From: Bacillota bacterium
GTDB taxonomy: Bacteria > Bacillota > SHA-98 > UBA4971
Assembly (NCBI GenBank): GCA_029551185.1
Contig: JAKPFY010000239.1
Location: 1-54,391, forward strand
Direction: 5' to 3'
DNA: 54,391 bases
In this document: in pieces, positions 1 through 54,391 of the stretch
How positions within the stretch are numbered: position 1 is the first letter of the stretch
Layout: each line of letters begins with the position of its first letter
The notes under the pieces: generated by a model
What the model saw: the letters and a program-made list of their open reading frames with translations, nothing else
Told to the model about the DNA's origin: nothing
Database searches by the model: none
Translations under genes and position numbers: made by a program

Positions 1-341
1 AATTCGGCCGCATGCTTCGCTGGGGGGCTTGGCACCTTATACCTTCCGCCAGCAGCATGCATGCAAACCTGCAGCCTGATGAAAGGAGGAGCTGTTCGGA
101 TCATTCTCGCGGACCGTGTCTTGACAGTGGGGGGCACTTTGGAGCCTCCTGCCTCAAGAACAGCCTTAACGTTACTCAGGGACTGCAGTGTTTGGTCCTC
201 GACACTTTCCGGTATCTCCCCTGTTACAGGATGAACCGGGAGTTGGCCGGATACAAACAGGAATCCGTTCCCTTTCACTCCCTGAGAATAAGGTCCTATT
301 GCTTTAGGTGCAGCATCTGTTTTGATGTATTGCTTCTTCAT
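1..341 (-). CDS. ridA: RidA/YjgF-family enamine/imine deaminase, 5' part (runs off the window, possibly broken)
   Basis: Reading the minus strand from the ATG at 341 gives an N-terminus beginning MKKQYIKTDAAPKAIGPYSQ, followed by FLFVSGQLPVHPVTGEI and LSNVKAVLEAGGS. This is the characteristic first half of RidA proteins, which hydrolyse reactive enamine/imine intermediates released by PLP enzymes. The start is supported by AAGGAG at 354-359. The frame stays open to base 1. However, after about residue 61 (below about position 160) I cannot see the expected continuation (VVKTTVFL..., the PPAR motif and the LVEIEA tail), so the gene may be frameshifted, degenerate or misassembled near the edge. 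It lies downstream of an aminotransferase on the same strand, a sensible partner because such enzymes generate RidA substrates. Confident for the family, unsure whether the gene is intact. Confidence 0.7.
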   Translation of the reverse strand, partial: MKKQYIKTDAAPKAIGPYSQGVKGNGFLFVSGQLPVHPVTGEIPESVEDQTLQSLSNVKAVLEAGGSKVPPTVKTRSARMIRTAPPFIRLQVCMHAAGGRYKVPSPPAKHAAE

Positions 342-603
342 TTGCTACTACCAGCTCCTTACATTTACCAAGTTGCGTCTTACGAGCCTCTGATTATATT
401 TTGTCGATCGCATCATGTTTAATTCGACATCTGCTGCATAAAACCTCCAAAGCGCTCGGGTTCTTGATCTTATTTCTTGAGGCGACTTCTTCGCGTTTGA
501 TAGCTCTGATATTACAACTTCTAAGGGCTGTCCGAGCCGGCTCCACTGCTTTAATGACCTCGAAATCAGGCTGAAAGACCCAGTAAACTGATCTGTAGCA
601 GTT

Positions 604-1791
604 CTATACAGCCTTATACGCTTCCCTGGCTGCAGAAACCCCGACCCCGGCTTCCATATGGAATCCTTGAGCAGCAAGGGCTTCTTCCAGGGCGGCAAGG
701 ACAAGCATGACGTTTTCACGGTTACAAGAATGGCCCATAAGACCTATGCGCCAGATACGTCCCTTGATCGGGCCGAGGCCGCCGCCTATCTCCAACCCAT
801 AATTGGTCAATAGGTAATTGCGCACACCGGCATCGTCCACGCCTTCAGGGATTATAACTGAATTCAACATCGGAGCCTGGTAGCCACTCTGGGCAAACAG
901 TTCAAGACCCATAGCGGTAAGGCCCGCCTTCAGCGCATTGCTGTGAAGAATGTGTCTGGCGAATCTGGCTTCAAGCCCCTCTTCATGAATGATGCGGAGA
1001 CTCTCATAGAGAGCATAAATCATATTGATAGGCGCAGTATGGTGGTAGAACCGCTCCTTACCCCAATAGCTACGAAGCATCGTTATGTCAAGATACCAGC
1101 TCTGCACCTTGTTCTTACGGGCGGCCAGCTTCTCCTCAGCCCGCTTGTTTACGGTAATAGGGGCCAGTCCCGGAGGACAGGATAAGCACTTCTGAGTACC
1201 GCTATAGACCACGTCCATTCCGTCTTCGTCCACGCGGACAGGGGCGCCGCCCAGAGAAGTCACAGCGTCCACCACCAGGAGCGCTCCATACTTCTTGGCG
1301 ATTTCCGCTACAGATTTTATGGGCTGCAGCACTCCGGTGGATGTCTCCGCATGCACAATCCCTACGATATCTGCAGGACGGTCTTTTAGCGCCTTTTCAA
1401 TTTCGTCGGGCTCGATGATCTTTCCCCACTCTCCTTGGATAACTGCAAGCTCCCCGCCGCATCTTTGGACGATATCCGCCATCCTTTCACCAAAGAGCCC
1501 GTTTATGCATATAAGAACCTTATCGCCGGGCTCGATAAAGTTGACCAAGGCAGTCTCCATACCGGCGCTTCCTGTACCTGATATGGGAATGGTGAACTCA
1601 TTCGACGTCATAAACGTCTTAGTCAAGAGGTCCTTGGTTAGGTTCATTATGTCCAGGAACTCCTTATCAAGATGACCAATGAGCGGCGCTGAAAGCGCAC
1701 GAAGCACTCGGGGATGAACATTGCTCGGCCCGGGTCCCATTAATATTCTACCTTTTGTTCGAATCTCGGGGTATCTCTCCATGTCAGTCAT
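604..1791 (-). CDS. Class V PLP-dependent aminotransferase (alanine/serine-glyoxylate type)
   Basis: This is a PLP-dependent aminotransferase of the alanine-glyoxylate / serine-glyoxylate / serine-pyruvate group, about 395 aa, the usual family length. Visible motifs are the N-terminal LMGPGPSNVHPRVL, the glycine-rich ISGTGSAGMETA that holds the cofactor phosphate, VVDAVTSLGG with the cofactor aspartate, and SGTQKCLSCPPG, whose lysine (about residue 201) should form the Schiff base. A GTG at 1803 is possible, but GAGGAGGTG at 1801-1809 sits at proper distance from the ATG at 1791, so I chose that start. The natural amino donor cannot be read from sequence. Ureidoglycine-glyoxylate aminotransferases (PucG) are close relatives, and a purine-nitrogen role is a real alternative. 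The gene is followed, 262 bases later, by a RidA-like gene. Confidence 0.88.
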   Translation of the reverse strand: MTDMERYPEIRTKGRILMGPGPSNVHPRVLRALSAPLIGHLDKEFLDIMNLTKDLLTKTFMTSNEFTIPISGTGSAGMETALVNFIEPGDKVLICINGLFGERMADIVQRCGGELAVIQGEWGKIIEPDEIEKALKDRPADIVGIVHAETSTGVLQPIKSVAEIAKKYGALLVVDAVTSLGGAPVRVDEDGMDVVYSGTQKCLSCPPGLAPITVNKRAEEKLAARKNKVQSWYLDITMLRSYWGKERFYHHTAPINMIYALYESLRIIHEEGLEARFARHILHSNALKAGLTAMGLELFAQSGYQAPMLNSVIIPEGVDDAGVRNYLLTNYGLEIGGGLGPIKGRIWRIGLMGHSCNRENVMLVLAALEEALAAQGFHMEAGVGVSAAREAYKAV

Positions 1792-1803
1792 GGAACGCTG
1801 CAC

Positions 1804-2040
1804 CTCCTCGGGCTTTCTCTATGCATCATACCATCTACGCGTGAGGTGCGGCAACAAGGGCGCTCCGCCACTCAGTTGCGGGAACATCCCGTCTTCTGTC
1901 CTACTTCTGTCTCACCAATGAAACACATCACTGTAAGTGGAAGACATATATGAATTCAGCAATAACTTCAACTTTTACACTAATTGACCTTCTACCGAAG
2001 GCTAATTCGTTCTTTCATCCACATGGCTCCGGAACGAGAT
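1804..2040. other. Non-coding stretch between grpE and the aminotransferase gene
   Basis: No convincing gene is present on either strand. On the minus strand it should contain the promoter and leader of the aminotransferase gene. Short self-complementary stretches are visible (GGGATGTTCCC, and GGCGG pairing with CCGC), but they do not match a riboswitch or T-box pattern that I recognise. Confidence 0.4.
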
Positions 2041-2072
2041 TTAGCAGGGAGAGCCCAGCCCCTCCCTGCTAA
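2041..2072 (-). terminator. Strong stem-loop downstream of grpE, probable terminator
   Basis: Perfect 11-bp arms (TTAGCAGGGAG at 2041-2051 and CTCCCTGCTAA at 2062-2072) enclose a 10-base loop, 55 bases past the grpE stop. There is no clear U-tract on the minus strand, so termination efficiency is uncertain; the hairpin may instead protect the 3' end of the hspR-dnaK-grpE transcript. Confidence 0.6.
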
Positions 2073-2127
2073 AATAATACTTTCCTGTTCAACCTGCATT
2101 CCCGTATCAATATAACCTGGCTTTTAC

Positions 2128-2733
2128 CTAGCTGTCTGTCGGCCTCGCCACACGAACCATGGAAGCCCTGATAACTTCATCTTCATAAGTGTATCCTCTC
2201 CTAAGCTCATCCACAACAGTATCTGTGTCTACATCGCCGTCGTCACACACAGCCACTGCTTCATGGAAGTTAGGATCAAACGGCAGACCTACTGCCTCGA
2301 TAGGCTCGACTCCTTCAGCAGCAAGGATATCCAGGAGCTTTCTCATGATCATCTCGACACCTTCGCGCAAGGCTTCATAGTCAGCCTCCGCAGCCAAGGC
2401 ACGCTCCATGTCATCAACAACTGTAAGGAGCTTGAGAATCATGTCCTTTTTGCCGGATCGTATGTGAAAGGCGAGATCTCTCGCCATCCTACGCTGGTAA
2501 TTGTTGAGATCAGCTAAGGCACGCAAATACATGTTCCAGTTCTCGGCGGCTTTAGCTTCAGTTTCCGCTAATCTTTCCTCCAGATCCTCCCGGGTTTCGA
2601 CGTCCCCAGTCATGGTGTCGCAAGTTTCGACTCCCTCCGGAGCTATAACTTCCTCAGCCGCATTATTTTCGGCAGTTAACTCACGGGAATCTGCACACGG
2701 ATCTTGTCTTTCAGACTTCATTTGCATAGTCAC
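2128..2733 (-). CDS. grpE: Nucleotide exchange factor GrpE
   Basis: GrpE exchanges ADP for ATP on DnaK and so resets the chaperone cycle. The protein is about 200 aa with the usual layout: an acidic, poorly conserved first 50 residues, a long coiled coil (around LEERLAETEAKAAENWN), the conserved RALADLNNYQRRMARD segment, and the C-terminal beta domain containing GVEPIEAVGLPFDPNFHEAV and a tail with SMVRVA. It follows dnaK by 28 bases and is the last gene of the hspR-dnaK-grpE operon. Three in-frame starts are close together (GTG 2733, ATG 2727, ATG 2721); AGGCGG upstream does not decide between them. No dnaJ follows, and a strong stem-loop lies 55 bases downstream. Confidence 0.95.
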   Translation of the reverse strand: MTMQMKSERQDPCADSRELTAENNAAEEVIAPEGVETCDTMTGDVETREDLEERLAETEAKAAENWNMYLRALADLNNYQRRMARDLAFHIRSGKKDMILKLLTVVDDMERALAAEADYEALREGVEMIMRKLLDILAAEGVEPIEAVGLPFDPNFHEAVAVCDDGDVDTDTVVDELRRGYTYEDEVIRASMVRVARPTDS

Positions 2734-2761
2734 CGCCTATCATTCATATATACCGTTCCCT

Positions 2762-4690
2762 TCAATCTACGGATTTGAAGTCAGCATCAATAACATCATC
2801 GTCTCCGCCATTGGAGTCAGATCCGTCGGCCCCGGCTGTGTTGCCGTAGTCAGGCCCGCCGCCGGACTCGCTGCCTGAAGATGCCTGAGCAGCCTTATAT
2901 ATCTCCTCAGACATTTTGTAAGAAGCTTCTTTCACTTCTTCCATAAATTGTCTGATAGACTCTATGTCATCATCGGCAATAGCCTTCTTAAGCCGTTCGA
3001 GTTCAGATTCTATCTTGGCTTTTGTCTCCTCTGGGATCTTATCCCCGGATTCCTTCAAAGTCCTCTCAGTCGTATACACCAGGGTATCAGCAGCATTCTT
3101 TAATTCAACTTCTTCACGACGCTTCCTGTCTTCCTCGGCAGCCTGTTCCGCAGCACGCACCAGATTTTCGATTTCTTCTTTCGACAGCTGTGTGGATGCA
3201 GTGATTGTAATGCGCTGCTCTTTCCCGGTTCCCAGATCCTTTGCAGTTACGTTGACTATGCCGTTGGCATCAATATCAAAAGTCACCTCAATCTGTGGAA
3301 TTCCGCGGGGTGCAGGAGGAATTCCGTGTAACATGAACCGCCCGAGCGTCCTATTATCTCGCGCGAATTCACGCTCGCCTTGGAGCACATGGATGTCAAC
3401 AGACGTCTGTCCGTCTGCAGCTGTACTGAATATCTGGCTCTTGCGCGTAGGTATAGTCGTATTTCTCTCAATTAACTTCGTGAACACGCCGCCAAGGGTC
3501 TCTATACCCAATGAAAGAGGAGTTACGTCTAAGAGAACTATGTCCTTTACTTCTCCGGATAGGACTCCTGCTTGAATGGCTGCGCCGACTGCTACGACTT
3601 CGTCCGGATTTACGCCCCGGTGAGGCTCCTTGCCGGTAAGATTCTTCACGAGATTCTGTATTACAGGCATTCGAGTAGCGCCACCTACCAATACCACTTC
3701 ATCGATATCATCAATAGAGAGTTTTGCGTCAGCAATAGCCTGCCTAAACGGCCCTTTGCACCTTTCAGTAAGATCTCCGGTGAGCTCCTCGAATTTAGCT
3801 CGGGTAATCTTTGTTTCCAAGTGCTTTGGACCGGTCTGATCCGCGGTAATGAACGGAAGGCTGATAGTAGTTTCAAAAACCTGAGACAGCTCGATCTTGG
3901 CCTTCTCAGCAGCTTCAATCAGCCTCTGTAACGCTTGGCGGTCTTTTCTAAGGTCAATGCCTTGGTCGCGCTGAAATTCGTTTGCAATATACTCCACAAG
4001 CCTTTGGTCGTAGTCATCGCCGCCAAGGTGCGTATCGCCTGCAGTGGACTTGACTTCAAATACGCCTTCGCCTACTTCCAGTATTGACACGTCGAACGTG
4101 CCACCGCCTAAGTCCCATACGAGAATCGTCTCATTCTTTTTCTTATCAAGCCCATAAGCTAACGCAGCAGCTGTAGGCTCATTGATAATCCGAAGAACTT
4201 CAAGCCCGGCTATACGTCCGGCGTCCTTAGTCGCTTGTCTCTGCGAGTCGTTGAAATACGCGGGAACTGTAATAACCGCCTGAGTAACGGATTCTCCCAA
4301 GAACTTCTCCGCATCCATCTTCATCTTTTGAAGAATCATCGCTGAAATTTCTTCAGGGGAATAATCCTTTCCCGTGGCCGGAACATCGAATCTTACCCCA
4401 TTATTCGGGCCTGCGCTCACCCTATACGGAACACGCCCCCGCTCCTCTTTGATTTCGTCATAGCGACGTCCCATAAAGCGCTTGATAGAGTAAAGTGTGT
4501 TTTCAGGGTTTAGTACAGCCTGCCTCCTGGCAAGTTGGCCAACCAACCTTTCACCGTTCTTGCTGAAACCTACTACTGATGGGGTTAACCTCGCTCCTTC
4601 CGCGTTTACGATTACCGTGGGATTCCCGCCTTCCATTACGGCGATTGCTGAGTTTGTTGTGCCGAGGTCAATGCCAACGACTTTCCCCAT
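2762..4690 (-). CDS. dnaK: Molecular chaperone DnaK (Hsp70)
   Basis: This is a full-length Hsp70, 642 aa. The ATPase domain begins [14 protein letters not shown] and contains [20 protein letters not shown], the phosphate-binding [11 protein letters not shown] and [11 protein letters not shown]; the linker and substrate domain follow with [14 protein letters not shown]. The glycine/serine-rich tail ends in [10 protein letters not shown], a variant of the usual bacterial DnaK end. The ATG at 4690 has GGAGAG at good distance. It lies 62 bases after hspR and 28 bases before grpE on the same strand. Placing dnaK directly behind an hspR repressor gene implies HspR feedback control, as known in actinomycetes, where DnaK acts as the HspR co-repressor. 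Confidence 0.98.
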
Positions 4691-4752
4691 TGTAATTCTC
4701 TCCTTCCATTCGCGAGCTCATCTAATAGAATAACCGAAACCGTTATGCCTCC

Positions 4753-5094
4753 TCAAGACTGGCCGTCACCCTCATCGCAGTTGGAATCCGGGGAAGTTCT
4801 CTTAGCACGTTCGATAATCTCACGATACTTAATTGTCATCTTTCCCATTTTCGATTCCATCTCGAGGATGATCTTGACTCCTGCGAGGTTGACGCCCTCT
4901 TCAGAAACCAGGGTGCGTATGCGTTGTAGCAACAATAGATCATTCTCAGAGTACAGCCTGATATTGGCTTCAGTGCGGTGAGGTTCCAGTAAACCTTCCC
5001 GCTCAATCACCCTCAAAGTCTGTGGACTGACTCCGAGCAAACGAGCGGCCACGCCAATTGTATAAACCGGTTCATCAGGACCATGTAACCTCAA
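4753..5094 (-). CDS. hspR: HspR, MerR-family heat-shock repressor
   Basis: This 113-aa DNA-binding protein has a MerR-type N-terminal helix-turn-helix (VYTIGVAARLLGVSPQTLRVIEREGLL), the RLYSENDL signature, and a short helical C-terminus in place of an effector domain, as in HspR. HspR represses chaperone operons, and its position as first gene before dnaK-grpE supports that role. The start is a TTG at 5094, backed by AGGTGA six to seven bases upstream. A sigma-A-type promoter lies at 5131-5160. I looked for the classical HAIR operator (CTTGAGT-N7-ACTCAAG) and saw only a half-like CTTGAT overlapping the -35 box, so the operator here may have diverged. Confidence 0.9.
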   Translation of the reverse strand: MRLHGPDEPVYTIGVAARLLGVSPQTLRVIEREGLLEPHRTEANIRLYSENDLLLLQRIRTLVSEEGVNLAGVKIILEMESKMGKMTIKYREIIERAKRTSPDSNCDEGDGQS

Positions 5095-5130
5095 CTCTGG
5101 TCACCTCGGGTATTTTGGGTTCCAGTGGAT

Positions 5131-5160
5131 ATTATAATCTATATAAGGAAGTTGCATCAA
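5131..5160 (-). promoter_or_regulatory. Sigma-A-type promoter of the hspR-dnaK-grpE operon
   Basis: On the minus strand, TTGATG (5160-5155) and a perfect TATAAT (5136-5131) are separated by 18 bases, with transcription expected to start near 5124. The ribosome site and TTG start of hspR follow. The half-site CTTGAT overlaps the -35 box, where an HspR operator could act. Confidence 0.65.
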
Positions 5161-5442
5161 GCCTCATATAACATGTTTTATAAGAAAGTTATATTGATTG
5201 GTTTAATGTTCTTTATTAATAGCAAATAACTGACTCTCCTTCTTAAACTAACATTTTCTTCATCTTCTGATTGCCCCGATATGTTCGGAACCGCCATGAA
5301 AGCAGAGCCGGCCTATTCATACTGTAAACTCCGTAAGCTGATCCGGAATGCAAAACAGAGGACAAACGACTTCTATGTCGAAAGCTGAAAAATATAGTCA
5401 CTGATTCCACATAGGCGTAACATAAAGGAAGGTGTTCCCACT
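5161..5442. other. Divergent intergenic region between hspR and the M20 hydrolase gene
   Basis: Together with the hspR promoter this makes a 348-base divergent gap. The AT-rich part at 5160-5260 is suitable for promoters, but I cannot point to a convincing plus-strand -35/-10 pair or a sigma-54 site. AAGGAAGGTG shortly before 5443 is the ribosome site of the hydrolase gene. Confidence 0.4.
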
Positions 5443-6633
5443 ATGCTTGATTCCATTCGTCGCGATAAACTGGTCAGACTCTGCAGGGACATGATTTGCT
5501 GTCCCAGTCCTTCAGGACACGAAGACCGTATAGTGAACCTTATCCGTGATACCATGATATCTCTTGGGTACAATGAAGTCAGCATAGACAGATACGGCAA
5601 TGTAATCGGCAGGATTATCTTTCCTACACCCGGCAATAGAATACTTTTCGATGGACATATGGATCATGTTGACGTAAGTAGCCCGGAAGAATGGACCGTA
5701 CCGCCTTTTTCAGGAACAATCAAAGACAACCGTGTCTACGGACGTGGGGCCAGCGACATGAAAGGCAGCCTGGCTGCGATGATTCTGGCTGCAGCGTACC
5801 TTCGGGAAGACTACGGACACATGCTTCGAGGAGAAATCATTGTAGCAGGCATTGTCCACGAGGAATGCTTCGAAGGAGTAGCCAGTGGAGAAGTAGGCGA
5901 ATCATACAAGCCTGACTATGTTGTAATAGGGGAAGCCTCCCAGCTGAACCTGAATGTGGGACAACGAGGACGAGCTGAAATAGTAGTCGAAACTCAAGGG
6001 AAATCAGCCCATTCCTCAAATCCTGAGGCCGGGCTTAATGCCGTAAAGAAAATGGTAAAAATTATCTCAGCAATTGAACACCAATACATGCCTCCAACCC
6101 ATCCGTTCTTAGGGAAAGGCATCATCGAACTTACAGATATAATTTCATCACCCTATCCAGGCGCAAGCGTCGTCCCTGAGAAGTGTAAGGTGACATTCGA
6201 CAGAAGACTTCTTGTAGGAGAAACTGAAGAATCCGTCTTAGGGGAAATCGAGTCTGTCATTGCCCGTATCGCCGAAGATGACCCCGAGCTCAAGGCAGCT
6301 GTAAAGTTGGCAGTCGGAGAAGCTAAGTGTTATACAGGTGAACTGATACAGGCTAAGCGATTCGCACCTGCATGGCTTATTGACCGGAATCACGAATTCG
6401 TCAGAAAATCTCTGGACGGACTTCATGAAGCAGGCCTGAAACCTAAGATCTCCAAGTACGATTTTTGCACTAATGGGAGTTACTATGCAGGTATCGCAGG
6501 TATCCCTACAGTAGGCTTCGGAGCGTCACGGGAAGACCTGGCCCACGTGACGGATGAGTACATTGAGATCGAGCAACTGGAAGGCGCATGCTTAGGTTAC
6601 TACGGAATTGCCAGGTCTGTCCTGTCTGTCTAG
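5443..6633 (+). CDS. ygeY: YgeY-family M20 metallohydrolase
   Basis: This 396-aa zinc-dependent amidohydrolase of the M20 family is closest in appearance to the YgeY group (selenium-metabolism-linked hydrolases). Metal-site motifs are visible: DGHMDHVD (H72, D74), GRGASDMKG (bridging D105) and HEE (E140 general base, E141). The dimerisation domain (about 180-290) begins with the conserved QRGRAEIVVETQGKSAHSS, and a metal-ligand region with VTDEYIEIEQL lies near the C-terminus. The ATG at 5443 follows AAGGAAGGTG. The natural substrate is unknown; relatives act on N-acyl or carbamoyl amino acids. The gene lies about 50 bases before the PrpR-type activator and could be co-transcribed with it. 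I see no selenium genes in the window. Confidence 0.85.
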   Translation: MLDSIRRDKLVRLCRDMICCPSPSGHEDRIVNLIRDTMISLGYNEVSIDRYGNVIGRIIFPTPGNRILFDGHMDHVDVSSPEEWTVPPFSGTIKDNRVYGRGASDMKGSLAAMILAAAYLREDYGHMLRGEIIVAGIVHEECFEGVASGEVGESYKPDYVVIGEASQLNLNVGQRGRAEIVVETQGKSAHSSNPEAGLNAVKKMVKIISAIEHQYMPPTHPFLGKGIIELTDIISSPYPGASVVPEKCKVTFDRRLLVGETEESVLGEIESVIARIAEDDPELKAAVKLAVGEAKCYTGELIQAKRFAPAWLIDRNHEFVRKSLDGLHEAGLKPKISKYDFCTNGSYYAGIAGIPTVGFGASREDLAHVTDEYIEIEQLEGACLGYYGIARSVLSV

Positions 6634-6684
6634 TCGGATTATCCATCATAATCCATCATAAGTACTTATCATGAGGTGAATCCA

Positions 6685-8580
6685 ATGACACAAATTGCTC
6701 TCATTGCGCCGTGTGATAGTCTAGCATCCATTGCAGCGAAAACAGCCAAAAAGACAGATATGGACTTACGAGTGGAGACTTCTTTACTCGATGATGCCAT
6801 AGACGTAGCAAAACAACTGCAATCTGAAGGCATACAAGTCCTTATCAGTCGCGGCGGCACAGCACTGGTACTGCAAAACGCTCCTGAGTTAAACCTACCA
6901 GTAGTTGAAATCAGAGTAACAGCCTACGATGTAGTCCGAGCCATAGCCAAAGCCAAAGATTTCGGCCTACGCATAGGCGTAATCGGTTTTGAAAACATGG
7001 TTCTGGGTGCAAGTACCTTGGAAACAATATCGCCAGCTACCATACAAGAGTTCTTACTGGAGTCTCCCTATGAGGTTGAGAACAAAGTCCAAAGCGCCAT
7101 AAGACAGGGCATGGATACCCTAATCGGTGGTGTCATAACTGTAAAGACTGCTGAGAAACTCGGCATTAACGCTGTTCTAATCGAATCAGGTCCGGAAGCT
7201 ATAAGACACGCGCTTGACGAAGCAATACGAGTGTTACAGGTAAAGAAACAGGAAAACGCCAAAGCTGAACAGGTTAGGCTGATTCTGGACAGTGTATCAG
7301 ACGGTATTGTGTCGTTCGACAGCAGAGAACGAATCACCCTTTTTAGTCAAGCCATGGAGAATCTAACCGGGGTTCGAAGGGAAGATGCGATAGGCAAGAA
7401 TGTAGCGAAGATCATCCCTAAGATTCACTCCACAAGGAGATCCGCTTATACCAATGGTGTGGAACATCCGGAGATTCTAAGAGTAAATGAAACCTTGGTA
7501 AGTGTCAGCTCCGTACCCATCATGATTGATAATACTTGTGCCGGCACCGTAGTCACTTTTCAAGAAGTTAGCAGGCTTGAAACCCTTGAAAAAAACCTTC
7601 GTAGAAAACTATACTCCCATGGCCATATCGCCAGATTCAATTTCAGTGATATCATCGGAGAAAGCGACTGCATGAAGACTACAATGGCTATGGCCCGACG
7701 TTTTTCTGAAGTAGACTCAACAGTGCTCATTCTGGGTGAAACCGGTACCGGAAAAGAACTTTTCGCTCAAAGCATTCATAACAACAGTCCGAGAAAAAAC
7801 GGTCCTTTTGTCGCTGTTAACTGCGCAGTGCTGCCTGAGAATCTCCTCGAAAGCGAATTGTTCGGATATGTTGAAGGCGCTTTTACCGGAGCAAGAAAGG
7901 GAGGCAAACCCGGGCTATTCGAGTTAGCCCATGGAGGCACAATATTCCTCGATGAAATAGGCGCCTTGCCCTTGAGGCTCCACGGTCGTCTCCTTAGGGT
8001 GCTACAGGAGAAAGAGGTAATGCGGCTGGGAGACGACAAAATCATTCCGGTTGATGTACGGATAATCTCAGCGTCCAATAAGGACCTAAAAAAGTTGGTA
8101 CATCAAGGCGCTTTTCAGGAGGATCTCTATTACCGCCTTGATGTGCTAAAGCTTATTCTGCCTCCGTTACGTGAAAGATTGGAGGATATTCCGTTATTAG
8201 TGGAAGCCTTCTCAAATGCGATTTCTCGGGATATGGGAATACCCTTTAAAGGCTTCACCAATGATGCCCTTTCTCTCCTCTCAACTTATGACTGGCCTGG
8301 AAACGTCAGACAATTACGAAATACGATAGAGAAATGCATAGTCCTTTATCAAGGCAGTCCTGTCACAAAGCGGGATATGTTAACCGTGCTTTGCGATGAT
8401 CTGTATCACGCTCCTGACAACTTAGACAACGCGAATAAGCCTCTTCACCACATTGTAGATAAAACAACCAAAAAAGCAATTCTAAAAGCCTTGGAATCAA
8501 CAGGAGGGAATAAGGGTGAGGCAGCCCGTACCCTCGGCATTAGTCGGAGCACATTGTGGCGGAAGTTGCAAAATGAGTAA
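6685..8580 (+). CDS. PrpR-type sigma-54-dependent transcriptional activator
   Basis: This is an enhancer-binding protein of about 631 aa. Domain order: PrpR N-terminal sensor (about 5-190, residues such as LISRGGTALVLQ), PAS domain (about 205-310), AAA+ ATPase with Walker A GETGTGK (about 351-357), the sigma-54-contacting GAFTGA loop (about 398-403) and an arginine-rich DVRIISASNKDL stretch, then a Fis-type helix-turn-helix at the end (GNKGEAARTLGISRSTLWRKL). The ATG at 6685 is preferred over the GTG at 6676 because GAGGTG lies six bases before it. It is followed by an intergenic region with a perfect sigma-54 promoter in front of larA, so this protein very likely switches on the larA-tct-dehydrogenase operon. 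PrpR sensors bind small acids; the ligand here may be the transported hydroxy acid. Confidence 0.92.
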   Translation: MTQIALIAPCDSLASIAAKTAKKTDMDLRVETSLLDDAIDVAKQLQSEGIQVLISRGGTALVLQNAPELNLPVVEIRVTAYDVVRAIAKAKDFGLRIGVIGFENMVLGASTLETISPATIQEFLLESPYEVENKVQSAIRQGMDTLIGGVITVKTAEKLGINAVLIESGPEAIRHALDEAIRVLQVKKQENAKAEQVRLILDSVSDGIVSFDSRERITLFSQAMENLTGVRREDAIGKNVAKIIPKIHSTRRSAYTNGVEHPEILRVNETLVSVSSVPIMIDNTCAGTVVTFQEVSRLETLEKNLRRKLYSHGHIARFNFSDIIGESDCMKTTMAMARRFSEVDSTVLILGETGTGKELFAQSIHNNSPRKNGPFVAVNCAVLPENLLESELFGYVEGAFTGARKGGKPGLFELAHGGTIFLDEIGALPLRLHGRLLRVLQEKEVMRLGDDKIIPVDVRIISASNKDLKKLVHQGAFQEDLYYRLDVLKLILPPLRERLEDIPLLVEAFSNAISRDMGIPFKGFTNDALSLLSTYDWPGNVRQLRNTIEKCIVLYQGSPVTKRDMLTVLCDDLYHAPDNLDNANKPLHHIVDKTTKKAILKALESTGGNKGEAARTLGISRSTLWRKLQNE

Positions 8581-8615
8581 TCACAAATTGAAAATGTTTC
8601 ATTTATGAATAGACT

Positions 8616-8633
8616 TGTTGCGATATTGCAACA
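8616..8633. promoter_or_regulatory. Inverted repeat, candidate upstream activator site
   Basis: TGTTGC and GCAACA are separated by six bases, about 90 bases upstream of the -24 element of the larA promoter. That is the usual distance for an enhancer-binding-protein site. Assignment to the PrpR-type activator is inference from position and symmetry only. Confidence 0.45.
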
Positions 8634-8720
8634 TTTGTGCGTATCTGATTCCAACTCGCTAACTCCTCGCTGTCTCTCTTTCCCCCTGAAAGCTGCCTAC
8701 TATAAGCCTTGCCTATTAAT

Positions 8721-8736
8721 TGGCATGACTCTTGCA
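8721..8736 (+). promoter_or_regulatory. Sigma-54 (-24/-12) promoter of the larA-tct operon
   Basis: TGGCATGACTCTTGCA matches the RpoN consensus TGGCAYR-N4-TTGCW, with GG (8722-8723) and GC (8734-8735) exactly ten bases apart. Transcription should begin near 8748, leaving a leader of about 170 bases before larA. The sigma-54 activator gene ends 140 bases upstream. Confidence 0.88.
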
Positions 8737-8773
8737 TTATTTAGCGTGTAATAGACAAATTACATCATTCAAT

Positions 8774-8797
8774 CCAAGAATCTTACCAAGAATCTTA
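8774..8797 (+). repeat. Perfect tandem 12-bp repeat in the larA leader
   Basis: CCAAGAATCTTA occurs twice back to back in the transcribed leader, about 25 bases after the expected start site. The surrounding leader is rich in C and A with few G, so it should be unstructured. Function unknown. Confidence 0.7.
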
Positions 8798-8920
8798 CAC
8801 CATACATTTACCAAATCATTTGCTAACACATATCACACACTTGCAACACATTTTGACGCAAACACACGCCTTAATTAACGAATACTCAGGACTACCTCAA
8901 ATTGAGGAGGGTGCCAAGGA

Positions 8921-10192
8921 ATGCACGTCCAGCTTGACTACGGTAAATCTCACATTACTCTTGATTTGAGTAAACTTGAGAATGCATCTGTTATCAGCGG
9001 CCGAAGTATTGACCCCTTAGCTAACCTTTCAAGCGAGGTCTCTCTAAAACTTCAACACCCAACAGGCAAGCATCGCTTGGCAGATGAAATCAGGCAGAAA
9101 AACGCCGAAAGCGTTCTAATCATCATTAACGATATTACCAGACCAACACCATATGAAGATATCCTACCGCCTATCTTGGAAGAACTACATAAAGCAGGTG
9201 TTCCCATAGAAGGCATAAAGTTTCTAATTGCAACCGGCATCCACAGGGAGATGACTGCAGACGAAATTCGGACAGTTGTGGGGAGCGAACTAGTCGATAC
9301 CTATGAGGTAATAAACCATAATTGTGATGAAGAAGATAACTTAATTTACATGGGTACGTTAAAATTCGGCACAGAATTTTATGTTAATCGTCATTGTGTG
9401 GACTCAGATTTCGTGATGGTAACCGGCGTAATCGCTCCTCATTATTTTGCCGGGTATTCAGGGGGACGTAAATCCATCTTGCCAGGCATATCAGGACGTC
9501 AAAGCATAAAGCACAACCACGCTCTCATGGCATCCGAAGAGGCAAGGACGTGCAATCTGGATGGAAACCCTGTTCATTTGGAAATGATAGACGCTGCCCT
9601 CAAAGTTAGTGTGGACTTCATGGTTAATATCGTAACTGATAGCCATGGTCGTGCTGTAAAAGTAGTGGCAGGGGATGTAGAAGAAGCTTGGCTCGAGGGA
9701 GTGCAAATCGGACGAGACTTGTTTGTCACCCATATAGATGAGCTTGCTGATGTAGTAATCGCCTGTGCCGGCGGCTATCCGAAAGACATCAATGTCTATC
9801 AAGCACAAAAGGCAATTGACAACGCCGCCCGAGCTACAGCACCTGGCGGAACAATTATTATCGTCGCTGAATGTCCCGAGGGATTGGGGGAGCCAACCTT
9901 TGAGAATTGGATGTTTGAGGCTAAATCACCGGATGATGTCTTAATGCGCTTTTCATCCGGATTTGAGCTGGGTGGTCATAAGGCATATAGCTTGGCAAAG
10001 GTAGTAAAAGACAAGGAAATAGTTCTTGTGTCCGGTCTCGATGACGACATTGTCAGGAGACTGTTTTTCACACCTGCTAAAGATCTGGAACAAGCTCTCC
10101 AATATGCTCGAGCTAAACACGGCCCGGATCACAAATGCATTGTTATGCCTAAAGCAGGTACGATTGTTCCATGGCTGGAGGTGGTGCGATAG
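8921..10192 (+). CDS. larA: LarA-family nickel-pincer 2-hydroxyacid racemase
   Basis: LarA enzymes racemise or epimerise 2-hydroxy acids by hydride transfer to a nickel-pincer nucleotide cofactor. This 423-aa protein keeps the key residues at nearly the numbering of Lactobacillus LarA: D71 and R74 in NDITRPTP, H108 in ATGIHRE, H174 in APHYFAGYSGG, K184 in GGRKSILPG, and Q294/K297 in the QAQKAID stretch. GGAGGGTG precedes the ATG at 8921. It is the first gene behind the sigma-54 promoter and is followed by a tripartite transporter and a tartrate/D-malate-type dehydrogenase. That context suggests malate or another dicarboxylic hydroxy acid rather than lactate as substrate. The cofactor genes larB, larC and larE are not in this window. 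Confidence 0.9.
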   Translation: MHVQLDYGKSHITLDLSKLENASVISGRSIDPLANLSSEVSLKLQHPTGKHRLADEIRQKNAESVLIIINDITRPTPYEDILPPILEELHKAGVPIEGIKFLIATGIHREMTADEIRTVVGSELVDTYEVINHNCDEEDNLIYMGTLKFGTEFYVNRHCVDSDFVMVTGVIAPHYFAGYSGGRKSILPGISGRQSIKHNHALMASEEARTCNLDGNPVHLEMIDAALKVSVDFMVNIVTDSHGRAVKVVAGDVEEAWLEGVQIGRDLFVTHIDELADVVIACAGGYPKDINVYQAQKAIDNAARATAPGGTIIIVAECPEGLGEPTFENWMFEAKSPDDVLMRFSSGFELGGHKAYSLAKVVKDKEIVLVSGLDDDIVRRLFFTPAKDLEQALQYARAKHGPDHKCIVMPKAGTIVPWLEVVR

Positions 10193-10250
10193 ATTCAGCC
10201 AGATAGAACTGAATCCCTGTAAAACCACATTATTAGAGGAGGTCGAAGTG

Positions 10251-11219
10251 ATGAGGAAAATATCCAAGGTTGCTATTCTCTGTTTAGTTATTATTATGGT
10301 GACGGGAACCGGCGTTTCGACACTTGCCTCTAACAAGTTCCCTGAAAAGTCTGTCAACTACATCATATGCTTTAATCCAGGTGGAGAATCAGATATCACT
10401 GCCCGATTGCAGCATAAGTACCTGGAGGAAGCTCTGGGACAAAAGGTAGTCATCGTGTATAAGATCGGTGGCGGCGGTGCAATAGGATGGTCCGAACTTG
10501 TAAGGTCAAAACCTGATGGATACACAATATCCGGAGACAACCTTCCACACACCATAGTACAACCGCTACAGCGAAAAGATGCCGGGTACACAACTGAGCA
10601 ACTTAAACGAACATACTGCTTTGAACTCACGCCAAACGTCCTCGCAGTCAGACAAGACAGTCCCTTCAAGACGCTGGAAGAATTCGTAGAATACGCGAAG
10701 AAATATCCTGAAGCAGTTACAGTAGGCGGAAGCGCCAGCTGGTCTGCAGGACATCTTGCAACCATTGAACTCGAACATCTGGCAGATATCAAACTAACTT
10801 ACATACCTTTCACCGGGTCAGGCGCTGCTGTGCCCGCCTTGCTCGGAGGACATGTATCAGCGTTAATGACCTATACAAGCATGATCGGACAGCATCCTGA
10901 GATGAGAGTGCTCGCTGTGGCTTCAGATCAGAGATCACCGGTTTGTCCGGACGCTCCTACTTTTCAGGAATGTGGATATGACCTTGTAGAAGGCTGCTAC
11001 AGAGGTGTTTCTGTACCTCCCGGAACCCCTGATGAAATCGTAAACATCCTTGCAGAGGCCTTTGATAAGGTCAACCGCAATCCGGAATTCCAGAGTAAAA
11101 TGGAAGAGTTAGGTTATCAAATGGTATATCTCGGACCTGAAGAATATGAAAAACTCGTCCGCGAGAAAACAGTCTACTATACTGAACTCCTCAGAGAACT
11201 CGACGCTCTGGCTAAATAG
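10251..11219 (+). CDS. tctC: Tripartite tricarboxylate transporter substrate-binding protein (TctC/Bug family)
   Basis: This is a periplasmic or surface solute-binding protein of the TctC/Bug family, 322 aa. The frame is open further upstream, but the ATG at 10251 follows GAGGAGG and gives a proper signal peptide (MRKISKVAILCLVIIMVTG...). The mature part shows the Bug pattern: FPEKSVNYIICFNPGGESD, a GGGGAIGWSEL loop, and near the C-terminus VPPGTPDEIVNILAEAF. It lacks a clear lipobox. It delivers a carboxylate, such as citrate, malate or tartrate in relatives, to the TctAB membrane pair encoded next. The 134 bases before tctA contain a strong branched stem-loop, likely to keep this transcript more abundant than the permease part. 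Confidence 0.92.
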   Translation: MRKISKVAILCLVIIMVTGTGVSTLASNKFPEKSVNYIICFNPGGESDITARLQHKYLEEALGQKVVIVYKIGGGGAIGWSELVRSKPDGYTISGDNLPHTIVQPLQRKDAGYTTEQLKRTYCFELTPNVLAVRQDSPFKTLEEFVEYAKKYPEAVTVGGSASWSAGHLATIELEHLADIKLTYIPFTGSGAAVPALLGGHVSALMTYTSMIGQHPEMRVLAVASDQRSPVCPDAPTFQECGYDLVEGCYRGVSVPPGTPDEIVNILAEAFDKVNRNPEFQSKMEELGYQMVYLGPEEYEKLVREKTVYYTELLRELDALAK

Positions 11220-11255
11220 CAATTGAAACAGCAATACGTTTGACATACGAGGGTA

Positions 11256-11299
11256 GAGGGCAACGACATCGTAGCGAAACTACGAAACACGTTGCCCTC
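11256..11299 (+). terminator. Branched stem-loop between tctC and tctA (attenuator or mRNA stabiliser)
   Basis: Outer arms GAGGGCAACG (11256-11265) and CGTTGCCCTC (11290-11299) enclose an inner hairpin TCGTAG-CGAAA-CTACGA (11269-11285). There is no U-tract, so partial termination or protection of the tctC mRNA from 3' decay is more likely than full termination. Confidence 0.6.
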
Positions 11300-11353
11300 C
11301 CCTCCGGAATCAAAGTCTTACACTCGCATCGTGTTGGGATTGGAGGATGAGGT

Positions 11354-12874
11354 ATGAACCCAATAGTTAGTGGAATAATGCAAGTCTTAACCCCAACCAA
11401 TTTCTTGTTCATGCTTGCGGGTACAGTAGGAGGCCTCATAGTCGGGGCGCTGCCGGGACTTACTGCTACAATGGCTACTGCCCTAATCGTGCCTTTTACA
11501 TTTACAATGCCGCCTCTTTCGGGACTCGCAACACTTGGCGCCATTTATATGGCTGCTATATATGGTGGAGCCTTTTCTGCCATACTTGTCAATGCACCTG
11601 GAACCCCGTCTTCAATCGGAACTTGCTTTGACGGCTATCCCATGGCTAAACAAGGACGAGGCCAAGAAGCAATAATAGCAGCAACTATATCCTCCGTGGT
11701 AGGTGGCCTTCTCGGAATAATTGCACTTGCCCTTCTTGCTCCGCCCTTAGCAGCTGTCGCCATAAAATTCGGCCCACCTGAATACTTCTGGGTAAGTATA
11801 TTTGGCATAACAATAATCTCGACTCTTTCATCTAAGTCAGCTCTCAAGGGGTTTATCGGCGGATGTCTGGGTATTCTCTTAAGTATGATCGGCATCTCGC
11901 CTGTGGGCGGAGACGTGAGATTTACCTTTGGAATATCGGCTATGCAAGGCGGCATAGAACTGATTTGTGGGCTAATCGGATTATTCTGTATACCCGAAGT
12001 CCTAGCCTTAATAGTCCAAAAAGCAGAGGACCTGGAAAGATTAAAACCCAAGAAAGTGAAGGGCATCATTGGAACAACCACACGCCAAGTCCTGAAGCAA
12101 AAAGTCAATCTCTTAAGATCAGGCATTATAGGTACCATCGTAGGCATTATGCCCGGAGCAGGCGGCAGCATAGCAAATCTAATAGCGTATAACGAAGCAA
12201 AACGTGCATCGAAACATCCTGAGAAATTCGGCACAGGCATCATTGACGGTGTCATTGCTACAGAAACCGCAAACAATGCCACTGTAGGAGGAGGACTGAT
12301 TCCCCTTCTTACTCTTGGCATCCCTGGAACCCCAACTGCTGCAGTCATCTACGGAGCTCTTCTAATCCATGGTCTTAGGCCGGGAATGGAGCTCTTTACC
12401 GTTCATGCAGACATAACTTATGGGTTCATCTTCTCCCTCCTTATCGCTACACTAATGATGCTTGTAGTCGGACTTGCTGTAGGTACCGGATTGAATGAGC
12501 TGTTGTCCAGGTTACCTGTGAGAATTCTCGTCCCGTCAATAGTCTTCTTGAGTATTATTGGTTCTTATGCTATACGGAATAACATGGCAGACGTTTTCAT
12601 TATGCTTGCATTCGGCGCAGTAGGATATATTATTAAGCAGCTTGAAATTGACAGTGGGGCTGTTGTCCTAGGGCTTATCCTTGGACCTCTAGCTGAAGAA
12701 GGCTTTGTTCAATCCCTGCTTATGTCAAAAGCCTTACCTGTACCATGGACCATATTTTTCACTCGGCCGCTGTCCATCTTATTGATTGCCTTGTCAGCTC
12801 TCTCTTTGTTCTGGCCACTAATCTCAAAGCTAAAGGCACAGCGCCCCGGTAGGGAGGAGGGCTTTAATGTATAA
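11354..12874 (+). CDS. tctA: Tripartite tricarboxylate transporter large membrane subunit TctA
   Basis: This is the large integral membrane subunit, 506 aa with about 11-12 hydrophobic segments. The family signatures are present: LFMLAGTVGGLIVGALPGL near the N-terminus, GAFSAILVNAPGTPSS, and the second half repeat GIMPGAGGSIANLIAYNEAKR followed by LLTLGIPGTPTAAVIYGALL. It drives cation-coupled carboxylate uptake with TctB and the binding protein TctC. The stop overlaps the tctB start by 8 bases, consistent with translational coupling. Confidence 0.95.
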   Translation: MNPIVSGIMQVLTPTNFLFMLAGTVGGLIVGALPGLTATMATALIVPFTFTMPPLSGLATLGAIYMAAIYGGAFSAILVNAPGTPSSIGTCFDGYPMAKQGRGQEAIIAATISSVVGGLLGIIALALLAPPLAAVAIKFGPPEYFWVSIFGITIISTLSSKSALKGFIGGCLGILLSMIGISPVGGDVRFTFGISAMQGGIELICGLIGLFCIPEVLALIVQKAEDLERLKPKKVKGIIGTTTRQVLKQKVNLLRSGIIGTIVGIMPGAGGSIANLIAYNEAKRASKHPEKFGTGIIDGVIATETANNATVGGGLIPLLTLGIPGTPTAAVIYGALLIHGLRPGMELFTVHADITYGFIFSLLIATLMMLVVGLAVGTGLNELLSRLPVRILVPSIVFLSIIGSYAIRNNMADVFIMLAFGAVGYIIKQLEIDSGAVVLGLILGPLAEEGFVQSLLMSKALPVPWTIFFTRPLSILLIALSALSLFWPLISKLKAQRPGREEGFNV

Positions 12875-13313
12875 TCCTGATAGAACTGCAGCTATCCTGA
12901 TGTTCGTAGTTGTGCTAATCTTTACGTTCCAGTTTTCAGACATTCCATCAACATACAGTCGTGTTTTTCCGAAAGCTGTCACATGGACTCTGGCAATCCT
13001 TTCGGCTATCCTCCTTATTCAGAGCTGGGTAACCCCACGGGTAGCGGAATACACAGACACTCGTGAACTCAAGAAAGTAGGGCTTGCCATAATCTTAATG
13101 TTTGGCTGGATAGCTTGTATCCGGTTTCTAGGTTTTTATCTCGCAAGCGTTGTGTTTTTTACTCTATTGATGATTTTGGTTGAGCCGTCTCTTTTGAAAC
13201 AGAATAAGCTGATGGCTTCCATATTTATTGCAGCAGTGGAAATCGGCGCCTTTTACATGGTCTTTACAAGAGCGCTAAATGTGCCTTTACCAAGAGGAAT
13301 AATCTTTCAGTAA
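12867..13313 (+). CDS. tctB: Tripartite tricarboxylate transporter small membrane subunit TctB
   Basis: This small membrane protein of 148 aa has four hydrophobic segments, the size and topology of TctB. Its sequence is weakly conserved, and the identification rests on topology plus its place directly after tctA (8-base overlap). GGAGGAGGG precedes the ATG at 12867. The dehydrogenase gene starts 35 bases downstream. Confidence 0.88.
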   Translation: MYNPDRTAAILMFVVVLIFTFQFSDIPSTYSRVFPKAVTWTLAILSAILLIQSWVTPRVAEYTDTRELKKVGLAIILMFGWIACIRFLGFYLASVVFFTLLMILVEPSLLKQNKLMASIFIAAVEIGAFYMVFTRALNVPLPRGIIFQ

Positions 13314-13348
13314 CTTGACTAAGATGCCCGTAAGCTTGGAGGATTCTT

Positions 13349-14431
13349 ATGAATAAACTAGATATTGCTGTTATTCCAGGTGACGGTGTTGGTCCCGAAG
13401 TAATTCCGGAAGCCATAAAAACATTGAGAGCTATTTCCGAGGTTCATGGAGGCTTGTCCTTTGCATTTACTGAGTTTCCATGGGGTTGTGATTACTACCT
13501 GAAAACAGGACGTATGATGGATGAACATGGTCTCCGCGCACTTCGTGATTATCACGCAATTCTCCTGGGAGCAGTAGGTGCACCCAATCTTGTGCCTGAC
13601 CATGTGTCTCTATGGGGGTTATTGCTTCCGATTCGAAAATCCTTCGATCAATATGTAAACCTCCGTCCAATAAAGCTCCTCCGAGGAGTGCCAGGACGGC
13701 TGGTTGGCAAAGGACCTGAAGATATTGACTTCGTTGTGGTTCGTGAAAATACTGAAGGCGAGTATTCAGGAGTCGGTGGCAGAGTCCATGTTGGAACACC
13801 CTTTGAAGTCGCAATACAAAGCAATATATTCACACGCACCGGAGTAGAAAGAATAATTAGATATGCCTTTGAACTAGCCCGAGAACGAAACAAAGCAAAA
13901 CGGGTAGTATCTATCACAAAATCAAATGCATGCAACTACAGCATGGTTTTTTGGGATGAGGTGTTCCACGAAATTGCAGCAGAGTATCCTGAAATTGAGG
14001 CAACTCAAGTTCATGTGGATGCAGCAGCTATGTACATGATAACTCAACCCGAATGGTTTGACGTGGTTGTAGCTACAAACCTCTTCGGAGATATCTTGAC
14101 AGATGAAGGAGCAGCAATTCAAGGGAGCATTGGCTTAGCAGCGGGCGCAAACCTAAATCCTGAAAAGAAGTACCCCTCTATGTTTGAGCCAATACATGGT
14201 TCAGCACCTGATATTGCAGGCAAAGGCATAGCAAATCCTATTGGAACCATATGGTCCGCAGCCTTAATGTTGGACTTCTTCGGATATCAGGACCTAGGCA
14301 AACTCCTCCTCTCAGCAATTGAGCAAACTCTCCTCAGTGATGGACTGAAACTGGCAGATTTCTATGGAAGCGCTACCACTTCTGAAATAGGCGATTTGAT
14401 ATGCAATAACATCTATAGACTTGCAACTTAG
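13349..14431 (+). CDS. Tartrate / D-malate dehydrogenase (isocitrate/isopropylmalate dehydrogenase family)
   Basis: This 360-aa NAD-dependent beta-decarboxylating dehydrogenase carries IAVIPGDGVGPEVIPE at the N-terminus, the substrate-arginine region VNLRPIKLL, FVVVRENTEGEYSG, the metal-site VVATNLFGDILTDEGAAI, and PIHGSAPDIAGKGIANP. The RENTEGEYSG and SLWGLLLPIRK details resemble tartrate dehydrogenase/D-malate dehydrogenase (TtuC, DmlA) more than isopropylmalate dehydrogenase. Such enzymes convert D-malate to pyruvate and CO2 and also act on tartrate. As the last gene after larA-tctCAB, it fits a route in which L-malate or a related acid is imported, epimerised and then oxidatively decarboxylated. 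Exact substrate not provable from sequence. Confidence 0.88.
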   Translation: MNKLDIAVIPGDGVGPEVIPEAIKTLRAISEVHGGLSFAFTEFPWGCDYYLKTGRMMDEHGLRALRDYHAILLGAVGAPNLVPDHVSLWGLLLPIRKSFDQYVNLRPIKLLRGVPGRLVGKGPEDIDFVVVRENTEGEYSGVGGRVHVGTPFEVAIQSNIFTRTGVERIIRYAFELARERNKAKRVVSITKSNACNYSMVFWDEVFHEIAAEYPEIEATQVHVDAAAMYMITQPEWFDVVVATNLFGDILTDEGAAIQGSIGLAAGANLNPEKKYPSMFEPIHGSAPDIAGKGIANPIGTIWSAALMLDFFGYQDLGKLLLSAIEQTLLSDGLKLADFYGSATTSEIGDLICNNIYRLAT

Positions 14432-14869
14432 CTGACGGTAGTAAAGCATTCTCGGAGTAAACAGCCGCATCATATCAAGTTAGCCAATAGAAAAAAGAGG
14501 ATGAGGCCCGCAGGAACTACGCCTTCCTATTTAATACATATGTAGACACGGGCCCACCTCTCTTCCCAAACCATCCCGGGCCGAAGAAAGCTAAAGGCAC
14601 CGTCTTTGTTCCACAATTTACCATCATCTATTGAACACTTACCTTTCGGCATTAAGCTACCTTCAGTAAGAGTATTTTGCGTATATGATGTCCCCTTAAA
14701 AAGGCAAGATGTAAAGCAACATATGAAGGCAAACGGAAAACAATACACAGAGTGACAGATATTCTCTACATGCAGAGGAATAACTGTACCTGTGAAGAAT
14801 TTACTTGCAAGAATACTCACGACAAGACAAGTAAAACCTAATGATCCAAAGCAGAGGGGGCATCCGTAA
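14432..14869. other. Intergenic stretch after the dehydrogenase gene
   Basis: In 438 bases I find no supported gene, terminator or RNA. A minus-strand frame is open across part of it (down to 14527), but it has no plausible start or ribosome site and no recognisable domain. Confidence 0.4.
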
Positions 14870-15415
14870 GTGCCGAGCCTATTCTTAACAACTGATCGAC
14901 TGGTTTTGCGTGATTTCAAGATATCAGATTGGCAAAGGATCCATAGGTATGCATCTGACCCTGAAGTGGTGAAGTTCATGGATTGGGGACCGAACACTGT
15001 CGATGAAACAAAGGATTTTGTTCGTATGGCTATTACGTTTCAGAGGGATAATCCCCGCAGGCACTTTGACCTGGCAGTGGTCACCAAACCTGAAGATTGT
15101 CTTATCGGAGGATGTGGCATTTATGTTACGAGTCCTCATAACCGCGAAGCGTTTATCGGCTATTGCCTCAGCAGGGATTCATGGGGACAAGGTTATGCCA
15201 CAGAAACAGCTAAAAGACTCCTTTCTTTCGGCTTTACCCAGCTAAAGCTACATAGGATTTTTGCTACATGCGACCCGCTTAACCTGGCCTCAGCCAGAGT
15301 CCTTGAAAAATGCGGCATGCAGTTTGAAGGGCGGCTCAGAGAGAATAAGTTGATAGGCAAAAGGTGGCGAGACTCTCTTCTATACGCTATCTTGGAGCAT
15401 GAATGGAACCCTTAG
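14870..15415 (+). CDS. GNAT-family N-acetyltransferase (RimJ/RimL-like)
   Basis: This 181-aa GNAT acetyltransferase has the layout of the RimJ/RimL and antibiotic-acetylating subgroup: LTTDRLVLRDFKISDW at the start, IGGCGIYV in the core, the acetyl-CoA loop region YCLSRDSWGQGYATETAKRLLSFGF, and the end HRIFATCDPLNLASARVLEKCGMQFEGRLRE. The start is GTG at 14870, with AGAGGGGG upstream. Acceptors of this subgroup range from ribosomal proteins to small amines, so the substrate is unknown. It stands alone between the hydroxy-acid operon and the YwlG gene. Confidence 0.88.
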   Translation: MPSLFLTTDRLVLRDFKISDWQRIHRYASDPEVVKFMDWGPNTVDETKDFVRMAITFQRDNPRRHFDLAVVTKPEDCLIGGCGIYVTSPHNREAFIGYCLSRDSWGQGYATETAKRLLSFGFTQLKLHRIFATCDPLNLASARVLEKCGMQFEGRLRENKLIGKRWRDSLLYAILEHEWNP

Positions 15416-15548
15416 CAGCTGAACTACAGCCAAGCACGACGCTTTTGCCGGCCATGCTAATGTCTGTTTGGCGCCTGAATCCGGACAAAACCTATGCACA
15501 AGAAAGTGATATGATCTATTGATAGGCATATGAAAGGAGGCCTTCAAG

Positions 15549-16097
15549 ATGCAATTGACATCCTTAACCACTGAAACCAAGAACGCTATTTGTGGATTAC
15601 TTAGCGCAGCTAAGTTAGAGCCTGGAATGATAATCGTCGTTGGGTGCAGCACCAGCGAGGTCATGGGCCGGAAAATCGGTACAGCTTCCAACATGGACAC
15701 AGCAGAAGCCATAATAGCCGGGTTACTGCCTGTGACACAAGAACATGGCCTATATCTGGCTATCCAGTGCTGTGAACATTTGAATCGTGCTTTGGTAGTG
15801 GAGAAGGAATGCAAAGACCGGTACGGACTTGAGGAGGTTACAGTGATCCCCCATCAGAACGCAGGTGGGGCGTTGGCTGCTGTAGCCATGAGGCAATTTC
15901 AGGACCCTGTTGTGGTAGAAACAATCTCCGCCCATGCCGGAATGGACATAGGAGATACATTGATAGGTATGCACCTTAAAAGAGTGGCTGTCCCTGTCCG
16001 CCTGGACATAGACTCCATTGGCAATGCCCATCTCACCTTCGCCAGAACTCGTCCGAAACTTATCGGCGGTGCACGCGCCAAGTATCCGTCATCCTAA
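15549..16097 (+). CDS. ywlG: YwlG / TIGR01440-family protein
   Basis: A 182-aa member of the conserved Bacillota family represented by Bacillus YwlG (UPF0340). Characteristic stretches are [45 protein letters not shown] and [19 protein letters not shown], followed by the [22 protein letters not shown] region. No catalytic function is established that I can state with confidence. AAAGGAGG lies six to eight bases before the ATG at 15549. Its presence is one of the better arguments for a Bacillota host. Confidence 0.92.
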
Positions 16098-16574
16098 CCC
16101 TCACCCCAAATATTCCGGCAGCCTGTATACGCCCTAAACTGTGTACGCTCCGCATCTTTAGTCACCAGGAAGTCTCCCATCGGATTTCCGAGTCTCTTAT
16201 GATGCCACAAACCCTATATCGCGCTACCTGCTTGCGTCATCCTCCTTGACAGTGTCAGATGTTTACATAGCACTGCCTGCCGCATGTTTACATAATTGTA
16301 TATTATTTTATGTAATATTCATAAAAATATAGAGGATTCTTACTCTTCGCGCTGAATATGTATAAACACTGGGTCATCACTTTCAACTTAAATAGTGCCG
16401 TGGTTAAGGCAAACCACGACAGAAAGCAGAACGCCTTTGGCGCAATAGAAAAACGCTTAAACCTGCTACGGCATAGGAGGTGAAACAGAAAGACCGATAC
16501 AAACGAAGGAAATGTTCGACGGATGAGAAAGCTGAGGAGAACGCGACCATCTAATATGAAGGAGGTAGTGAGCA
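16098..16574. other. Intergenic stretch before the branched-chain amino acid transporter operon
   Basis: No gene seen. It contains an IS-terminus-like stretch at 16246-16294 (listed separately), an AT-rich block at about 16290-16340 that could carry the operon promoter, a hairpin with CGTGGTT/AACCACG arms at 16399-16418, and a GGAGG ribosome site before 16575. Confidence 0.45.
16246..16294. repeat. Possible remnant of an insertion-sequence end
   Basis: TTGACAGTGTCAGA (16246-16259) is the exact reverse complement of 54261-54274 near the right edge of the window. It runs into ATGTTTACATA, which occurs twice (16259-16269 and 16284-16294) at 25-base spacing. Repeated short motifs behind a TGACA-containing tip are typical of IS21-like ends; no transposase gene is present here. 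Confidence 0.35.
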
Positions 16575-17708
16575 GTGAGAAGACTCCTTTCAAGTATTAT
16601 CGCAACTCTCATCCTCATCTCACTGGGTGCAGCGGTTCACTCTGCAACGCCCAAACCTATAGTCATCGGCTGCAACCTGGAGATGACAGGGCAAGTTGCC
16701 GCCTATGGTCAAGCAGCATGGGAAGGCATAAACATCGTATCACAGATCGTAAAGCCTGAGGCATTGGGAAGACCTGTCGAATTTAGTTTATTGGACAACA
16801 AGTCTGACAAGATAGACACAGCCAATGCATCATCCCGCCTAATAGAAAAAGATAACGTATGCGCGATCATCGGACCCATGATCAGCGGCAGTATGCTTGC
16901 TGCGGGTGAAGTCTGCGAGAAGAAAGAAGTCCCTATCATCGGGCCTACCACAACCAACCCACTGACAACTCAAGGGAAAAAATACGTGTTCCGGGCTTGC
17001 TTTATCGACCCGTTCCAGGCCACTATAGCTGCGACATACTGCTATCGTGACCTTAATGCGAAAACCGCCGCGATTCTGTCTGACATATCTAACGACTATT
17101 GCGTTGCCCTGGGTAATTTCTTTAAGCAGGAGTTTGAAAGGCTCGGGGGCAAAATCGTATCCCTCACGTACTGCAAAGCAGGGGATCAAGACTACAGCGC
17201 CCAGTTAACTGACATTAAGACGAAAAACCCTGACATCATTTACATCCCCAACTACTACACTGAAGCTGCACTGGCTGTAGTGCAAGCCAGAGATCTCGGC
17301 CTTACACAACCTGTTTTCGGAGCTGACGGTATTGCAACTGAGGAATTCCTCTCTATCGGCGGGAAAGCAGTCGAAGGTGTTATGCATACAACATTCTGGC
17401 ACGAGAAAGCAGCGCAATCAGAGCTTTCTAAAAAATACGTTGAGCTCTACAGAGCAAAGCACGGAGCAGACGATGAAGTCAACGTATTCGGCGCCTTGGC
17501 TGCTGACTGTTATCTCATAGTGCTGGATGCGATAAAGAGGGCGGGATCCGCGGAGCCCAAGAAAGTCGCTGAAGCGATAGAAGCCACAAAAGACCTCCAA
17601 GTGATTACAGGTTCAGTTACCATTGAAAACGGAGATGCTATCAAACCTGTAGTATTCAGAGAGGTCAAAAACGGCAAATGGGATTATAAGACTATGGTAT
17701 ATCCATAA
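16575..17708 (+). CDS. livJ: Branched-chain amino acid ABC transporter, substrate-binding protein
   Basis: A type I periplasmic-binding-fold protein of 377 aa with an N-terminal signal (MRRLLSSIIATLILISLGAAVHS). The mature part starts PKPIVIGCNLEMTGQVAAYGQ, the standard LivJ/LivK opening, and contains NVCAIIGPMISGSMLAAGEVCEKKEVPIIGP cut into the usual Rossmann-like lobes. Start GTG at 16575 after GGAGG. It delivers its ligand to the LivHM-LivFG complex encoded immediately downstream. Ligands of this family include leucine, isoleucine, valine, amides and urea, so the amino acid is inferred. A strong stem-loop separates it from livH. Confidence 0.92.
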   Translation: MRRLLSSIIATLILISLGAAVHSATPKPIVIGCNLEMTGQVAAYGQAAWEGINIVSQIVKPEALGRPVEFSLLDNKSDKIDTANASSRLIEKDNVCAIIGPMISGSMLAAGEVCEKKEVPIIGPTTTNPLTTQGKKYVFRACFIDPFQATIAATYCYRDLNAKTAAILSDISNDYCVALGNFFKQEFERLGGKIVSLTYCKAGDQDYSAQLTDIKTKNPDIIYIPNYYTEAALAVVQARDLGLTQPVFGADGIATEEFLSIGGKAVEGVMHTTFWHEKAAQSELSKKYVELYRAKHGADDEVNVFGALAADCYLIVLDAIKRAGSAEPKKVAEAIEATKDLQVITGSVTIENGDAIKPVVFREVKNGKWDYKTMVYP

Positions 17709-17736
17709 TCCATGAATAGCTTAGGAATCTACTACG

Positions 17737-17798
17737 GGGAGGGAGCGGGAAGCCAGGCATGGGGTCAGCGTTTCCCCGGTATTACTCTTCTCCCTCCC
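17737..17798 (+). terminator. Stem-loop between the binding-protein gene and livH
   Basis: GGGAGGGAG (17737-17745) pairs with CTCCCTCCC (17790-17798), with inner GGGAA/TTTCC pairing. No U-tract follows, so it probably stabilises the binding-protein mRNA or causes partial termination, giving more binding protein than permease. Confidence 0.6.
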
Positions 17799-17853
17799 GA
17801 GCTTTCAATTCCATCTGAATTAGTCCGACCGGCTTCAAAAGGAGTAGATATGA

Positions 17854-18747
17854 ATGAGCCTTGAGACTTTCATCCAGCAATTAGCGAACGGAGTCTCCCT
17901 GGGCAGTCTCTATGCCCTTATCGCAATCGGATATACCATGGTCTACGGTATCTTGCGCCTGATAAACTTCGCTCATAGCGATATCTTTATGGTTGGCGCA
18001 TATTTCGCGTTTTTTCTAATCACAGTATTCCATCTGCCATGGCTCTTGTCAGCAGTCTTGGCAATCGCGCTTACCGCTTGCGTAGGCATGGCCATAGACA
18101 GAATCGCGTACCGCCCTGTTAGGAACGCGCCAAGAATATCAGCCTTGATAACCGCAGTCGGAGTTTCCTTTTTCTTGGAGAATCTCGGCTTAGTAACAGT
18201 CGGCGCCCGTCCGAAACCATTTGAGCGGCCCGAGCTCATGGCCAGAGTCGTCAGAATCGGACCGGCAGCCATCTCCGGAGTTTCCATATGGGTGCCGATC
18301 CTTAGCGTAGGTCTGGTCGCCATCCTTTTGTACGTTGTCTACCGAACCAGACTCGGCATGGCAATGAGATCCGTCGCCACGGATATTGACACCACACGAC
18401 TTATGGGTGTAAACGTTGACACTGTAATATCATACACATTTGCTATAGGCTCAGCTCTTGCTGCAGCAGGAGGAATTATGTGGGCATGCAAATACCCGCA
18501 GATCAACCCGCTCATGGGGATTTATCCCGGGTGGAAGGCATTTACAGCAGCTGTAATAGGCGGTATAGGAAATATCACAGGCGCCATGATCGGCGGATTT
18601 CTCATCGGACTCATAGAAATCATGGCTGTAGCTGTATTCCCCGCTCTCTCAGGTTACCGTGACGGGATAATATTCGGATTGCTCCTTGTCTTCCTTCTTG
18701 TAAGGCCTACCGGCATCCTCGGCGAAACTTTGAAGGAGAAGGTGTAG
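17854..18747 (+). CDS. livH: Branched-chain amino acid ABC transporter permease LivH
   Basis: A 297-aa integral membrane permease with about eight hydrophobic helices. LivH-type signatures are IQQLANGVSLGSLYALIAIGYTMVYGILRLINFAHSDIFMVGAY at the N-terminus, the cytoplasmic loop YRTRLGMAMRSVATDIDTTRLMGVNVD, which contacts the ATPase subunits, and GWKAFTAAVIGGIGNITGAMIGG. It lies 4 bases before livM in a compact operon with one binding protein and two ATPases. Confidence 0.95.
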   Translation: MSLETFIQQLANGVSLGSLYALIAIGYTMVYGILRLINFAHSDIFMVGAYFAFFLITVFHLPWLLSAVLAIALTACVGMAIDRIAYRPVRNAPRISALITAVGVSFFLENLGLVTVGARPKPFERPELMARVVRIGPAAISGVSIWVPILSVGLVAILLYVVYRTRLGMAMRSVATDIDTTRLMGVNVDTVISYTFAIGSALAAAGGIMWACKYPQINPLMGIYPGWKAFTAAVIGGIGNITGAMIGGFLIGLIEIMAVAVFPALSGYRDGIIFGLLLVFLLVRPTGILGETLKEKV

Positions 18748-18751
18748 AGCC

Positions 18752-19870
18752 ATGGGGAAATACTTCTATTCTGTTTGTAAGAAACACCTTAACACCCTCC
18801 TAACCTTGATATTTGTGGGTTTCCTTTTTCTTGTGCTCAGATGGGCGGACACGCATTTGGACGAGTTTACTCTCAGAATAATGCGTACAGGGGCAGTTTA
18901 TATAGTCGCTGCAGTATCCTATGACCTCATTAATGGGATAACAGGACAGTTTTCCCTTGGCCCTAACGGTTTCATGGCACTTGGCGGATACACTGTAGCT
19001 CTTCTAATGCTGCCGCTCCCGCAAAAGGCGTTTGTGTGGTTCTTGCAACCACAGGCTTGGCCGTTTAACTCATTTTCTTTTCCGGTAACTTGGTACTTCT
19101 TCGGCCTCGCTCTAGTCCTATCCGGTGTGATGGGAGCTCTCGGCGCATTCATCGTGGGCATTCCATCCTTCAGGCTACGCGGTGATTACCTGGCAATAGC
19201 AACCTTCGGCTTTGGCGAGATAATCTTCGTCTTGGCAAATAACCTTATCCCCCTCACCAACGGCCCGCTCGGGATGAAAGGCATACCGGAGCTGGCTAAT
19301 GTGTACTGGTGCTTTGGTTGGGCGGTCATTGCCACGCTCGTGGTCAAGAATATCGCAAATTCCAGTTACGGCAGGGCGATGAAAGCGGTGCGCGATGACG
19401 AAGTGGCAGCGGAAGCCATGGGAGTTAACGTTTTCCGCACAAAAATGCTGGCTTTTGTTGTGAGCGGATTTTTCGCAGGGGTCGCAGGAGGGCTTCTTGT
19501 ACCCCTTATCACAACAATATCCCCGACTCTTTTTACTTTCACAATGACATTCAATCTCTTAATCATCATAGTTTTAGGAGGTCTTGGGAGTATTACCGGG
19601 TCAGTAATAACAGCCTTCGGCTTCGCAATTGCCTCAGAGCTCCTGCGCGCAGTTGAATCCCCAATGCAAATTGGGACTATTCGCATCCCTGGAATAGCAG
19701 GCATGCGTATGGTGGTATTCGCTGCCCTACTCGTGCTGCTCATGATCTTCTATCGGCAAGGCATATTCGGACAGTCTGAATTATCCTGGGAGTGGATTCT
19801 GTCTCTGCCAGGTAAGGTTGTCGACAAGGAGGTGGCAAAGAAGTGGAAACGGGACGAGACATCGTCTTAG
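18752..19870 (+). CDS. livM: Branched-chain amino acid ABC transporter permease LivM
   Basis: The second permease, 372 aa, of the LivM type: NGITGQFSLGPNGFMALGGYTVA, GIPSFRLRGDYLAIATFGFGEI, the coupling segment SSYGRAMKAVRDDEVAAEAMGVNVFRTK, and FNLLIIIVLGGLGSITGSVI. The last 28 bases overlap the start of livG, indicating coupled translation. A loop with KAFVWFLQPQAWPF between helices is an insertion seen in some family members. Confidence 0.95.
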   Translation: MGKYFYSVCKKHLNTLLTLIFVGFLFLVLRWADTHLDEFTLRIMRTGAVYIVAAVSYDLINGITGQFSLGPNGFMALGGYTVALLMLPLPQKAFVWFLQPQAWPFNSFSFPVTWYFFGLALVLSGVMGALGAFIVGIPSFRLRGDYLAIATFGFGEIIFVLANNLIPLTNGPLGMKGIPELANVYWCFGWAVIATLVVKNIANSSYGRAMKAVRDDEVAAEAMGVNVFRTKMLAFVVSGFFAGVAGGLLVPLITTISPTLFTFTMTFNLLIIIVLGGLGSITGSVITAFGFAIASELLRAVESPMQIGTIRIPGIAGMRMVVFAALLVLLMIFYRQGIFGQSELSWEWILSLPGKVVDKEVAKKWKRDETSS

Positions 19871-20625
19871 AACTGGACCACCTGACCATTAAGTTCGGAG
19901 GTCTTGTAGCAGTCAATGACTTCAGTCTCAGAATTGAGAAAGGAGAACTCGTAGGTCTTATAGGACCGAACGGCGCCGGGAAGACAACGGTATTTAACAT
20001 CGTTACAGGTCAATATGAGCCTACTCAAGGCTCAGTCCTCCTTGAGGGCAAAGACATTACCGGATGGCGTCCACATCTTATTGCCGCAGCAGGCATCGCC
20101 AGGACGTTTCAGAATGTCCGACTGTTCACAGGCCTGACTGTGCTGGACAATGTCCTTGTCTCGCAGCACCTCCGGTTGAAATCGCATTTCTTGTCTGCAG
20201 CTCTATGTCTGCCTAGCTACTCCAATGAAGAGCAGAGGGCACGAGCCAACGCTATGGAACTTCTGGAAAGGCTTGAACTTGTGCCTTACGCCCGGGAGCT
20301 TGCCGGCAACCTCCCCTACGGACAGCAGCGCAGGCTGGAAATAGCACGAGCCTTGGCGACTTGTCCGAAGCTTCTGTTGCTCGATGAGCCGGCCGCGGGG
20401 ATGAATCCTGAGGAGACTGCCAGACTCATGAGGTTTATTTGTAAGATTCGTGACGAGTTTGATCTTACTATATTTCTGATAGAACATGATATGAAACTTG
20501 TGATGGGTATCTGCGAACGAATACGGGTAATTGATTACGGCATATCCATCGCTGAAGGCGCGCCGGATGAAATCAAGAAAGATCCCCGGGTAATAGCTGC
20601 TTACTTAGGAGAAGGAGGAGAGTAA
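19843..20625 (+). CDS. livG: Branched-chain amino acid ABC transporter ATPase LivG
   Basis: An ABC ATPase of 260 aa: Walker A GPNGAGKTT, Q-loop region near GIARTFQNVRLF, signature LPYGQQRRLEIARALA and Walker B LLLLDEPAAGMNPEE, followed by the H-loop IEHDM. The wording GIARTFQNVRLF and the C-terminal AYLGEGGE end are LivG hallmarks. Start GTG at 19843, preceded by AAGGAGGTGGCA, inside the livM end. LivF begins one base after its stop. Confidence 0.95.
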   Translation: METGRDIVLELDHLTIKFGGLVAVNDFSLRIEKGELVGLIGPNGAGKTTVFNIVTGQYEPTQGSVLLEGKDITGWRPHLIAAAGIARTFQNVRLFTGLTVLDNVLVSQHLRLKSHFLSAALCLPSYSNEEQRARANAMELLERLELVPYARELAGNLPYGQQRRLEIARALATCPKLLLLDEPAAGMNPEETARLMRFICKIRDEFDLTIFLIEHDMKLVMGICERIRVIDYGISIAEGAPDEIKKDPRVIAAYLGEGGE

Positions 20626-20626
20626 G

Positions 20627-21331
20627 ATGCTGAAGGTTAGGGATCTTCACGTATACTACGGCGGCATACACGCGCTGAAAGGGATATCCCTTGATGTGCC
20701 TGAGGGGGAAATCGCCACACTGATTGGGGCAAACGGCGCAGGAAAAACCACTACATTAAGGGCAATTACAGGCCTTGTCAAAGCAAGACGAGGATCCATC
20801 GAATTGGAAGGACGTGATATCACGCATTGGCCTGCACATGAGGTTGTACGTAATGGAGTGGCAATGGCACCGGAAGGCAGGAAGATATTTCGGAATCTCA
20901 CAGTCATGGAAAATCTCCTAATGGGCGCCTATCCACGCAAGGATACCGCAGGAATAAAGAAGGATCTGGACTGGGTCACATCGCTTTTCCCCAGGCTCAA
21001 GGAACGATTCTCGCAAAAGGGAGGTACCTTATCCGGAGGCGAACAGCAGATGCTGGCTGTGGGGAGAGCGCTCATGTCAAAACCCCGGCTTCTCTGCCTT
21101 GACGAACCGTCGCTAGGCCTTGCGCCTGTATTGATGGCTGAAGTCTATCGAGGTCTGGCTAAGATACATAACGAAGGATGCACCATCCTTTTGATTGAAC
21201 AGAACGCGAGAGCAGCCCTCAAACTTGCGAATTATGGGTATGTCATGGAGACGGGAGTCATAGTCTTAGAGGGAAAAGGCAGTGATCTTCTGGAGAACGA
21301 GGATGTCCGCAAGGCTTATCTGGGGGAGTGA
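20627..21331 (+). CDS. livF: Branched-chain amino acid ABC transporter ATPase LivF
   Basis: The second ATPase, 234 aa, the standard LivF size: LKVRDLHVYYGGIHALKGISLDV, Walker A GANGAGKTT, LSGGEQQMLAVGRALM signature, Walker B LLCLDEPSLGLAP, and LLIEQNARAAL. The C-terminus KAYLGE is typical. It ends the operon; the next gene, feoB, is convergent, with a 178-base gap in which I see only weak hairpins. Confidence 0.95.
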   Translation: MLKVRDLHVYYGGIHALKGISLDVPEGEIATLIGANGAGKTTTLRAITGLVKARRGSIELEGRDITHWPAHEVVRNGVAMAPEGRKIFRNLTVMENLLMGAYPRKDTAGIKKDLDWVTSLFPRLKERFSQKGGTLSGGEQQMLAVGRALMSKPRLLCLDEPSLGLAPVLMAEVYRGLAKIHNEGCTILLIEQNARAALKLANYGYVMETGVIVLEGKGSDLLENEDVRKAYLGE

Positions 21332-21509
21332 CGTCTTTAGGCTAAGGATCTCATCAACAGATCCCTTGATTTATCAGAAAACCCGGTCTACAAGTTGAGC
21401 CTGGTAAAGAAGGCTTTGAATATGTTCTATTGAAAGCCATAAAGATCTGGCGACACCAAGAAAGGCTCTGTTCAGTAATGAGCTAAGAAGGATCAGTAGC
21501 TTACTGAGA

Positions 21510-23402
21510 TCACGACTGACCCTTAGAATGCCTGATCCTAACAGTCCGCACTGTTCGGGCAACCAAGATAATCACTGTAATCAGTACAATAAAGCCAATG
21601 ATAACATGACCAATAGGAACCACTTCCGACATAACGAGATTCATGAGCCCTCCTGCCCCAAAAGCAGCAGCAAGCATTATGAGAGCAGATATCAGCATGT
21701 CGAAGGGTCCGAGTTCCCGAAGGAGCACAACAAATGTAGCTGCGCACGGAAAATAGGCAGTAAGCACTACTGTCGCCACCACGAGCTGCTTTACAGACAG
21801 CCCAAGGGGGCTTAACATTCCTACAGCCACGTCCTTACGTAGAAAGCCCATAATCAAAGCGACAATCGCTTCAGACGGCAATCCCAAAAATCCGGTAAGG
21901 AACGGCGCAAAAACTCGGCCTAACGCATCGATAATGCCGGTCACATGTAGTATATTCACAAAGAGCACGCCTAAAAGCACATAAGGAATAGCGTCTGCCA
22001 AGAAAGCACGAATTCGCATCCACACTTTTTTCCCCAGAATCCTGGGATGCGGAAATCTATATGGGGGAATCTCCATAAGCAAAGGAGGACTTGATCCGGA
22101 CAACATAGCATTGAGAACGATCCCAATAATGAGCCATAAAGCAAAAAGCGTTCCGTATATTATGGCAAGATACTGCCATCCATACCTACCCATAAGCCCA
22201 ACTACCATGGCGGTCTGCGCCATGCACGGGATGCCTATTGAAAGCATGGTCGCGCATATGAACTTCTCACGCCTGCTCTCCAAAATCCTGGTGGCCAGAG
22301 CAGCCGGGACATTACATCCGAAACCCAAAACCATTGGAACAACGGCATACCCGTGCATGCCCAGAACATGCATGAGGTTATCTACAAGCACTGCAAGTCT
22401 TGGCAAGTATCCGACATCCTCCAATATACTGAGAACAACATAAAACGCAAAAACATAAGGCAGCACCATGGCAATGGGAACGTAAAGCCCTGTGGTAAGA
22501 AGCCCCATGGACACCTCGAAGTCTATTTCTCCGTTTACCAGGTGCCCAATGAGCAGGTCATGGATGATCCCTTCTGAACCCAAAACCACCCCAAATTTGG
22601 TTACAGCCGGCCTTACAACTGCTTCGAACAAAGGATCAAATATGTAGTCTATCAACCCTTCACCGATAAATCCCACTAATTTGAAGGACAAGTACATGAC
22701 ACAGATAGCCATTATCAACCCGGTGACAGGCTGAATACTCGCATCCTCCAGCCTGTCAATAAAAGTGTGATGCCTGTGAGAGATGGTCTGGACTTCTGTT
22801 ATGATCCTGCCTATCTCACTCCAGCGTTCATCTGTAGAGCGTTTCGCTCTTTGGACTTTCTCCGGCGAAAGAGTCTTATCCAAGCCCACACACGACTCTG
22901 GACCCGCATCTTCCATGATTCCGGAAATCCTATCCATGAGGATATCAATGCCTTCACCTGTCAATGCACTGGTTGGCACGACAGGTACACCCAAGATGTC
23001 TTGGAGCCTGTCCACATCGATACTTATGCCTTTGTGTCTTGCCTCATCCCAAAGGTTAAGCGCAACTATCACAGGAATGTCTCTTTCCAGAAGCTGAAGG
23101 GTGAGGTAAAGATTACGCTCAAGGTGGGTGGAATCCACCACATTGATTATGATATCCCCCTCATCAAACATACTTTCCATCATGTTTACCGCTACTTCTT
23201 CCGCCTTACAAGTAGGTTCCAGACTGTATGTTCCGGGGACATCTATAACCTCTCGAGACTCACCTGTTCTCAGCGCTGTGTATCCTTTTGTAAACTCCAC
23301 AGTGGTCCCGGGGTAATTCGATATAATAACGTCAGTGCCGGTGAGACGTGAAAACACCGCACTCTTTCCAACGTTTGGATTCCCAATCAGTAGTATTCTC
23401 AC
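21510..23402 (-). CDS. feoB: Ferrous iron transporter FeoB
   Basis: A GTPase-coupled Fe(II) permease of 630 aa. The N-terminal G domain shows G1 GNPNVGKS (7-14), the switch threonine region SNYPGTTVEF, G3 DVPGTYSL and G4 NLWD. After a helical linker come two Gate-type nucleoside-recognition regions and a C-terminal membrane domain with GFGCNVPAALATRI and GIPCMAQTAMV. The cysteines in these segments are conserved in FeoB. It starts with GTG at 23402, overlapping the feoA stop by four bases (GTGA). Transcribed with feoA from a promoter covered by a Fur-type operator. Confidence 0.96.
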   Translation of the reverse strand: MRILLIGNPNVGKSAVFSRLTGTDVIISNYPGTTVEFTKGYTALRTGESREVIDVPGTYSLEPTCKAEEVAVNMMESMFDEGDIIINVVDSTHLERNLYLTLQLLERDIPVIVALNLWDEARHKGISIDVDRLQDILGVPVVPTSALTGEGIDILMDRISGIMEDAGPESCVGLDKTLSPEKVQRAKRSTDERWSEIGRIITEVQTISHRHHTFIDRLEDASIQPVTGLIMAICVMYLSFKLVGFIGEGLIDYIFDPLFEAVVRPAVTKFGVVLGSEGIIHDLLIGHLVNGEIDFEVSMGLLTTGLYVPIAMVLPYVFAFYVVLSILEDVGYLPRLAVLVDNLMHVLGMHGYAVVPMVLGFGCNVPAALATRILESRREKFICATMLSIGIPCMAQTAMVVGLMGRYGWQYLAIIYGTLFALWLIIGIVLNAMLSGSSPPLLMEIPPYRFPHPRILGKKVWMRIRAFLADAIPYVLLGVLFVNILHVTGIIDALGRVFAPFLTGFLGLPSEAIVALIMGFLRKDVAVGMLSPLGLSVKQLVVATVVLTAYFPCAATFVVLLRELGPFDMLISALIMLAAAFGAGGLMNLVMSEVVPIGHVIIGFIVLITVIILVARTVRTVRIRHSKGQS

Positions 23403-23704
23403 GCCTTACCGCTCCCTTGTTTATCTTCATTATTTCTATTAGGCTGTTCATTGATACAGTCATCAACAGGCTCCACCAGAATTTTCGATGCCATACCATA
23501 GCCTATTGCAATTTGCGTGCCGTGCGCCTCGACAGTAACAGGGCCTCTCATGAACATCTCACTTTTCTTAATCATGTGGGTTCCCGGCCGTATTCCCAGT
23601 GCCTCCAAACGTGCAGCAAGACCATGGCCCCCCAGAATATCAACTACACGTACCGGTTCGCCTGCACTTACACTTACTAAAGGCATTACTGCGGATCGTT
23701 CCAT
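23399..23704 (-). CDS. feoA: FeoA family protein, ferrous iron uptake
   Basis: A small 101-aa cytosolic protein with the SH3-like FeoA fold: MPLVSVSAGEPVRVVDILGGHGLAARLEALGIRPGTHMIKK, then GPVTVEAHGTQIAIGYGMASKILVE. FeoA is thought to modulate the GTPase activity or assembly of FeoB. GGAGGGG precedes the ATG at 23704. The C-terminal 15 residues are polar and probably disordered. The feoB start overlaps its stop. Confidence 0.93.
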   Translation of the reverse strand: MERSAVMPLVSVSAGEPVRVVDILGGHGLAARLEALGIRPGTHMIKKSEMFMRGPVTVEAHGTQIAIGYGMASKILVEPVDDCINEQPNRNNEDKQGSGKA

Positions 23705-23745
23705 AATTGCCCCTCCTTCTGCCGCTGTGAAAAGATGTAATAGCT

Positions 23746-23770
23746 AGTATTGATAATGATTATCAATACT
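23746..23770. promoter_or_regulatory. Fur box: perfect 25-bp palindrome at the feoAB promoter
   Basis: Arms AGTATTGATAAT and ATTATCAATACT flank a single central G/C pair. The core TGATAAT-N-ATTATCA is the 7-1-7 Fur consensus. It sits immediately downstream of the -10 box, over the expected start site, so iron-loaded Fur would block transcription. Confidence 0.9.
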
Positions 23771-23799
23771 ATGTTACGCCTATACTACCCCTGTGTCAA
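23771..23799 (-). promoter_or_regulatory. Sigma-A promoter of feoAB
   Basis: On the minus strand, a perfect TTGACA (23799-23794), 17 bases, then TAACAT (23776-23771). The Fur palindrome begins at the next base. Confidence 0.8.
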
Positions 23800-23910
23800 C
23801 TCTGATTAAGCCAGATTAAGCCGGGTTTTTCATTTGCACTCGTATAATAATGTCACCTTGTTGTTGAGATAGTACTTTTCATGCTGATATCAGTGGGAGT
23901 TTTTCAACGC

Positions 23911-25134
23911 TTACGCAATCACAGCAAATATGAAAGCCACCAATACGCCGACGCTTGACGCCATAGCCACAAGCTGAAAGACGCGCCCAAAATCAGCCTT
24001 GAAGTGCCCCACTGTAATGGGAAAGCAAAGGTGCGCCGGGGAAAGCATGAGGCCGGCATGCCCACTGATTACGGCCAGAGCAATGAGTCTCAGGTTTGCG
24101 CCGGCAAGGCCTCCCGACGCCCCGAAGCCGGCAACTACCGGCATAGCCACACCTGCGGTGGCTGCTCCGTAACCGGTTAGAAGCGCTACAAGAAACGGCA
24201 TGGCAAAAGACACAATAACTTCAGAAATGCCAAAGACCTCAAAAGCCTCTGTTAGGCCTTGTACAGCGCCTGAACCCTCCAAGACCCCCTTAAATGCCAT
24301 AACACCACATATCATAGGAATGATATTGCCGGAGGCCGCTTTCCCAAGATACTGCACAAGGCGCCTTGCCGGAACCCGAATATACAGTGCGCTGAGAAGG
24401 GTCACTAAGCTGATGGCGATGACTACGTCAAGTTTAAACACTACAGTAGCAATGACAACAGACGCGATCGGAGCTAACCCCTTTATCATGGAAATCCAAT
24501 CCTGGCGCGTAGGAGCACGGTTTTCCTGAACCTCAAAACTTGTGTAAGGACACTTACGAAACGCTACAAGTGCACCTGATATGATTACAATAAGAAAATA
24601 GGGGAACATCAAAGTAACGTATCTCGACATAGGCAGGCCAAGGACTTGTGAAGTGATTATCGTCACGGGATAGATGGGGACTATCAGTTCCATAGGATGC
24701 CTGAACCAGTAGTTTATGAAGCTTTTCTTCTCCGCTGAAAGAGCTAAATCGGTTGTGATTTCCTCCACAAGAGGGGCTGAGAACAAAGCGCCTCCGGCAG
24801 ACGGCAGGAAACCGATAAACATAGGCAAAAGAGCGGCTGCCACTCGTTGATCCCGTATTATTACACGTAATGACTTTGTCATATCTTTAAGAAAACCGGC
24901 TTCACCCAGGACGTCCTCGAGCACCATCACCAGAGTCAGAGAAGCGATCAGCTTTAACGAGTCAACTTCTAAAACTGATGTTACCATTTCGCGGATAATA
25001 TCAGGAAGTTTCATGTGAAACATGAGTCCAAGGAATACAGATGCGCCTAACATGGCTATACCCAAGTTAATACGCTTGCGAAGAGCAATGACGATAAGGG
25101 AGGCAACCAGCAAGATCTTGATAAATGAGGACAT
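23911..25134 (-). CDS. DUF401-family membrane protein, putative permease
   Basis: A highly hydrophobic 407-aa protein with about 10-11 predicted membrane segments. It matches the DUF401 family in layout: RKRINLGIAMLGASVFLGLMF at the start, the conserved central LLPMFIGFLPSAGGALFSAPLVEE, and near the end VISGHAGLMLSPAHLCFPITVGHFKADFGRVF. DUF401 belongs to the ion-transporter superfamily and is assumed to carry an anion or carboxylate; no substrate is established. It lies downstream of the gltP-type symporter on the same strand but is separated from it by an intrinsic terminator, so it probably has its own promoter. Confidence 0.85.
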   Translation of the reverse strand: MSSFIKILLVASLIVIALRKRINLGIAMLGASVFLGLMFHMKLPDIIREMVTSVLEVDSLKLIASLTLVMVLEDVLGEAGFLKDMTKSLRVIIRDQRVAAALLPMFIGFLPSAGGALFSAPLVEEITTDLALSAEKKSFINYWFRHPMELIVPIYPVTIITSQVLGLPMSRYVTLMFPYFLIVIISGALVAFRKCPYTSFEVQENRAPTRQDWISMIKGLAPIASVVIATVVFKLDVVIAISLVTLLSALYIRVPARRLVQYLGKAASGNIIPMICGVMAFKGVLEGSGAVQGLTEAFEVFGISEVIVSFAMPFLVALLTGYGAATAGVAMPVVAGFGASGGLAGANLRLIALAVISGHAGLMLSPAHLCFPITVGHFKADFGRVFQLVAMASSVGVLVAFIFAVIA

Positions 25135-25178
25135 CTTTATCCACAGCTCCTTCTATGTCCTTATCCAACTAACATATC

Positions 25179-25230
25179 AAAAAGCAGGACCGGACACTTC
25201 GCTTCCTTCAAGTAACATTTCCGGTCCTGC
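25179..25230 (-). terminator. Intrinsic terminator after the symporter gene
   Basis: GCAGGACCGGA (25184-25194) and TCCGGTCCTGC (25220-25230) form a perfect 11-bp stem, and on the minus strand the stem is followed directly by TTTTT (25183-25179). Confidence 0.85.
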
Positions 25231-25293
25231 CACGCATCTGTATCCTGTTTATACTAGTTTACTTGTCAACGCATAGCTTTAATACACTATAAA

Positions 25294-26505
25294 TTACTTG
25301 CCGACAGCAACCTCGGGCGTTACACGCACCAGCTCACCCTCGCTGGCAGCAATCACTATAGCGCCTGCAGCGTCTCCGGTAACATTCATGCAGGTCCTGA
25401 TCATGTCGAGGATCCTGTCTATACCGGCGACAAGCAGTATACCCTCGAGAGGCAACCCTACTGTCTCAAGAACCATGCTAAGCATGATCATTCCCGCTCC
25501 GGGCACTCCCGCTGTTCCGATTGAGGCTAAAGTCGCAGCGATAATAATCATAATGTATTGAGAGAAGCCCAGCTCTATTCCGAACACCCCTGCGATAAAC
25601 ACAGCACATACACCCTGATAAATAGCGGTCCCGTCCATATTGATAGTAGCGCCGAGCGGCTGGACGAAGCTGGATATCTCTTTCGGCACGCCAAGGTTCT
25701 CCTGAGCGCATCGCATCGAAATCGGCAATGTAGCGGAACTGGAACAAGTGCTGAAAGCGACCGCCATTGCCTCGAAGAACCCCTTGAAGAACTGAACAGG
25801 ACTCATTCCGGCCCAGATACGCACTGCACCTGAGTAAACAATAACAGCATGGAGAATATTGACAAAGTAAACTACAAATATCACCCTTGCCAGAGGGAGC
25901 AGCACTTCCGCGCCGGCTGTCCCTACTACCCAGGCAATAAGGGCAAACACTCCTATAGGCGCGAAGTTCATTACTATGCCTACGATTTTATACATTATTT
26001 CAGCTATACTCTCAAAGACGTCAAGCGCGGGTTTACCCTTCTCTCCAATGAGAGAGATGGATATACCGACAAACAAAGCGAACACGATAATCTGAAGCAT
26101 GTTATCAGTAGCCATAGCGTTAATCGGGTTCGTAGGCACCATGTTTAGAATTACATCCGCCACCTTTGGCATGGGTTTAGCTTCATATATGCCGATTTCC
26201 TTAAGGACGTAGCCGCCTGCCGGATTGAAAATAACTGCGAAGATAATTGCGAGAGTGATTGCTATGGCTGTGGTCGCCAGGAAATACAGAACCGTCTTTC
26301 CCCCAACCCGGCCCAGCTTTCTAAGGTCACCGATACTGGACGCGCCAACCACAAGCGAACAGAAGACCATGGGAACAATGAGCATCTTAATAAGTCTGAT
26401 AAATAGATCTCCAAGTGGTTTTACCACCGCGATAGAAGGCCCCACAATCAAGCCTATGACTGCACCGAGGGCGAAACCAATCAAAATCTTAACCCATAAT
26501 TTCAT
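25294..26505 (-). CDS. Dicarboxylate/amino acid:cation symporter (GltP/DctA family)
   Basis: A 403-aa secondary transporter of the DAACS family, which imports glutamate, aspartate or C4-dicarboxylates with Na+ or H+. Family landmarks: the serine-rich re-entrant loop SSSATLPISMRCAQ, the cation/substrate motif INMDGTAIYQG, and GVPGAGMIMLSMVLETVGLP with the second hairpin. The frame is open 29 codons further upstream, but the ATG at 26505 follows AGGAGGG at correct spacing and gives the usual start MKLWVKILIGFALG. Placed downstream of aspartase and an Asp/Glu racemase, so aspartate or glutamate is the likely cargo. A clear terminator follows. Confidence 0.93.
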   Translation of the reverse strand: MKLWVKILIGFALGAVIGLIVGPSIAVVKPLGDLFIRLIKMLIVPMVFCSLVVGASSIGDLRKLGRVGGKTVLYFLATTAIAITLAIIFAVIFNPAGGYVLKEIGIYEAKPMPKVADVILNMVPTNPINAMATDNMLQIIVFALFVGISISLIGEKGKPALDVFESIAEIMYKIVGIVMNFAPIGVFALIAWVVGTAGAEVLLPLARVIFVVYFVNILHAVIVYSGAVRIWAGMSPVQFFKGFFEAMAVAFSTCSSSATLPISMRCAQENLGVPKEISSFVQPLGATINMDGTAIYQGVCAVFIAGVFGIELGFSQYIMIIIAATLASIGTAGVPGAGMIMLSMVLETVGLPLEGILLVAGIDRILDMIRTCMNVTGDAAGAIVIAASEGELVRVTPEVAVGK

Positions 26506-26739
26506 TTGAAATCGACCCTCCTGGTTTATTAAATGATACTCACCTCTCGAAACCTTGAAGAAAGAATTCATTGCTTCGTGGCTTTCTATCACCTCCCAAA
26601 TTCCGTTTTAGCAGATCTAACAGGGTTAACGATCACATAACCATGTGTCGTTAAGGTTCTGTTTTCAAGGTACCGCATCATAACGCGATGCTTCCCGATA
26701 AACTTAATAGGCAGGTTTCTTCTGCAACATATCAAGGAA

Positions 26740-26762
26740 TTCCTGCTAGACCCTAGCAGGAA
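26740..26762 (-). terminator. Perfect 10-bp hairpin after the racemase gene
   Basis: TTCCTGCTAG (26740-26749) and CTAGCAGGAA (26753-26762) with a 3-base loop, located in the gap between the racemase and symporter genes. No U-run on the minus strand, so it may be an attenuator or processing site rather than a full terminator. Confidence 0.5.
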
Positions 26763-26799
26763 AATATTATTGGATTTGGCGCACTTTTCATCATGAATC

Positions 26800-27495
26800 T
26801 TATGAGCGTAGCGCTCGTGCCACAATCCGTCGGGCCAAAACTTGGAGAGTATCAATCACAGTAAGCCCGTACGCAAACCCCCTTAGCAACATAGGTAACT
26901 CAGTACATCCTGCGATTACCGCATCTACCCGCCGGCTCATGTAAATGAGCGCAGGTTCCAGAATCTGTGTAGCTTCCTTAAGGTCACACCCGGCTTTAAC
27001 CGCATATATCGCTTCCATCACAGCAAGCTGGCTTTTTTCATCGGGAATCTCCGCCTCTATCCCGCGCGCCTTAAGAGCCTTCTGATAGATTCCTGTTTTG
27101 ACAGTACCGTCTGTTGCCAAGATACCGATCTTTGAAATGCCTGCCTGTTCCACCTCAGCCGCAGTCTCTTCAATCATGTTGATTATTGGAACAGACACGG
27201 CAGCTTCAACTTGAGGAAGAAAGTAATGAGCTGTATTGCATGGGAAAGCAAGAAAGGTCGCGCCTGCATTCTCCAGCAATTGGGATGATTCTATCAGAGC
27301 TTTTACAGGAGACGGTCCATCTCCCAGAATGGCTTTTGTCCTATCCGGCACCTTTGGGTTGCTGTATACCAAAAGAGGTATATGCTCTTGATCGCAGGTA
27401 GCAGGAGTCTCCTCCATGATCAATTTCATGAGTTCAATAGTGGCAAGCGGCCCCATACCCCCGACAATACCGGCCAATTCTTTCTTAACTGTCAT
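26800..27495 (-). CDS. Aspartate/glutamate racemase family protein
   Basis: A 231-aa cofactor-independent racemase of the Asp/Glu/hydantoin family. It starts ELAGIVGGMGPLATIELMKLI, the aspartate-racemase opening, and has both catalytic cysteines: C86 in FPCNTAHYF and C197 in IAGCTELPMLL. Substrate choice between aspartate and glutamate is not fixed by the motifs, but its position 41 bases after aspartase favours aspartate. It could let the cell use D-aspartate from peptidoglycan or racemised protein. Confidence 0.9.
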   Translation of the reverse strand: MTVKKELAGIVGGMGPLATIELMKLIMEETPATCDQEHIPLLVYSNPKVPDRTKAILGDGPSPVKALIESSQLLENAGATFLAFPCNTAHYFLPQVEAAVSVPIINMIEETAAEVEQAGISKIGILATDGTVKTGIYQKALKARGIEAEIPDEKSQLAVMEAIYAVKAGCDLKEATQILEPALIYMSRRVDAVIAGCTELPMLLRGFAYGLTVIDTLQVLARRIVARALRS

Positions 27496-27536
27496 CCTTC
27501 AATCCCTGCCTACCTATGCTCATTCCATATAACAGG

Positions 27537-29015
27537 TCAATCATCTGATTCATTGGAATTTCCTTGATGAATCATTTCCCGTCGTGATTGAAGAGGACGT
27601 GTTAACTCAGACGGAGAGAATATGTGGTTTAGCTCATCTTCCGTCATGAGTCCTCTTTCGAGCACAATTTCCCTTACAGTTTTGCCGGTAGCGCGGGCTT
27701 CTTTCGCGATATCAGATGAGACCTGATATGTCAGATATGGAACGAGAGCCGTGACAATTCCTACGTTTTTCTCCACTGCCTTTCGGCACTTTTCCGTGTT
27801 AGCTTTGATCCCTGTTACGCATTTCTCCCGGAATGTGTTCGCTACATTGCCTAATATATCTATAGATTGCAGCAGATTAAAAAGCAGAACCGGCATAAAG
27901 ACATTAAGCTCCAGCTGCCCTGCTTGAGCAGCCATGGTAACTGTAAGATCATTGCCGATTATCTGAAATGCCACCTGATTGACTACTTCAGGAATTACCG
28001 GGTTTACCTTGGCAGGCATAATAGATGACCCGGGCTGAACCGCAGGGAGAATGATTTCGCCGATACCTGCCATAGGCCCTGAAGCCAGAAGTCTCATATC
28101 ATTTGCGATCTTACATAAGTTGATTGCGCAGACCTTAAGACAAGATGAAAGTTCAGCTAACACATCAGCGTTTTGCGTGGCATCAACAAGGTTTTCAGCG
28201 GTCGTCAACGGATACCCCGAGATTTTACAAAGCTCGTGACACGAAATCCGTATGTACTCCATGTCTGCATTCAGCGTTGTTCCTACCGCTGTCCCGCCAA
28301 GATTAATGACAGTGAGAGCTTCCGCGGCTTCTTGGATTCTTTTCACATCGCGCCTTATGGCCCCGGCCCATGCGCCGAATTCCTGGCCCAAGGTTATCGG
28401 GACTGCATCTTGTAGGTGGGTCCTGCCCATCTTAATGACGTCCTTGAATTCTTCCGCCTTATCCTCCAGGGCAGCAGCCAGCTTAGCCAGGGCTTCTGTG
28501 GTATTGTCAAGTTCCATCAGAATTCCGATTCTGGCAGCTGTAGGCACAGCATCATTTGTGGACTGAGACCTGTTTACATGATTTAGGGGACTGACTATTG
28601 TATAGTCACCCTTCTTGCCACCTAGCATCTCAATAGCCCTATTAGCTATAACTTCGTTGATATTCATATTAATGGAAGTACCTGCCCCGCCTTGAATAGG
28701 GTCAACAATCATCTGGTCATGGAGTTTTCCGTCAATTAACTCGTCCGAGGCAGCCACTACCGCAGCGCCTACTTCTTTAGGTATATAACCCAGCTCAGTA
28801 TTTGCCAGCGCAGCTGCCTTTTTTACCATAGCCATACCTTTAATGAGAGCAGGATGGAGCCTTAGACCGGTTATGCGGAAATTCTCGAAACCACGCAGAC
28901 TCTGTATCCCATAATACACGTTCCAAGGAATTTCTTTTTCCCCTATCAAGTCCTTTTCTATCCGCGCTTTACACTCTTTCTTCTCGCAACATTTATTCCC
29001 GGAATCCATTTCCAT
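27537..29015 (-). CDS. aspA: Aspartate ammonia-lyase (aspartase)
   Basis: A member of the aspartase/fumarase superfamily, 492 aa, that converts L-aspartate to fumarate and ammonia. Diagnostic segments are RIEKDLIGEKEIP, the TSTNMNINEVI-like stretch (here GTSINMNINEVIANRA), NRSQSTNDAVPTAARIG, GRTHLQDAVPITLGQEFGAW, and the catalytic loop GSSIMPAKVNPVIPE, whose alanine after MP is typical of aspartase rather than fumarase C. The first 15 residues, with several cysteines (GNKCCEKKEC), are an unusual extension. GAGGAG lies 11 bases before the ATG at 29015. The racemase gene follows after 41 bases. Confidence 0.95.
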   Translation of the reverse strand: MEMDSGNKCCEKKECKARIEKDLIGEKEIPWNVYYGIQSLRGFENFRITGLRLHPALIKGMAMVKKAAALANTELGYIPKEVGAAVVAASDELIDGKLHDQMIVDPIQGGAGTSINMNINEVIANRAIEMLGGKKGDYTIVSPLNHVNRSQSTNDAVPTAARIGILMELDNTTEALAKLAAALEDKAEEFKDVIKMGRTHLQDAVPITLGQEFGAWAGAIRRDVKRIQEAAEALTVINLGGTAVGTTLNADMEYIRISCHELCKISGYPLTTAENLVDATQNADVLAELSSCLKVCAINLCKIANDMRLLASGPMAGIGEIILPAVQPGSSIMPAKVNPVIPEVVNQVAFQIIGNDLTVTMAAQAGQLELNVFMPVLLFNLLQSIDILGNVANTFREKCVTGIKANTEKCRKAVEKNVGIVTALVPYLTYQVSSDIAKEARATGKTVREIVLERGLMTEDELNHIFSPSELTRPLQSRREMIHQGNSNESDD

Positions 29016-29217
29016 TCTTAACGACGCTCCTCATATATATGTTACGAAAACATTCTTTCCGTGAAGAACCGTACCTGTCAAGCAGCTGTTAATCCTTGAC
29101 GTTGAATCGTTCTCCATATTAGGTCAAAATCCTTCTGATTCCACCAAGACCTTTGTTATTGGGTCCAATTCCCTGTATATTCGACAAATCCAAAAAATCC
29201 TATACGCCGTAGACCGG

Positions 29218-30192
29218 TTATTCAGGTAATTTTCGCAAGAACCTAACCCCCCACAGCATCGGTGAAATATGCACAGGTTCCCTACCGCCACTTGCAAGGG
29301 CTTTTTCGAATAACTCCATAGCCACCTCAACGCGGGCAGCAATCATTGCCTCCCCGGCTTCCCGATTGGCTTTCCCCGGATTTCCCATATACGGCTTCAT
29401 ATTGGGATCAGTTACCCAGGCCAAGGTGTTGGCAAGATGCTTAAGATCCCGGCCAAGCTTACGTCCGCCAAGAAAACTGATAAACCTGCCCAGAGCAGCA
29501 ACGAAAGCCGCCCCTCCACGAAGCGAAGGAGGCAGAGAAGGTTCTACTTCCCGGAAATCGTCTGCTACTTTCTCCGAACAGCGTGCGAGCATGAGTGAGG
29601 TCTCATTGGTCCCGGCATGACTGTCCGGGTCGTCTCCGCATTCGCCCGGCCCAAGTCCGGTGCGCTGCATAAAGTCAGGATCATGCTGCACCATATAACG
29701 AAAGTCCAGACCAAAGGGATCTATCAAGTAGAACTTGTGCTTGCGCCACAATCTCCTTGCGGACGCTTCAATAGCCATCTGATGCCTGGGCCCGCCATGA
29801 TTATCTGCAACGAAGAGATAGCGAAAACCTTGTTTAGCCAGGCCTTGTCCGTACGCTGTGAGGATCCCTTCAAGATGCGGAGCAGGGACAGATAATGATC
29901 CTGGATGAGGCAAAGCGTCTGATCCTGCATAAAGCGGAGGCAACTTGACAAATGTCAGCTCGGGATGGTTCTTTGCGAGTTCCGATACATAATCGGCAAG
30001 AAGCTCCTCGGCAATGAAGACATCCGTCCCTACCGGAAGATGCGGACCATGAATCTCAATCGGACTTACACCTATCAGGAAAACTGTCTTCTCTCTGTCC
30101 AGTTCCAGTATTTCCGGTAGACGGAGCTCAACGTATTCCAGGATATCAATGCCATCGGCATGCCTCGTCAAAACAGCACCCCCATGAGACAA
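29218..30192 (-). CDS. Creatininase-family amidohydrolase
   Basis: A 324-aa protein of the creatininase superfamily, metal-dependent amidohydrolases that open cyclic amides or hydrolyse formamides. Metal-site motifs: VSPIEIHGPHLPVGTD (E and H ligands), PPLYAGSDALPHPGSLSV, and FVADNHGGPRHQMAIEASARR. The later CGDDPDSHAGTNETSLML contains the conserved HAGxxETS motif. Substrates vary (creatinine, creatine-like, mycofactocin precursor, formyl-pyrimidines), so none is claimed. The TTG at 30192 follows GGAG closely and is only a likely start. Divergent from the M20 peptidase gene. Confidence 0.88.
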   Translation of the reverse strand: MSHGGAVLTRHADGIDILEYVELRLPEILELDREKTVFLIGVSPIEIHGPHLPVGTDVFIAEELLADYVSELAKNHPELTFVKLPPLYAGSDALPHPGSLSVPAPHLEGILTAYGQGLAKQGFRYLFVADNHGGPRHQMAIEASARRLWRKHKFYLIDPFGLDFRYMVQHDPDFMQRTGLGPGECGDDPDSHAGTNETSLMLARCSEKVADDFREVEPSLPPSLRGGAAFVAALGRFISFLGGRKLGRDLKHLANTLAWVTDPNMKPYMGNPGKANREAGEAMIAARVEVAMELFEKALASGGREPVHISPMLWGVRFLRKLPE

Positions 30193-30506
30193 TAGTCTCC
30201 TATATACAGTTACTGTCAGATTTTATTATTACTTCGGCAGCAAGCTATGCATTCCTCCTCTCTGTCATAACGAAAAAACCATTGTAACACATGTCATAGA
30301 AACCTTCCCGGAAAGCTCAACTTATGTCGGTTAGCGCAGAATACGTTCAATAAACCGGAACTCGTGGTATGCTATAGTCAGTTATGTCTTCGTCCGCTGC
30401 TTTGGATAGGGCTGACTTGTCCGTGACCGTTATCCGGTTAGCGTATCCGGAGACAAAAATTGCACGATTTAGCGACGTACAAGATAAGTGCCTGGGAGGT
30501 ATTTTC
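30193..30506. other. Divergent intergenic region between the creatininase and M20 genes
   Basis: It should contain both promoters. On the plus strand TGCTATAGT (30370-30378) is a good extended -10 element but lacks a well-placed -35. GGGAGGT before 30507 is the ribosome site for the M20 gene. Confidence 0.4.
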
Positions 30507-31790
30507 GTGGTTCATTGCAAAGACAGCGATTCCGACCCGGATTGTGAATTATCACCCATCATAAAGAGGACATATGAGACTCTTACCGCAAATCACCTGG
30601 TACACCGTGGCCTTGACTTCATTAAGGCTGATGACGAAAGGACCCTTCAAGACCAGATAGAAATCTGTGAAATCCCTGCGCCGACTTTCAAAGAAGAAGC
30701 GAGAGCCCGGTATTACACGGATCAATTGATTGCAGCAGGTCTTAATCATGTAGAGATGGATTCGGTAGGCAATGTTTTCGGGATTCTCCGAGGCACAGGA
30801 GAAGGACCGAAGCTCCTTGTGGCAGCACATCTCGACACTGTATTCCCTGAAGGATGCGATGTTACCGCAAGACACATAAACGGCAAGTGTTATGCTCCTG
30901 GGATTGGAGATAATTCCAAAGGGCTTGCCGCCCTCTTATCCGTTATTCGCGCATTTCGTAACACTAATATAAGACCCGTGGGAGATGTCATTTTCTGCGG
31001 GAATATCGGCGAAGAAGGATTGGGAGACTTAGCAGGCATTAAAGCTTTCTTCCGCGACAACAGGGATATTGACGGATTCATTGCAGTAGACGGACCGGGT
31101 TTTAAGGATATCATATATCTTGCCACCGGTAGCCGTAGGTATGAGGTAACATACAGAGGTCCCGGGGGGCATAGTTTCGGCGCATTCGGGGTTCCCAGCG
31201 CAATCCATGCAATAGGCCGTGCTATTGCCAAGATAGCTGATCTTGAGACACCGCGAGATCCTAAAGCAACCTTTACTGTAGGTATGGTATCAGGCGGCAC
31301 ATCGGTTAATTCAATTGCTGCAGAAGCCACCATGCTGATAGACATGAGATCTAACGCTAAAGGAGAGCTCTTGAAACTTGAAGCAGAAGTGCTGGAAGCA
31401 GTCAGATTGGCAAAAGATGAAGAAAACGCAAGATGGCAGTCGAATAGCATTATAGTTGATACAAAGCTAATAGGGGATAGGCCTGCAGGGAGTCAGGCGC
31501 CTGATTCCGTTATTGTGCAAGCTGCATATGCGTCAATTCAAGCATTGGGGAATACTCCTAGTCTGGAAGGCCCTCTTAGCACAGATGCAAACATTCCCAT
31601 TGCCTTAGGCATCCCTGCTGTTTGCTTAGGAGGAGGCGGACGCGGCGGAAATGCCCACTCACCTGATGAATGGTATGAGAATGTTGATGCATATCTCGGT
31701 CCCCAAAGCATATTCCTGACCATACTCGGTCTTGCGGGAGCTTGCGGCATATGTGAGCCACTCCTCCCACAGCGTGGCCGAGCCTCGTAA
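30507..31790 (+). CDS. M20-family peptidase (PepT-like)
   Basis: A zinc aminoacyl-hydrolase of about 427 aa. Metal motifs are LLVAAHLDTVFPEG (H and D ligands), APGIGDNSKGLAAL (bridging D), CGNIGEEGLGDLAG (catalytic and ligand glutamates) and AHSPDEWYEN near the C-terminus; the dimerisation domain begins RRYEVTYRGPGGHSFGAFG. The frame is open further upstream, but GTG at 30507 follows GGAGGT by six bases and removes 41 residues with no family similarity. It resembles the tripeptidase-type M20 proteins often used in peptide scavenging. It is the last gene before tRNA-Lys. Confidence 0.87.
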   Translation: MVHCKDSDSDPDCELSPIIKRTYETLTANHLVHRGLDFIKADDERTLQDQIEICEIPAPTFKEEARARYYTDQLIAAGLNHVEMDSVGNVFGILRGTGEGPKLLVAAHLDTVFPEGCDVTARHINGKCYAPGIGDNSKGLAALLSVIRAFRNTNIRPVGDVIFCGNIGEEGLGDLAGIKAFFRDNRDIDGFIAVDGPGFKDIIYLATGSRRYEVTYRGPGGHSFGAFGVPSAIHAIGRAIAKIADLETPRDPKATFTVGMVSGGTSVNSIAAEATMLIDMRSNAKGELLKLEAEVLEAVRLAKDEENARWQSNSIIVDTKLIGDRPAGSQAPDSVIVQAAYASIQALGNTPSLEGPLSTDANIPIALGIPAVCLGGGGRGGNAHSPDEWYENVDAYLGPQSIFLTILGLAGACGICEPLLPQRGRAS

Positions 31791-31829
31791 AATGGCAGAA
31801 TTGTCAAGAAACCTTCGCTTTTAAAATCC

Positions 31830-31858
31830 TTGATGACCGGACTAAGTTATGGTATCAT
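31830..31858 (+). promoter_or_regulatory. Probable promoter of tRNA-Lys
   Basis: TTGATG (31830-31835), 17 bases, TATCAT (31853-31858), 65 bases before the tRNA. The -35 box is identical to that of the hspR operon. Confidence 0.6.
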
Positions 31859-31922
31859 AGGAATGCCCCGCTGGAAGATACGCGTGGGCATGTTAAATCT
31901 GCAGCATAATAGCATTTTAGGT

Positions 31923-31998
31923 GGGTCATTAGCTCAGGCGGTAGAGCACCGGACTTTTAATCCGGGTGTCGTGGGTTCGAGTCCCGCATGACCCACCA
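31923..31998 (+). tRNA. tRNA-Lys (anticodon UUU)
   Basis: A 76-nt gene with encoded CCA. The acceptor GGGTCAT (31923-31929) pairs with ATGACCC (31988-31994); the anticodon arm CCGGA-CTTTTAA-TCCGG shows anticodon TTT; the T arm is GTGGG-TTCGAGT-CCCGC. All arms pair properly and the invariant bases are present. It forms the left boundary of the island and shares a 24-nt identical block (31960-31983) with 48117-48140. Confidence 0.97.
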
Positions 31999-32032
31999 GT
32001 TATTTAAACGTATAGAGCCTGTTAAAGATTTG

Positions 32033-32070
32033 GAACCCGGGGGAATATCCCAGGTTCTTTCATTTGTGTT
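32033..32070 (+). terminator. Terminator-like hairpin after tRNA-Lys
   Basis: GAACC with an adjoining GGG run pairs with CCC and GGTTC (32033-32057), followed by a T-rich stretch, 35 bases after the tRNA CCA. Confidence 0.6.
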
Positions 32071-32100
32071 ACCTAATTCAAAGCTGATAGATCCGCCTCG

Positions 32101-32239
32101 ACAAGATCCGCCACAGCGCCGGTATTGAACCACTTCAGCGCTCTATTTTGACATTTCAAAGGCTCGCACATGTCCTTGCTTGGCGTTTAATCCTCCACAG
32201 CAGCCAAATGCGCAAAAACACCTCTCCGGTTGCGGAAGT
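32101..32239 (+). repeat. 140-bp direct repeat, copy 1
   Basis: Nearly identical to 33589-33730; copy 2 is three bases longer through two small insertions, with few substitutions. No protein in it is recognised. Its right end lies 20 bases from the truncated phosphotransferase fragment. Confidence 0.93.
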
Positions 32240-32258
32240 ATGCGGATCATGATTGATA

Positions 32259-32363
32259 CTAATGTCCTATCAGTCTGTATACACTGGAATTCGAGCAACC
32301 TATGGCATCCTTCTCCCACACCGCATCTTCGATTATGTCCGTTATTTCTTTAGGAATCGACAT
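32259..32363 (-). pseudogene. Truncated start of an aminoglycoside-phosphotransferase-like gene
   Basis: From the ATG at 32363 the minus strand reads a 34-aa peptide beginning MSIPKEITDIIEDAVWEKD and continuing AIGCSNSSVYRLIGH before a stop. This resembles the extreme N-terminus of APH(3')-type kinases, where an IGCSGS.VYRL stretch forms the first nucleotide-binding strand. GGAG lies about 10 bases upstream. All catalytic parts are missing: the sequence ends just before the copy-1 repeat, so the gene was probably cut when that repeat arrived or by deletion. Not functional. The match is from memory of family patterns. Confidence 0.55.
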
Positions 32364-32477
32364 TCATCTCACACTCCATTCAAGGGATATTGGCTCAAAT
32401 CAGAGGGGCCGAAATCACTAGAATGGAATAGAATCAATTGTAACGCCATGCTTAATGAAAGAAAAACCGGAAAAGAG

Positions 32478-32502
32478 ACGGAAGAGTTATGGTCTCTTCC
32501 GT
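32478..32502 (-). terminator. Intrinsic terminator of hicAB
   Basis: ACGGAAGAG (32478-32486) and CTCTTCCGT (32494-32502) form a 9-bp stem that overlaps the hicB stop; on the minus strand it is followed by a T-rich run (CTCTTTTCC, then GGTTTTTC). Confidence 0.7.
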
Positions 32503-32897
32503 ATGCCTAATTGTTCTTTCAGTGCGGATTGAAGTACTTGTGAAAAGTTAATGTTTTTTTCGATTGCAAGCTTATTAAGCCATTGAGGGATTGAAAGAGT
32601 TTTCTTTACCGAATAGTTTTCAATAGCTTCTCTCATTGTAGGCATATACACCTCAATTAGTACAACAGCCTGGTTAGAGTCAAGGCGTATTTTGCTGATT
32701 GGGGTTGGTTCAGGAATTTCATCATTATCTTCTTCCATACTATAAAGGTGAAGGCTAAGTGCATCGTTAGCCATTTTGATTGCTTCTTGGTCTGAGTTTG
32801 CGCAAGAGAAACATCCAGGCAAGTCCGGGAAAGAAATAGAAATACCATCATCAGAATAATCGAATATTGCTGGATAAATATAACAATCTTTTTTCAC
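32487..32897 (-). CDS. hicB: HicB-family antitoxin
   Basis: An antitoxin of about 136 aa. The N-terminal half is the partially degraded RNase-H-like HicB fold (YPAIFDYSDDGISISFPDLPGCFSCANSDQEAIKMANDAL, a very recognisable pattern). The C-terminal half (SVKKTLSIPQWLNKLAIEKNINFSQVLQSALKEQLG) is a ribbon-helix-helix or HTH-type DNA-binding segment. A TTG at 32906 abuts the SD, so GTG at 32897, nine bases after GAGGAG, is the better start. HicB neutralises HicA and represses the hicAB promoter. The gene follows hicA by 28 bases and looks fully intact. Confidence 0.9.
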   Translation of the reverse strand: MKKDCYIYPAIFDYSDDGISISFPDLPGCFSCANSDQEAIKMANDALSLHLYSMEEDNDEIPEPTPISKIRLDSNQAVVLIEVYMPTMREAIENYSVKKTLSIPQWLNKLAIEKNINFSQVLQSALKEQLGIRKRP

Positions 32898-32925
32898 TCG
32901 TATCAACTCCTCTTTGAGCTCTTAT

Positions 32926-33131
32926 CTAGTTTTTATCTATAGGAGTAATATCCGCTTGCTTGAAAATGTTTTTGACAGTTTTGTAAGGGATGTCTTTTCT
33001 AGGATGAAGAATAGTCACTTTACCTTTTTTATAGGGTGCTTAAAATGATGATGGCTACCGGTAGCTCCGTAAAAATACCATCCGTCATCATTTAGTATTT
33101 TTATTAACTCCATTGACGAGTAAAGCCTCAT
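32926..33131 (-). CDS. hicA: HicA-family mRNA interferase toxin, frame interrupted at a -1 slippery site
   Basis: From the ATG at 33131 the zero frame reads MRLYSSMELIKILNDDGWYF, then GATGSHHHFKHPIKKVK and a stop after 38 codons. The double-stranded-RNA-binding fold of HicA with its catalytic histidine (GSHHHF) is clear. The rest of the family pattern (GKVTILHPRKDIPYKTVKNIF, then KQADI) continues in the -1 frame to a stop at 32926. The switch falls exactly on A-AAA-AAG (33030-33024), the heptamer used for programmed -1 frameshifting in E. coli dnaX. With a -1 shift the product is 68 aa, a normal HicA length. Alternatively one A was lost from a run of seven. A good promoter lies upstream and hicB is intact. 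Confidence 0.82.
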
Positions 33132-33153
33132 AGACATTATCCCCTTTATGTCT

Positions 33154-33182
33154 ATAATAATACGTAATAAAATACGTGTCAA
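33154..33182 (-). promoter_or_regulatory. hicAB promoter with inverted-repeat operator
   Basis: On the minus strand, perfect TTGACA (33182-33177), 17 bases, TATTAT (33159-33154). An inverted repeat ACGTA-N6-TACGT (33162-33177) fills the spacer and is a natural candidate for HicB autoregulation. The start site would lie about 16 bases before the hicA ATG. Confidence 0.75.
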
Positions 33183-33349
33183 AAGATTCTTCAAGAGGGA
33201 AACTTAGCACACATCAGCACAGTTACCGCTTCGGGGCGAGTCCATGTAGTCCCTTGCTGGGTTTTGTTATCAAAGCGGGACATTTGCTCCGCCACTTTAT
33301 AACTACCATAGGCCTTCCACATGGCTATTCCTCTGAATCCGCCTTCAGT

Positions 33350-33529
33350 GTAGTTGCCAAGGGTATTAGGAACGTGAAGAACTGGAGAAACGGCACTATG
33401 GTCCAGCGTTGGGTATGCGTGGCTTTGCTAGATGCAGAGAATCGCGCCAACCGTATAGCGGGATACCGTTCCATGGATGTCCTAATCTCCGAAATCCGGC
33501 GATTAACTAACGTTGAAGACGAGGCTTAG
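33350..33529 (+). pseudogene. Transposase C-terminal remnant
   Basis: About 59 codons read VVAKGIRNVKNWRNGTMVQR followed by WVCVALLDAENRANRIAGYRSM and a stop at 33529. The pattern VKxWxxGxMxxRWxxxALLxAExxxRxxxGYRxM is a tail shared by many IS transposases. The DDE catalytic part is absent; the frame is open upstream to 33176, but that part is not transposase-like. It sits 60 bases before copy 2 of the 140-bp repeat and marks past IS activity within the island. Confidence 0.6.
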
Positions 33530-33588
33530 GTAGGAAATGAGAGAAAAACAGCGTAATACTACGCCACTCAAATTCCACGGGAGATAGG

Positions 33589-33730
33589 ACAAGATCCGCC
33601 ACAGCGCCGGTATTGAACCACTTCAGCGCTCTATTTTGACATTTCAAAGGCTCGCGCACATGTCCTTGCTTGGCGTCTAATCCTCCACAGCAGCCAAATG
33701 CGCAACAAACACCTCTCCGGTTGCGGAAGT
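33589..33730 (+). repeat. 140-bp direct repeat, copy 2
   Basis: Second copy of 32101-32239, same orientation, 1.49 kb downstream. The two copies bracket the phosphotransferase remnant, hicAB and the transposase remnant. Confidence 0.93.
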
Positions 33731-33796
33731 TGGGCCAGTAATCATATAGAGTCGCCGCGTCTTTCAGTTCAAGGATCCGCCTACACGAGAAGCCCT

Positions 33797-34546
33797 CTAG
33801 TCCTTCTTAAGAATCAACAAGTCACCGTCTAACCCCTGATGAGCAACTTGAACATGCGCGAGCTCTTCAATAACGTTAGGTGGAACCCATGCTAACGTGA
33901 ATGGAAACAGGGCAGGGGATTGTAGTAAGTCATTGAGTAAAGATCTACCGTCCGGGTTTGCGTGTAGCAAGGCCTCGACAAGCCAGGCGATGAGCTCCGG
34001 GTTATCTATATGTCGGCTTATTCCAGGTTTATAGACCTGTGCCTTTGCTTCCTTCTCCAATACACCCCAGTTGACGAATGAGTACATAACACGTTGGGCA
34101 GCCCGAATCACCGTTTCTCGTTCACCGTATTTCTCTCGGACTCTGCGTTGAACTTGAGATGATGTCACAGAATCCTGCAAACGTAGGAGCCTTCCGATAT
34201 TGTCTGCAACAGCTTTCAGAAATGGATATGCTGCCATTGACATTCCCCAGTGAATGGGTACATGCTCTTCAATAGGCAGCAGTCGAATCATCTCAAGCCC
34301 TCTGGCACGGAGGGATTCAAGTTCCGGCACACCGTCAAACCATACTCTCATGAGTATGGTGATAGTCTTATCCCTGGCATTTCTCTTTGCAGTGCTTCCT
34401 ACAGCCAATTGATCGCTGAGGAATTCATCGAGCGCTGTGTAGACACCCTGCCGACTGTTCCCTGCTAATATCAAGTTAACAGTATATTCAAGCCATTCAA
34501 GGAGTATTTGTCTGTCAAATCCAATCTGTGTAAAACGGTTGGTCAC
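33797..34546 (-). CDS. brxA: BrxA-like protein, type 3 BREX
   Basis: The last gene of the BREX operon, 249 aa, mostly alpha-helical with no enzyme motif. I assign it as BrxA (DUF1819-like) mainly because type 3 BREX operons end pglZ-brxA and size and position agree; a central helical region (RVREKYGERETVIRAAQRVM followed by YSFVNWGVLE) suits the winged-helix DNA-binding fold of BrxA. GTG at 34546 follows AAGGAGGACACC and overlaps the pglZ stop by four bases, so translation is coupled. Sequence-only evidence is moderate; context evidence is strong. Confidence 0.75.
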   Translation of the reverse strand: MTNRFTQIGFDRQILLEWLEYTVNLILAGNSRQGVYTALDEFLSDQLAVGSTAKRNARDKTITILMRVWFDGVPELESLRARGLEMIRLLPIEEHVPIHWGMSMAAYPFLKAVADNIGRLLRLQDSVTSSQVQRRVREKYGERETVIRAAQRVMYSFVNWGVLEKEAKAQVYKPGISRHIDNPELIAWLVEALLHANPDGRSLLNDLLQSPALFPFTLAWVPPNVIEELAHVQVAHQGLDGDLLILKKD

Positions 34547-36549
34547 GGTGTCCTCCTTTGTATGTGGATAAGCGGCACAATTACTTCCTCAAGAGATATT
34601 CCTCCATGAGTCACAATCCTTGCGCCTTCCCCGACAAAAGCAGTGCGGTCGGGCGCAATCAGAGGCAGGAAATCATCAGGTAATCCTACAGAAGGCCATT
34701 CTATAGAGTCTGGGAAAGAGGCTTTTACCTTCTTGCGCAGGAGTTCGTCGGAGAAGATTCTCACGCGCTCGCCTCGTACTTCTGCTACAGCGCCTTCTTT
34801 AGGACTACCACAGCCATAAGCTTCTATGTTTCCGTGGTCGCTGGTGAGAGTAATGTCAAATCCGGAGTCCAGGAGAATGTTCAATAGGCGGGACAGATAT
34901 CCCTGTTTTGCCCAGTCACGCACCTGACTAAGCATGCCTGAGGCCCCAAGCTCCATTCCATGCATGATTTTGTCAACCTTGTTAATGACCAAACCCATTA
35001 CCTGAATTGATGGATTAGAAGCTGCATCGCATACTTCTTCTAGATCGCCATCGCCGAGACCTCTTAAGTATGCGATTTCTCTCTCTCTTAGCTTCTGATC
35101 CATCCAGAATTGTGTCCAGAGAGAGGCATCCTTGTCTGTCTTTGTGATGCTGTCGGGGAAGTAAAACGGTGGTTTTCCGGAAAAAAGCGCTTGTCTGGAT
35201 ACTGATGTGATTGTAGGTAACCAGGCAAAAACCGCGTCTTCCTGAAATCTGAGCATTGGTTGCTGGTCTTGCAGGACATCGCGAATAGCAAGCCACTGAT
35301 TTAGGGCTAAACCGTCTATGACAACAAGGGCAATTTTACCATTACCGGTATTGCCCTTCTGCCGCGCCAGAGCGCGTGGTACATGATGGAGCATGACAGG
35401 GGGTAGGGGAGGTTGATTGTGTAAGCCTATGTAACGATTCTCTATCCAGGTAAGGAACTCAGAGTCAAGCTGTCGGCTAAGGTCGCTAAACCGGTCCTGG
35501 TCCTCCGGTTTCAATATGTTTTGGAGTTCTAACTTCAAACGTGAAAGCTCAGCCCAGCGGTATGCAAAAGCAAGCCAATCTTGATGTCTCGAGCGAGAAG
35601 ACGGAAGTGATTCCGCAACTAACCTAGCGAGGCCGTCCAGTCTACGTAACAGATCCAGCTCGGGGTCGGTCTTTATCCCAACTGTGACCCATGTCCCTGA
35701 CAGGAGCTGAGACTCATGATGAGCTACAGGTTGTAGTAGGCCGTCAAGAAACAGGCTGTCTATATAGACCCGAACATCATCATGGTCAAACGGTAGAGAA
35801 GTCGGCCCGTTGAACTCAAGCTTGGTAGAGGTCTGGCCATTATGCGCCATGAACCCCTGTTCCATTGCGAGCCGGTTTAGAAACACCGGCCACCGTTCTT
35901 GTAGAAATCTAAAGAACGACTGTCTGTTGCTGACTATCTCCTCGAGCGGCCAGTCTAGGAATAAGCCCTGATTCCACAGGGAGTGAATGAAATAATCGTC
36001 GAGCACCTCCGGCACTTTAACGTTCTTGTAATGGCGACTCAGCAAAACCCGGAGAAGATCAGACGGCTGATGGATAAGTTCTGTCACAGTCCCGAACACG
36101 TGTCGAAGGGCAAAATCCTTAGTGGCGTTGTCTCCTAATACACCGGGAGCGTATTCCTGTTGAGCTTTATATAAAGTATCAAGATGGCTTTTGTCGAGTG
36201 AAGCAATGACAGGATAGCTCAAGTTCGGAAACAGCTTGCCCAGATCAAATGAGAGCTTCTGTCCTATCTGAAGCAGATCATAGGGGAGCGCACTCAGTTC
36301 ACGGGATTCGCAACGCACAACCAGTGCCTGGTGACATTCCTCGCGATCTTCGCATTGTGAACGGTACTTAGACTCATAGAGATATCGAAACGCAATAGGA
36401 TCATCAAACGACAGAATGTCAAACCCTTTGTCGCGTATCCCTTGGAGTAATTGCTCTTCTAAGAGGAGACCGTCAGGATCAGCTACGAGGACAAGTCGGG
36501 ATACCTGCGGCATGAATTTGCTTAGCAATTGGGCGCGCCAATCAGTCAT
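34543..36549 (-). CDS. pglZ: PglZ alkaline-phosphatase-superfamily protein, type 3 BREX
   Basis: PglZ is the signature protein of BREX, shared by all types. About 668 aa. The C-terminal half has the alkaline-phosphatase-like core: GKIALVVIDGLALNQWLAIRD (first metal-binding aspartate), WLPTITSVSRQALFSGKPP (nucleophile region) and LTSDHGNIEAYG (DHG metal ligands), ending in IVTHGGISLEEVIVPLI, also typical. The N-terminal half is a helical PglZ-specific region. The ATG at 36549 follows AGGTG and overlaps the end of the helicase gene by eight bases (ATGACTGA). It likely acts in a membrane-independent complex with BrxC and the methyltransferase; its chemical reaction is not settled. Confidence 0.92.
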   Translation of the reverse strand: MTDWRAQLLSKFMPQVSRLVLVADPDGLLLEEQLLQGIRDKGFDILSFDDPIAFRYLYESKYRSQCEDREECHQALVVRCESRELSALPYDLLQIGQKLSFDLGKLFPNLSYPVIASLDKSHLDTLYKAQQEYAPGVLGDNATKDFALRHVFGTVTELIHQPSDLLRVLLSRHYKNVKVPEVLDDYFIHSLWNQGLFLDWPLEEIVSNRQSFFRFLQERWPVFLNRLAMEQGFMAHNGQTSTKLEFNGPTSLPFDHDDVRVYIDSLFLDGLLQPVAHHESQLLSGTWVTVGIKTDPELDLLRRLDGLARLVAESLPSSRSRHQDWLAFAYRWAELSRLKLELQNILKPEDQDRFSDLSRQLDSEFLTWIENRYIGLHNQPPLPPVMLHHVPRALARQKGNTGNGKIALVVIDGLALNQWLAIRDVLQDQQPMLRFQEDAVFAWLPTITSVSRQALFSGKPPFYFPDSITKTDKDASLWTQFWMDQKLREREIAYLRGLGDGDLEEVCDAASNPSIQVMGLVINKVDKIMHGMELGASGMLSQVRDWAKQGYLSRLLNILLDSGFDITLTSDHGNIEAYGCGSPKEGAVAEVRGERVRIFSDELLRKKVKASFPDSIEWPSVGLPDDFLPLIAPDRTAFVGEGARIVTHGGISLEEVIVPLIHIQRRTP

Positions 36550-39343
36550 GAGAAGCACCTACTTCAATGCGGACTATTACAAGAGGTATCACATCAGGGC
36601 TGATTTGAGCTTTTTGCTCCATCATCTTTTCCCACTCTTGTTTCTCTTGTTCAAGCTGTCTCAGTCTGTAGTTTCTTACTGTAGGCAGCCCGATTCTTTC
36701 GATAGCTCGACGGCGTGCATTAAAAGAATACGCACCTTTTTCACGTTCTTTGCTAATGCGATCTTGGTGCACTCCCAAAAGTTCATCATAGGTAGTTCTT
36801 CCGTATGTTTTAACTGCTTCCATCAGACGTTGAAATACTAGATTAGAGTCTTGCTTGATGTGGCCTTTGACTTTGATGGATTCAGAAAGGAGTTCATCCC
36901 ATATCCGCCCGGCTGTCGGTATTAGAATTCTTCCATCATCATGCAGAAACAGGGGAATGATTCTCTTACGATTCCAGTCATCTGCCTGAACTGAGATTTC
37001 CCAGAGGGACCAGAATCCGCGTACACCTTGCGGAATATTCGGCAACTCTATGACGGGAATAGGCTGTCCTAGCGCAAAACGAGGAAGACGCATAACTAGG
37101 TTGCGAATGTTAGGGTTCTGCAATGTCAGATGTTGCGCTGTTGGGTTGATTTCAGCTTCCTTACGTGTGAAGACTGCATCTATGGTTTCGGAGCTATCAG
37201 GCCAACGAAGATTCCATCCATCAATACGCTTTTCTGCTTGACCTCCATAGGCTTGGACAAAACTTGTGGTCATACGCTCAACCCAATATGGGAAGGGATG
37301 GGAGATAAGCCTCTCGGCGTCGTCAGGCGTCAGATCTTCTGTTGAGCCCAATACTGATATGCTTTCCTTTGTTTGCCTTACTTGAGTTTCAATACGGATG
37401 ACTGCATTGGCAATGGATGTCTCCACGTCTTCCGGGTTCAGAATGGCGTCCACATACAAATCTTCAAAGATACCTGCCGCTTCCGCAGAATCAAGGACAT
37501 CACCTGTTTTGTCCACTCCGAATTCATTGAAAATCACAGTAAGTTTCTCTTCCAAAACTTCAAGAACGCGATGGTCCACTGAATCTTCTAAGACTAAATT
37601 GATGGCACGTACCACCTTGTCCTGCCCGATTCGATCCACACGTCCGATACGTTGCTCAAGACGCATAGGGTTCCACGGAATATCGTAGTTTATTACTACA
37701 TGACAGAACTGTAAGTTAAGGCCTTCTCCACCTGCATCAGTGGAAATGAGGATTCTGGCGCGGTCAGCGAATATCTGCTGAACCTGCTCTCGTTCCTGCA
37801 TATTCATTGAGCCGTTGAGGCAGACTGTATGAAACCCCCGGCTAGTAAGAAACTCATATAGCATTTCTTGAGTGGCCATAAACTCAGTAAAAATCAATAT
37901 CTTTAGGTTTGGGTCTCTCTCTTCCTGCTGCAGGCGGTATATCCAGTCCATAAGTGCTTCTGCCTTAACATCAGGTCCGGCCTCATCGCATTCTTTAGCA
38001 AACTCAAGTAACTGCCGTACCTCAGCATGTTCATTCTTGATCGCTTGAAGCTTATGCTTGGTGAGAATGTCCAGTTGCTCCTGGCCGTCAAGCTCAACCC
38101 AGTCTTCTTCAGGGAAACCGTCGAAGAGAGAGAGCTGTCCTTCGGGGCTTTCCAATGCTTCCAGTCGGCGCTCAAGGGTAACCCTTACGGCTCTGGTGCT
38201 TGAGGTAACCAATCTTTGCATAAGGAGCATGAGGAAGCCTATGTAGTTTCGTTTCTCGCGCATTGCTTGGTTATAACCTTCGCGAACATACTCTGTGACT
38301 GCATGGTATAGAATGCGCTGCATTCTGTGCCTCTCATCCCAGGCTATGGCTTCCAGTTGAGTTCTTCGTGGCTTGAAAAGAGGCCTCCCGTCTGCGCATA
38401 TAGCTTGCCTCTTTTCCGTGCGGATGATGTAGGGCTTGACGCGGTCTCTCGTAATGCTTTCGATGTCCGGGAAAGCGTCCGGATCGAGCAATGAAATCAG
38501 CCGATGGAAGGAATCGGTCTTACCTTGATGAGGTGTTGCAGAAAGAAGGAGCAAATATGGCGCAGCTTCAGCAAGAGCCAAGCCCAGCTTATGTCTTGCA
38601 ACTTGGTCAGTGCTTCCACCCAGACGATGGGCTTCATCCACAATAATTAGGTCCCAGCCTGCTGAGATGAGATCTTCAAATCTCTCTTTGTTGTATTCAG
38701 CTACCTGGTTGCGTGACCACCCCTTGCGTCCTTCAAGGGGTTTCACCGAGTCTATAGGGCAGACGATCTGAGGGAAGCGTTGCCATATGTTTTCGTCTTG
38801 GATTATTTGGCGATATGCAGAGAAATCGCCTGGGATTAGAAGCCTGAAGTCTTCGTTGAAGTGGGTGCGCATCTCCGCTACCCACTGGGTAACCAAGCCT
38901 CTCGGAGCAACTACGAGTGTACGCGCGACTTGGCCGCGAAGTTTTAGTTCCCGCATTATCAGCCCGGCTTCAATGGTCTTTCCTAAGCCTACTTCATCTG
39001 CAAGCAAGTAACGGACTCGATCATTAGCTACAGCACGTGATAATGCCTGGATCTGATGCGGAAGGGGAATGACTGATGATTCAATGGGAGCAAGGAGAAC
39101 ATCATGGGTGAGTGCATCAGCAACCCGGGCGGCCGCTGCAACATATGCGATGTGAGCAGGTGTTGCCATGTTTGTCTCATCCACAGGTTTGAGTTCATCT
39201 TGACGAACACGAACTACCTCGTTCTGATTTGGCAGCCAGACTCGGTAGATGATATCTCCCCAAAGATTTTGAGTCTCTATAATCTTACATACTTGTTGGT
39301 ATTTACTGCAGTAAACCCAAGTTCCAGTGTCAAGTCCCTTCAT
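36542..39343 (-). CDS. brxHII: BrxHII, SNF2/RapA-type helicase of type 3 BREX
   Basis: A 933-aa SF2 ATPase. Motif I is LLADEVGLGKTIEAGLIM, motif II IIVDEAHRLGG, motif III LLLSATPHQGKTD, and the C-terminal motor domain has ILIFTEFMATQEML and STDAGGEGLNLQFCHVVINYDIPWNPMRLEQRIGRVDRIGQ. This is the SNF2-like arrangement also found in RapA and in DrmD of DISARM. Its place between the methyltransferase and pglZ identifies it as BrxHII of BREX type 3. About 300 C-terminal residues form a helical extension without a recognised catalytic motif. Ten bases after pglXI, overlapping pglZ. Confidence 0.9.
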   Translation of the reverse strand: MKGLDTGTWVYCSKYQQVCKIIETQNLWGDIIYRVWLPNQNEVVRVRQDELKPVDETNMATPAHIAYVAAAARVADALTHDVLLAPIESSVIPLPHQIQALSRAVANDRVRYLLADEVGLGKTIEAGLIMRELKLRGQVARTLVVAPRGLVTQWVAEMRTHFNEDFRLLIPGDFSAYRQIIQDENIWQRFPQIVCPIDSVKPLEGRKGWSRNQVAEYNKERFEDLISAGWDLIIVDEAHRLGGSTDQVARHKLGLALAEAAPYLLLLSATPHQGKTDSFHRLISLLDPDAFPDIESITRDRVKPYIIRTEKRQAICADGRPLFKPRRTQLEAIAWDERHRMQRILYHAVTEYVREGYNQAMREKRNYIGFLMLLMQRLVTSSTRAVRVTLERRLEALESPEGQLSLFDGFPEEDWVELDGQEQLDILTKHKLQAIKNEHAEVRQLLEFAKECDEAGPDVKAEALMDWIYRLQQEERDPNLKILIFTEFMATQEMLYEFLTSRGFHTVCLNGSMNMQEREQVQQIFADRARILISTDAGGEGLNLQFCHVVINYDIPWNPMRLEQRIGRVDRIGQDKVVRAINLVLEDSVDHRVLEVLEEKLTVIFNEFGVDKTGDVLDSAEAAGIFEDLYVDAILNPEDVETSIANAVIRIETQVRQTKESISVLGSTEDLTPDDAERLISHPFPYWVERMTTSFVQAYGGQAEKRIDGWNLRWPDSSETIDAVFTRKEAEINPTAQHLTLQNPNIRNLVMRLPRFALGQPIPVIELPNIPQGVRGFWSLWEISVQADDWNRKRIIPLFLHDDGRILIPTAGRIWDELLSESIKVKGHIKQDSNLVFQRLMEAVKTYGRTTYDELLGVHQDRISKEREKGAYSFNARRRAIERIGLPTVRNYRLRQLEQEKQEWEKMMEQKAQISPDVIPLVIVRIEVGASHD

Positions 39344-39352
39344 TTGATATTA

Positions 39353-42160
39353 TCAGCCTTCTGTCCTGGTTAATGCTTGGTCATACCACATGAGTAACTT
39401 TGGATCTTCCTGAAGAACCGTGACAGGAATCTTCTTCGCGACATCAAGTATTGTCTGGTAGTCCCGCTCTATCCAGGCCTTCTTAAATCCGGCACGAACA
39501 GCCTCCAGCCTGAAGACTTTCAGGCGTTTCTGTGTTGAAGCTCGATACTCTTCAAATTCCTTCAGCAGTGCTTTTTCGCGAAGTTTCTCAAGGTCTCCTG
39601 CCTTATTAGGATCAGGTACGTACCAGCGGTCCTTCGCCTTAGCCTGCAAAGCCGGGTCGTCTTTAGATAAGTTCCGTAGGTCCTTGAAGTTACTGGAAAG
39701 GTAGCTATGGATCTGACTGGGAACTTCGCCGGTCCCGTCATAGCGCAAGAAATTCTGCTGCAGTAGTTCTAACAGTTCCAGTGGTTCTTCGTGCTTCTGC
39801 CACCCGACAATCTCCTTCATAAACTGTGGGTGAAGCTCTTGGAAGGTTTGAGGCTTAAAAGCAAGCTGTTGTTTAAGCCATTGAATGGCTGAAGCTTCAT
39901 CTAGGACGAATAGCTCCAGTTGCTGGATGTCTTTAACCCTCATACGTTTTTTATCGTACTCAGCAACCTGATCCGGCAAAAAGTACATCCCGTCGCGTTC
40001 CGGAAAACGTTGACCCAGACCTTGATAGAACTCTGCTGCAGATAGAGGTACTGTTACTCCACGTTGTACGTGGAATGCAACCATGCGGTCGTAGAGAAGG
40101 TAATTCTGTCTCTCAGCTATGACTTCAACCTTACCATCTTTAGTCACGAAAACAGGAAGCTGCTTGAGGTGAGTGCGGACAAAGTCCCATGCGCCGTCTT
40201 CCGTGCCTGCTTGAAGTTTGAAGCGTTCTTCCAAGCCACTGTTAGGCTTGTATGCAGAGATAATAAGATCCTGCTTGACGGCACTGCTGCTTGTAATCTG
40301 CTTAAACGTTCCTTGTTGTTTATCAAGAGTACGAACATCTGCAACGACAAAACCAACACGCTGTAAGGCTTCTTGTATCGCATTCCACACGCTGTTTTTA
40401 GAGTTGTGAAATTCCACAGTCATCCATCTGCCAGGTTTGAGGACTCTGTAGTATTCCTCAAAGCAGCGTGTCATTAAGTGCTGGTATTCTGCAAGTCCTT
40501 TCCCTTGAGCTTTGTTTTCAATCACTTCTGGTTCATTGTTCGTGAAGACCTTTAGCCACGATTCCCACAGGAAATTTAACTCTGAATACATTAGGTTACC
40601 TCCGAAGGGAGGATCAGTAAAGATGTAGTCTGAGTACTGGGCAGGCAAAAAAGCGTGTGAAGTGCTTTGCGTCCCAATAAAGAATCTTTCGCTTGCCTGA
40701 TACATGTTAAGCATGGCAATTAGGCGTTTCAATCTGTTATTGAACGCATACCTAAATGAAACCTCTGAGTGCTGTGAACTGATGTAAAGGGTGCCACTGA
40801 GATTTCTGTTGTTCTGAGAGAAATGGTGTGGTGCATAGCGATTGAGGCGCGATAACCCTATTAATCCCTGATCAAACAAGAAACGACAGAAACTCTTGAT
40901 TTCTATCTCTGGTATTGCTGCTGTCTCCTCGAATAGTGTACTTAATAGCCACAGGCTCCTCTTCGTATAGAAATGATGCACATGAGTCATGCCTATGTCG
41001 TCGTTGCGTCTTGACTCTTCGCCTTCGGGCATCCGATCTGTCGGAAACCAATACGGAATATCACCATCCTCAATCTTTTGAATGAGCGCAAGATCAAAAG
41101 CATCTGGTGCCTTTTCAAGCCGTTTCCTGCCTACACTATAATTGATGAGTACAGGAACCTGCTTCGCTTGCCTTACAGTCTGGTTAATTGCTTTGTCATA
41201 CTTAGTAACCCATGCGCGGTCCATATTGCGTTTCGTGAGGCTGGCATTGCAGTGCGGACAAGGAAACTCGCGGTGTACCTTGCCCGCCTCCTTGTCCACT
41301 GCCACATCCCAAAACACCACTTCCTCAGAACACTCGGGGCACACAAACACATCAGACCATACGGTATAATTGATCCTTCCCTTGGTCTTTCCGTCGGTGT
41401 GCAGAGTTTCATACATCCATCCGCATTCTTTCTCTACTTCTGAAAGGATTCGCTTGGCCTCTTTCTCAAATTCCTTTACATCCACAGGTGTATTGTAGTT
41501 GTATGCAATAAACGTTGCAGCAGGGGAAAGATCATTCAATATGGCTCGCCTTACACCTAGCCTAGAAAATAGCTGCCAGACAGTCTTTCCGTCTGAATCT
41601 GTTTCTTTCTGATAAATGGTACCATCTTGATCCACTCTATAACCTAGAGACTCAACTGTAGCACGGTCTCCACATAGCTGTGCTGCGACTCCTGTCATCC
41701 CGGTTCCGCAGAATCCATCGAAAACGATATCCCCGGGTTCGGTATAGTGTAATATGTATCGCATAATTGCCTTATGAGGCACCTTGGTATGATAGGAGTG
41801 AGCGTTGTATATGGGATCATTCTTGCCTTCACTCACATCTGCAGCAAACGGCTTCTTGTCGTAATGTTCGTTGGGATTATAAGGTTTCCCGTAATGCTCT
41901 ATGAAATCTTCGATAAACGGATTAGGACATGCGGTATAGTACGGCGGATCTGACAATGCAAGAATGTCTTCATCTAGACCTATTGGAAACCCTTCGATTT
42001 TTCTAAACTCAGGGTCCTTAAGCTTCTCAGCGAGCTTCTGCAGAAAGTACTCCCTTCGTGCCTCATCGCTTTCGAAGGTCATTCCCAGGCATTCAACCGG
42101 ACCACTGGTTTTCGCTACTCTATTCTCTTCAAGAAATGACATCTGTTTGGAAGCACACAA
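39353..42160 (-). CDS. pglXI: PglXI, DNA methyltransferase of type 3 BREX
   Basis: A 935-aa adenine-type methyltransferase. An N-terminal motif IV-like LALSDPPYYTACPNPF (about 68-83) precedes motif I IVFDGFCGTGMTGVAAQLCG (about 145-164), a circularly permuted order. A treble-clef zinc region with CPEC and CPHC lies around 270-310, and a second DPP motif (TDPPFGGNLMYSELNFLWESW) lies in the middle of the protein. In BREX the methyltransferase marks host DNA at a non-palindromic site as self. Start TTG at 42160, with AGGAGA eight bases upstream; 12 bases after brxC. Target sequence cannot be read from the gene. Confidence 0.9.
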   Translation of the reverse strand: MCASKQMSFLEENRVAKTSGPVECLGMTFESDEARREYFLQKLAEKLKDPEFRKIEGFPIGLDEDILALSDPPYYTACPNPFIEDFIEHYGKPYNPNEHYDKKPFAADVSEGKNDPIYNAHSYHTKVPHKAIMRYILHYTEPGDIVFDGFCGTGMTGVAAQLCGDRATVESLGYRVDQDGTIYQKETDSDGKTVWQLFSRLGVRRAILNDLSPAATFIAYNYNTPVDVKEFEKEAKRILSEVEKECGWMYETLHTDGKTKGRINYTVWSDVFVCPECSEEVVFWDVAVDKEAGKVHREFPCPHCNASLTKRNMDRAWVTKYDKAINQTVRQAKQVPVLINYSVGRKRLEKAPDAFDLALIQKIEDGDIPYWFPTDRMPEGEESRRNDDIGMTHVHHFYTKRSLWLLSTLFEETAAIPEIEIKSFCRFLFDQGLIGLSRLNRYAPHHFSQNNRNLSGTLYISSQHSEVSFRYAFNNRLKRLIAMLNMYQASERFFIGTQSTSHAFLPAQYSDYIFTDPPFGGNLMYSELNFLWESWLKVFTNNEPEVIENKAQGKGLAEYQHLMTRCFEEYYRVLKPGRWMTVEFHNSKNSVWNAIQEALQRVGFVVADVRTLDKQQGTFKQITSSSAVKQDLIISAYKPNSGLEERFKLQAGTEDGAWDFVRTHLKQLPVFVTKDGKVEVIAERQNYLLYDRMVAFHVQRGVTVPLSAAEFYQGLGQRFPERDGMYFLPDQVAEYDKKRMRVKDIQQLELFVLDEASAIQWLKQQLAFKPQTFQELHPQFMKEIVGWQKHEEPLELLELLQQNFLRYDGTGEVPSQIHSYLSSNFKDLRNLSKDDPALQAKAKDRWYVPDPNKAGDLEKLREKALLKEFEEYRASTQKRLKVFRLEAVRAGFKKAWIERDYQTILDVAKKIPVTVLQEDPKLLMWYDQALTRTEG

Positions 42161-42172
42161 TACACATCTCTC

Positions 42173-45100
42173 CTATTCCAGCATGATACGAATTTTGCCG
42201 GCTTCTCTACCTTTTATTAACCCGGTTAGATATTCATCAAAGCGTTTCCTTAGCTCATTAGGCGTGGAAGGGGTACCGCCTACAGATAATGCATTCCACA
42301 GATCTTCGGTCTTGATGGTGACCTTAACTAAGCCGGAGAATACCTCTTGTAGCGCATTGACGAAATTCTGTCCAACCTCATCAGGGAGTCTTCGGTCTTT
42401 GAGGAAGTCGTTTATTAGGACTCGGTCATCACGTTTGAGTAGTTCGAGGTTTTCATGAATAGTAGGATCTTCGAGATTTTCCAGCAAGATTTTGGTCCAG
42501 GAGGTTACGAGGGAATCCAATTCATTTTCTAGATGGTCCAGTAGCATATCTGCACTGGCCTTCGACGATTCTGCGCCAGGCTTGTACTCACAATGCGGGC
42601 ATTTAGGCGATACATCTAGATCGGATTTGGTAAGGGCAAAGCAGGTTCTTAGCTCTCCAAGTCGGTTCTGGAAATCAATGAGCTGTTGATGAGGCATTAT
42701 GTTGACAGTAGACAGTTTTTGTAAGATATTAAGCCGTTCATCTTGCACTAGAGCACTCTTACGTTTATCGTCACTAATGCCGAGCCTTGCCCGCTCATGA
42801 AGTCTCAGGTAAACATCAATATATGACTGCTTCAGATCACTCAGTTGACGAAAGACCCTACGATGAAAATCAGTCTTCTGTGTTTTGCTTCTGTCAGAGA
42901 GCTCACTGACTATCTTATTCCTAACTTCCTTCATATTCACTATCCAATTATGGTCTGCGGGCAGTACTGCTTCTGCAGTAGAAAGATAGGATGCAGTAGG
43001 TTCCAACTCTGTAAGCATGTCATGTAATGCTTCGATATCTTTAAGACTCTGTAAGCCGACGTGATGGCTCTTTACATCATCTACATCGTAGCGGAAGTTC
43101 TTGAACTTGCCAGGAGTTGAATACACCTGTAAAGACTCAAGAAAATCTTTTAAGCTCTCCAGCTCTGAACGCAAGATTGCGGTTTCTTCTTCGCCCAGCA
43201 AGTTACGGCCCCAGAACATCATGCCACTCTGTATGTATTGTTGTGCACGAATCAGTCGCTCGATGGTTTGAGCAATCGTTTTCAAAAGCTCTTTTACAGG
43301 TTCGTCTTTGCCCTGTGTAATTAGTTGTGCCATGCCCGGAGTCAAACCTAATAATTCAAAGAGTGCTTTCATGGCAGGGATGTTCCAGTCTTTAGGCCGT
43401 TCCAGATGCTTAAATTCAACCAGATGATCGATGGGAGTCGCAGCCAAAGCGGGCAAGTCAATTGCATCAAACTTTCTCCCGGGAATAGCCAGGACCACGT
43501 GGCCTGAGTAGACTAACGCAGCAAGGATTACTACTACCCATTCAGGTTCCAGCCTGAAAGTTGTTGGGGCTAGGTATTCAACACCAACAACATCCTCAAT
43601 CAACTCAGAACGGTTGACAACTTTGCCTTGTCCCTTATCGTTCAGAATGTTTAAGATGTACTTGGCGTATCTGGACTTAGTCGGATCAAGTCGATCTCCG
43701 TCAAGCAGTTCAAGCGCATCAAGGACTGCTGTAGCTTGCTTTGTTTGGGATTGTCCTGCGATTGTGCGAAGTGCGTCCTGTGCAGCCAGAGAACGATTCT
43801 TACCTGTTATCTGTACTGAGAAGAACGGGTGCTCAGGTGCTTGATCTTGAAAGTAGGTTGCCAGACATCCTGAGCTGACTGCGTTGACAATGTCACGGAC
43901 ATTGATATTTTCACTTTCGCTTGGGGTGATCTTGCCTTTCATCCAGTCAATCAGGTTCTTTGTTTTCCCCTGATAAGTAACTTCGAAGCCTGTGGTTATG
44001 TGTTCTTGTAACCATTTGACAAGTTGGCGTAGGAATTCCTCGGCTTTAGACTCATAGACTGCTTTTGCGCGTCCTGAGGAAGTAGATGAAAGATCTTGAG
44101 CAGCAGCGTAGTTCTGTAGAATTTTGTCAAAGTCAGCGTCAGTGCTTCGGAGATGGAAGAACACCTCATCAGCTTTTTTCTCATCCTTATAGTATGGTGG
44201 TTCGTTAGGTTGAATGAAGTAAATGTAAAAGTCTCGGGGTGGTACAGCAGTCGAGCGTTCATTTGGGGCGCCAAAGAATAGATAGCCTGTCCGTGCTGCT
44301 TTGCGCTCACGCCACTCTAACTCGTGCTCCCAGATATTATAACCGGTGACATAGGTCTTATCTGTACACTCCATGACACGCTTGAGCGCTTCATAGTAAT
44401 AAAAGTCCAGTTGTGCCTTATCGAGACTTTCAGCACGATCTTCTATGATTGCATCGTAGTCTTCAGTTTTCTTTAGATCCAGATAATATTGCCTGTTATC
44501 CGGATTGGAAGATATGAACTGTCCACTCACAGTCTTATGAATCTCCCGCAAGACAGTCTCTACCTGACCGAGAAGGTCAGTAGCGGGTTCGCCGCCTAGA
44601 TCCTCAATGCCCGGTTGATAGAGACAGAGACTGTCTCTTAGCTCCTCAGGTGTTGCTCCGAGGTTTGAGTAGATATCTCCGGTAGTGAGACGGTGCACTG
44701 ACAAGCCGTGAATTAGCCGAAGAGCCATAGGTTTATACATGGGACGGGGGAAAGCGTGCTCGATACGGGATTCAAGAACTTGACTGCAGTCGATGACTGC
44801 TCGAATATCAGGCTGAGTCCTGAAAACGGCGTTGTCTCTGAGAAATGGCCAATAACTATCGTAAGCAATGAGGCCGGGATAATCCTTTGGGACTTCCTCA
44901 TCCACCAGTTTTCTCATGGAAAGTGAAAGAGTCTTAAGCACTTCTCGCTTTTCAGCAACTGTGATTCTCTCGAACGTATCAATGTAATCCGGGTGCACAG
45001 GGAAAAGCCGGACATACTCATCCATTCGCTCATTCATGTTCCCGTAGAACTTGGCAAAGGGCATTAGGTACTCTTTGATTCGAGCTTGTTGTTCATTCGT

Positions 45101-45886
45101 TTTCTTCAAGAGACGTTCGCTGACGACATATTTCACATCTTGCCTAACGATGAGTACTTGCTCAAAGCGATCTTTCACTCTACGAATCATTTCTGCCACG
45201 AATGAGAATCTAGGGCTATCAAAGATTGCTTCCTGTATACCTGCGATAAAGCGGAATCGTAGGTCTTTGCAAACTTCACCAATTTGCCGTAAGAAGTTAA
45301 GGTCAAGGATGATTTGTTTGTCATCTCGCGAACGGAGATATTCAAGTAATTCGTCGATCACCAGTAACAACCCATGATCAGGGTACTTGTGGTGAAACTC
45401 TGTCATCATCTCCTCAAATACCGGCTTGTCATCGGGGACTTCATCGGATCTTGGGAAAAGAAAGTCCACACCCAACTTTTGAAGATTATCTTCAAGTGTG
45501 AGGAAGACGATATCTCGTAGAGACATGGTTGTCGCACCTATTTCAGCGCGAATCACCTTGAACTTGCCGGCAATCTTAGTTGAGGCCTTCATGACTGCGT
45601 CATTGTTAAGCTTGGATATCAGCTCGGGATATTCAGCAATTGCAGAGATAACTGACATCAAATGGGACTTACCTGTTCCATAGTTGCCCACTATCAGTAG
45701 CCCTTTGCTATCCATAGGCTCACTGAATTGGAGATTTGGAATTACAATGTCTGTCAGTTTCTCTGCCATTTCGTTGGAGATAACGTACGTTCGGACTAAT
45801 TGCTCGGCAATTGTTAGTTTGTCCGCATGCCGAAGCTGAATCACTGTCTCAATCGGGTCAAACTGGACAAGGTCACCGTACTTCAT
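42173..45886 (-). CDS. brxC: BrxC/PglY ATPase, type 3 BREX
   Basis: A 1237-aa AAA-like ATPase. Walker [21 protein letters not shown] (about residue 63-82), Walker [20 protein letters not shown] (about 170-188), then a long helical body and a zinc-finger-like pair (CPHCE, with an upstream KCP) near residue 1130. Size and Walker context match BrxC/PglY, the large motor-like component present in all BREX types. The ATG at 45886 overlaps the brxF stop by four bases, so the two ATPases are translated together. Confidence 0.9.
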
Positions 45887-46395
45887 GTCCGATACTCCTT
45901 TACAGCGTTGTCGAGACCTTGGGTAGTCGCTGTCAAATCTATTATTAAGAAGTCTTGTATCCGGTACCTGCGGTACTCAGGATGCCTAGACTCTGCGTAC
46001 GTCAAGTAACCGTTCTCCACTAAACCATTCCAGGCAGCAACGACAGTATGATTTCGAGAGAGCTTTGTGAGGAGTTGTAATGGGTCTTGCTTAAGTGTTA
46101 CGTCGAATAGAATTTCTAAGTTATCCAGTAGGATTATCTCGTTTGCTGTGTGGTTTGTAAGTTCGTCCAAAAGCCTGAAGACGCACAGAATTCTTTGCCT
46201 TTCTGTCAGATCAAGCATTCGCTTGGAAAGCTCCAGATTAACATTAATCAGGGGAGTGCCTGTGCGTGCTTCTATCTCTTGTAATACCGTGGTCTTACCT
46301 GAGCCTTCAGGCCCTACGATAAGTACCAGTCGGTAGTGAAGCCCTGACGCTTGTTTGAGCTTTTGAAATACCTCGCCAGTGGGACTTCTTGACAT
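45883..46395 (-). CDS. brxF: BrxF, small P-loop ATPase of type 3 BREX
   Basis: A 170-aa P-loop protein: Walker [20 protein letters not shown] and Walker [15 protein letters not shown]. BrxF is found in type 3 BREX and its presence as first gene decides the type. The ATG at 46395 has GGAGGAG seven to nine bases upstream. It is the promoter-proximal gene; I could not find a strong promoter in the 780-base gap upstream. Confidence 0.88.
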
Positions 46396-47179
46396 GATTG
46401 CTCCTCCTGTTTATTACATGCATCCGATGGATTCAGTAAGCCACAGGTTTAGATTGGAGATTCTATAGTTCATCTAGAGTGCGTTAAGTGAACTGTGATG
46501 CTATGGGAGAGTTACTGTATGTATGCTCCGAAGGTTAGTGTGACGAATATTTGCTGATTGTATGTAATATAGTAACCGGCTTACTGAACTCTTCTCGGGA
46601 AATCGGTATACAATGGGTAACCAGCGCTGTGTACTAGCGCTTCATGATTAATCCCTCGTTGTAGTGAAGCGCTTGCATCATCCCGAGAATGCAGAACAGA
46701 ACCGCCTTCATACGTCTATTGGACTAATAGTATTGTACCAGTTAATGAGTAATATGGGAAGGTATATCATATTCTGTCAGATATTGCAGCTGTGTTTATT
46801 TGGCCAAAAACACAGCTTTAATCAACTACCTTCTTGCTTCTGTTTGGGGCTTCAAGGAAAATAAAAGCGAGAAGAAGGCAGGGGTCAAAGGTAAAGCAGA
46901 TAGTAATGGACGAGGGTCTTGAAACACTGCTATGGTTTGACGCTAACTCTTGTGATATCCTAAAGGAACGGATCACGGCACTCAAAGACATTTTCCCGGA
47001 TAACGGAATCCTGAGGAGATAAACAGCGGACTCAAGCATTGCATAGGTGGATATGGGTATTCGCCGTTGTGGCTATAAAGACGTTCTTTTGACTCAGAAT
47101 CAGTTTTTCGATATCCTGCCGGTAGGCAGTCAACCGGGTCGGGTATGTCCTAGACTAGGATTGTGAGGGGAGATAGATA
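46396..47179. other. Divergent non-coding region between brxF and the SEC-C gene
   Basis: The longest gap in the window (784 bases), in the middle of the divergent defence region. It holds an inverted repeat (AGCGCTTCA 46636-46644 with TGAAGCGCT 46665-46673), the SEC-C promoter at 47089-47117, and a short plus-strand frame (46834-47022, 62 codons) that I cannot assign and that has no good ribosome site. No strong minus-strand promoter for BREX was recognised. Confidence 0.45.
47089..47117 (+). promoter_or_regulatory. Probable promoter of the SEC-C gene
   Basis: TTGACT (47089-47094), 17 bases, TATCCT (47112-47117), about 60 bases before the TTG start. Confidence 0.6.
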
Positions 47180-48148
47180 TTGAAAAAGATAGGAAGAAAT
47201 GAGCCCTGTCCATGCGGGAGCGGCAAAAAATACAAGAAATGTTGTTTGAATAACCCTAACCCCATATCTCTTTACTTGCAGAGCCTTTGGTCGTATGAAG
47301 AAGCAGACGAAATGAGCACTGACGAAATCATTCAACTGTTGGACGATTTCGGCATCCCGTTCGAAAAAGACACCTTCCTGCAAGACATTGAAGAATACTT
47401 CTTTGCTGAACAAATTTCGGAGAACTGGTTCAGGATCTTCGACGTAACCGCGAAAGGCAGGGACGAAGACTTTCCATGGCTGGCTGCATGGGTTTTGTGG
47501 GAAAGACTGGCACCGGCCCAAAATATGCCGGCGGAGAAAATGAATCGGTTGATTAATGAGGGCGATCAATATTCATTAGCCAATGATCCCATGAAAGCCT
47601 GCGACATCTGGTTGGAGGTTTGGAAAGCTATAAAGTACAAGTGCAAACCGGAATTCAAATACTTAAATGACCTTGATCAGCAGTATCGCACACTATTCTT
47701 CATCAGCAATTTATGCCAGGATCTAGAGCTTGAATTTCACAACGCAGGGCTGCGTGACAAGGCTTATTTTAAAAAACGGATTGACTATTGTAGGGAATTC
47801 TTGACCCTGTTCCCTGACGAGAAAGAGTTGATCACTCATAACATGAGACGCGCCATTGCAGACTCATATGCGAGTCTGGGTGATTATGAACAAGCTGAAT
47901 CGGAGTTTAAGAAGTTGGTGCAAACCTATCCGAATAGCCCATGGGGATACATTGCATGGGGGGATATCTACTTCTCTGATGAGAAAAATGATTACGACAA
48001 GGCGAAGGAGCTTTATGCAAAGGCTTTGGCTGTCGCGGAAGACAAATACGATATCATGACAGTAAATGAGAGGCTTAAAGACTTGGAAGAAAAGGTGAAA
48101 TATCAAGAAGCGTCCGATCCGGGTGTCGTGGGTTCGAGTCACGCATAA
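47180..48148 (+). CDS. SEC-C motif and TPR-containing protein at the island edge
   Basis: A 322-aa protein whose start is a complete SEC-C zinc motif ([15 protein letters not shown], residues 8-22), as found at the SecA tail and in many accessory-region proteins. The middle is acidic and helical; residues about 210-290 contain TPR-like helices ([44 protein letters not shown]). Start TTG at 47180 with GAGGGGAG eight bases upstream. Its last 10-11 codons, including the stop, lie inside the tRNA-Lys 3' fragment, so the present C-terminus ([11 protein letters not shown]) was probably created by integration. The function is unknown; a defence role is suggested only by its neighbours. Confidence 0.82.
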
Positions 48149-48154
48149 CCTGCC
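48117..48154 (+). repeat. tRNA-Lys 3'-end fragment, putative att site
   Basis: Bases 48117-48140 are identical to 31960-31983 of tRNA-Lys (anticodon-stem 3' strand, variable loop, most of the T arm). After that the match continues with four differences through the CCA at 48152-48154. No 5' half is present, so it cannot encode a tRNA. Same orientation as the intact gene, as expected for attL/attR. Confidence 0.9.
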
Positions 48155-48158
48155 ATTT

Positions 48159-48401
48159 CTATTTTGTATCTTCCACACATCTTTGTTTATCCTGAAGCTT
48201 CTCCAATAGGCTCCTTACACGCGTATCCGCAGCCTGTGTTTCTTGAGCGTCAACATCCATATGGATGGTAAGGATAGAGCCTTCCCTTACACCATGCGGT
48301 AGATAGCTCGAAGGCCAAGAGATTTCATGGATTTCATCGGGTCGAATGAGAAGCACTGCGAAATCGCCTTCAATACGGTCAAGAGTCACCTTCAACGTCA
48401 T
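48159..48401 (-). CDS. DUF3006 domain protein
   Basis: An 80-aa protein with the DUF3006 pattern (TLDRIEGDFAVLLIRPD, then PSSYLPHGVREGSILTI). This family is commonly encoded next to ComEC-like metallo-beta-lactamase proteins, as here, 30 bases downstream of one. Probably a small beta-barrel; function unknown. GGAGG lies ten bases before the ATG. Its stop is four bases from the island's tRNA fragment. Confidence 0.88.
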   Translation of the reverse strand: MTLKVTLDRIEGDFAVLLIRPDEIHEISWPSSYLPHGVREGSILTIHMDVDAQETQAADTRVRSLLEKLQDKQRCVEDTK

Positions 48402-48431
48402 GGAGATCCATCCTCCCGGTTAGTAGAGTCC

Positions 48432-49319
48432 CTATTTCTTCACTGTCCACGTCATACCGTCACTTTGTAGGACAATAGTACCATGGATATCAGTTCTCAG
48501 TATCTCAGCGCCGGCGTAAATCAAGGATTTGATAACCTCCTTATGTGGGTGTCCATATCTGTTACCTGCACCTACGCATATTACTGCAATCTTAGGCTTC
48601 ACTTCATTGAGGAAATCATCTGTTGAGGAAGTAATACTCCCATGATGCGCGATTTTTAAGACCTGGGCATTGGGAAGGCTTCCTCCCCTTATTAGTTCGT
48701 TTTCAACTATTGCTTCAACGTCACCGGCAAGCAATAACGCAGAGTTCCCAAACTCTACGCAAAGCACTACTGACGCGTCATTTACAGAAAGCTTCTCTAT
48801 GTGAAACGGATTCCCTGCATCCGTGTCAGGTGGCCAAAGAACCATGATTTTGACCGAATCATCAATGGGAATCTCATCCCCGGCTCTGGCAATATGAAAA
48901 GGAATATCCTTCTCATAAATAAGCGTTAAGTAGTCCTCGTAGGTCTTGGAAGAATGGGGCTTCGCTGAATCATACACTGAATCCACAGGAAGCTTTTCCA
49001 ACACTTTGATGAGACCGCCGATATGATCAGCATGAGGATGTGTGCTTACCATCACGTTGACCCGTTCGATGCCTTTTTCCCTGAGGGCTCGAACGACTTT
49101 ATCGCCTGCGCCACGTTCACCGCCATCCACTAACATCGTTTTGCCGGAGGGGGTCTCGATTAAAATAGAATCTCCCTGACCTACATCAATAAAGGTGACA
49201 GTCAGAAGATCCGCTCCCGACTCGGAAACCCGCATCTGGGTCAATCCGGAGCAACCTATAACTGCTACAAACAACGTGACTACCAGCCATAGCCACGCAA
49301 GTCTTCTTAGTTTCTTCAA
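48432..49319 (-). CDS. ComEC/Rec2-like metallo-beta-lactamase lipoprotein
   Basis: A 295-aa secreted metallohydrolase. The N-terminus (MKKLRRLAWLWLVVTLFVAV, then IGCSG) is a lipoprotein signal with lipobox cysteine 23. The rest matches the beta-lactamase domain of ComEC: TFIDVGQGDSILIETPSGKTMLVDGG, the metal motif STHPHADHIGGL, LLLAGDVEA and KIAHHGSITSS. It lacks ComEC's membrane channel, so it is one of the free-standing forms, possibly an extracellular nuclease or phosphodiesterase. TTG at 49319 after GAGGGGG. DUF3006 follows in the same operon. Confidence 0.9.
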   Translation of the reverse strand: MKKLRRLAWLWLVVTLFVAVIGCSGLTQMRVSESGADLLTVTFIDVGQGDSILIETPSGKTMLVDGGERGAGDKVVRALREKGIERVNVMVSTHPHADHIGGLIKVLEKLPVDSVYDSAKPHSSKTYEDYLTLIYEKDIPFHIARAGDEIPIDDSVKIMVLWPPDTDAGNPFHIEKLSVNDASVVLCVEFGNSALLLAGDVEAIVENELIRGGSLPNAQVLKIAHHGSITSSTDDFLNEVKPKIAVICVGAGNRYGHPHKEVIKSLIYAGAEILRTDIHGTIVLQSDGMTWTVKK

Positions 49320-49449
49320 TGAATCTTCCCCCTCTAAAGTGAGAGCCTTAACATAAAATATAATTTCCCCTACCTTCAGGCTAATCCCTTTATCCTAAAC
49401 TATACCAATTAACTGGTCAGAAACTCGCCCTATTGCATGAGGGAATTTA

Positions 49450-49479
49450 TTCCTCAGATGGCGAATACCATGCTACGAT
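49450..49479 (+). promoter_or_regulatory. Possible promoter of the ABC exporter operon
   Basis: TTCCTC (49450-49455), 18 bases, then extended -10 TGCTACGAT ending at 49479. The -35 box is weak. A GGAAT-TT-ATTCC inverted repeat just overlaps the -35. Confidence 0.35.
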
Positions 49480-49527
49480 CCGGAGATCGCATAAAAGGCA
49501 AAAAAGAAAATTCAAGGAGAGATTTCT

Positions 49528-50493
49528 GTGAGCGGAGCAGCTGTACGTACTGTCGGATTGACAAAAGTCTTTGGCTCGCACGTTGCTGCGGATTCTGTAG
49601 ATCTCGAAATCAGAACCGGAGAAGTCCTCGGGTTTCTAGGGCCTAACGGGGCAGGCAAGACCACGACAATTAATATGATCCTCGGCCTCCTTCAGCCTAC
49701 TTCAGGGTACGTAGAGTTGTTTGGGGAAAAGGCTGATTGGACGCAATCAAAAATGCGTAGGAGAATCGGCACCTTGTTGGACGGGGTTGAGTTATATCCC
49801 TACCTGTCAGCCAAGGAAAACCTACAGGTATTCAGAAAAGCGTTCGGAGGAATCCCTCTCTGCAGCGTAGATAAAGTTCTAAGTGCTGTCGGCCTATCAT
49901 CCAGGGCGGATGATAAGGTTTCCGGGTTCTCTCAAGGAATGAAGCGGCGCCTCGGGCTTGCCCTTTCCCTGCTTCCTGACCCTGACATCTTGATACTTGA
50001 CGAACCTGCAAACGGGCTGGATCCTAAAGGAATCAAAGACCTCCGTGATTTACTTAAAGGTCTTGCCCGGGCAGGAAAAGGAGTTTTCTTATCCAGCCAC
50101 CTCCTTCATGAGGTAGAGGTTATATGCGACAGAGTCGTCATACTCCGGAAAGGGAAGGTAATAGCAGAAGGCAAAGTCAACGATCTGATCACGGAAACGC
50201 CGACGATAGAGTTGGCTGTGGATCGGCCTCAGGAAGCGGAGAAGATTCTACTTGCCAAACCTGAAGTCTCATCAGTCAGCCGAACCGGCAACAGACTGAC
50301 AGTTCAGTATAATTCCTGCAAGACACATGCCGGTACGCTTCTTGACACCATGCCTGGTCTTGATAATCATGAACGGTTGGCGCAGCTGTTAAATAAAAGC
50401 CTGGCCTCCCATGGAATCTTTGCCTATGAGTTGATACTTCACAGTGGAAGCTTGGAACAAGTATTCTTTGACGTGCTGAAGGAGGTAGGATAG
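49528..50493 (+). CDS. ABC-2 type exporter, ATP-binding protein (BcrA-like)
   Basis: A 321-aa ATPase: Walker A GPNGAGKTT, signature FSQGMKRRLGLALSLL, Walker B DILILDEPANGLDPKG and the H-loop SSHLLHEVE. The C-terminal 90 residues form the extra regulatory region found in bacitracin/lantibiotic-type exporters. Start GTG at 49528 after AAGGAGAG. The permease follows one base later. Substrate unknown; self-protection from peptides or drug efflux are the common roles. Confidence 0.9.
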   Translation: MSGAAVRTVGLTKVFGSHVAADSVDLEIRTGEVLGFLGPNGAGKTTTINMILGLLQPTSGYVELFGEKADWTQSKMRRRIGTLLDGVELYPYLSAKENLQVFRKAFGGIPLCSVDKVLSAVGLSSRADDKVSGFSQGMKRRLGLALSLLPDPDILILDEPANGLDPKGIKDLRDLLKGLARAGKGVFLSSHLLHEVEVICDRVVILRKGKVIAEGKVNDLITETPTIELAVDRPQEAEKILLAKPEVSSVSRTGNRLTVQYNSCKTHAGTLLDTMPGLDNHERLAQLLNKSLASHGIFAYELILHSGSLEQVFFDVLKEVG

Positions 50494-50494
50494 A

Positions 50495-51343
50495 ATGTCA
50501 GGTTTATCAGCGGAACTGGTTAAAGTAAAGAGGCACAAACTCTTGTGGGTTCTACTGGTTATTATGGTCATTGTTGAGATTCTGATAATAGGCGGAATGC
50601 GATATTGGGCAACACATTCCCCTGATTCGGACACAAATCCCGATGACGAACTCCGGCAAGTCTATAATTCCACCTCTTTTCCCGGAGTGATCCTGCCGAC
50701 ACTGACGTTCTCCGCTACTTTCGGCACAATTTTCGCTGTAATCTTCGCTTCCGGCTTCGGAGGTGAAGAGCATCGCTTCGGAACTGCAAAACAAATGATC
50801 TCTATGGGGGTTAAGAGGTCGGAGTATGTCTTTGGCAAATTACTGGCTTCAGTCCTCATCTCTTCAGTCTTCATTGTCGCCCCGGTCATTGCTGCAAGCG
50901 CATTTACCGGGGCTGTCTCCGCATTTTCCGGAAAGCCTTTGGCGACAGAACCTATTAACATGTCGTTGGCATTACAAGTCATAAGGGGCTTCGGAATTGC
51001 ATGGGTTTGCACGGGATTCTACTCAGGGTTTGCGATTTTCCTGGCAATTGCCACAAGATCATCGCAAACCGCGACTACCATCGCAATATTAATGATCCTG
51101 CTGGAGGGCAATATTGTGAACTCCTTTGCGGAAAAGTTTTCGTTCATCAAAAAAATCGCCCCTTATTCTATGGGAAGATGCGCGAACTTGGCCGCTTCTC
51201 TGATTGAACAGGCTCAAGACATCATGGAGGTTTTATCGAGGCAAGACATTACAAATGCCTTCATTACCCTTGGAGTGTGGTTTGCCCTTTTTACAGTCTT
51301 GGCTGTGTTAGTATTCAAGCGGCAGGAACTCGGCACAGACTGA
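50495..51343 (+). CDS. ABC-2 type exporter permease
   Basis: A 282-aa membrane protein with six hydrophobic segments and a large first extracytoplasmic loop (about 45-70), typical of ABC-2 permeases. The sequence FGGEEHRFGTAKQMISMGVKRSEYVFGKLLASVLI is the conserved coupling region. GGAGGTAGGATAGA precedes the ATG. It ends 18 bases from the convergent tatD gene. Confidence 0.88.
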   Translation: MSGLSAELVKVKRHKLLWVLLVIMVIVEILIIGGMRYWATHSPDSDTNPDDELRQVYNSTSFPGVILPTLTFSATFGTIFAVIFASGFGGEEHRFGTAKQMISMGVKRSEYVFGKLLASVLISSVFIVAPVIAASAFTGAVSAFSGKPLATEPINMSLALQVIRGFGIAWVCTGFYSGFAIFLAIATRSSQTATTIAILMILLEGNIVNSFAEKFSFIKKIAPYSMGRCANLAASLIEQAQDIMEVLSRQDITNAFITLGVWFALFTVLAVLVFKRQELGTD

Positions 51344-51361
51344 GTTCCAAAAGCAAACTCT

Positions 51362-52156
51362 CTAGAAGCCAAAAAGCTTAGAAGCATTGGCAGTGGTAAT
51401 CTCTGCAACTTTATCAAAGGCAATGCCCTTCAAATCAGCAAGGGCTTGTGCTACATGCACTACATATGCAGGCTCATTCCTTTTGCCCCGGAAGGGCACA
51501 GGAGTAAGGTAAGGCGCGTCTGTCTCCAAGAGAATGCGATCCAAAGGCAATCCTTTAACAATCTGACGCAACTTGGATGAATCCGCGAAAGTCAAAATAC
51601 CTCCGACAGAAATATAAAATCCCATGTCAAGGCAATCCTTTGCTACCTCGCGATCCCCTGAAAAACAATGTATAATGCCGCCCACATCTTCAGCCCGCTC
51701 AGATCTTAAGATAGTTATCAAGTCATCATAAGCTTCCCTGACATGGACGACTATAGGAAGCCTGAGCTCTCTTGCAAGGCTTATCTGCATAGCGAATACT
51801 TGGCGTTGGACATTACGAGGTGAGAAATCATAATGATAATCAAGGCCGATCTCACCGATGGCGACAACCCTCTCATCCCCTGCAAGAGTCCTGACCTCAT
51901 CCAGGATGCCTTCTGACACTGAATCAGCGTCATGGGGATGAATGCCTACAGTCGCAATGACGCCTGGATAACGTCTTGCGCATTCCACTGCTTGCCCGGA
52001 ACTTGCCAAGTCAGCGCCAACAGTGACAATAGGCCAAACCCGCGCTGACTTAGCTCTTTCTATCACCTGATTCAGGTCGCAACTGAATCTTTCATGATCC
52101 AGGTGCACATGTGTATCTATAAGGTATGCGTCACTTTCTCCAGTTAATGAGTTCAA
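51362..52156 (-). CDS. tatD: TatD-family metal-dependent hydrolase
   Basis: A 264-aa TIM-barrel hydrolase with all TatD motifs: LIDTHVHLDHERF, VVAIGEIGLDYHYDFSP, PIVVHVREAYDDLI, GIIHCFSG and LLETDAPYLTP. TatD-family enzymes have 3'-5' exonuclease or D-aminoacyl-type deacylase activity. It is encoded just after metG, an arrangement common in Bacillota. TTG at 52156 is the only start that keeps the first beta strand; its ribosome site is weak, suggesting coupling to metG. Confidence 0.92.
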   Translation of the reverse strand: MNSLTGESDAYLIDTHVHLDHERFSCDLNQVIERAKSARVWPIVTVGADLASSGQAVECARRYPGVIATVGIHPHDADSVSEGILDEVRTLAGDERVVAIGEIGLDYHYDFSPRNVQRQVFAMQISLARELRLPIVVHVREAYDDLITILRSERAEDVGGIIHCFSGDREVAKDCLDMGFYISVGGILTFADSSKLRQIVKGLPLDRILLETDAPYLTPVPFRGKRNEPAYVVHVAQALADLKGIAFDKVAEITTANASKLFGF

Positions 52157-52170
52157 ATCCTAATACCCGC

Positions 52171-54183
52171 CTATCGCACTTTTGCTCCCTTTGGCAGTGG
52201 CCTGTCCACTGTGATTATCGCAAGCTCGCTGCGGTCTTCCGTCGAACCGGCAAGGAGCATTCCCTTGGACTCAACACCCCTTATGCGAGCAGGTTCCAGG
52301 TTAGCCACTACCACAATATGTTTCCCTACAAGCTCTTCAGGCTTGTAAAACTGGGCAATACCTGCGACAATCTGACGTTTCTCACATCCCAGATCGATCT
52401 CGAGCCTGACAAGCTTATCTGTGCCTTCCACCCTTTCAGCTGTAATAACTTCGGCCACCCTAAGGTCAAGTTTGGCAAAATCATCTATGGAAATTAAGTC
52501 AGCCACCTTCTTGTCTCCTTTCCCTGAGTCTTGTGGGCTTTTTGCGGAAAGGCCCGCCTGCCCGGGCTTGCCTTCTTTCTTCTTCTCCTTCGCAAGCTCA
52601 GCCAAATGAAACTCTCCTTTTGTAAAATCAGAACTCTCCATATCAAGCCTGGGGAAAAGAGGTCCTGTTTGTGTCACACAAATCCCCGGCAGCAAGCTTG
52701 ATATCTCAAGATTTCCGTCCCACCTGATGTCTTCAGGCTTCCCTTGAAGACCGAGGATGTCCCAAATCCTCTGTGAAGAATAGGGGATAAACGGGGAAAG
52801 CATGATCGTACCTTTTGCGATAGCTTCCACAAGATTCAGCATAACCGTGGCGAGGCTTTCCCTTTTGCCTTCGCGAGCCAGCACCCAAGGCGCAGAATCC
52901 TCAATGTATTTGTTCGCTGCAGTAATTAGACGCCATATCTCACTGAGAGCGGAAGTAGGATCAAGCTCTTCCATCATTTCATGGGCTCGTTGAGCAACAC
53001 TTTCCTCAACCGCCTTCAGCTCCTCATCTAAAGGCCCATACACTCCGGTGGGAGAAGGAACTTGTCCCTTAAAGTACTTCTTTATCATAGCAGTAGTCCG
53101 ATTGACGAGATTCCCAAGATCATTTGCCAAATCAGCATTGTAGGCCTCTGCCAATCCTTCAAAGGAGAAGTCTCCGTCCTGACCGTGGGGCACTACCTTC
53201 ATAAGATAGTATCTGAGCGGGTCAGCTCCCAGACTGTCCACGACTTTAAGCGGGTCTACCACTATTCCCTCGGATTTTGACATCTTCGCGCCTTTGAATG
53301 TGACAAATCCATGGCCGAATATAGTCTCCGGAAGAGGCACGCCTGCTGCCATAAGCGTTGCAGGCCAAATCACACAGTGAAACCAGGTGATATCCTTACC
53401 GATGTAGTGCAAATCCGCAGGCCACCATTTACCGAATTCGTCTGTACCAGGCGTATATCCGGCTCCTGTCAAGTAATTAATGAGAGCGTCAAACCAGACA
53501 TAAACGACTTGGCTGTCATCAATTTCCTCGGGGAAAGGAACACCCCAAGTTAAGGTGGATCTTGACACACTTACATCTTGGAGACCTTCCTTAATCCGGT
53601 TTACTACCTCATTTCGTCTGGCTGCAGGTAAGATAAAGTCAGGATGTTCCTGGATATGACGAAGCAAGGGCTCCTGGAACTCAGAGAGAGCGAAGAAGTA
53701 GTTTGTCTCCTCTACCCACTCAGGCTCTCGACTGGGATGGAAAGGACACTTCCCATCAATGAGATCACCTTTTTCTATAAATCTCTCGCATGAGACACAA
53801 TAGTATCCGGAGTAGGTGCCTCTGTAAATATAACCTCTCTCATTTGCCCTCCTGACAATGTCCTGAACAGTCGCGACGTGATCTTGGTCTGTAGTCCTGA
53901 TGAACCTGTCATAGCTGATGTTCAGCTTATCCCATGCATTGCGAAAGCGTCCTGACATGATGTCACAGAATTCTTGTGTGGAAAGTCCTTCCGCCTCAGC
54001 CTGTCTCGCGACATTCAGACTATGTTCATCAGTCCCTGTGAGGAAAAAAGCATCGTATCCGGCCAGTCTCTTGAAACGAGCAATTACGTCCGCTCCGATT
54101 TTTTCATAAGCATGCCCTAGGTGCGGGTTGCCGTTCACATAGTCTATAGCGGTTGTAATGTAGTATTTGGCCAATGGGAACAC
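52171..54183 (-). CDS. metG: Methionyl-tRNA synthetase
   Basis: A class I synthetase of 670 aa. HIGH motif variant NGNPHLGHAYE, KMSKS motif in FKGAKMSKSEGIV, and a zinc-knuckle region CVSCERFIEKGDLIDGKCPFHP. The C-terminal 110 residues are an EMAP/Trbp111-type tRNA-binding domain (DDFAKLDLRVAEVITAERVE, continuing to NLEPARIRGVESKGMLLAG), connected by a lysine-rich linker. Start: GTG 54183 or, more probably, TTG 54174, six bases after GGGGGTG and closer to the usual family N-terminus. No T-box leader was recognised upstream. Confidence 0.96.
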   Translation of the reverse strand: MFPLAKYYITTAIDYVNGNPHLGHAYEKIGADVIARFKRLAGYDAFFLTGTDEHSLNVARQAEAEGLSTQEFCDIMSGRFRNAWDKLNISYDRFIRTTDQDHVATVQDIVRRANERGYIYRGTYSGYYCVSCERFIEKGDLIDGKCPFHPSREPEWVEETNYFFALSEFQEPLLRHIQEHPDFILPAARRNEVVNRIKEGLQDVSVSRSTLTWGVPFPEEIDDSQVVYVWFDALINYLTGAGYTPGTDEFGKWWPADLHYIGKDITWFHCVIWPATLMAAGVPLPETIFGHGFVTFKGAKMSKSEGIVVDPLKVVDSLGADPLRYYLMKVVPHGQDGDFSFEGLAEAYNADLANDLGNLVNRTTAMIKKYFKGQVPSPTGVYGPLDEELKAVEESVAQRAHEMMEELDPTSALSEIWRLITAANKYIEDSAPWVLAREGKRESLATVMLNLVEAIAKGTIMLSPFIPYSSQRIWDILGLQGKPEDIRWDGNLEISSLLPGICVTQTGPLFPRLDMESSDFTKGEFHLAELAKEKKKEGKPGQAGLSAKSPQDSGKGDKKVADLISIDDFAKLDLRVAEVITAERVEGTDKLVRLEIDLGCEKRQIVAGIAQFYKPEELVGKHIVVVANLEPARIRGVESKGMLLAGSTEDRSELAIITVDRPLPKGAKVR

Positions 54184-54263
54184 CCCCGTCTATTACCATA
54201 TACACACCTATTATTCTTAACTATGAATAGGCTTACATTGCCCTCAATATATCTCTGCTCTCT

Positions 54264-54391
54264 GACACTGTCAAGTGTAAATGTCAATAAAAATTTAGGC
54301 CACTTACCGGCCTAAAATTAGGCCACCAATTCATAAAAAATTAGTCTGCTTTTGCCTGCTTTGAAAGAGCTTGCTTAAATCTATAGCTTTT
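54264..54391. mobile_element. Possible insertion-sequence terminus at the window edge
   Basis: TGACACTGTCA begins a region with a perfect 8-bp hairpin (TTTAGGCC 54294-54301, GGCCTAAA 54309-54316) and the string TTAGGCCAC repeated about 24 bases apart, in AT-rich DNA unlike its surroundings. The tip is shared with 16246-16259. This is the look of an IS21-like end, but no transposase is visible before the window stops. Confidence 0.4.

Follow-up and report, generated by a model that had tools for sequence, protein, structure and literature searches.

Orphan antitoxins left behind by decayed toxin-antitoxin pairs are known from a survey of Klebsiella (PMC7192599) and from a review of the field (PMC7354431), which also cites the loss of the Shigella YacB toxin through a frameshift. 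The locus described here lies in a window of 54,391 nucleotides (positions 1 to 54,391 of contig JAKPFY010000239.1, from a Bacillota bacterium). It resembles these cases in that its antitoxin gene is intact while the toxin gene is broken in place; it differs in that inactivation recurs independently dozens of times within one hicB family. As in a HicAB type II module, hicA precedes hicB behind a promoter with an inverted repeat, and the HicA_toxin (PF07927) and HicB_lk_antitox (PF15919) domains are both recognizable, but hicA encodes no full toxin in one frame. The site of the break also recalls Escherichia coli dnaX, since A-AAA-AAG occurs there in the -1 phase; unlike dnaX, hicA has neither a Shine-Dalgarno-like nor a stem-loop stimulator, and neither the site nor the -1 frame is conserved in relatives. 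This last point matters because a study with GeneTack took conserved sites as marking programmed frameshifts and nonconserved sites as marking pseudogenes (PMC3711429).

Direct reading of the minus strand places the hicA ATG at 33131, from which 38 codons, ending in HPIKKVK, lead to a TGA at 33017-33015; initiation at an in-frame ATG at 33137 would give 40 codons. The -1 frame entered at 33024 reads GKVTILHPRKDIPYKTVKNIFKQADITPIDKN and ends at a TAG at 32928-32926. Joined, the two halves score 66.4 bits against PF07927, compared with the lower separate scores in Table 1. Thus hicA does not run in the single open frame of a HicAB toxin, being interrupted at 33024-33030, and the break is real in the assembly. 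Reading of the sequence and the domain matches bear out the initial annotation on these points: the zero frame stops after 38 codons, the HicA fold continues in the -1 frame, and the heptamer has the right phase for a -1 shift.

Table 1. Features of the hicAB locus and its surroundings (positions are those of the window)
Feature	Position	Strand	Remarks
tRNA-Lys(UUU) gene	31923-31998	+	
Direct repeat, ~140 bases	32100-32239 and 33588-33730		97% identical; flanks the hicAB segment
Intrinsic terminator-like hairpin at hicB end	32478..32502	-	
hicB antitoxin, unbroken	32487..32897	-	136 codons, GTG start; HicB_lk_antitox PF15919 match
hicA 3' part, -1 frame	32926..33024	-	PF07927, 22.5 bits alone
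A-AAA-AAG at frame junction	33024..33030	-	Codons ATA AAA AAG, dnaX-type phase; remnant of conserved Lys-Lys codons
hicA 5' part, zero frame	33015..33131	-	38 codons + TGA; PF07927, 35.9 bits
Sigma-70-like promoter of hicAB operon, TTGACA-17-TATTAT	33154..33182	-	11/12 consensus matches
Inverted repeat ACGTA/TACGT between promoter hexamers	33162..33177		Read from sequence; pattern in relatives
BREX gene set brxF, brxC, pglXI, brxHI/brxHII, pglZ, brxA	33797-46395	-	All frames open

The hicA remnant carries a single frame lesion, and conservation is otherwise good on either side of it. One departure is a Leu at the conserved position before HP, a residue found there in none of 69 family rows. 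In comparison with locus L035, the hicA stretch before the break gave a dN/dS of 0.09 and the stretch beyond it 0.26, with 0.07 for hicB; these values, which come from few codons with saturated dS, are compatible with a recent break and too imprecise to prove relaxation. The remaining parts of the operon are intact, as the initial annotation had stated for the promoter, the operator-like repeat, the terminator, and hicB itself. The window hicB is ~90% identical to the hicB genes of L033-L035, and its dN/dS values (0.041 to 0.069 in pairs with the window) do not separate out the time since toxin loss. The promoter arrangement upstream of hicAB is repeated in relatives, some of which lack hicA, and the ACGTA/TACGT pattern is present both where hicA is intact and where it has been deleted. 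By analogy with the known autorepression of HicB (PMC11594946), the inverted repeat is likely the HicB operator.

The hicAB genes are absent from all six same-genus genomes searched. Homology to these genomes ends just past the tRNA-Lys gene (~32003), and the right flank matches other contigs from ~33784, which marks the hicAB segment as accessory. The accessory region may have inserted at the tRNA-Lys(UUU) gene, and the direct repeat that flanks hicAB may mark how the segment arrived; a partial third copy of this repeat is present at G000:C308:6762-6848. A complete-looking BREX set lies immediately upstream of hicAB in the same orientation; its gene content would make it a type 3 cluster.

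To assess how often hicA is lost, loci were collected through hicB, which kept the sampling free of bias from the state of hicA. The sample was drawn from genome contigs, 398 genomes of the phylum, and viral contigs, and the DNA upstream of every hicB was aligned in a frameshift-aware manner to score hicA; the 122 loci counted have a full-length hicB, and near-identical prophage copies were left out. While hicA was intact at 78 loci, it was not at the other 44 (36%), which comprised 15 frameshifts, 5 stops, 11 truncations, 1 internal deletion, and 12 cases in which the gene was absent. Frameshifts and stops are the firm classes; among distant hicB genes (<50% identity), the absent class may hide other arrangements or toxins unrecognized by the HicA references. 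Two alignment results are doubtful, a five-base step within a gapped stretch in L160 and the N-terminal hicB call in L046, and the conclusions are unchanged by them. Where hicB is at least 60% identical to that of the window, both genes are intact at 16 loci and a broken hicA accompanies an intact hicB at 14.

The losses are strongly one-sided. Forty-three loci combine a broken hicA with an intact hicB, whereas the reverse occurs once at most, resting on the doubtful call in L046; in a hicA-anchored set of 30 loci, including the window, every unbroken hicA is accompanied by a recognizable hicB, which is partial only in L027. Fifteen frameshifts fall in hicA (~190 nt) versus two in hicB (~408 nt; binomial P of ~2e-6), and broken hicA genes also occur in single-contig genomes, such as those of L107 (G348) and L123 (G133). 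When 128 HicB sequences were placed on a maximum-likelihood tree, the state of hicA changed 39 times, with at least 33 of these changes forced by well-supported branches; shuffling the broken label gave a mean of 38.7 changes, so the broken genes show no clustering beyond chance. The inactivations thus lie at the tips of the tree and are frequent, independent, and recent. Their positions within hicA vary: frameshifts fall at codons 5 (L036), 18 (L101), 34 (window), 34 to 36 (L038), 41 (L130), 43 (L138), 45 (L051), and 56 (L033), several of the family's frameshifts being outside homopolymers. Two separate lineages, L040 and L059, have a stop at the same codon 29 (GDHY*FK and GDHH*FK), a position that is often Gln in relatives. 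In L037, a large internal deletion leaves the first hicA codons (MKSYSSYEL) between an intact promoter with its inverted repeat and hicB.

A further form of loss is seen in viral contigs that are related to prophages of Clostridioides difficile. Four of these loci (L078, L085, L089, and L092) have no hicA, and hicB directly follows the promoter and a ribosome-binding site. The TAAGGAG or TAAGGGG preceding hicB in these contigs resembles both ribosome-binding sites, that of hicA and that of hicB, of relatives in which hicA is retained, and this likeness makes deletion between the two ribosome-binding sites a plausible route by which hicA would have been excised. Between orphan copies, hicB dN/dS is mostly 0.03 to 0.08 (0.11 and 0.25 for two pairs), similar to comparisons with paired copies.

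The initial annotation had weighed a one-base loss against programmed or transcriptional slippage at A-AAA-AAG, in which -1 shifting would yield a little regulated full-length HicA and the 38-codon form would be the major product. Several points favor slippage: the heptamer is correct, its phase at the break is exactly that of a -1 shift, and the -1 frame goes on to encode the rest of the HicA domain. In E. coli, few heptamers shift as readily as A_AAA_AAG if stimulators accompany it (PMC4066793), and good conservation of the remnant on both sides of the break would equally be expected of a frameshifted gene that works. The heptamer alone is uninformative, however, since HicA often has a conserved Lys-Lys pair at this site (HPxKKGKVT) that is mostly encoded by AAA AAA or AAA AAG after any preceding base, so that a run of about six A's is expected. 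It has the look that ordinary lysine codons would take on with one base missing, and we read it as a by-product of the two conserved lysine codons. When orthologues were compared, as had been suggested, neither the heptamer nor the -1 frame proved to be conserved. The HicA frame is continuous at the Lys-Lys site in the five closest relatives (ATT AAA AAA in L033, ACT AAA AAA in L034, ATC AAA AAA in L035, ACG AAA AAA in L049, and TCG AAA AAG in L036), with no -1 junction there. L054 and L114 both have an in-phase A-AAA-AAA exactly here and yet keep an unbroken frame; the A-AAA-AAG of L101 was not counted, as it follows an earlier frameshift and its phase is not that of the coding frame. A -1 junction with the heptamer, as in the window, was found in none of the relatives compared, and the frameshifts of the family are scattered along hicA, which by the GeneTack distinction is a mark of pseudogenes. 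Stimulators are lacking as well: RNA downstream of the heptamer shows no structure beyond that of shuffled sequence (z of -0.37, 0.11, and 0.68), and just 5' of it the Shine-Dalgarno consensus is matched nowhere over 4 bases or more. E. coli heptamers lacking stimulators stayed within about tenfold of a background of 0.055%, and the tRNA prone to shift is the UUU tRNA-Lys (PMC4066793); the genome of the window also has tRNA-Lys(CUU), which should lower slippage on AAG. For transcriptional slippage, A6 is short compared with the runs of about A9 to which it is usually tied (PMC1088944). With the site unconserved, stimulators lacking, and the lesions of relatives scattered, we rejected programmed ribosomal frameshifting, and regulated dosing of the toxin by either form of slippage is improbable, since close orthologues are in frame here and the broken ones carry their lesions mostly elsewhere. 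It is just as doubtful that low-level -1 slippage supplies a trace of full-length HicA, which would turn the broken gene into an attenuated, translationally dosed toxin checked by HicB; no report of a frameshift-dosed HicA was found in our literature search.

An error of sequencing or assembly in the A-run, which would leave the real hicA unbroken and HicAB functional, also has little to recommend it, although we consider it marginally more probable than slippage. A one-base homopolymer difference is open to such doubt in a draft assembly that comprises 318 contigs and is 81% complete, but the long neighboring genes are open, the six BREX genes that span 12.6 kb among them, and the window also has the Leu at a conserved hicA position. 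Random error would moreover give the opposite contrast between hicA and the longer hicB, in which frameshifts are few; the family-wide pattern is accordingly biological, and general sequencing error was rejected as its cause, a rejection that does not extend to the single base of the window, which may still be an error. Reversible slippage in the A-run that switches hicA on and off within a population would explain why the broken state is scattered over the tips of the tree and why L038, a separate lineage, has also lost one base from an A-run at nearly the same codons. This phase variation is the least probable of the alternatives: the run has only six A's, deletions and stops account for many losses and could not switch back, and the family's other frameshifts lie at other positions. 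Phase variation was rejected because most of these other frameshifts are outside this A-run.

A recent inactivation of hicA by loss of one base, in a horizontally acquired locus beside a type 3 BREX cluster and with an orphan HicB remaining, is very probably the correct reading. This possibility, also raised in the initial annotation, is well supported by relatives that are in frame at the site and by lesions scattered through the family; the toxin gene is broken in place and the antitoxin gene is open, as in other decayed toxin-antitoxin pairs. We propose that a HicAB type II operon was acquired horizontally between the tRNA-Lys gene and the BREX cluster and that one base was then lost at the A-run encoding the conserved Lys-Lys pair, recently inactivating the toxin. 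The self-repressed promoter shared with hicA would probably still drive hicB, the toxin would not be made in any useful amount, and the cell would now carry an orphan antitoxin. The break in the window would then be one among dozens of independent, recent inactivations of hicA in the hicB family. Such a pattern is expected if loss of the toxin is tolerated or favored and if selection acts against loss of the antitoxin for as long as the toxin is active. HicB may have been kept because the inactivation is recent, because the protein regulates its own expression, or because it protects against incoming HicA.

The frameshift in the window is itself ordinary decay, and the family-wide pattern is the more useful result. 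What stands out is how often hicA is lost within one hicB family, and no comparable count of recurrent toxin loss for hicB was found in the papers searched. An intact hicA is missing from about one-third of the sampled hicB loci and from almost half of the loci nearest to the window, through independent, recent events, a pattern that illustrates that losing the toxin is cheap and losing the antitoxin is not. A hicB gene is therefore an unreliable sign that HicAB works, and these loci supply orphan HicB proteins that could readily be tested for anti-addiction or regulatory roles.

Follow-up and report, generated by a model that had tools for sequence, protein, structure and literature searches.

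A SEC-C/TPR gene that ends in a partial tRNA-Lys copy at the edge of a BREX-carrying island, and its recurrent neighbour DUF6933-PRiA4_ORF3

The window that we have analysed, i.e. the whole 54,391-nucleotide stretch of DNA from a Bacillota bacterium, contains a gene for a SEC-C/TPR protein whose last codons and stop codon are made of tRNA sequence. The reading that we consider probable is that an island of ~16 kb has been inserted at the 3' end of a tRNA-Lys gene, that the tail of the SEC-C/TPR protein is a passive by-product of the junction, and that the recurrent neighbour of this gene is DUF6933-PRiA4_ORF3, not BREX. Seen as a whole, this is a common type of island junction with one instructive feature, next to a recurrent gene pairing: it exemplifies how an insertion at a tRNA gene can give a cargo gene its last codons and its stop, and annotators could take such an att-derived tail for a conserved C-terminus.

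In the course of events that we propose, a ~16-kb piece of DNA with a BREX operon, toxin-antitoxin and transposase debris, and what is left of a gene pair (a decayed DUF6933-PRiA4_ORF3 gene and an intact SEC-C/TPR gene), would have been inserted at the 3' end of tRNA-Lys(TTT), leaving a 42-nt partial copy of the tRNA at the far edge; the SEC-C/TPR gene would read into this copy, its stop codon would be supplied by the acceptor stem of the tRNA in that frame, and its ten last residues would be an unstructured by-product standing in place of a naturally variable tail. The features on which this proposal is built are the following:

31923-31998, + strand: intact tRNA-Lys(TTT), found by ARAGORN, at the near edge of the island (attL side)
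32487-32906, - strand: HicB-like antitoxin gene (PF15919, E 6e-15), at the left end of the island
33797-46395, - strand: BREX operon, in coordinate order BrxA, PglZ, BrxH, PglXI, BrxC, BrxF (PADLOC, Pfam)
46873-47039, + strand: degraded DUF6933-PRiA4_ORF3 remnant, found by tblastn, between brxF and the SEC-C/TPR gene
47180-48148, + strand: SEC-C/TPR protein gene, with a TTG start and 322 aa, encoding SEC-C and TPR domains
48116-48148, + strand: last 10 codons and TAA stop of this gene, located in the tRNA copy except for the first base
48117-48158, + strand: 42-nt copy of the 3' half of tRNA-Lys plus 3 nt, marking the island's far edge (attR side)
48159-49319, - strand: chromosomal flank beyond the copy, with a DUF3006 gene (48159-48401) and a metallo-beta-lactamase-fold gene (48432-49319)

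The junction at tRNA-Lys(TTT)

ARAGORN detects no tRNA in the window other than tRNA-Lys(TTT). The copy, which is recovered by a search of the whole genome (2.66 Mb) with E 1.7e-8, is 88% identical to the intact gene over 42 nt: the initial 24 nt are exact, the five mismatches all fall within the final 18 nt, and upstream of the copy the identity to tRNA-Lys breaks off at once. Across the 39 nt matched by the copy, the whole tRNA-Lys genes of the window and of five congeners have the same sequence, from which the copy departs at four positions within its tRNA part; the fifth mismatch, located after CCA, is a T that matches the flank of two congeners (G230 and G345), the corresponding position being a G in the left end of the island and also in a third congener, G154. 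The copy may be a displaced and decayed end of the chromosomal tRNA, or the element's own attP.

Our sample of the genus consists of seven genomes, each of which has at least a part of tRNA-Lys. In two congeners (G230:C13, locus L169, and G154:C60, locus L170), the intact tRNA-Lys joins straight to the DNA that is located beyond the copy in the window, and this DNA leads, as it does in the window, towards the DUF3006 and metallo-beta-lactamase-fold genes; the same junction occurs in G345 (locus L171), where the contig end falls inside the tRNA. From the collinear empty sites in the two congeners it follows that positions 48117-48158 are the far edge of an insertion of ~16 kb, which spans from about 31999 to about 48116; in the initial annotation, the SEC-C/TPR gene had been described as forming the far edge of the island, and the empty sites agree with this placement. 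The arrangement is that of an island at the 3' end of a tRNA, with the intact tRNA at one edge, the direct repeat at the other, and an empty site in relatives that is collinear across the repeat (L169, L170). The contig of G366 ends 5 nt past the tRNA, and the GTTAT found there equals the left end of the island, which is little evidence.

In G398 (G398:C110, L172:2016-5085), a different insertion of ~3 kb, without an att copy, is located between tRNA-Lys and the same flank; the site may therefore be an insertion hot spot.

No integrase or recombinase was recognised in the island, either among the ORFs tested by Pfam and PADLOC or in a six-frame reading of its ends, and we have therefore classed it as an island and not as a self-mobile element; for the same reason, it is from the att-like repeat and the tRNA location only that we infer site-specific recombination as the route of insertion. 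Among the integrative elements and prophages whose attB is the 3' half of a tRNA gene, a comparable target is used by the mycobacteriophage Boilgate, which integrates at tRNA-Lys-TTT, and for which a core of 43 bp shared by attP and the tRNA 3' half, with five single-nucleotide differences, is reported (PMC10865867); the island resembles it in its tRNA-Lys(TTT) target and in a shared stretch of 42 nt with five differences. The two cases differ in that the window has no recognised integrase or complete element, and in that here a cargo gene reaches into the core, and not an intergenic region beside int.

The SEC-C/TPR protein and its C-terminal tail

The SEC-C/TPR gene, whose TTG start is preceded by GGGGAG, ends at 48148 and not at 48154, the end first given for it. 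Its product is a SEC-C motif protein, with PF02810 at residues 6-23 (E 3.1e-10; 40.2 bits against a gathering score of 20.4), and shares the motif of the C-terminus of SecA; unlike in SecA, the motif is linked to a TPR-like, entirely helical domain of nearly 290 residues, to which Pfam and NCBIfam assign only generic TPR matches (at about residues 221-290) and a sub-threshold match to DUF7017. The PADLOC matches of the protein are only to the SEC-C motif in other models. Compared with the homologue at L196, the fractions of mismatches at the three codon positions are 0.23/0.19/0.48, and three other homologues give similar values, a pattern which indicates that the gene has been under coding constraint. 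The AlphaFold2 model (alignment of 33 sequences) has a mean pLDDT of 92. Solved structures found by sequence are SEC-C peptides, SecA, designed or generic TPR proteins and a weak oxygenase match, and those found by Foldseek are mostly TPR-containing, with a TM-score to the query of at most 0.38 among the 50 matches listed; neither the sequence search nor the listed Foldseek matches gave a functional hint. We regard a TPR scaffold with a SEC-C zinc knuckle as the most likely nature of the protein, both the zinc binding and the scaffold role being predictions.

Near-full-length homologues, seven in number and 44-63% identical, occur among 398 genomes of the phylum. The 99 homologue loci that we have compared consist of these seven, of distant relatives from the same search, and of the best 80 of 113 matches from named genome contigs; the removal of 7 duplicates leaves 92 loci, in 91 of which the match frame, when followed, reaches a stop before the contig end. 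By their record titles, loci L196-L275 come from Bacillota, Desulfobacterota-type bacteria, Chloroflexi and several archaea, including Lokiarchaeota and Methanoperedens, a scattered taxonomy that is as expected of horizontal spread; in the genus, a match to the family occurs in one of the seven genomes, the window's own, and the gene is horizontally acquired. Thirteen plasmid records match the protein, seven of them over at least 80% of the query and all seven haloarchaeal, and one Klebsiella pneumoniae plasmid covers 60% of the query at 45% identity; in viral and phage collections, the matches listed are mostly to the SEC-C motif region alone. At five loci (L185, L186, L187, L188 and L269), the SEC-C motif is C-terminal rather than N-terminal, so that its position relative to the TPR domain has shifted within the family.

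The tRNA copy starts at the second base of codon 313, the first base of this D codon being located outside it. The claim that the gene ends inside the 3' copy of tRNA-Lys has been borne out, and of the "last 10-11 codons" attributed to the copy, ten and the stop codon are indeed there, the S that precedes them being outside. Read in the same frame, the intact tRNA-Lys encodes PGVVGSSPA followed by a stop, so either parental sequence supplies a stop at this place; it is the sole one of the three sense frames that has a stop inside the tRNA.

Conservation among the closest homologues stops at about residue 308 (ERLxDLEE), and past this point they carry short tails of their own, e.g. EGVIRSQQLETSS and EHPTRPQPPEMPS, or almost none; four homologues (54-63% identity) stop soon after an ERLxx(L/I) segment, with unrelated tails. 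In the predicted fold (AlphaFold2), the last long helix spans residues 289-312 and is followed by a short helical turn at residues 314-316; the mean pLDDT is 63 at residues 311-320 and 45 at residues 321-322, with residues 318-322 below 50. Both the conserved region and the last long predicted helix are finished at or before residue 312. The earlier suggestion that the tail is formed of att-like DNA agrees with the empty sites of the congeners and with the homologues, which are without this tail. On the strength of the model and the comparison, the tail looks like a passive, probably unstructured by-product of the junction that has replaced a naturally variable tail.

Homologues away from any tRNA that end with the same peptide had been named in the initial annotation as the case that would speak against this origin; we have looked for them, and 0 of the 91 homologous frames, each followed to its stop, end in the tail peptide of the window. 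In the last 40 residues of the 91 frames, no three-residue word is shared with the tail, except for an internal VVG in L216. A conserved C-terminal peptide is thus ruled out, the homologues ending otherwise. In 1 of 91 homologues, a T-loop motif that finds the copy in the window occurs in the interval from -100 to +300 nt around the stop, where ~0.9 would be expected from the background of 48 in 5000 random 400-nt windows, a comparison of little power; the single case, L192, is a gene cut by foreign, probably transposon, sequence, and ARAGORN finds no tRNA there. According to ARAGORN, tRNAs are present in 6 of the 99 loci, and these loci give no sign of a tRNA association of the family.

The manner in which the gene acquired its tRNA end can be conceived in more than one way, and a fusion at integration and an earlier overlap with attP both predict nearly the same peptide. 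It is possible, though we would hold it only tentatively, that the element natively carries the 3' end of the SEC-C/TPR gene overlapping its attP, the tail and the stop codon being kept through excision and integration and possibly selected: if recombination were conservative, the circle would read the same peptide, save for H or P at the last-but-one residue, irrespective of the side of the crossover that contributed the core, and the frame in use is the one sense frame that stops inside the tRNA; against this stand the failure to find a second such element, the restriction of the family to one of the seven genus genomes, the lack of a homologue seen ending in a tRNA and of a recognised integrase in the island. 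A more doubtful route is a fusion after insertion, where a deletion or rearrangement at the right end would have taken the gene's own 3' end and joined the gene to an old attR remnant. The right end is indeed eroded, the partner gene being a remnant and the pieces at 46698-47181 matching separate contigs, but the copy begins right after the complete conserved domain with the frame intact, and a deletion at random would have had only a short tolerated interval in which to fall. Both of these are routes within the explanation that we favour, i.e. an insertion at the tRNA 3' end with a by-product tail; the native overlap would depart from it if the tail were functional.

The recurrent neighbour DUF6933-PRiA4_ORF3

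The DUF6933-PRiA4_ORF3 remnant next to the SEC-C/TPR gene is found by tblastn with 57% identity over 79 columns (E 9e-19), together with a further 12-residue piece (E 1.2); the tblastn alignment begins at 46768, the match at residue level reaches to 47039, and the similarity at the DNA level extends from 46873 to 47181, where the remnant is 82-90% identical to two pieces at contig C164 of the window's own genome (G000). An intact DUF6933-PRiA4_ORF3 gene is located on this same contig (L312:5203-6357).

At a contig end of the same genome (G000:C275, L313:1-1173), a broken partner gene is followed by a SEC-C/TPR fragment, forming a second pair in the genome. In the window, positions 46698-46876, adjoining the partner remnant, hold the end of a gene that is 84% identical to G230:C37, and the DNA upstream of brxF is a patchwork of ends of genes.

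A profile HMM built from six partner genes detects a partner within 1 kb of the SEC-C/TPR gene at 12 of 92 loci and at 8 of the 19 closest, or 9 of the 19 if a 43-residue partner remnant found by tblastn at L203 is counted; among the loci that have at least 1.5 kb on both sides, the frequency is 6/58. The HMM has no match at 11 of the 19 closest loci, some of which are cut by contig ends, and at several of the more remote loci it recognises no more than the PRiA4_ORF3 part. The control stretches come from 20 single-contig genomes of the phylum, where they were chosen by hand and not by a random generator; the partner HMM has a match in 0/20 of them. At L200 and L201, the partner frame begins about 10-25 nt after the SEC-C/TPR stop.

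The neighbouring ORFs lead to the same gene. The Pfam families most often seen in 138 ORFs from the 19 loci are DUF6933 (7) and PRiA4_ORF3 (6), all others occurring at most twice; these 138 are a part of 175 neighbour ORFs from 23 loci, the ORFs at L215-L218 and two that are truncated by contig ends having been left out, and two left-out ORFs (L213:1-468 and L216:565-1308) are partner-like. DUF6933 is present in 44 of the 398 phylum genomes, mostly without a near-full-length SEC-C/TPR homologue. The pairing of SEC-C/TPR with DUF6933-PRiA4_ORF3 is recurrent, but not obligatory. DUF6933-PRiA4_ORF3 proteins (PF22016 + PF07929) are a recurrent partner of the SEC-C/TPR family to which the window's gene belongs; in the window, the adjacent partner has decayed, only a remnant being left.

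The DUF6933 part matches the PADLOC candidate PDC-S63, and a defence role of the pairing is only a lead. In a small form of the comparison with control genes that the initial annotation had proposed, PADLOC assigns, at E <= 1e-15, matches from 70 families to the 138 neighbour ORFs, including, among the matches listed, Wadjet JetABC, AbiE, DpdF, SoFic, methyltransferases and PDC-S63; it assigns matches from 42 families to 135 control ORFs (a part of 167, from 16 of the 20 stretches), including, again among the matches listed, SNF2-type helicases (with the BrxH model) and RtcR. Since one protein may match many models, these family counts are not counts of systems, and 25 families are listed per set.

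We have found no paper on the pairing, and the literature searched for PRiA4_ORF3, DUF6933, PDC-S63 and SEC-C has nothing on these proteins among the matches listed. It is conceivable, although we regard it as unlikely, that the two genes form an undescribed mobile cassette located at the att edge, its stop codon coming from tRNA-Lys and the cassette staying intact through integration and excision; the match to PDC-S63 is the reason for considering phage defence as its possible function. If this were true, the arrangement at the att edge would keep the SEC-C/TPR gene intact through integration and excision. More generally, the recurrent pairing shifts the focus from BREX to DUF6933-PRiA4_ORF3, as a testable functional pairing for this bacterial and archaeal SEC-C/TPR family.

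The BREX operon and the left end of the island

All six adjacent BREX genes of the island are recognised by PADLOC, and their set and order (brxF, brxC, pglXI, brxH, pglZ, brxA) are those of what we take to be type III BREX. A link between these genes and the SEC-C/TPR gene, which the initial annotation had raised without being able to cite support for it, is not supported by other BREX loci of the genus: contig G345:C77 holds the BREX operon at another place, with 84-86% DNA identity, and G398:C69 holds the brxF end at a contig edge, with 83% identity and a shared upstream region to about 46800, and neither of the two BREX stretches has a match to SEC-C/TPR. The comparison in the other direction has the same outcome, as BrxC, PglZ, BrxA and BrxF have no tblastn match in the 99 homologue loci (7 duplicates included, many with short flanks), in a search with the window's BREX proteins that would miss very different BREX types. 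PglX has one weak match in these loci, and BrxH has helicase-type matches in 7 of 99, the best being that of L189 (32% over 564 columns), a BrxH-like helicase located about 2 kb from its distant SEC-C/TPR homologue. A PglZ domain is present somewhere in 96 of the 398 phylum genomes; of the 7 near-full-length carriers, 3 have one, located on other contigs than the homologue. The recurrent presence in BREX operons that is expected of a BREX component was not found.

With the two congeneric BREX loci lacking the gene and no BrxC, PglZ, BrxA or BrxF match in the homologue loci, a BREX role is not supported, and we consider it very improbable that the SEC-C/TPR protein is an accessory component of BREX. 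What speaks for it, apart from the helicase of L189, is that the gene is located divergently beside brxF in this one island, that one of the two congeneric loci is a brxF end only, and that G398 has pieces of the usual neighbour, DUF6933-PRiA4_ORF3, at 4-6 kb beyond brxF (L315:5073-6748), split by a transposase-like gene. BREX and the same mobile debris thus keep company in the genus, which is partly against the absence of a link.

On the same contig of G398 (C69, L315:5073-9477), short pieces that are shared with both ends of the window's island are found beside brxF.

That the junction is an assembly chimera formed at a repeated tRNA sequence of a metagenome assembly is hardly credible. In favour of it, the assembly of the source organism is in 318 contigs and 81% complete, and tRNA-Lys is where contigs of two congeners stop; against it, 5 of the 42 positions differ between the two copies, exact identity being limited to 24 nt, and on either side the outer flank has the order seen in the congeners.

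At the left end of the island, two direct repeats of ~120 nt (32100-32218 and 33588-33708), 96-99% identical and 1.49 kb apart, frame the HicB gene and two remnants, presumably HicA-like and transposase-like; a related piece is located at G000:C308.
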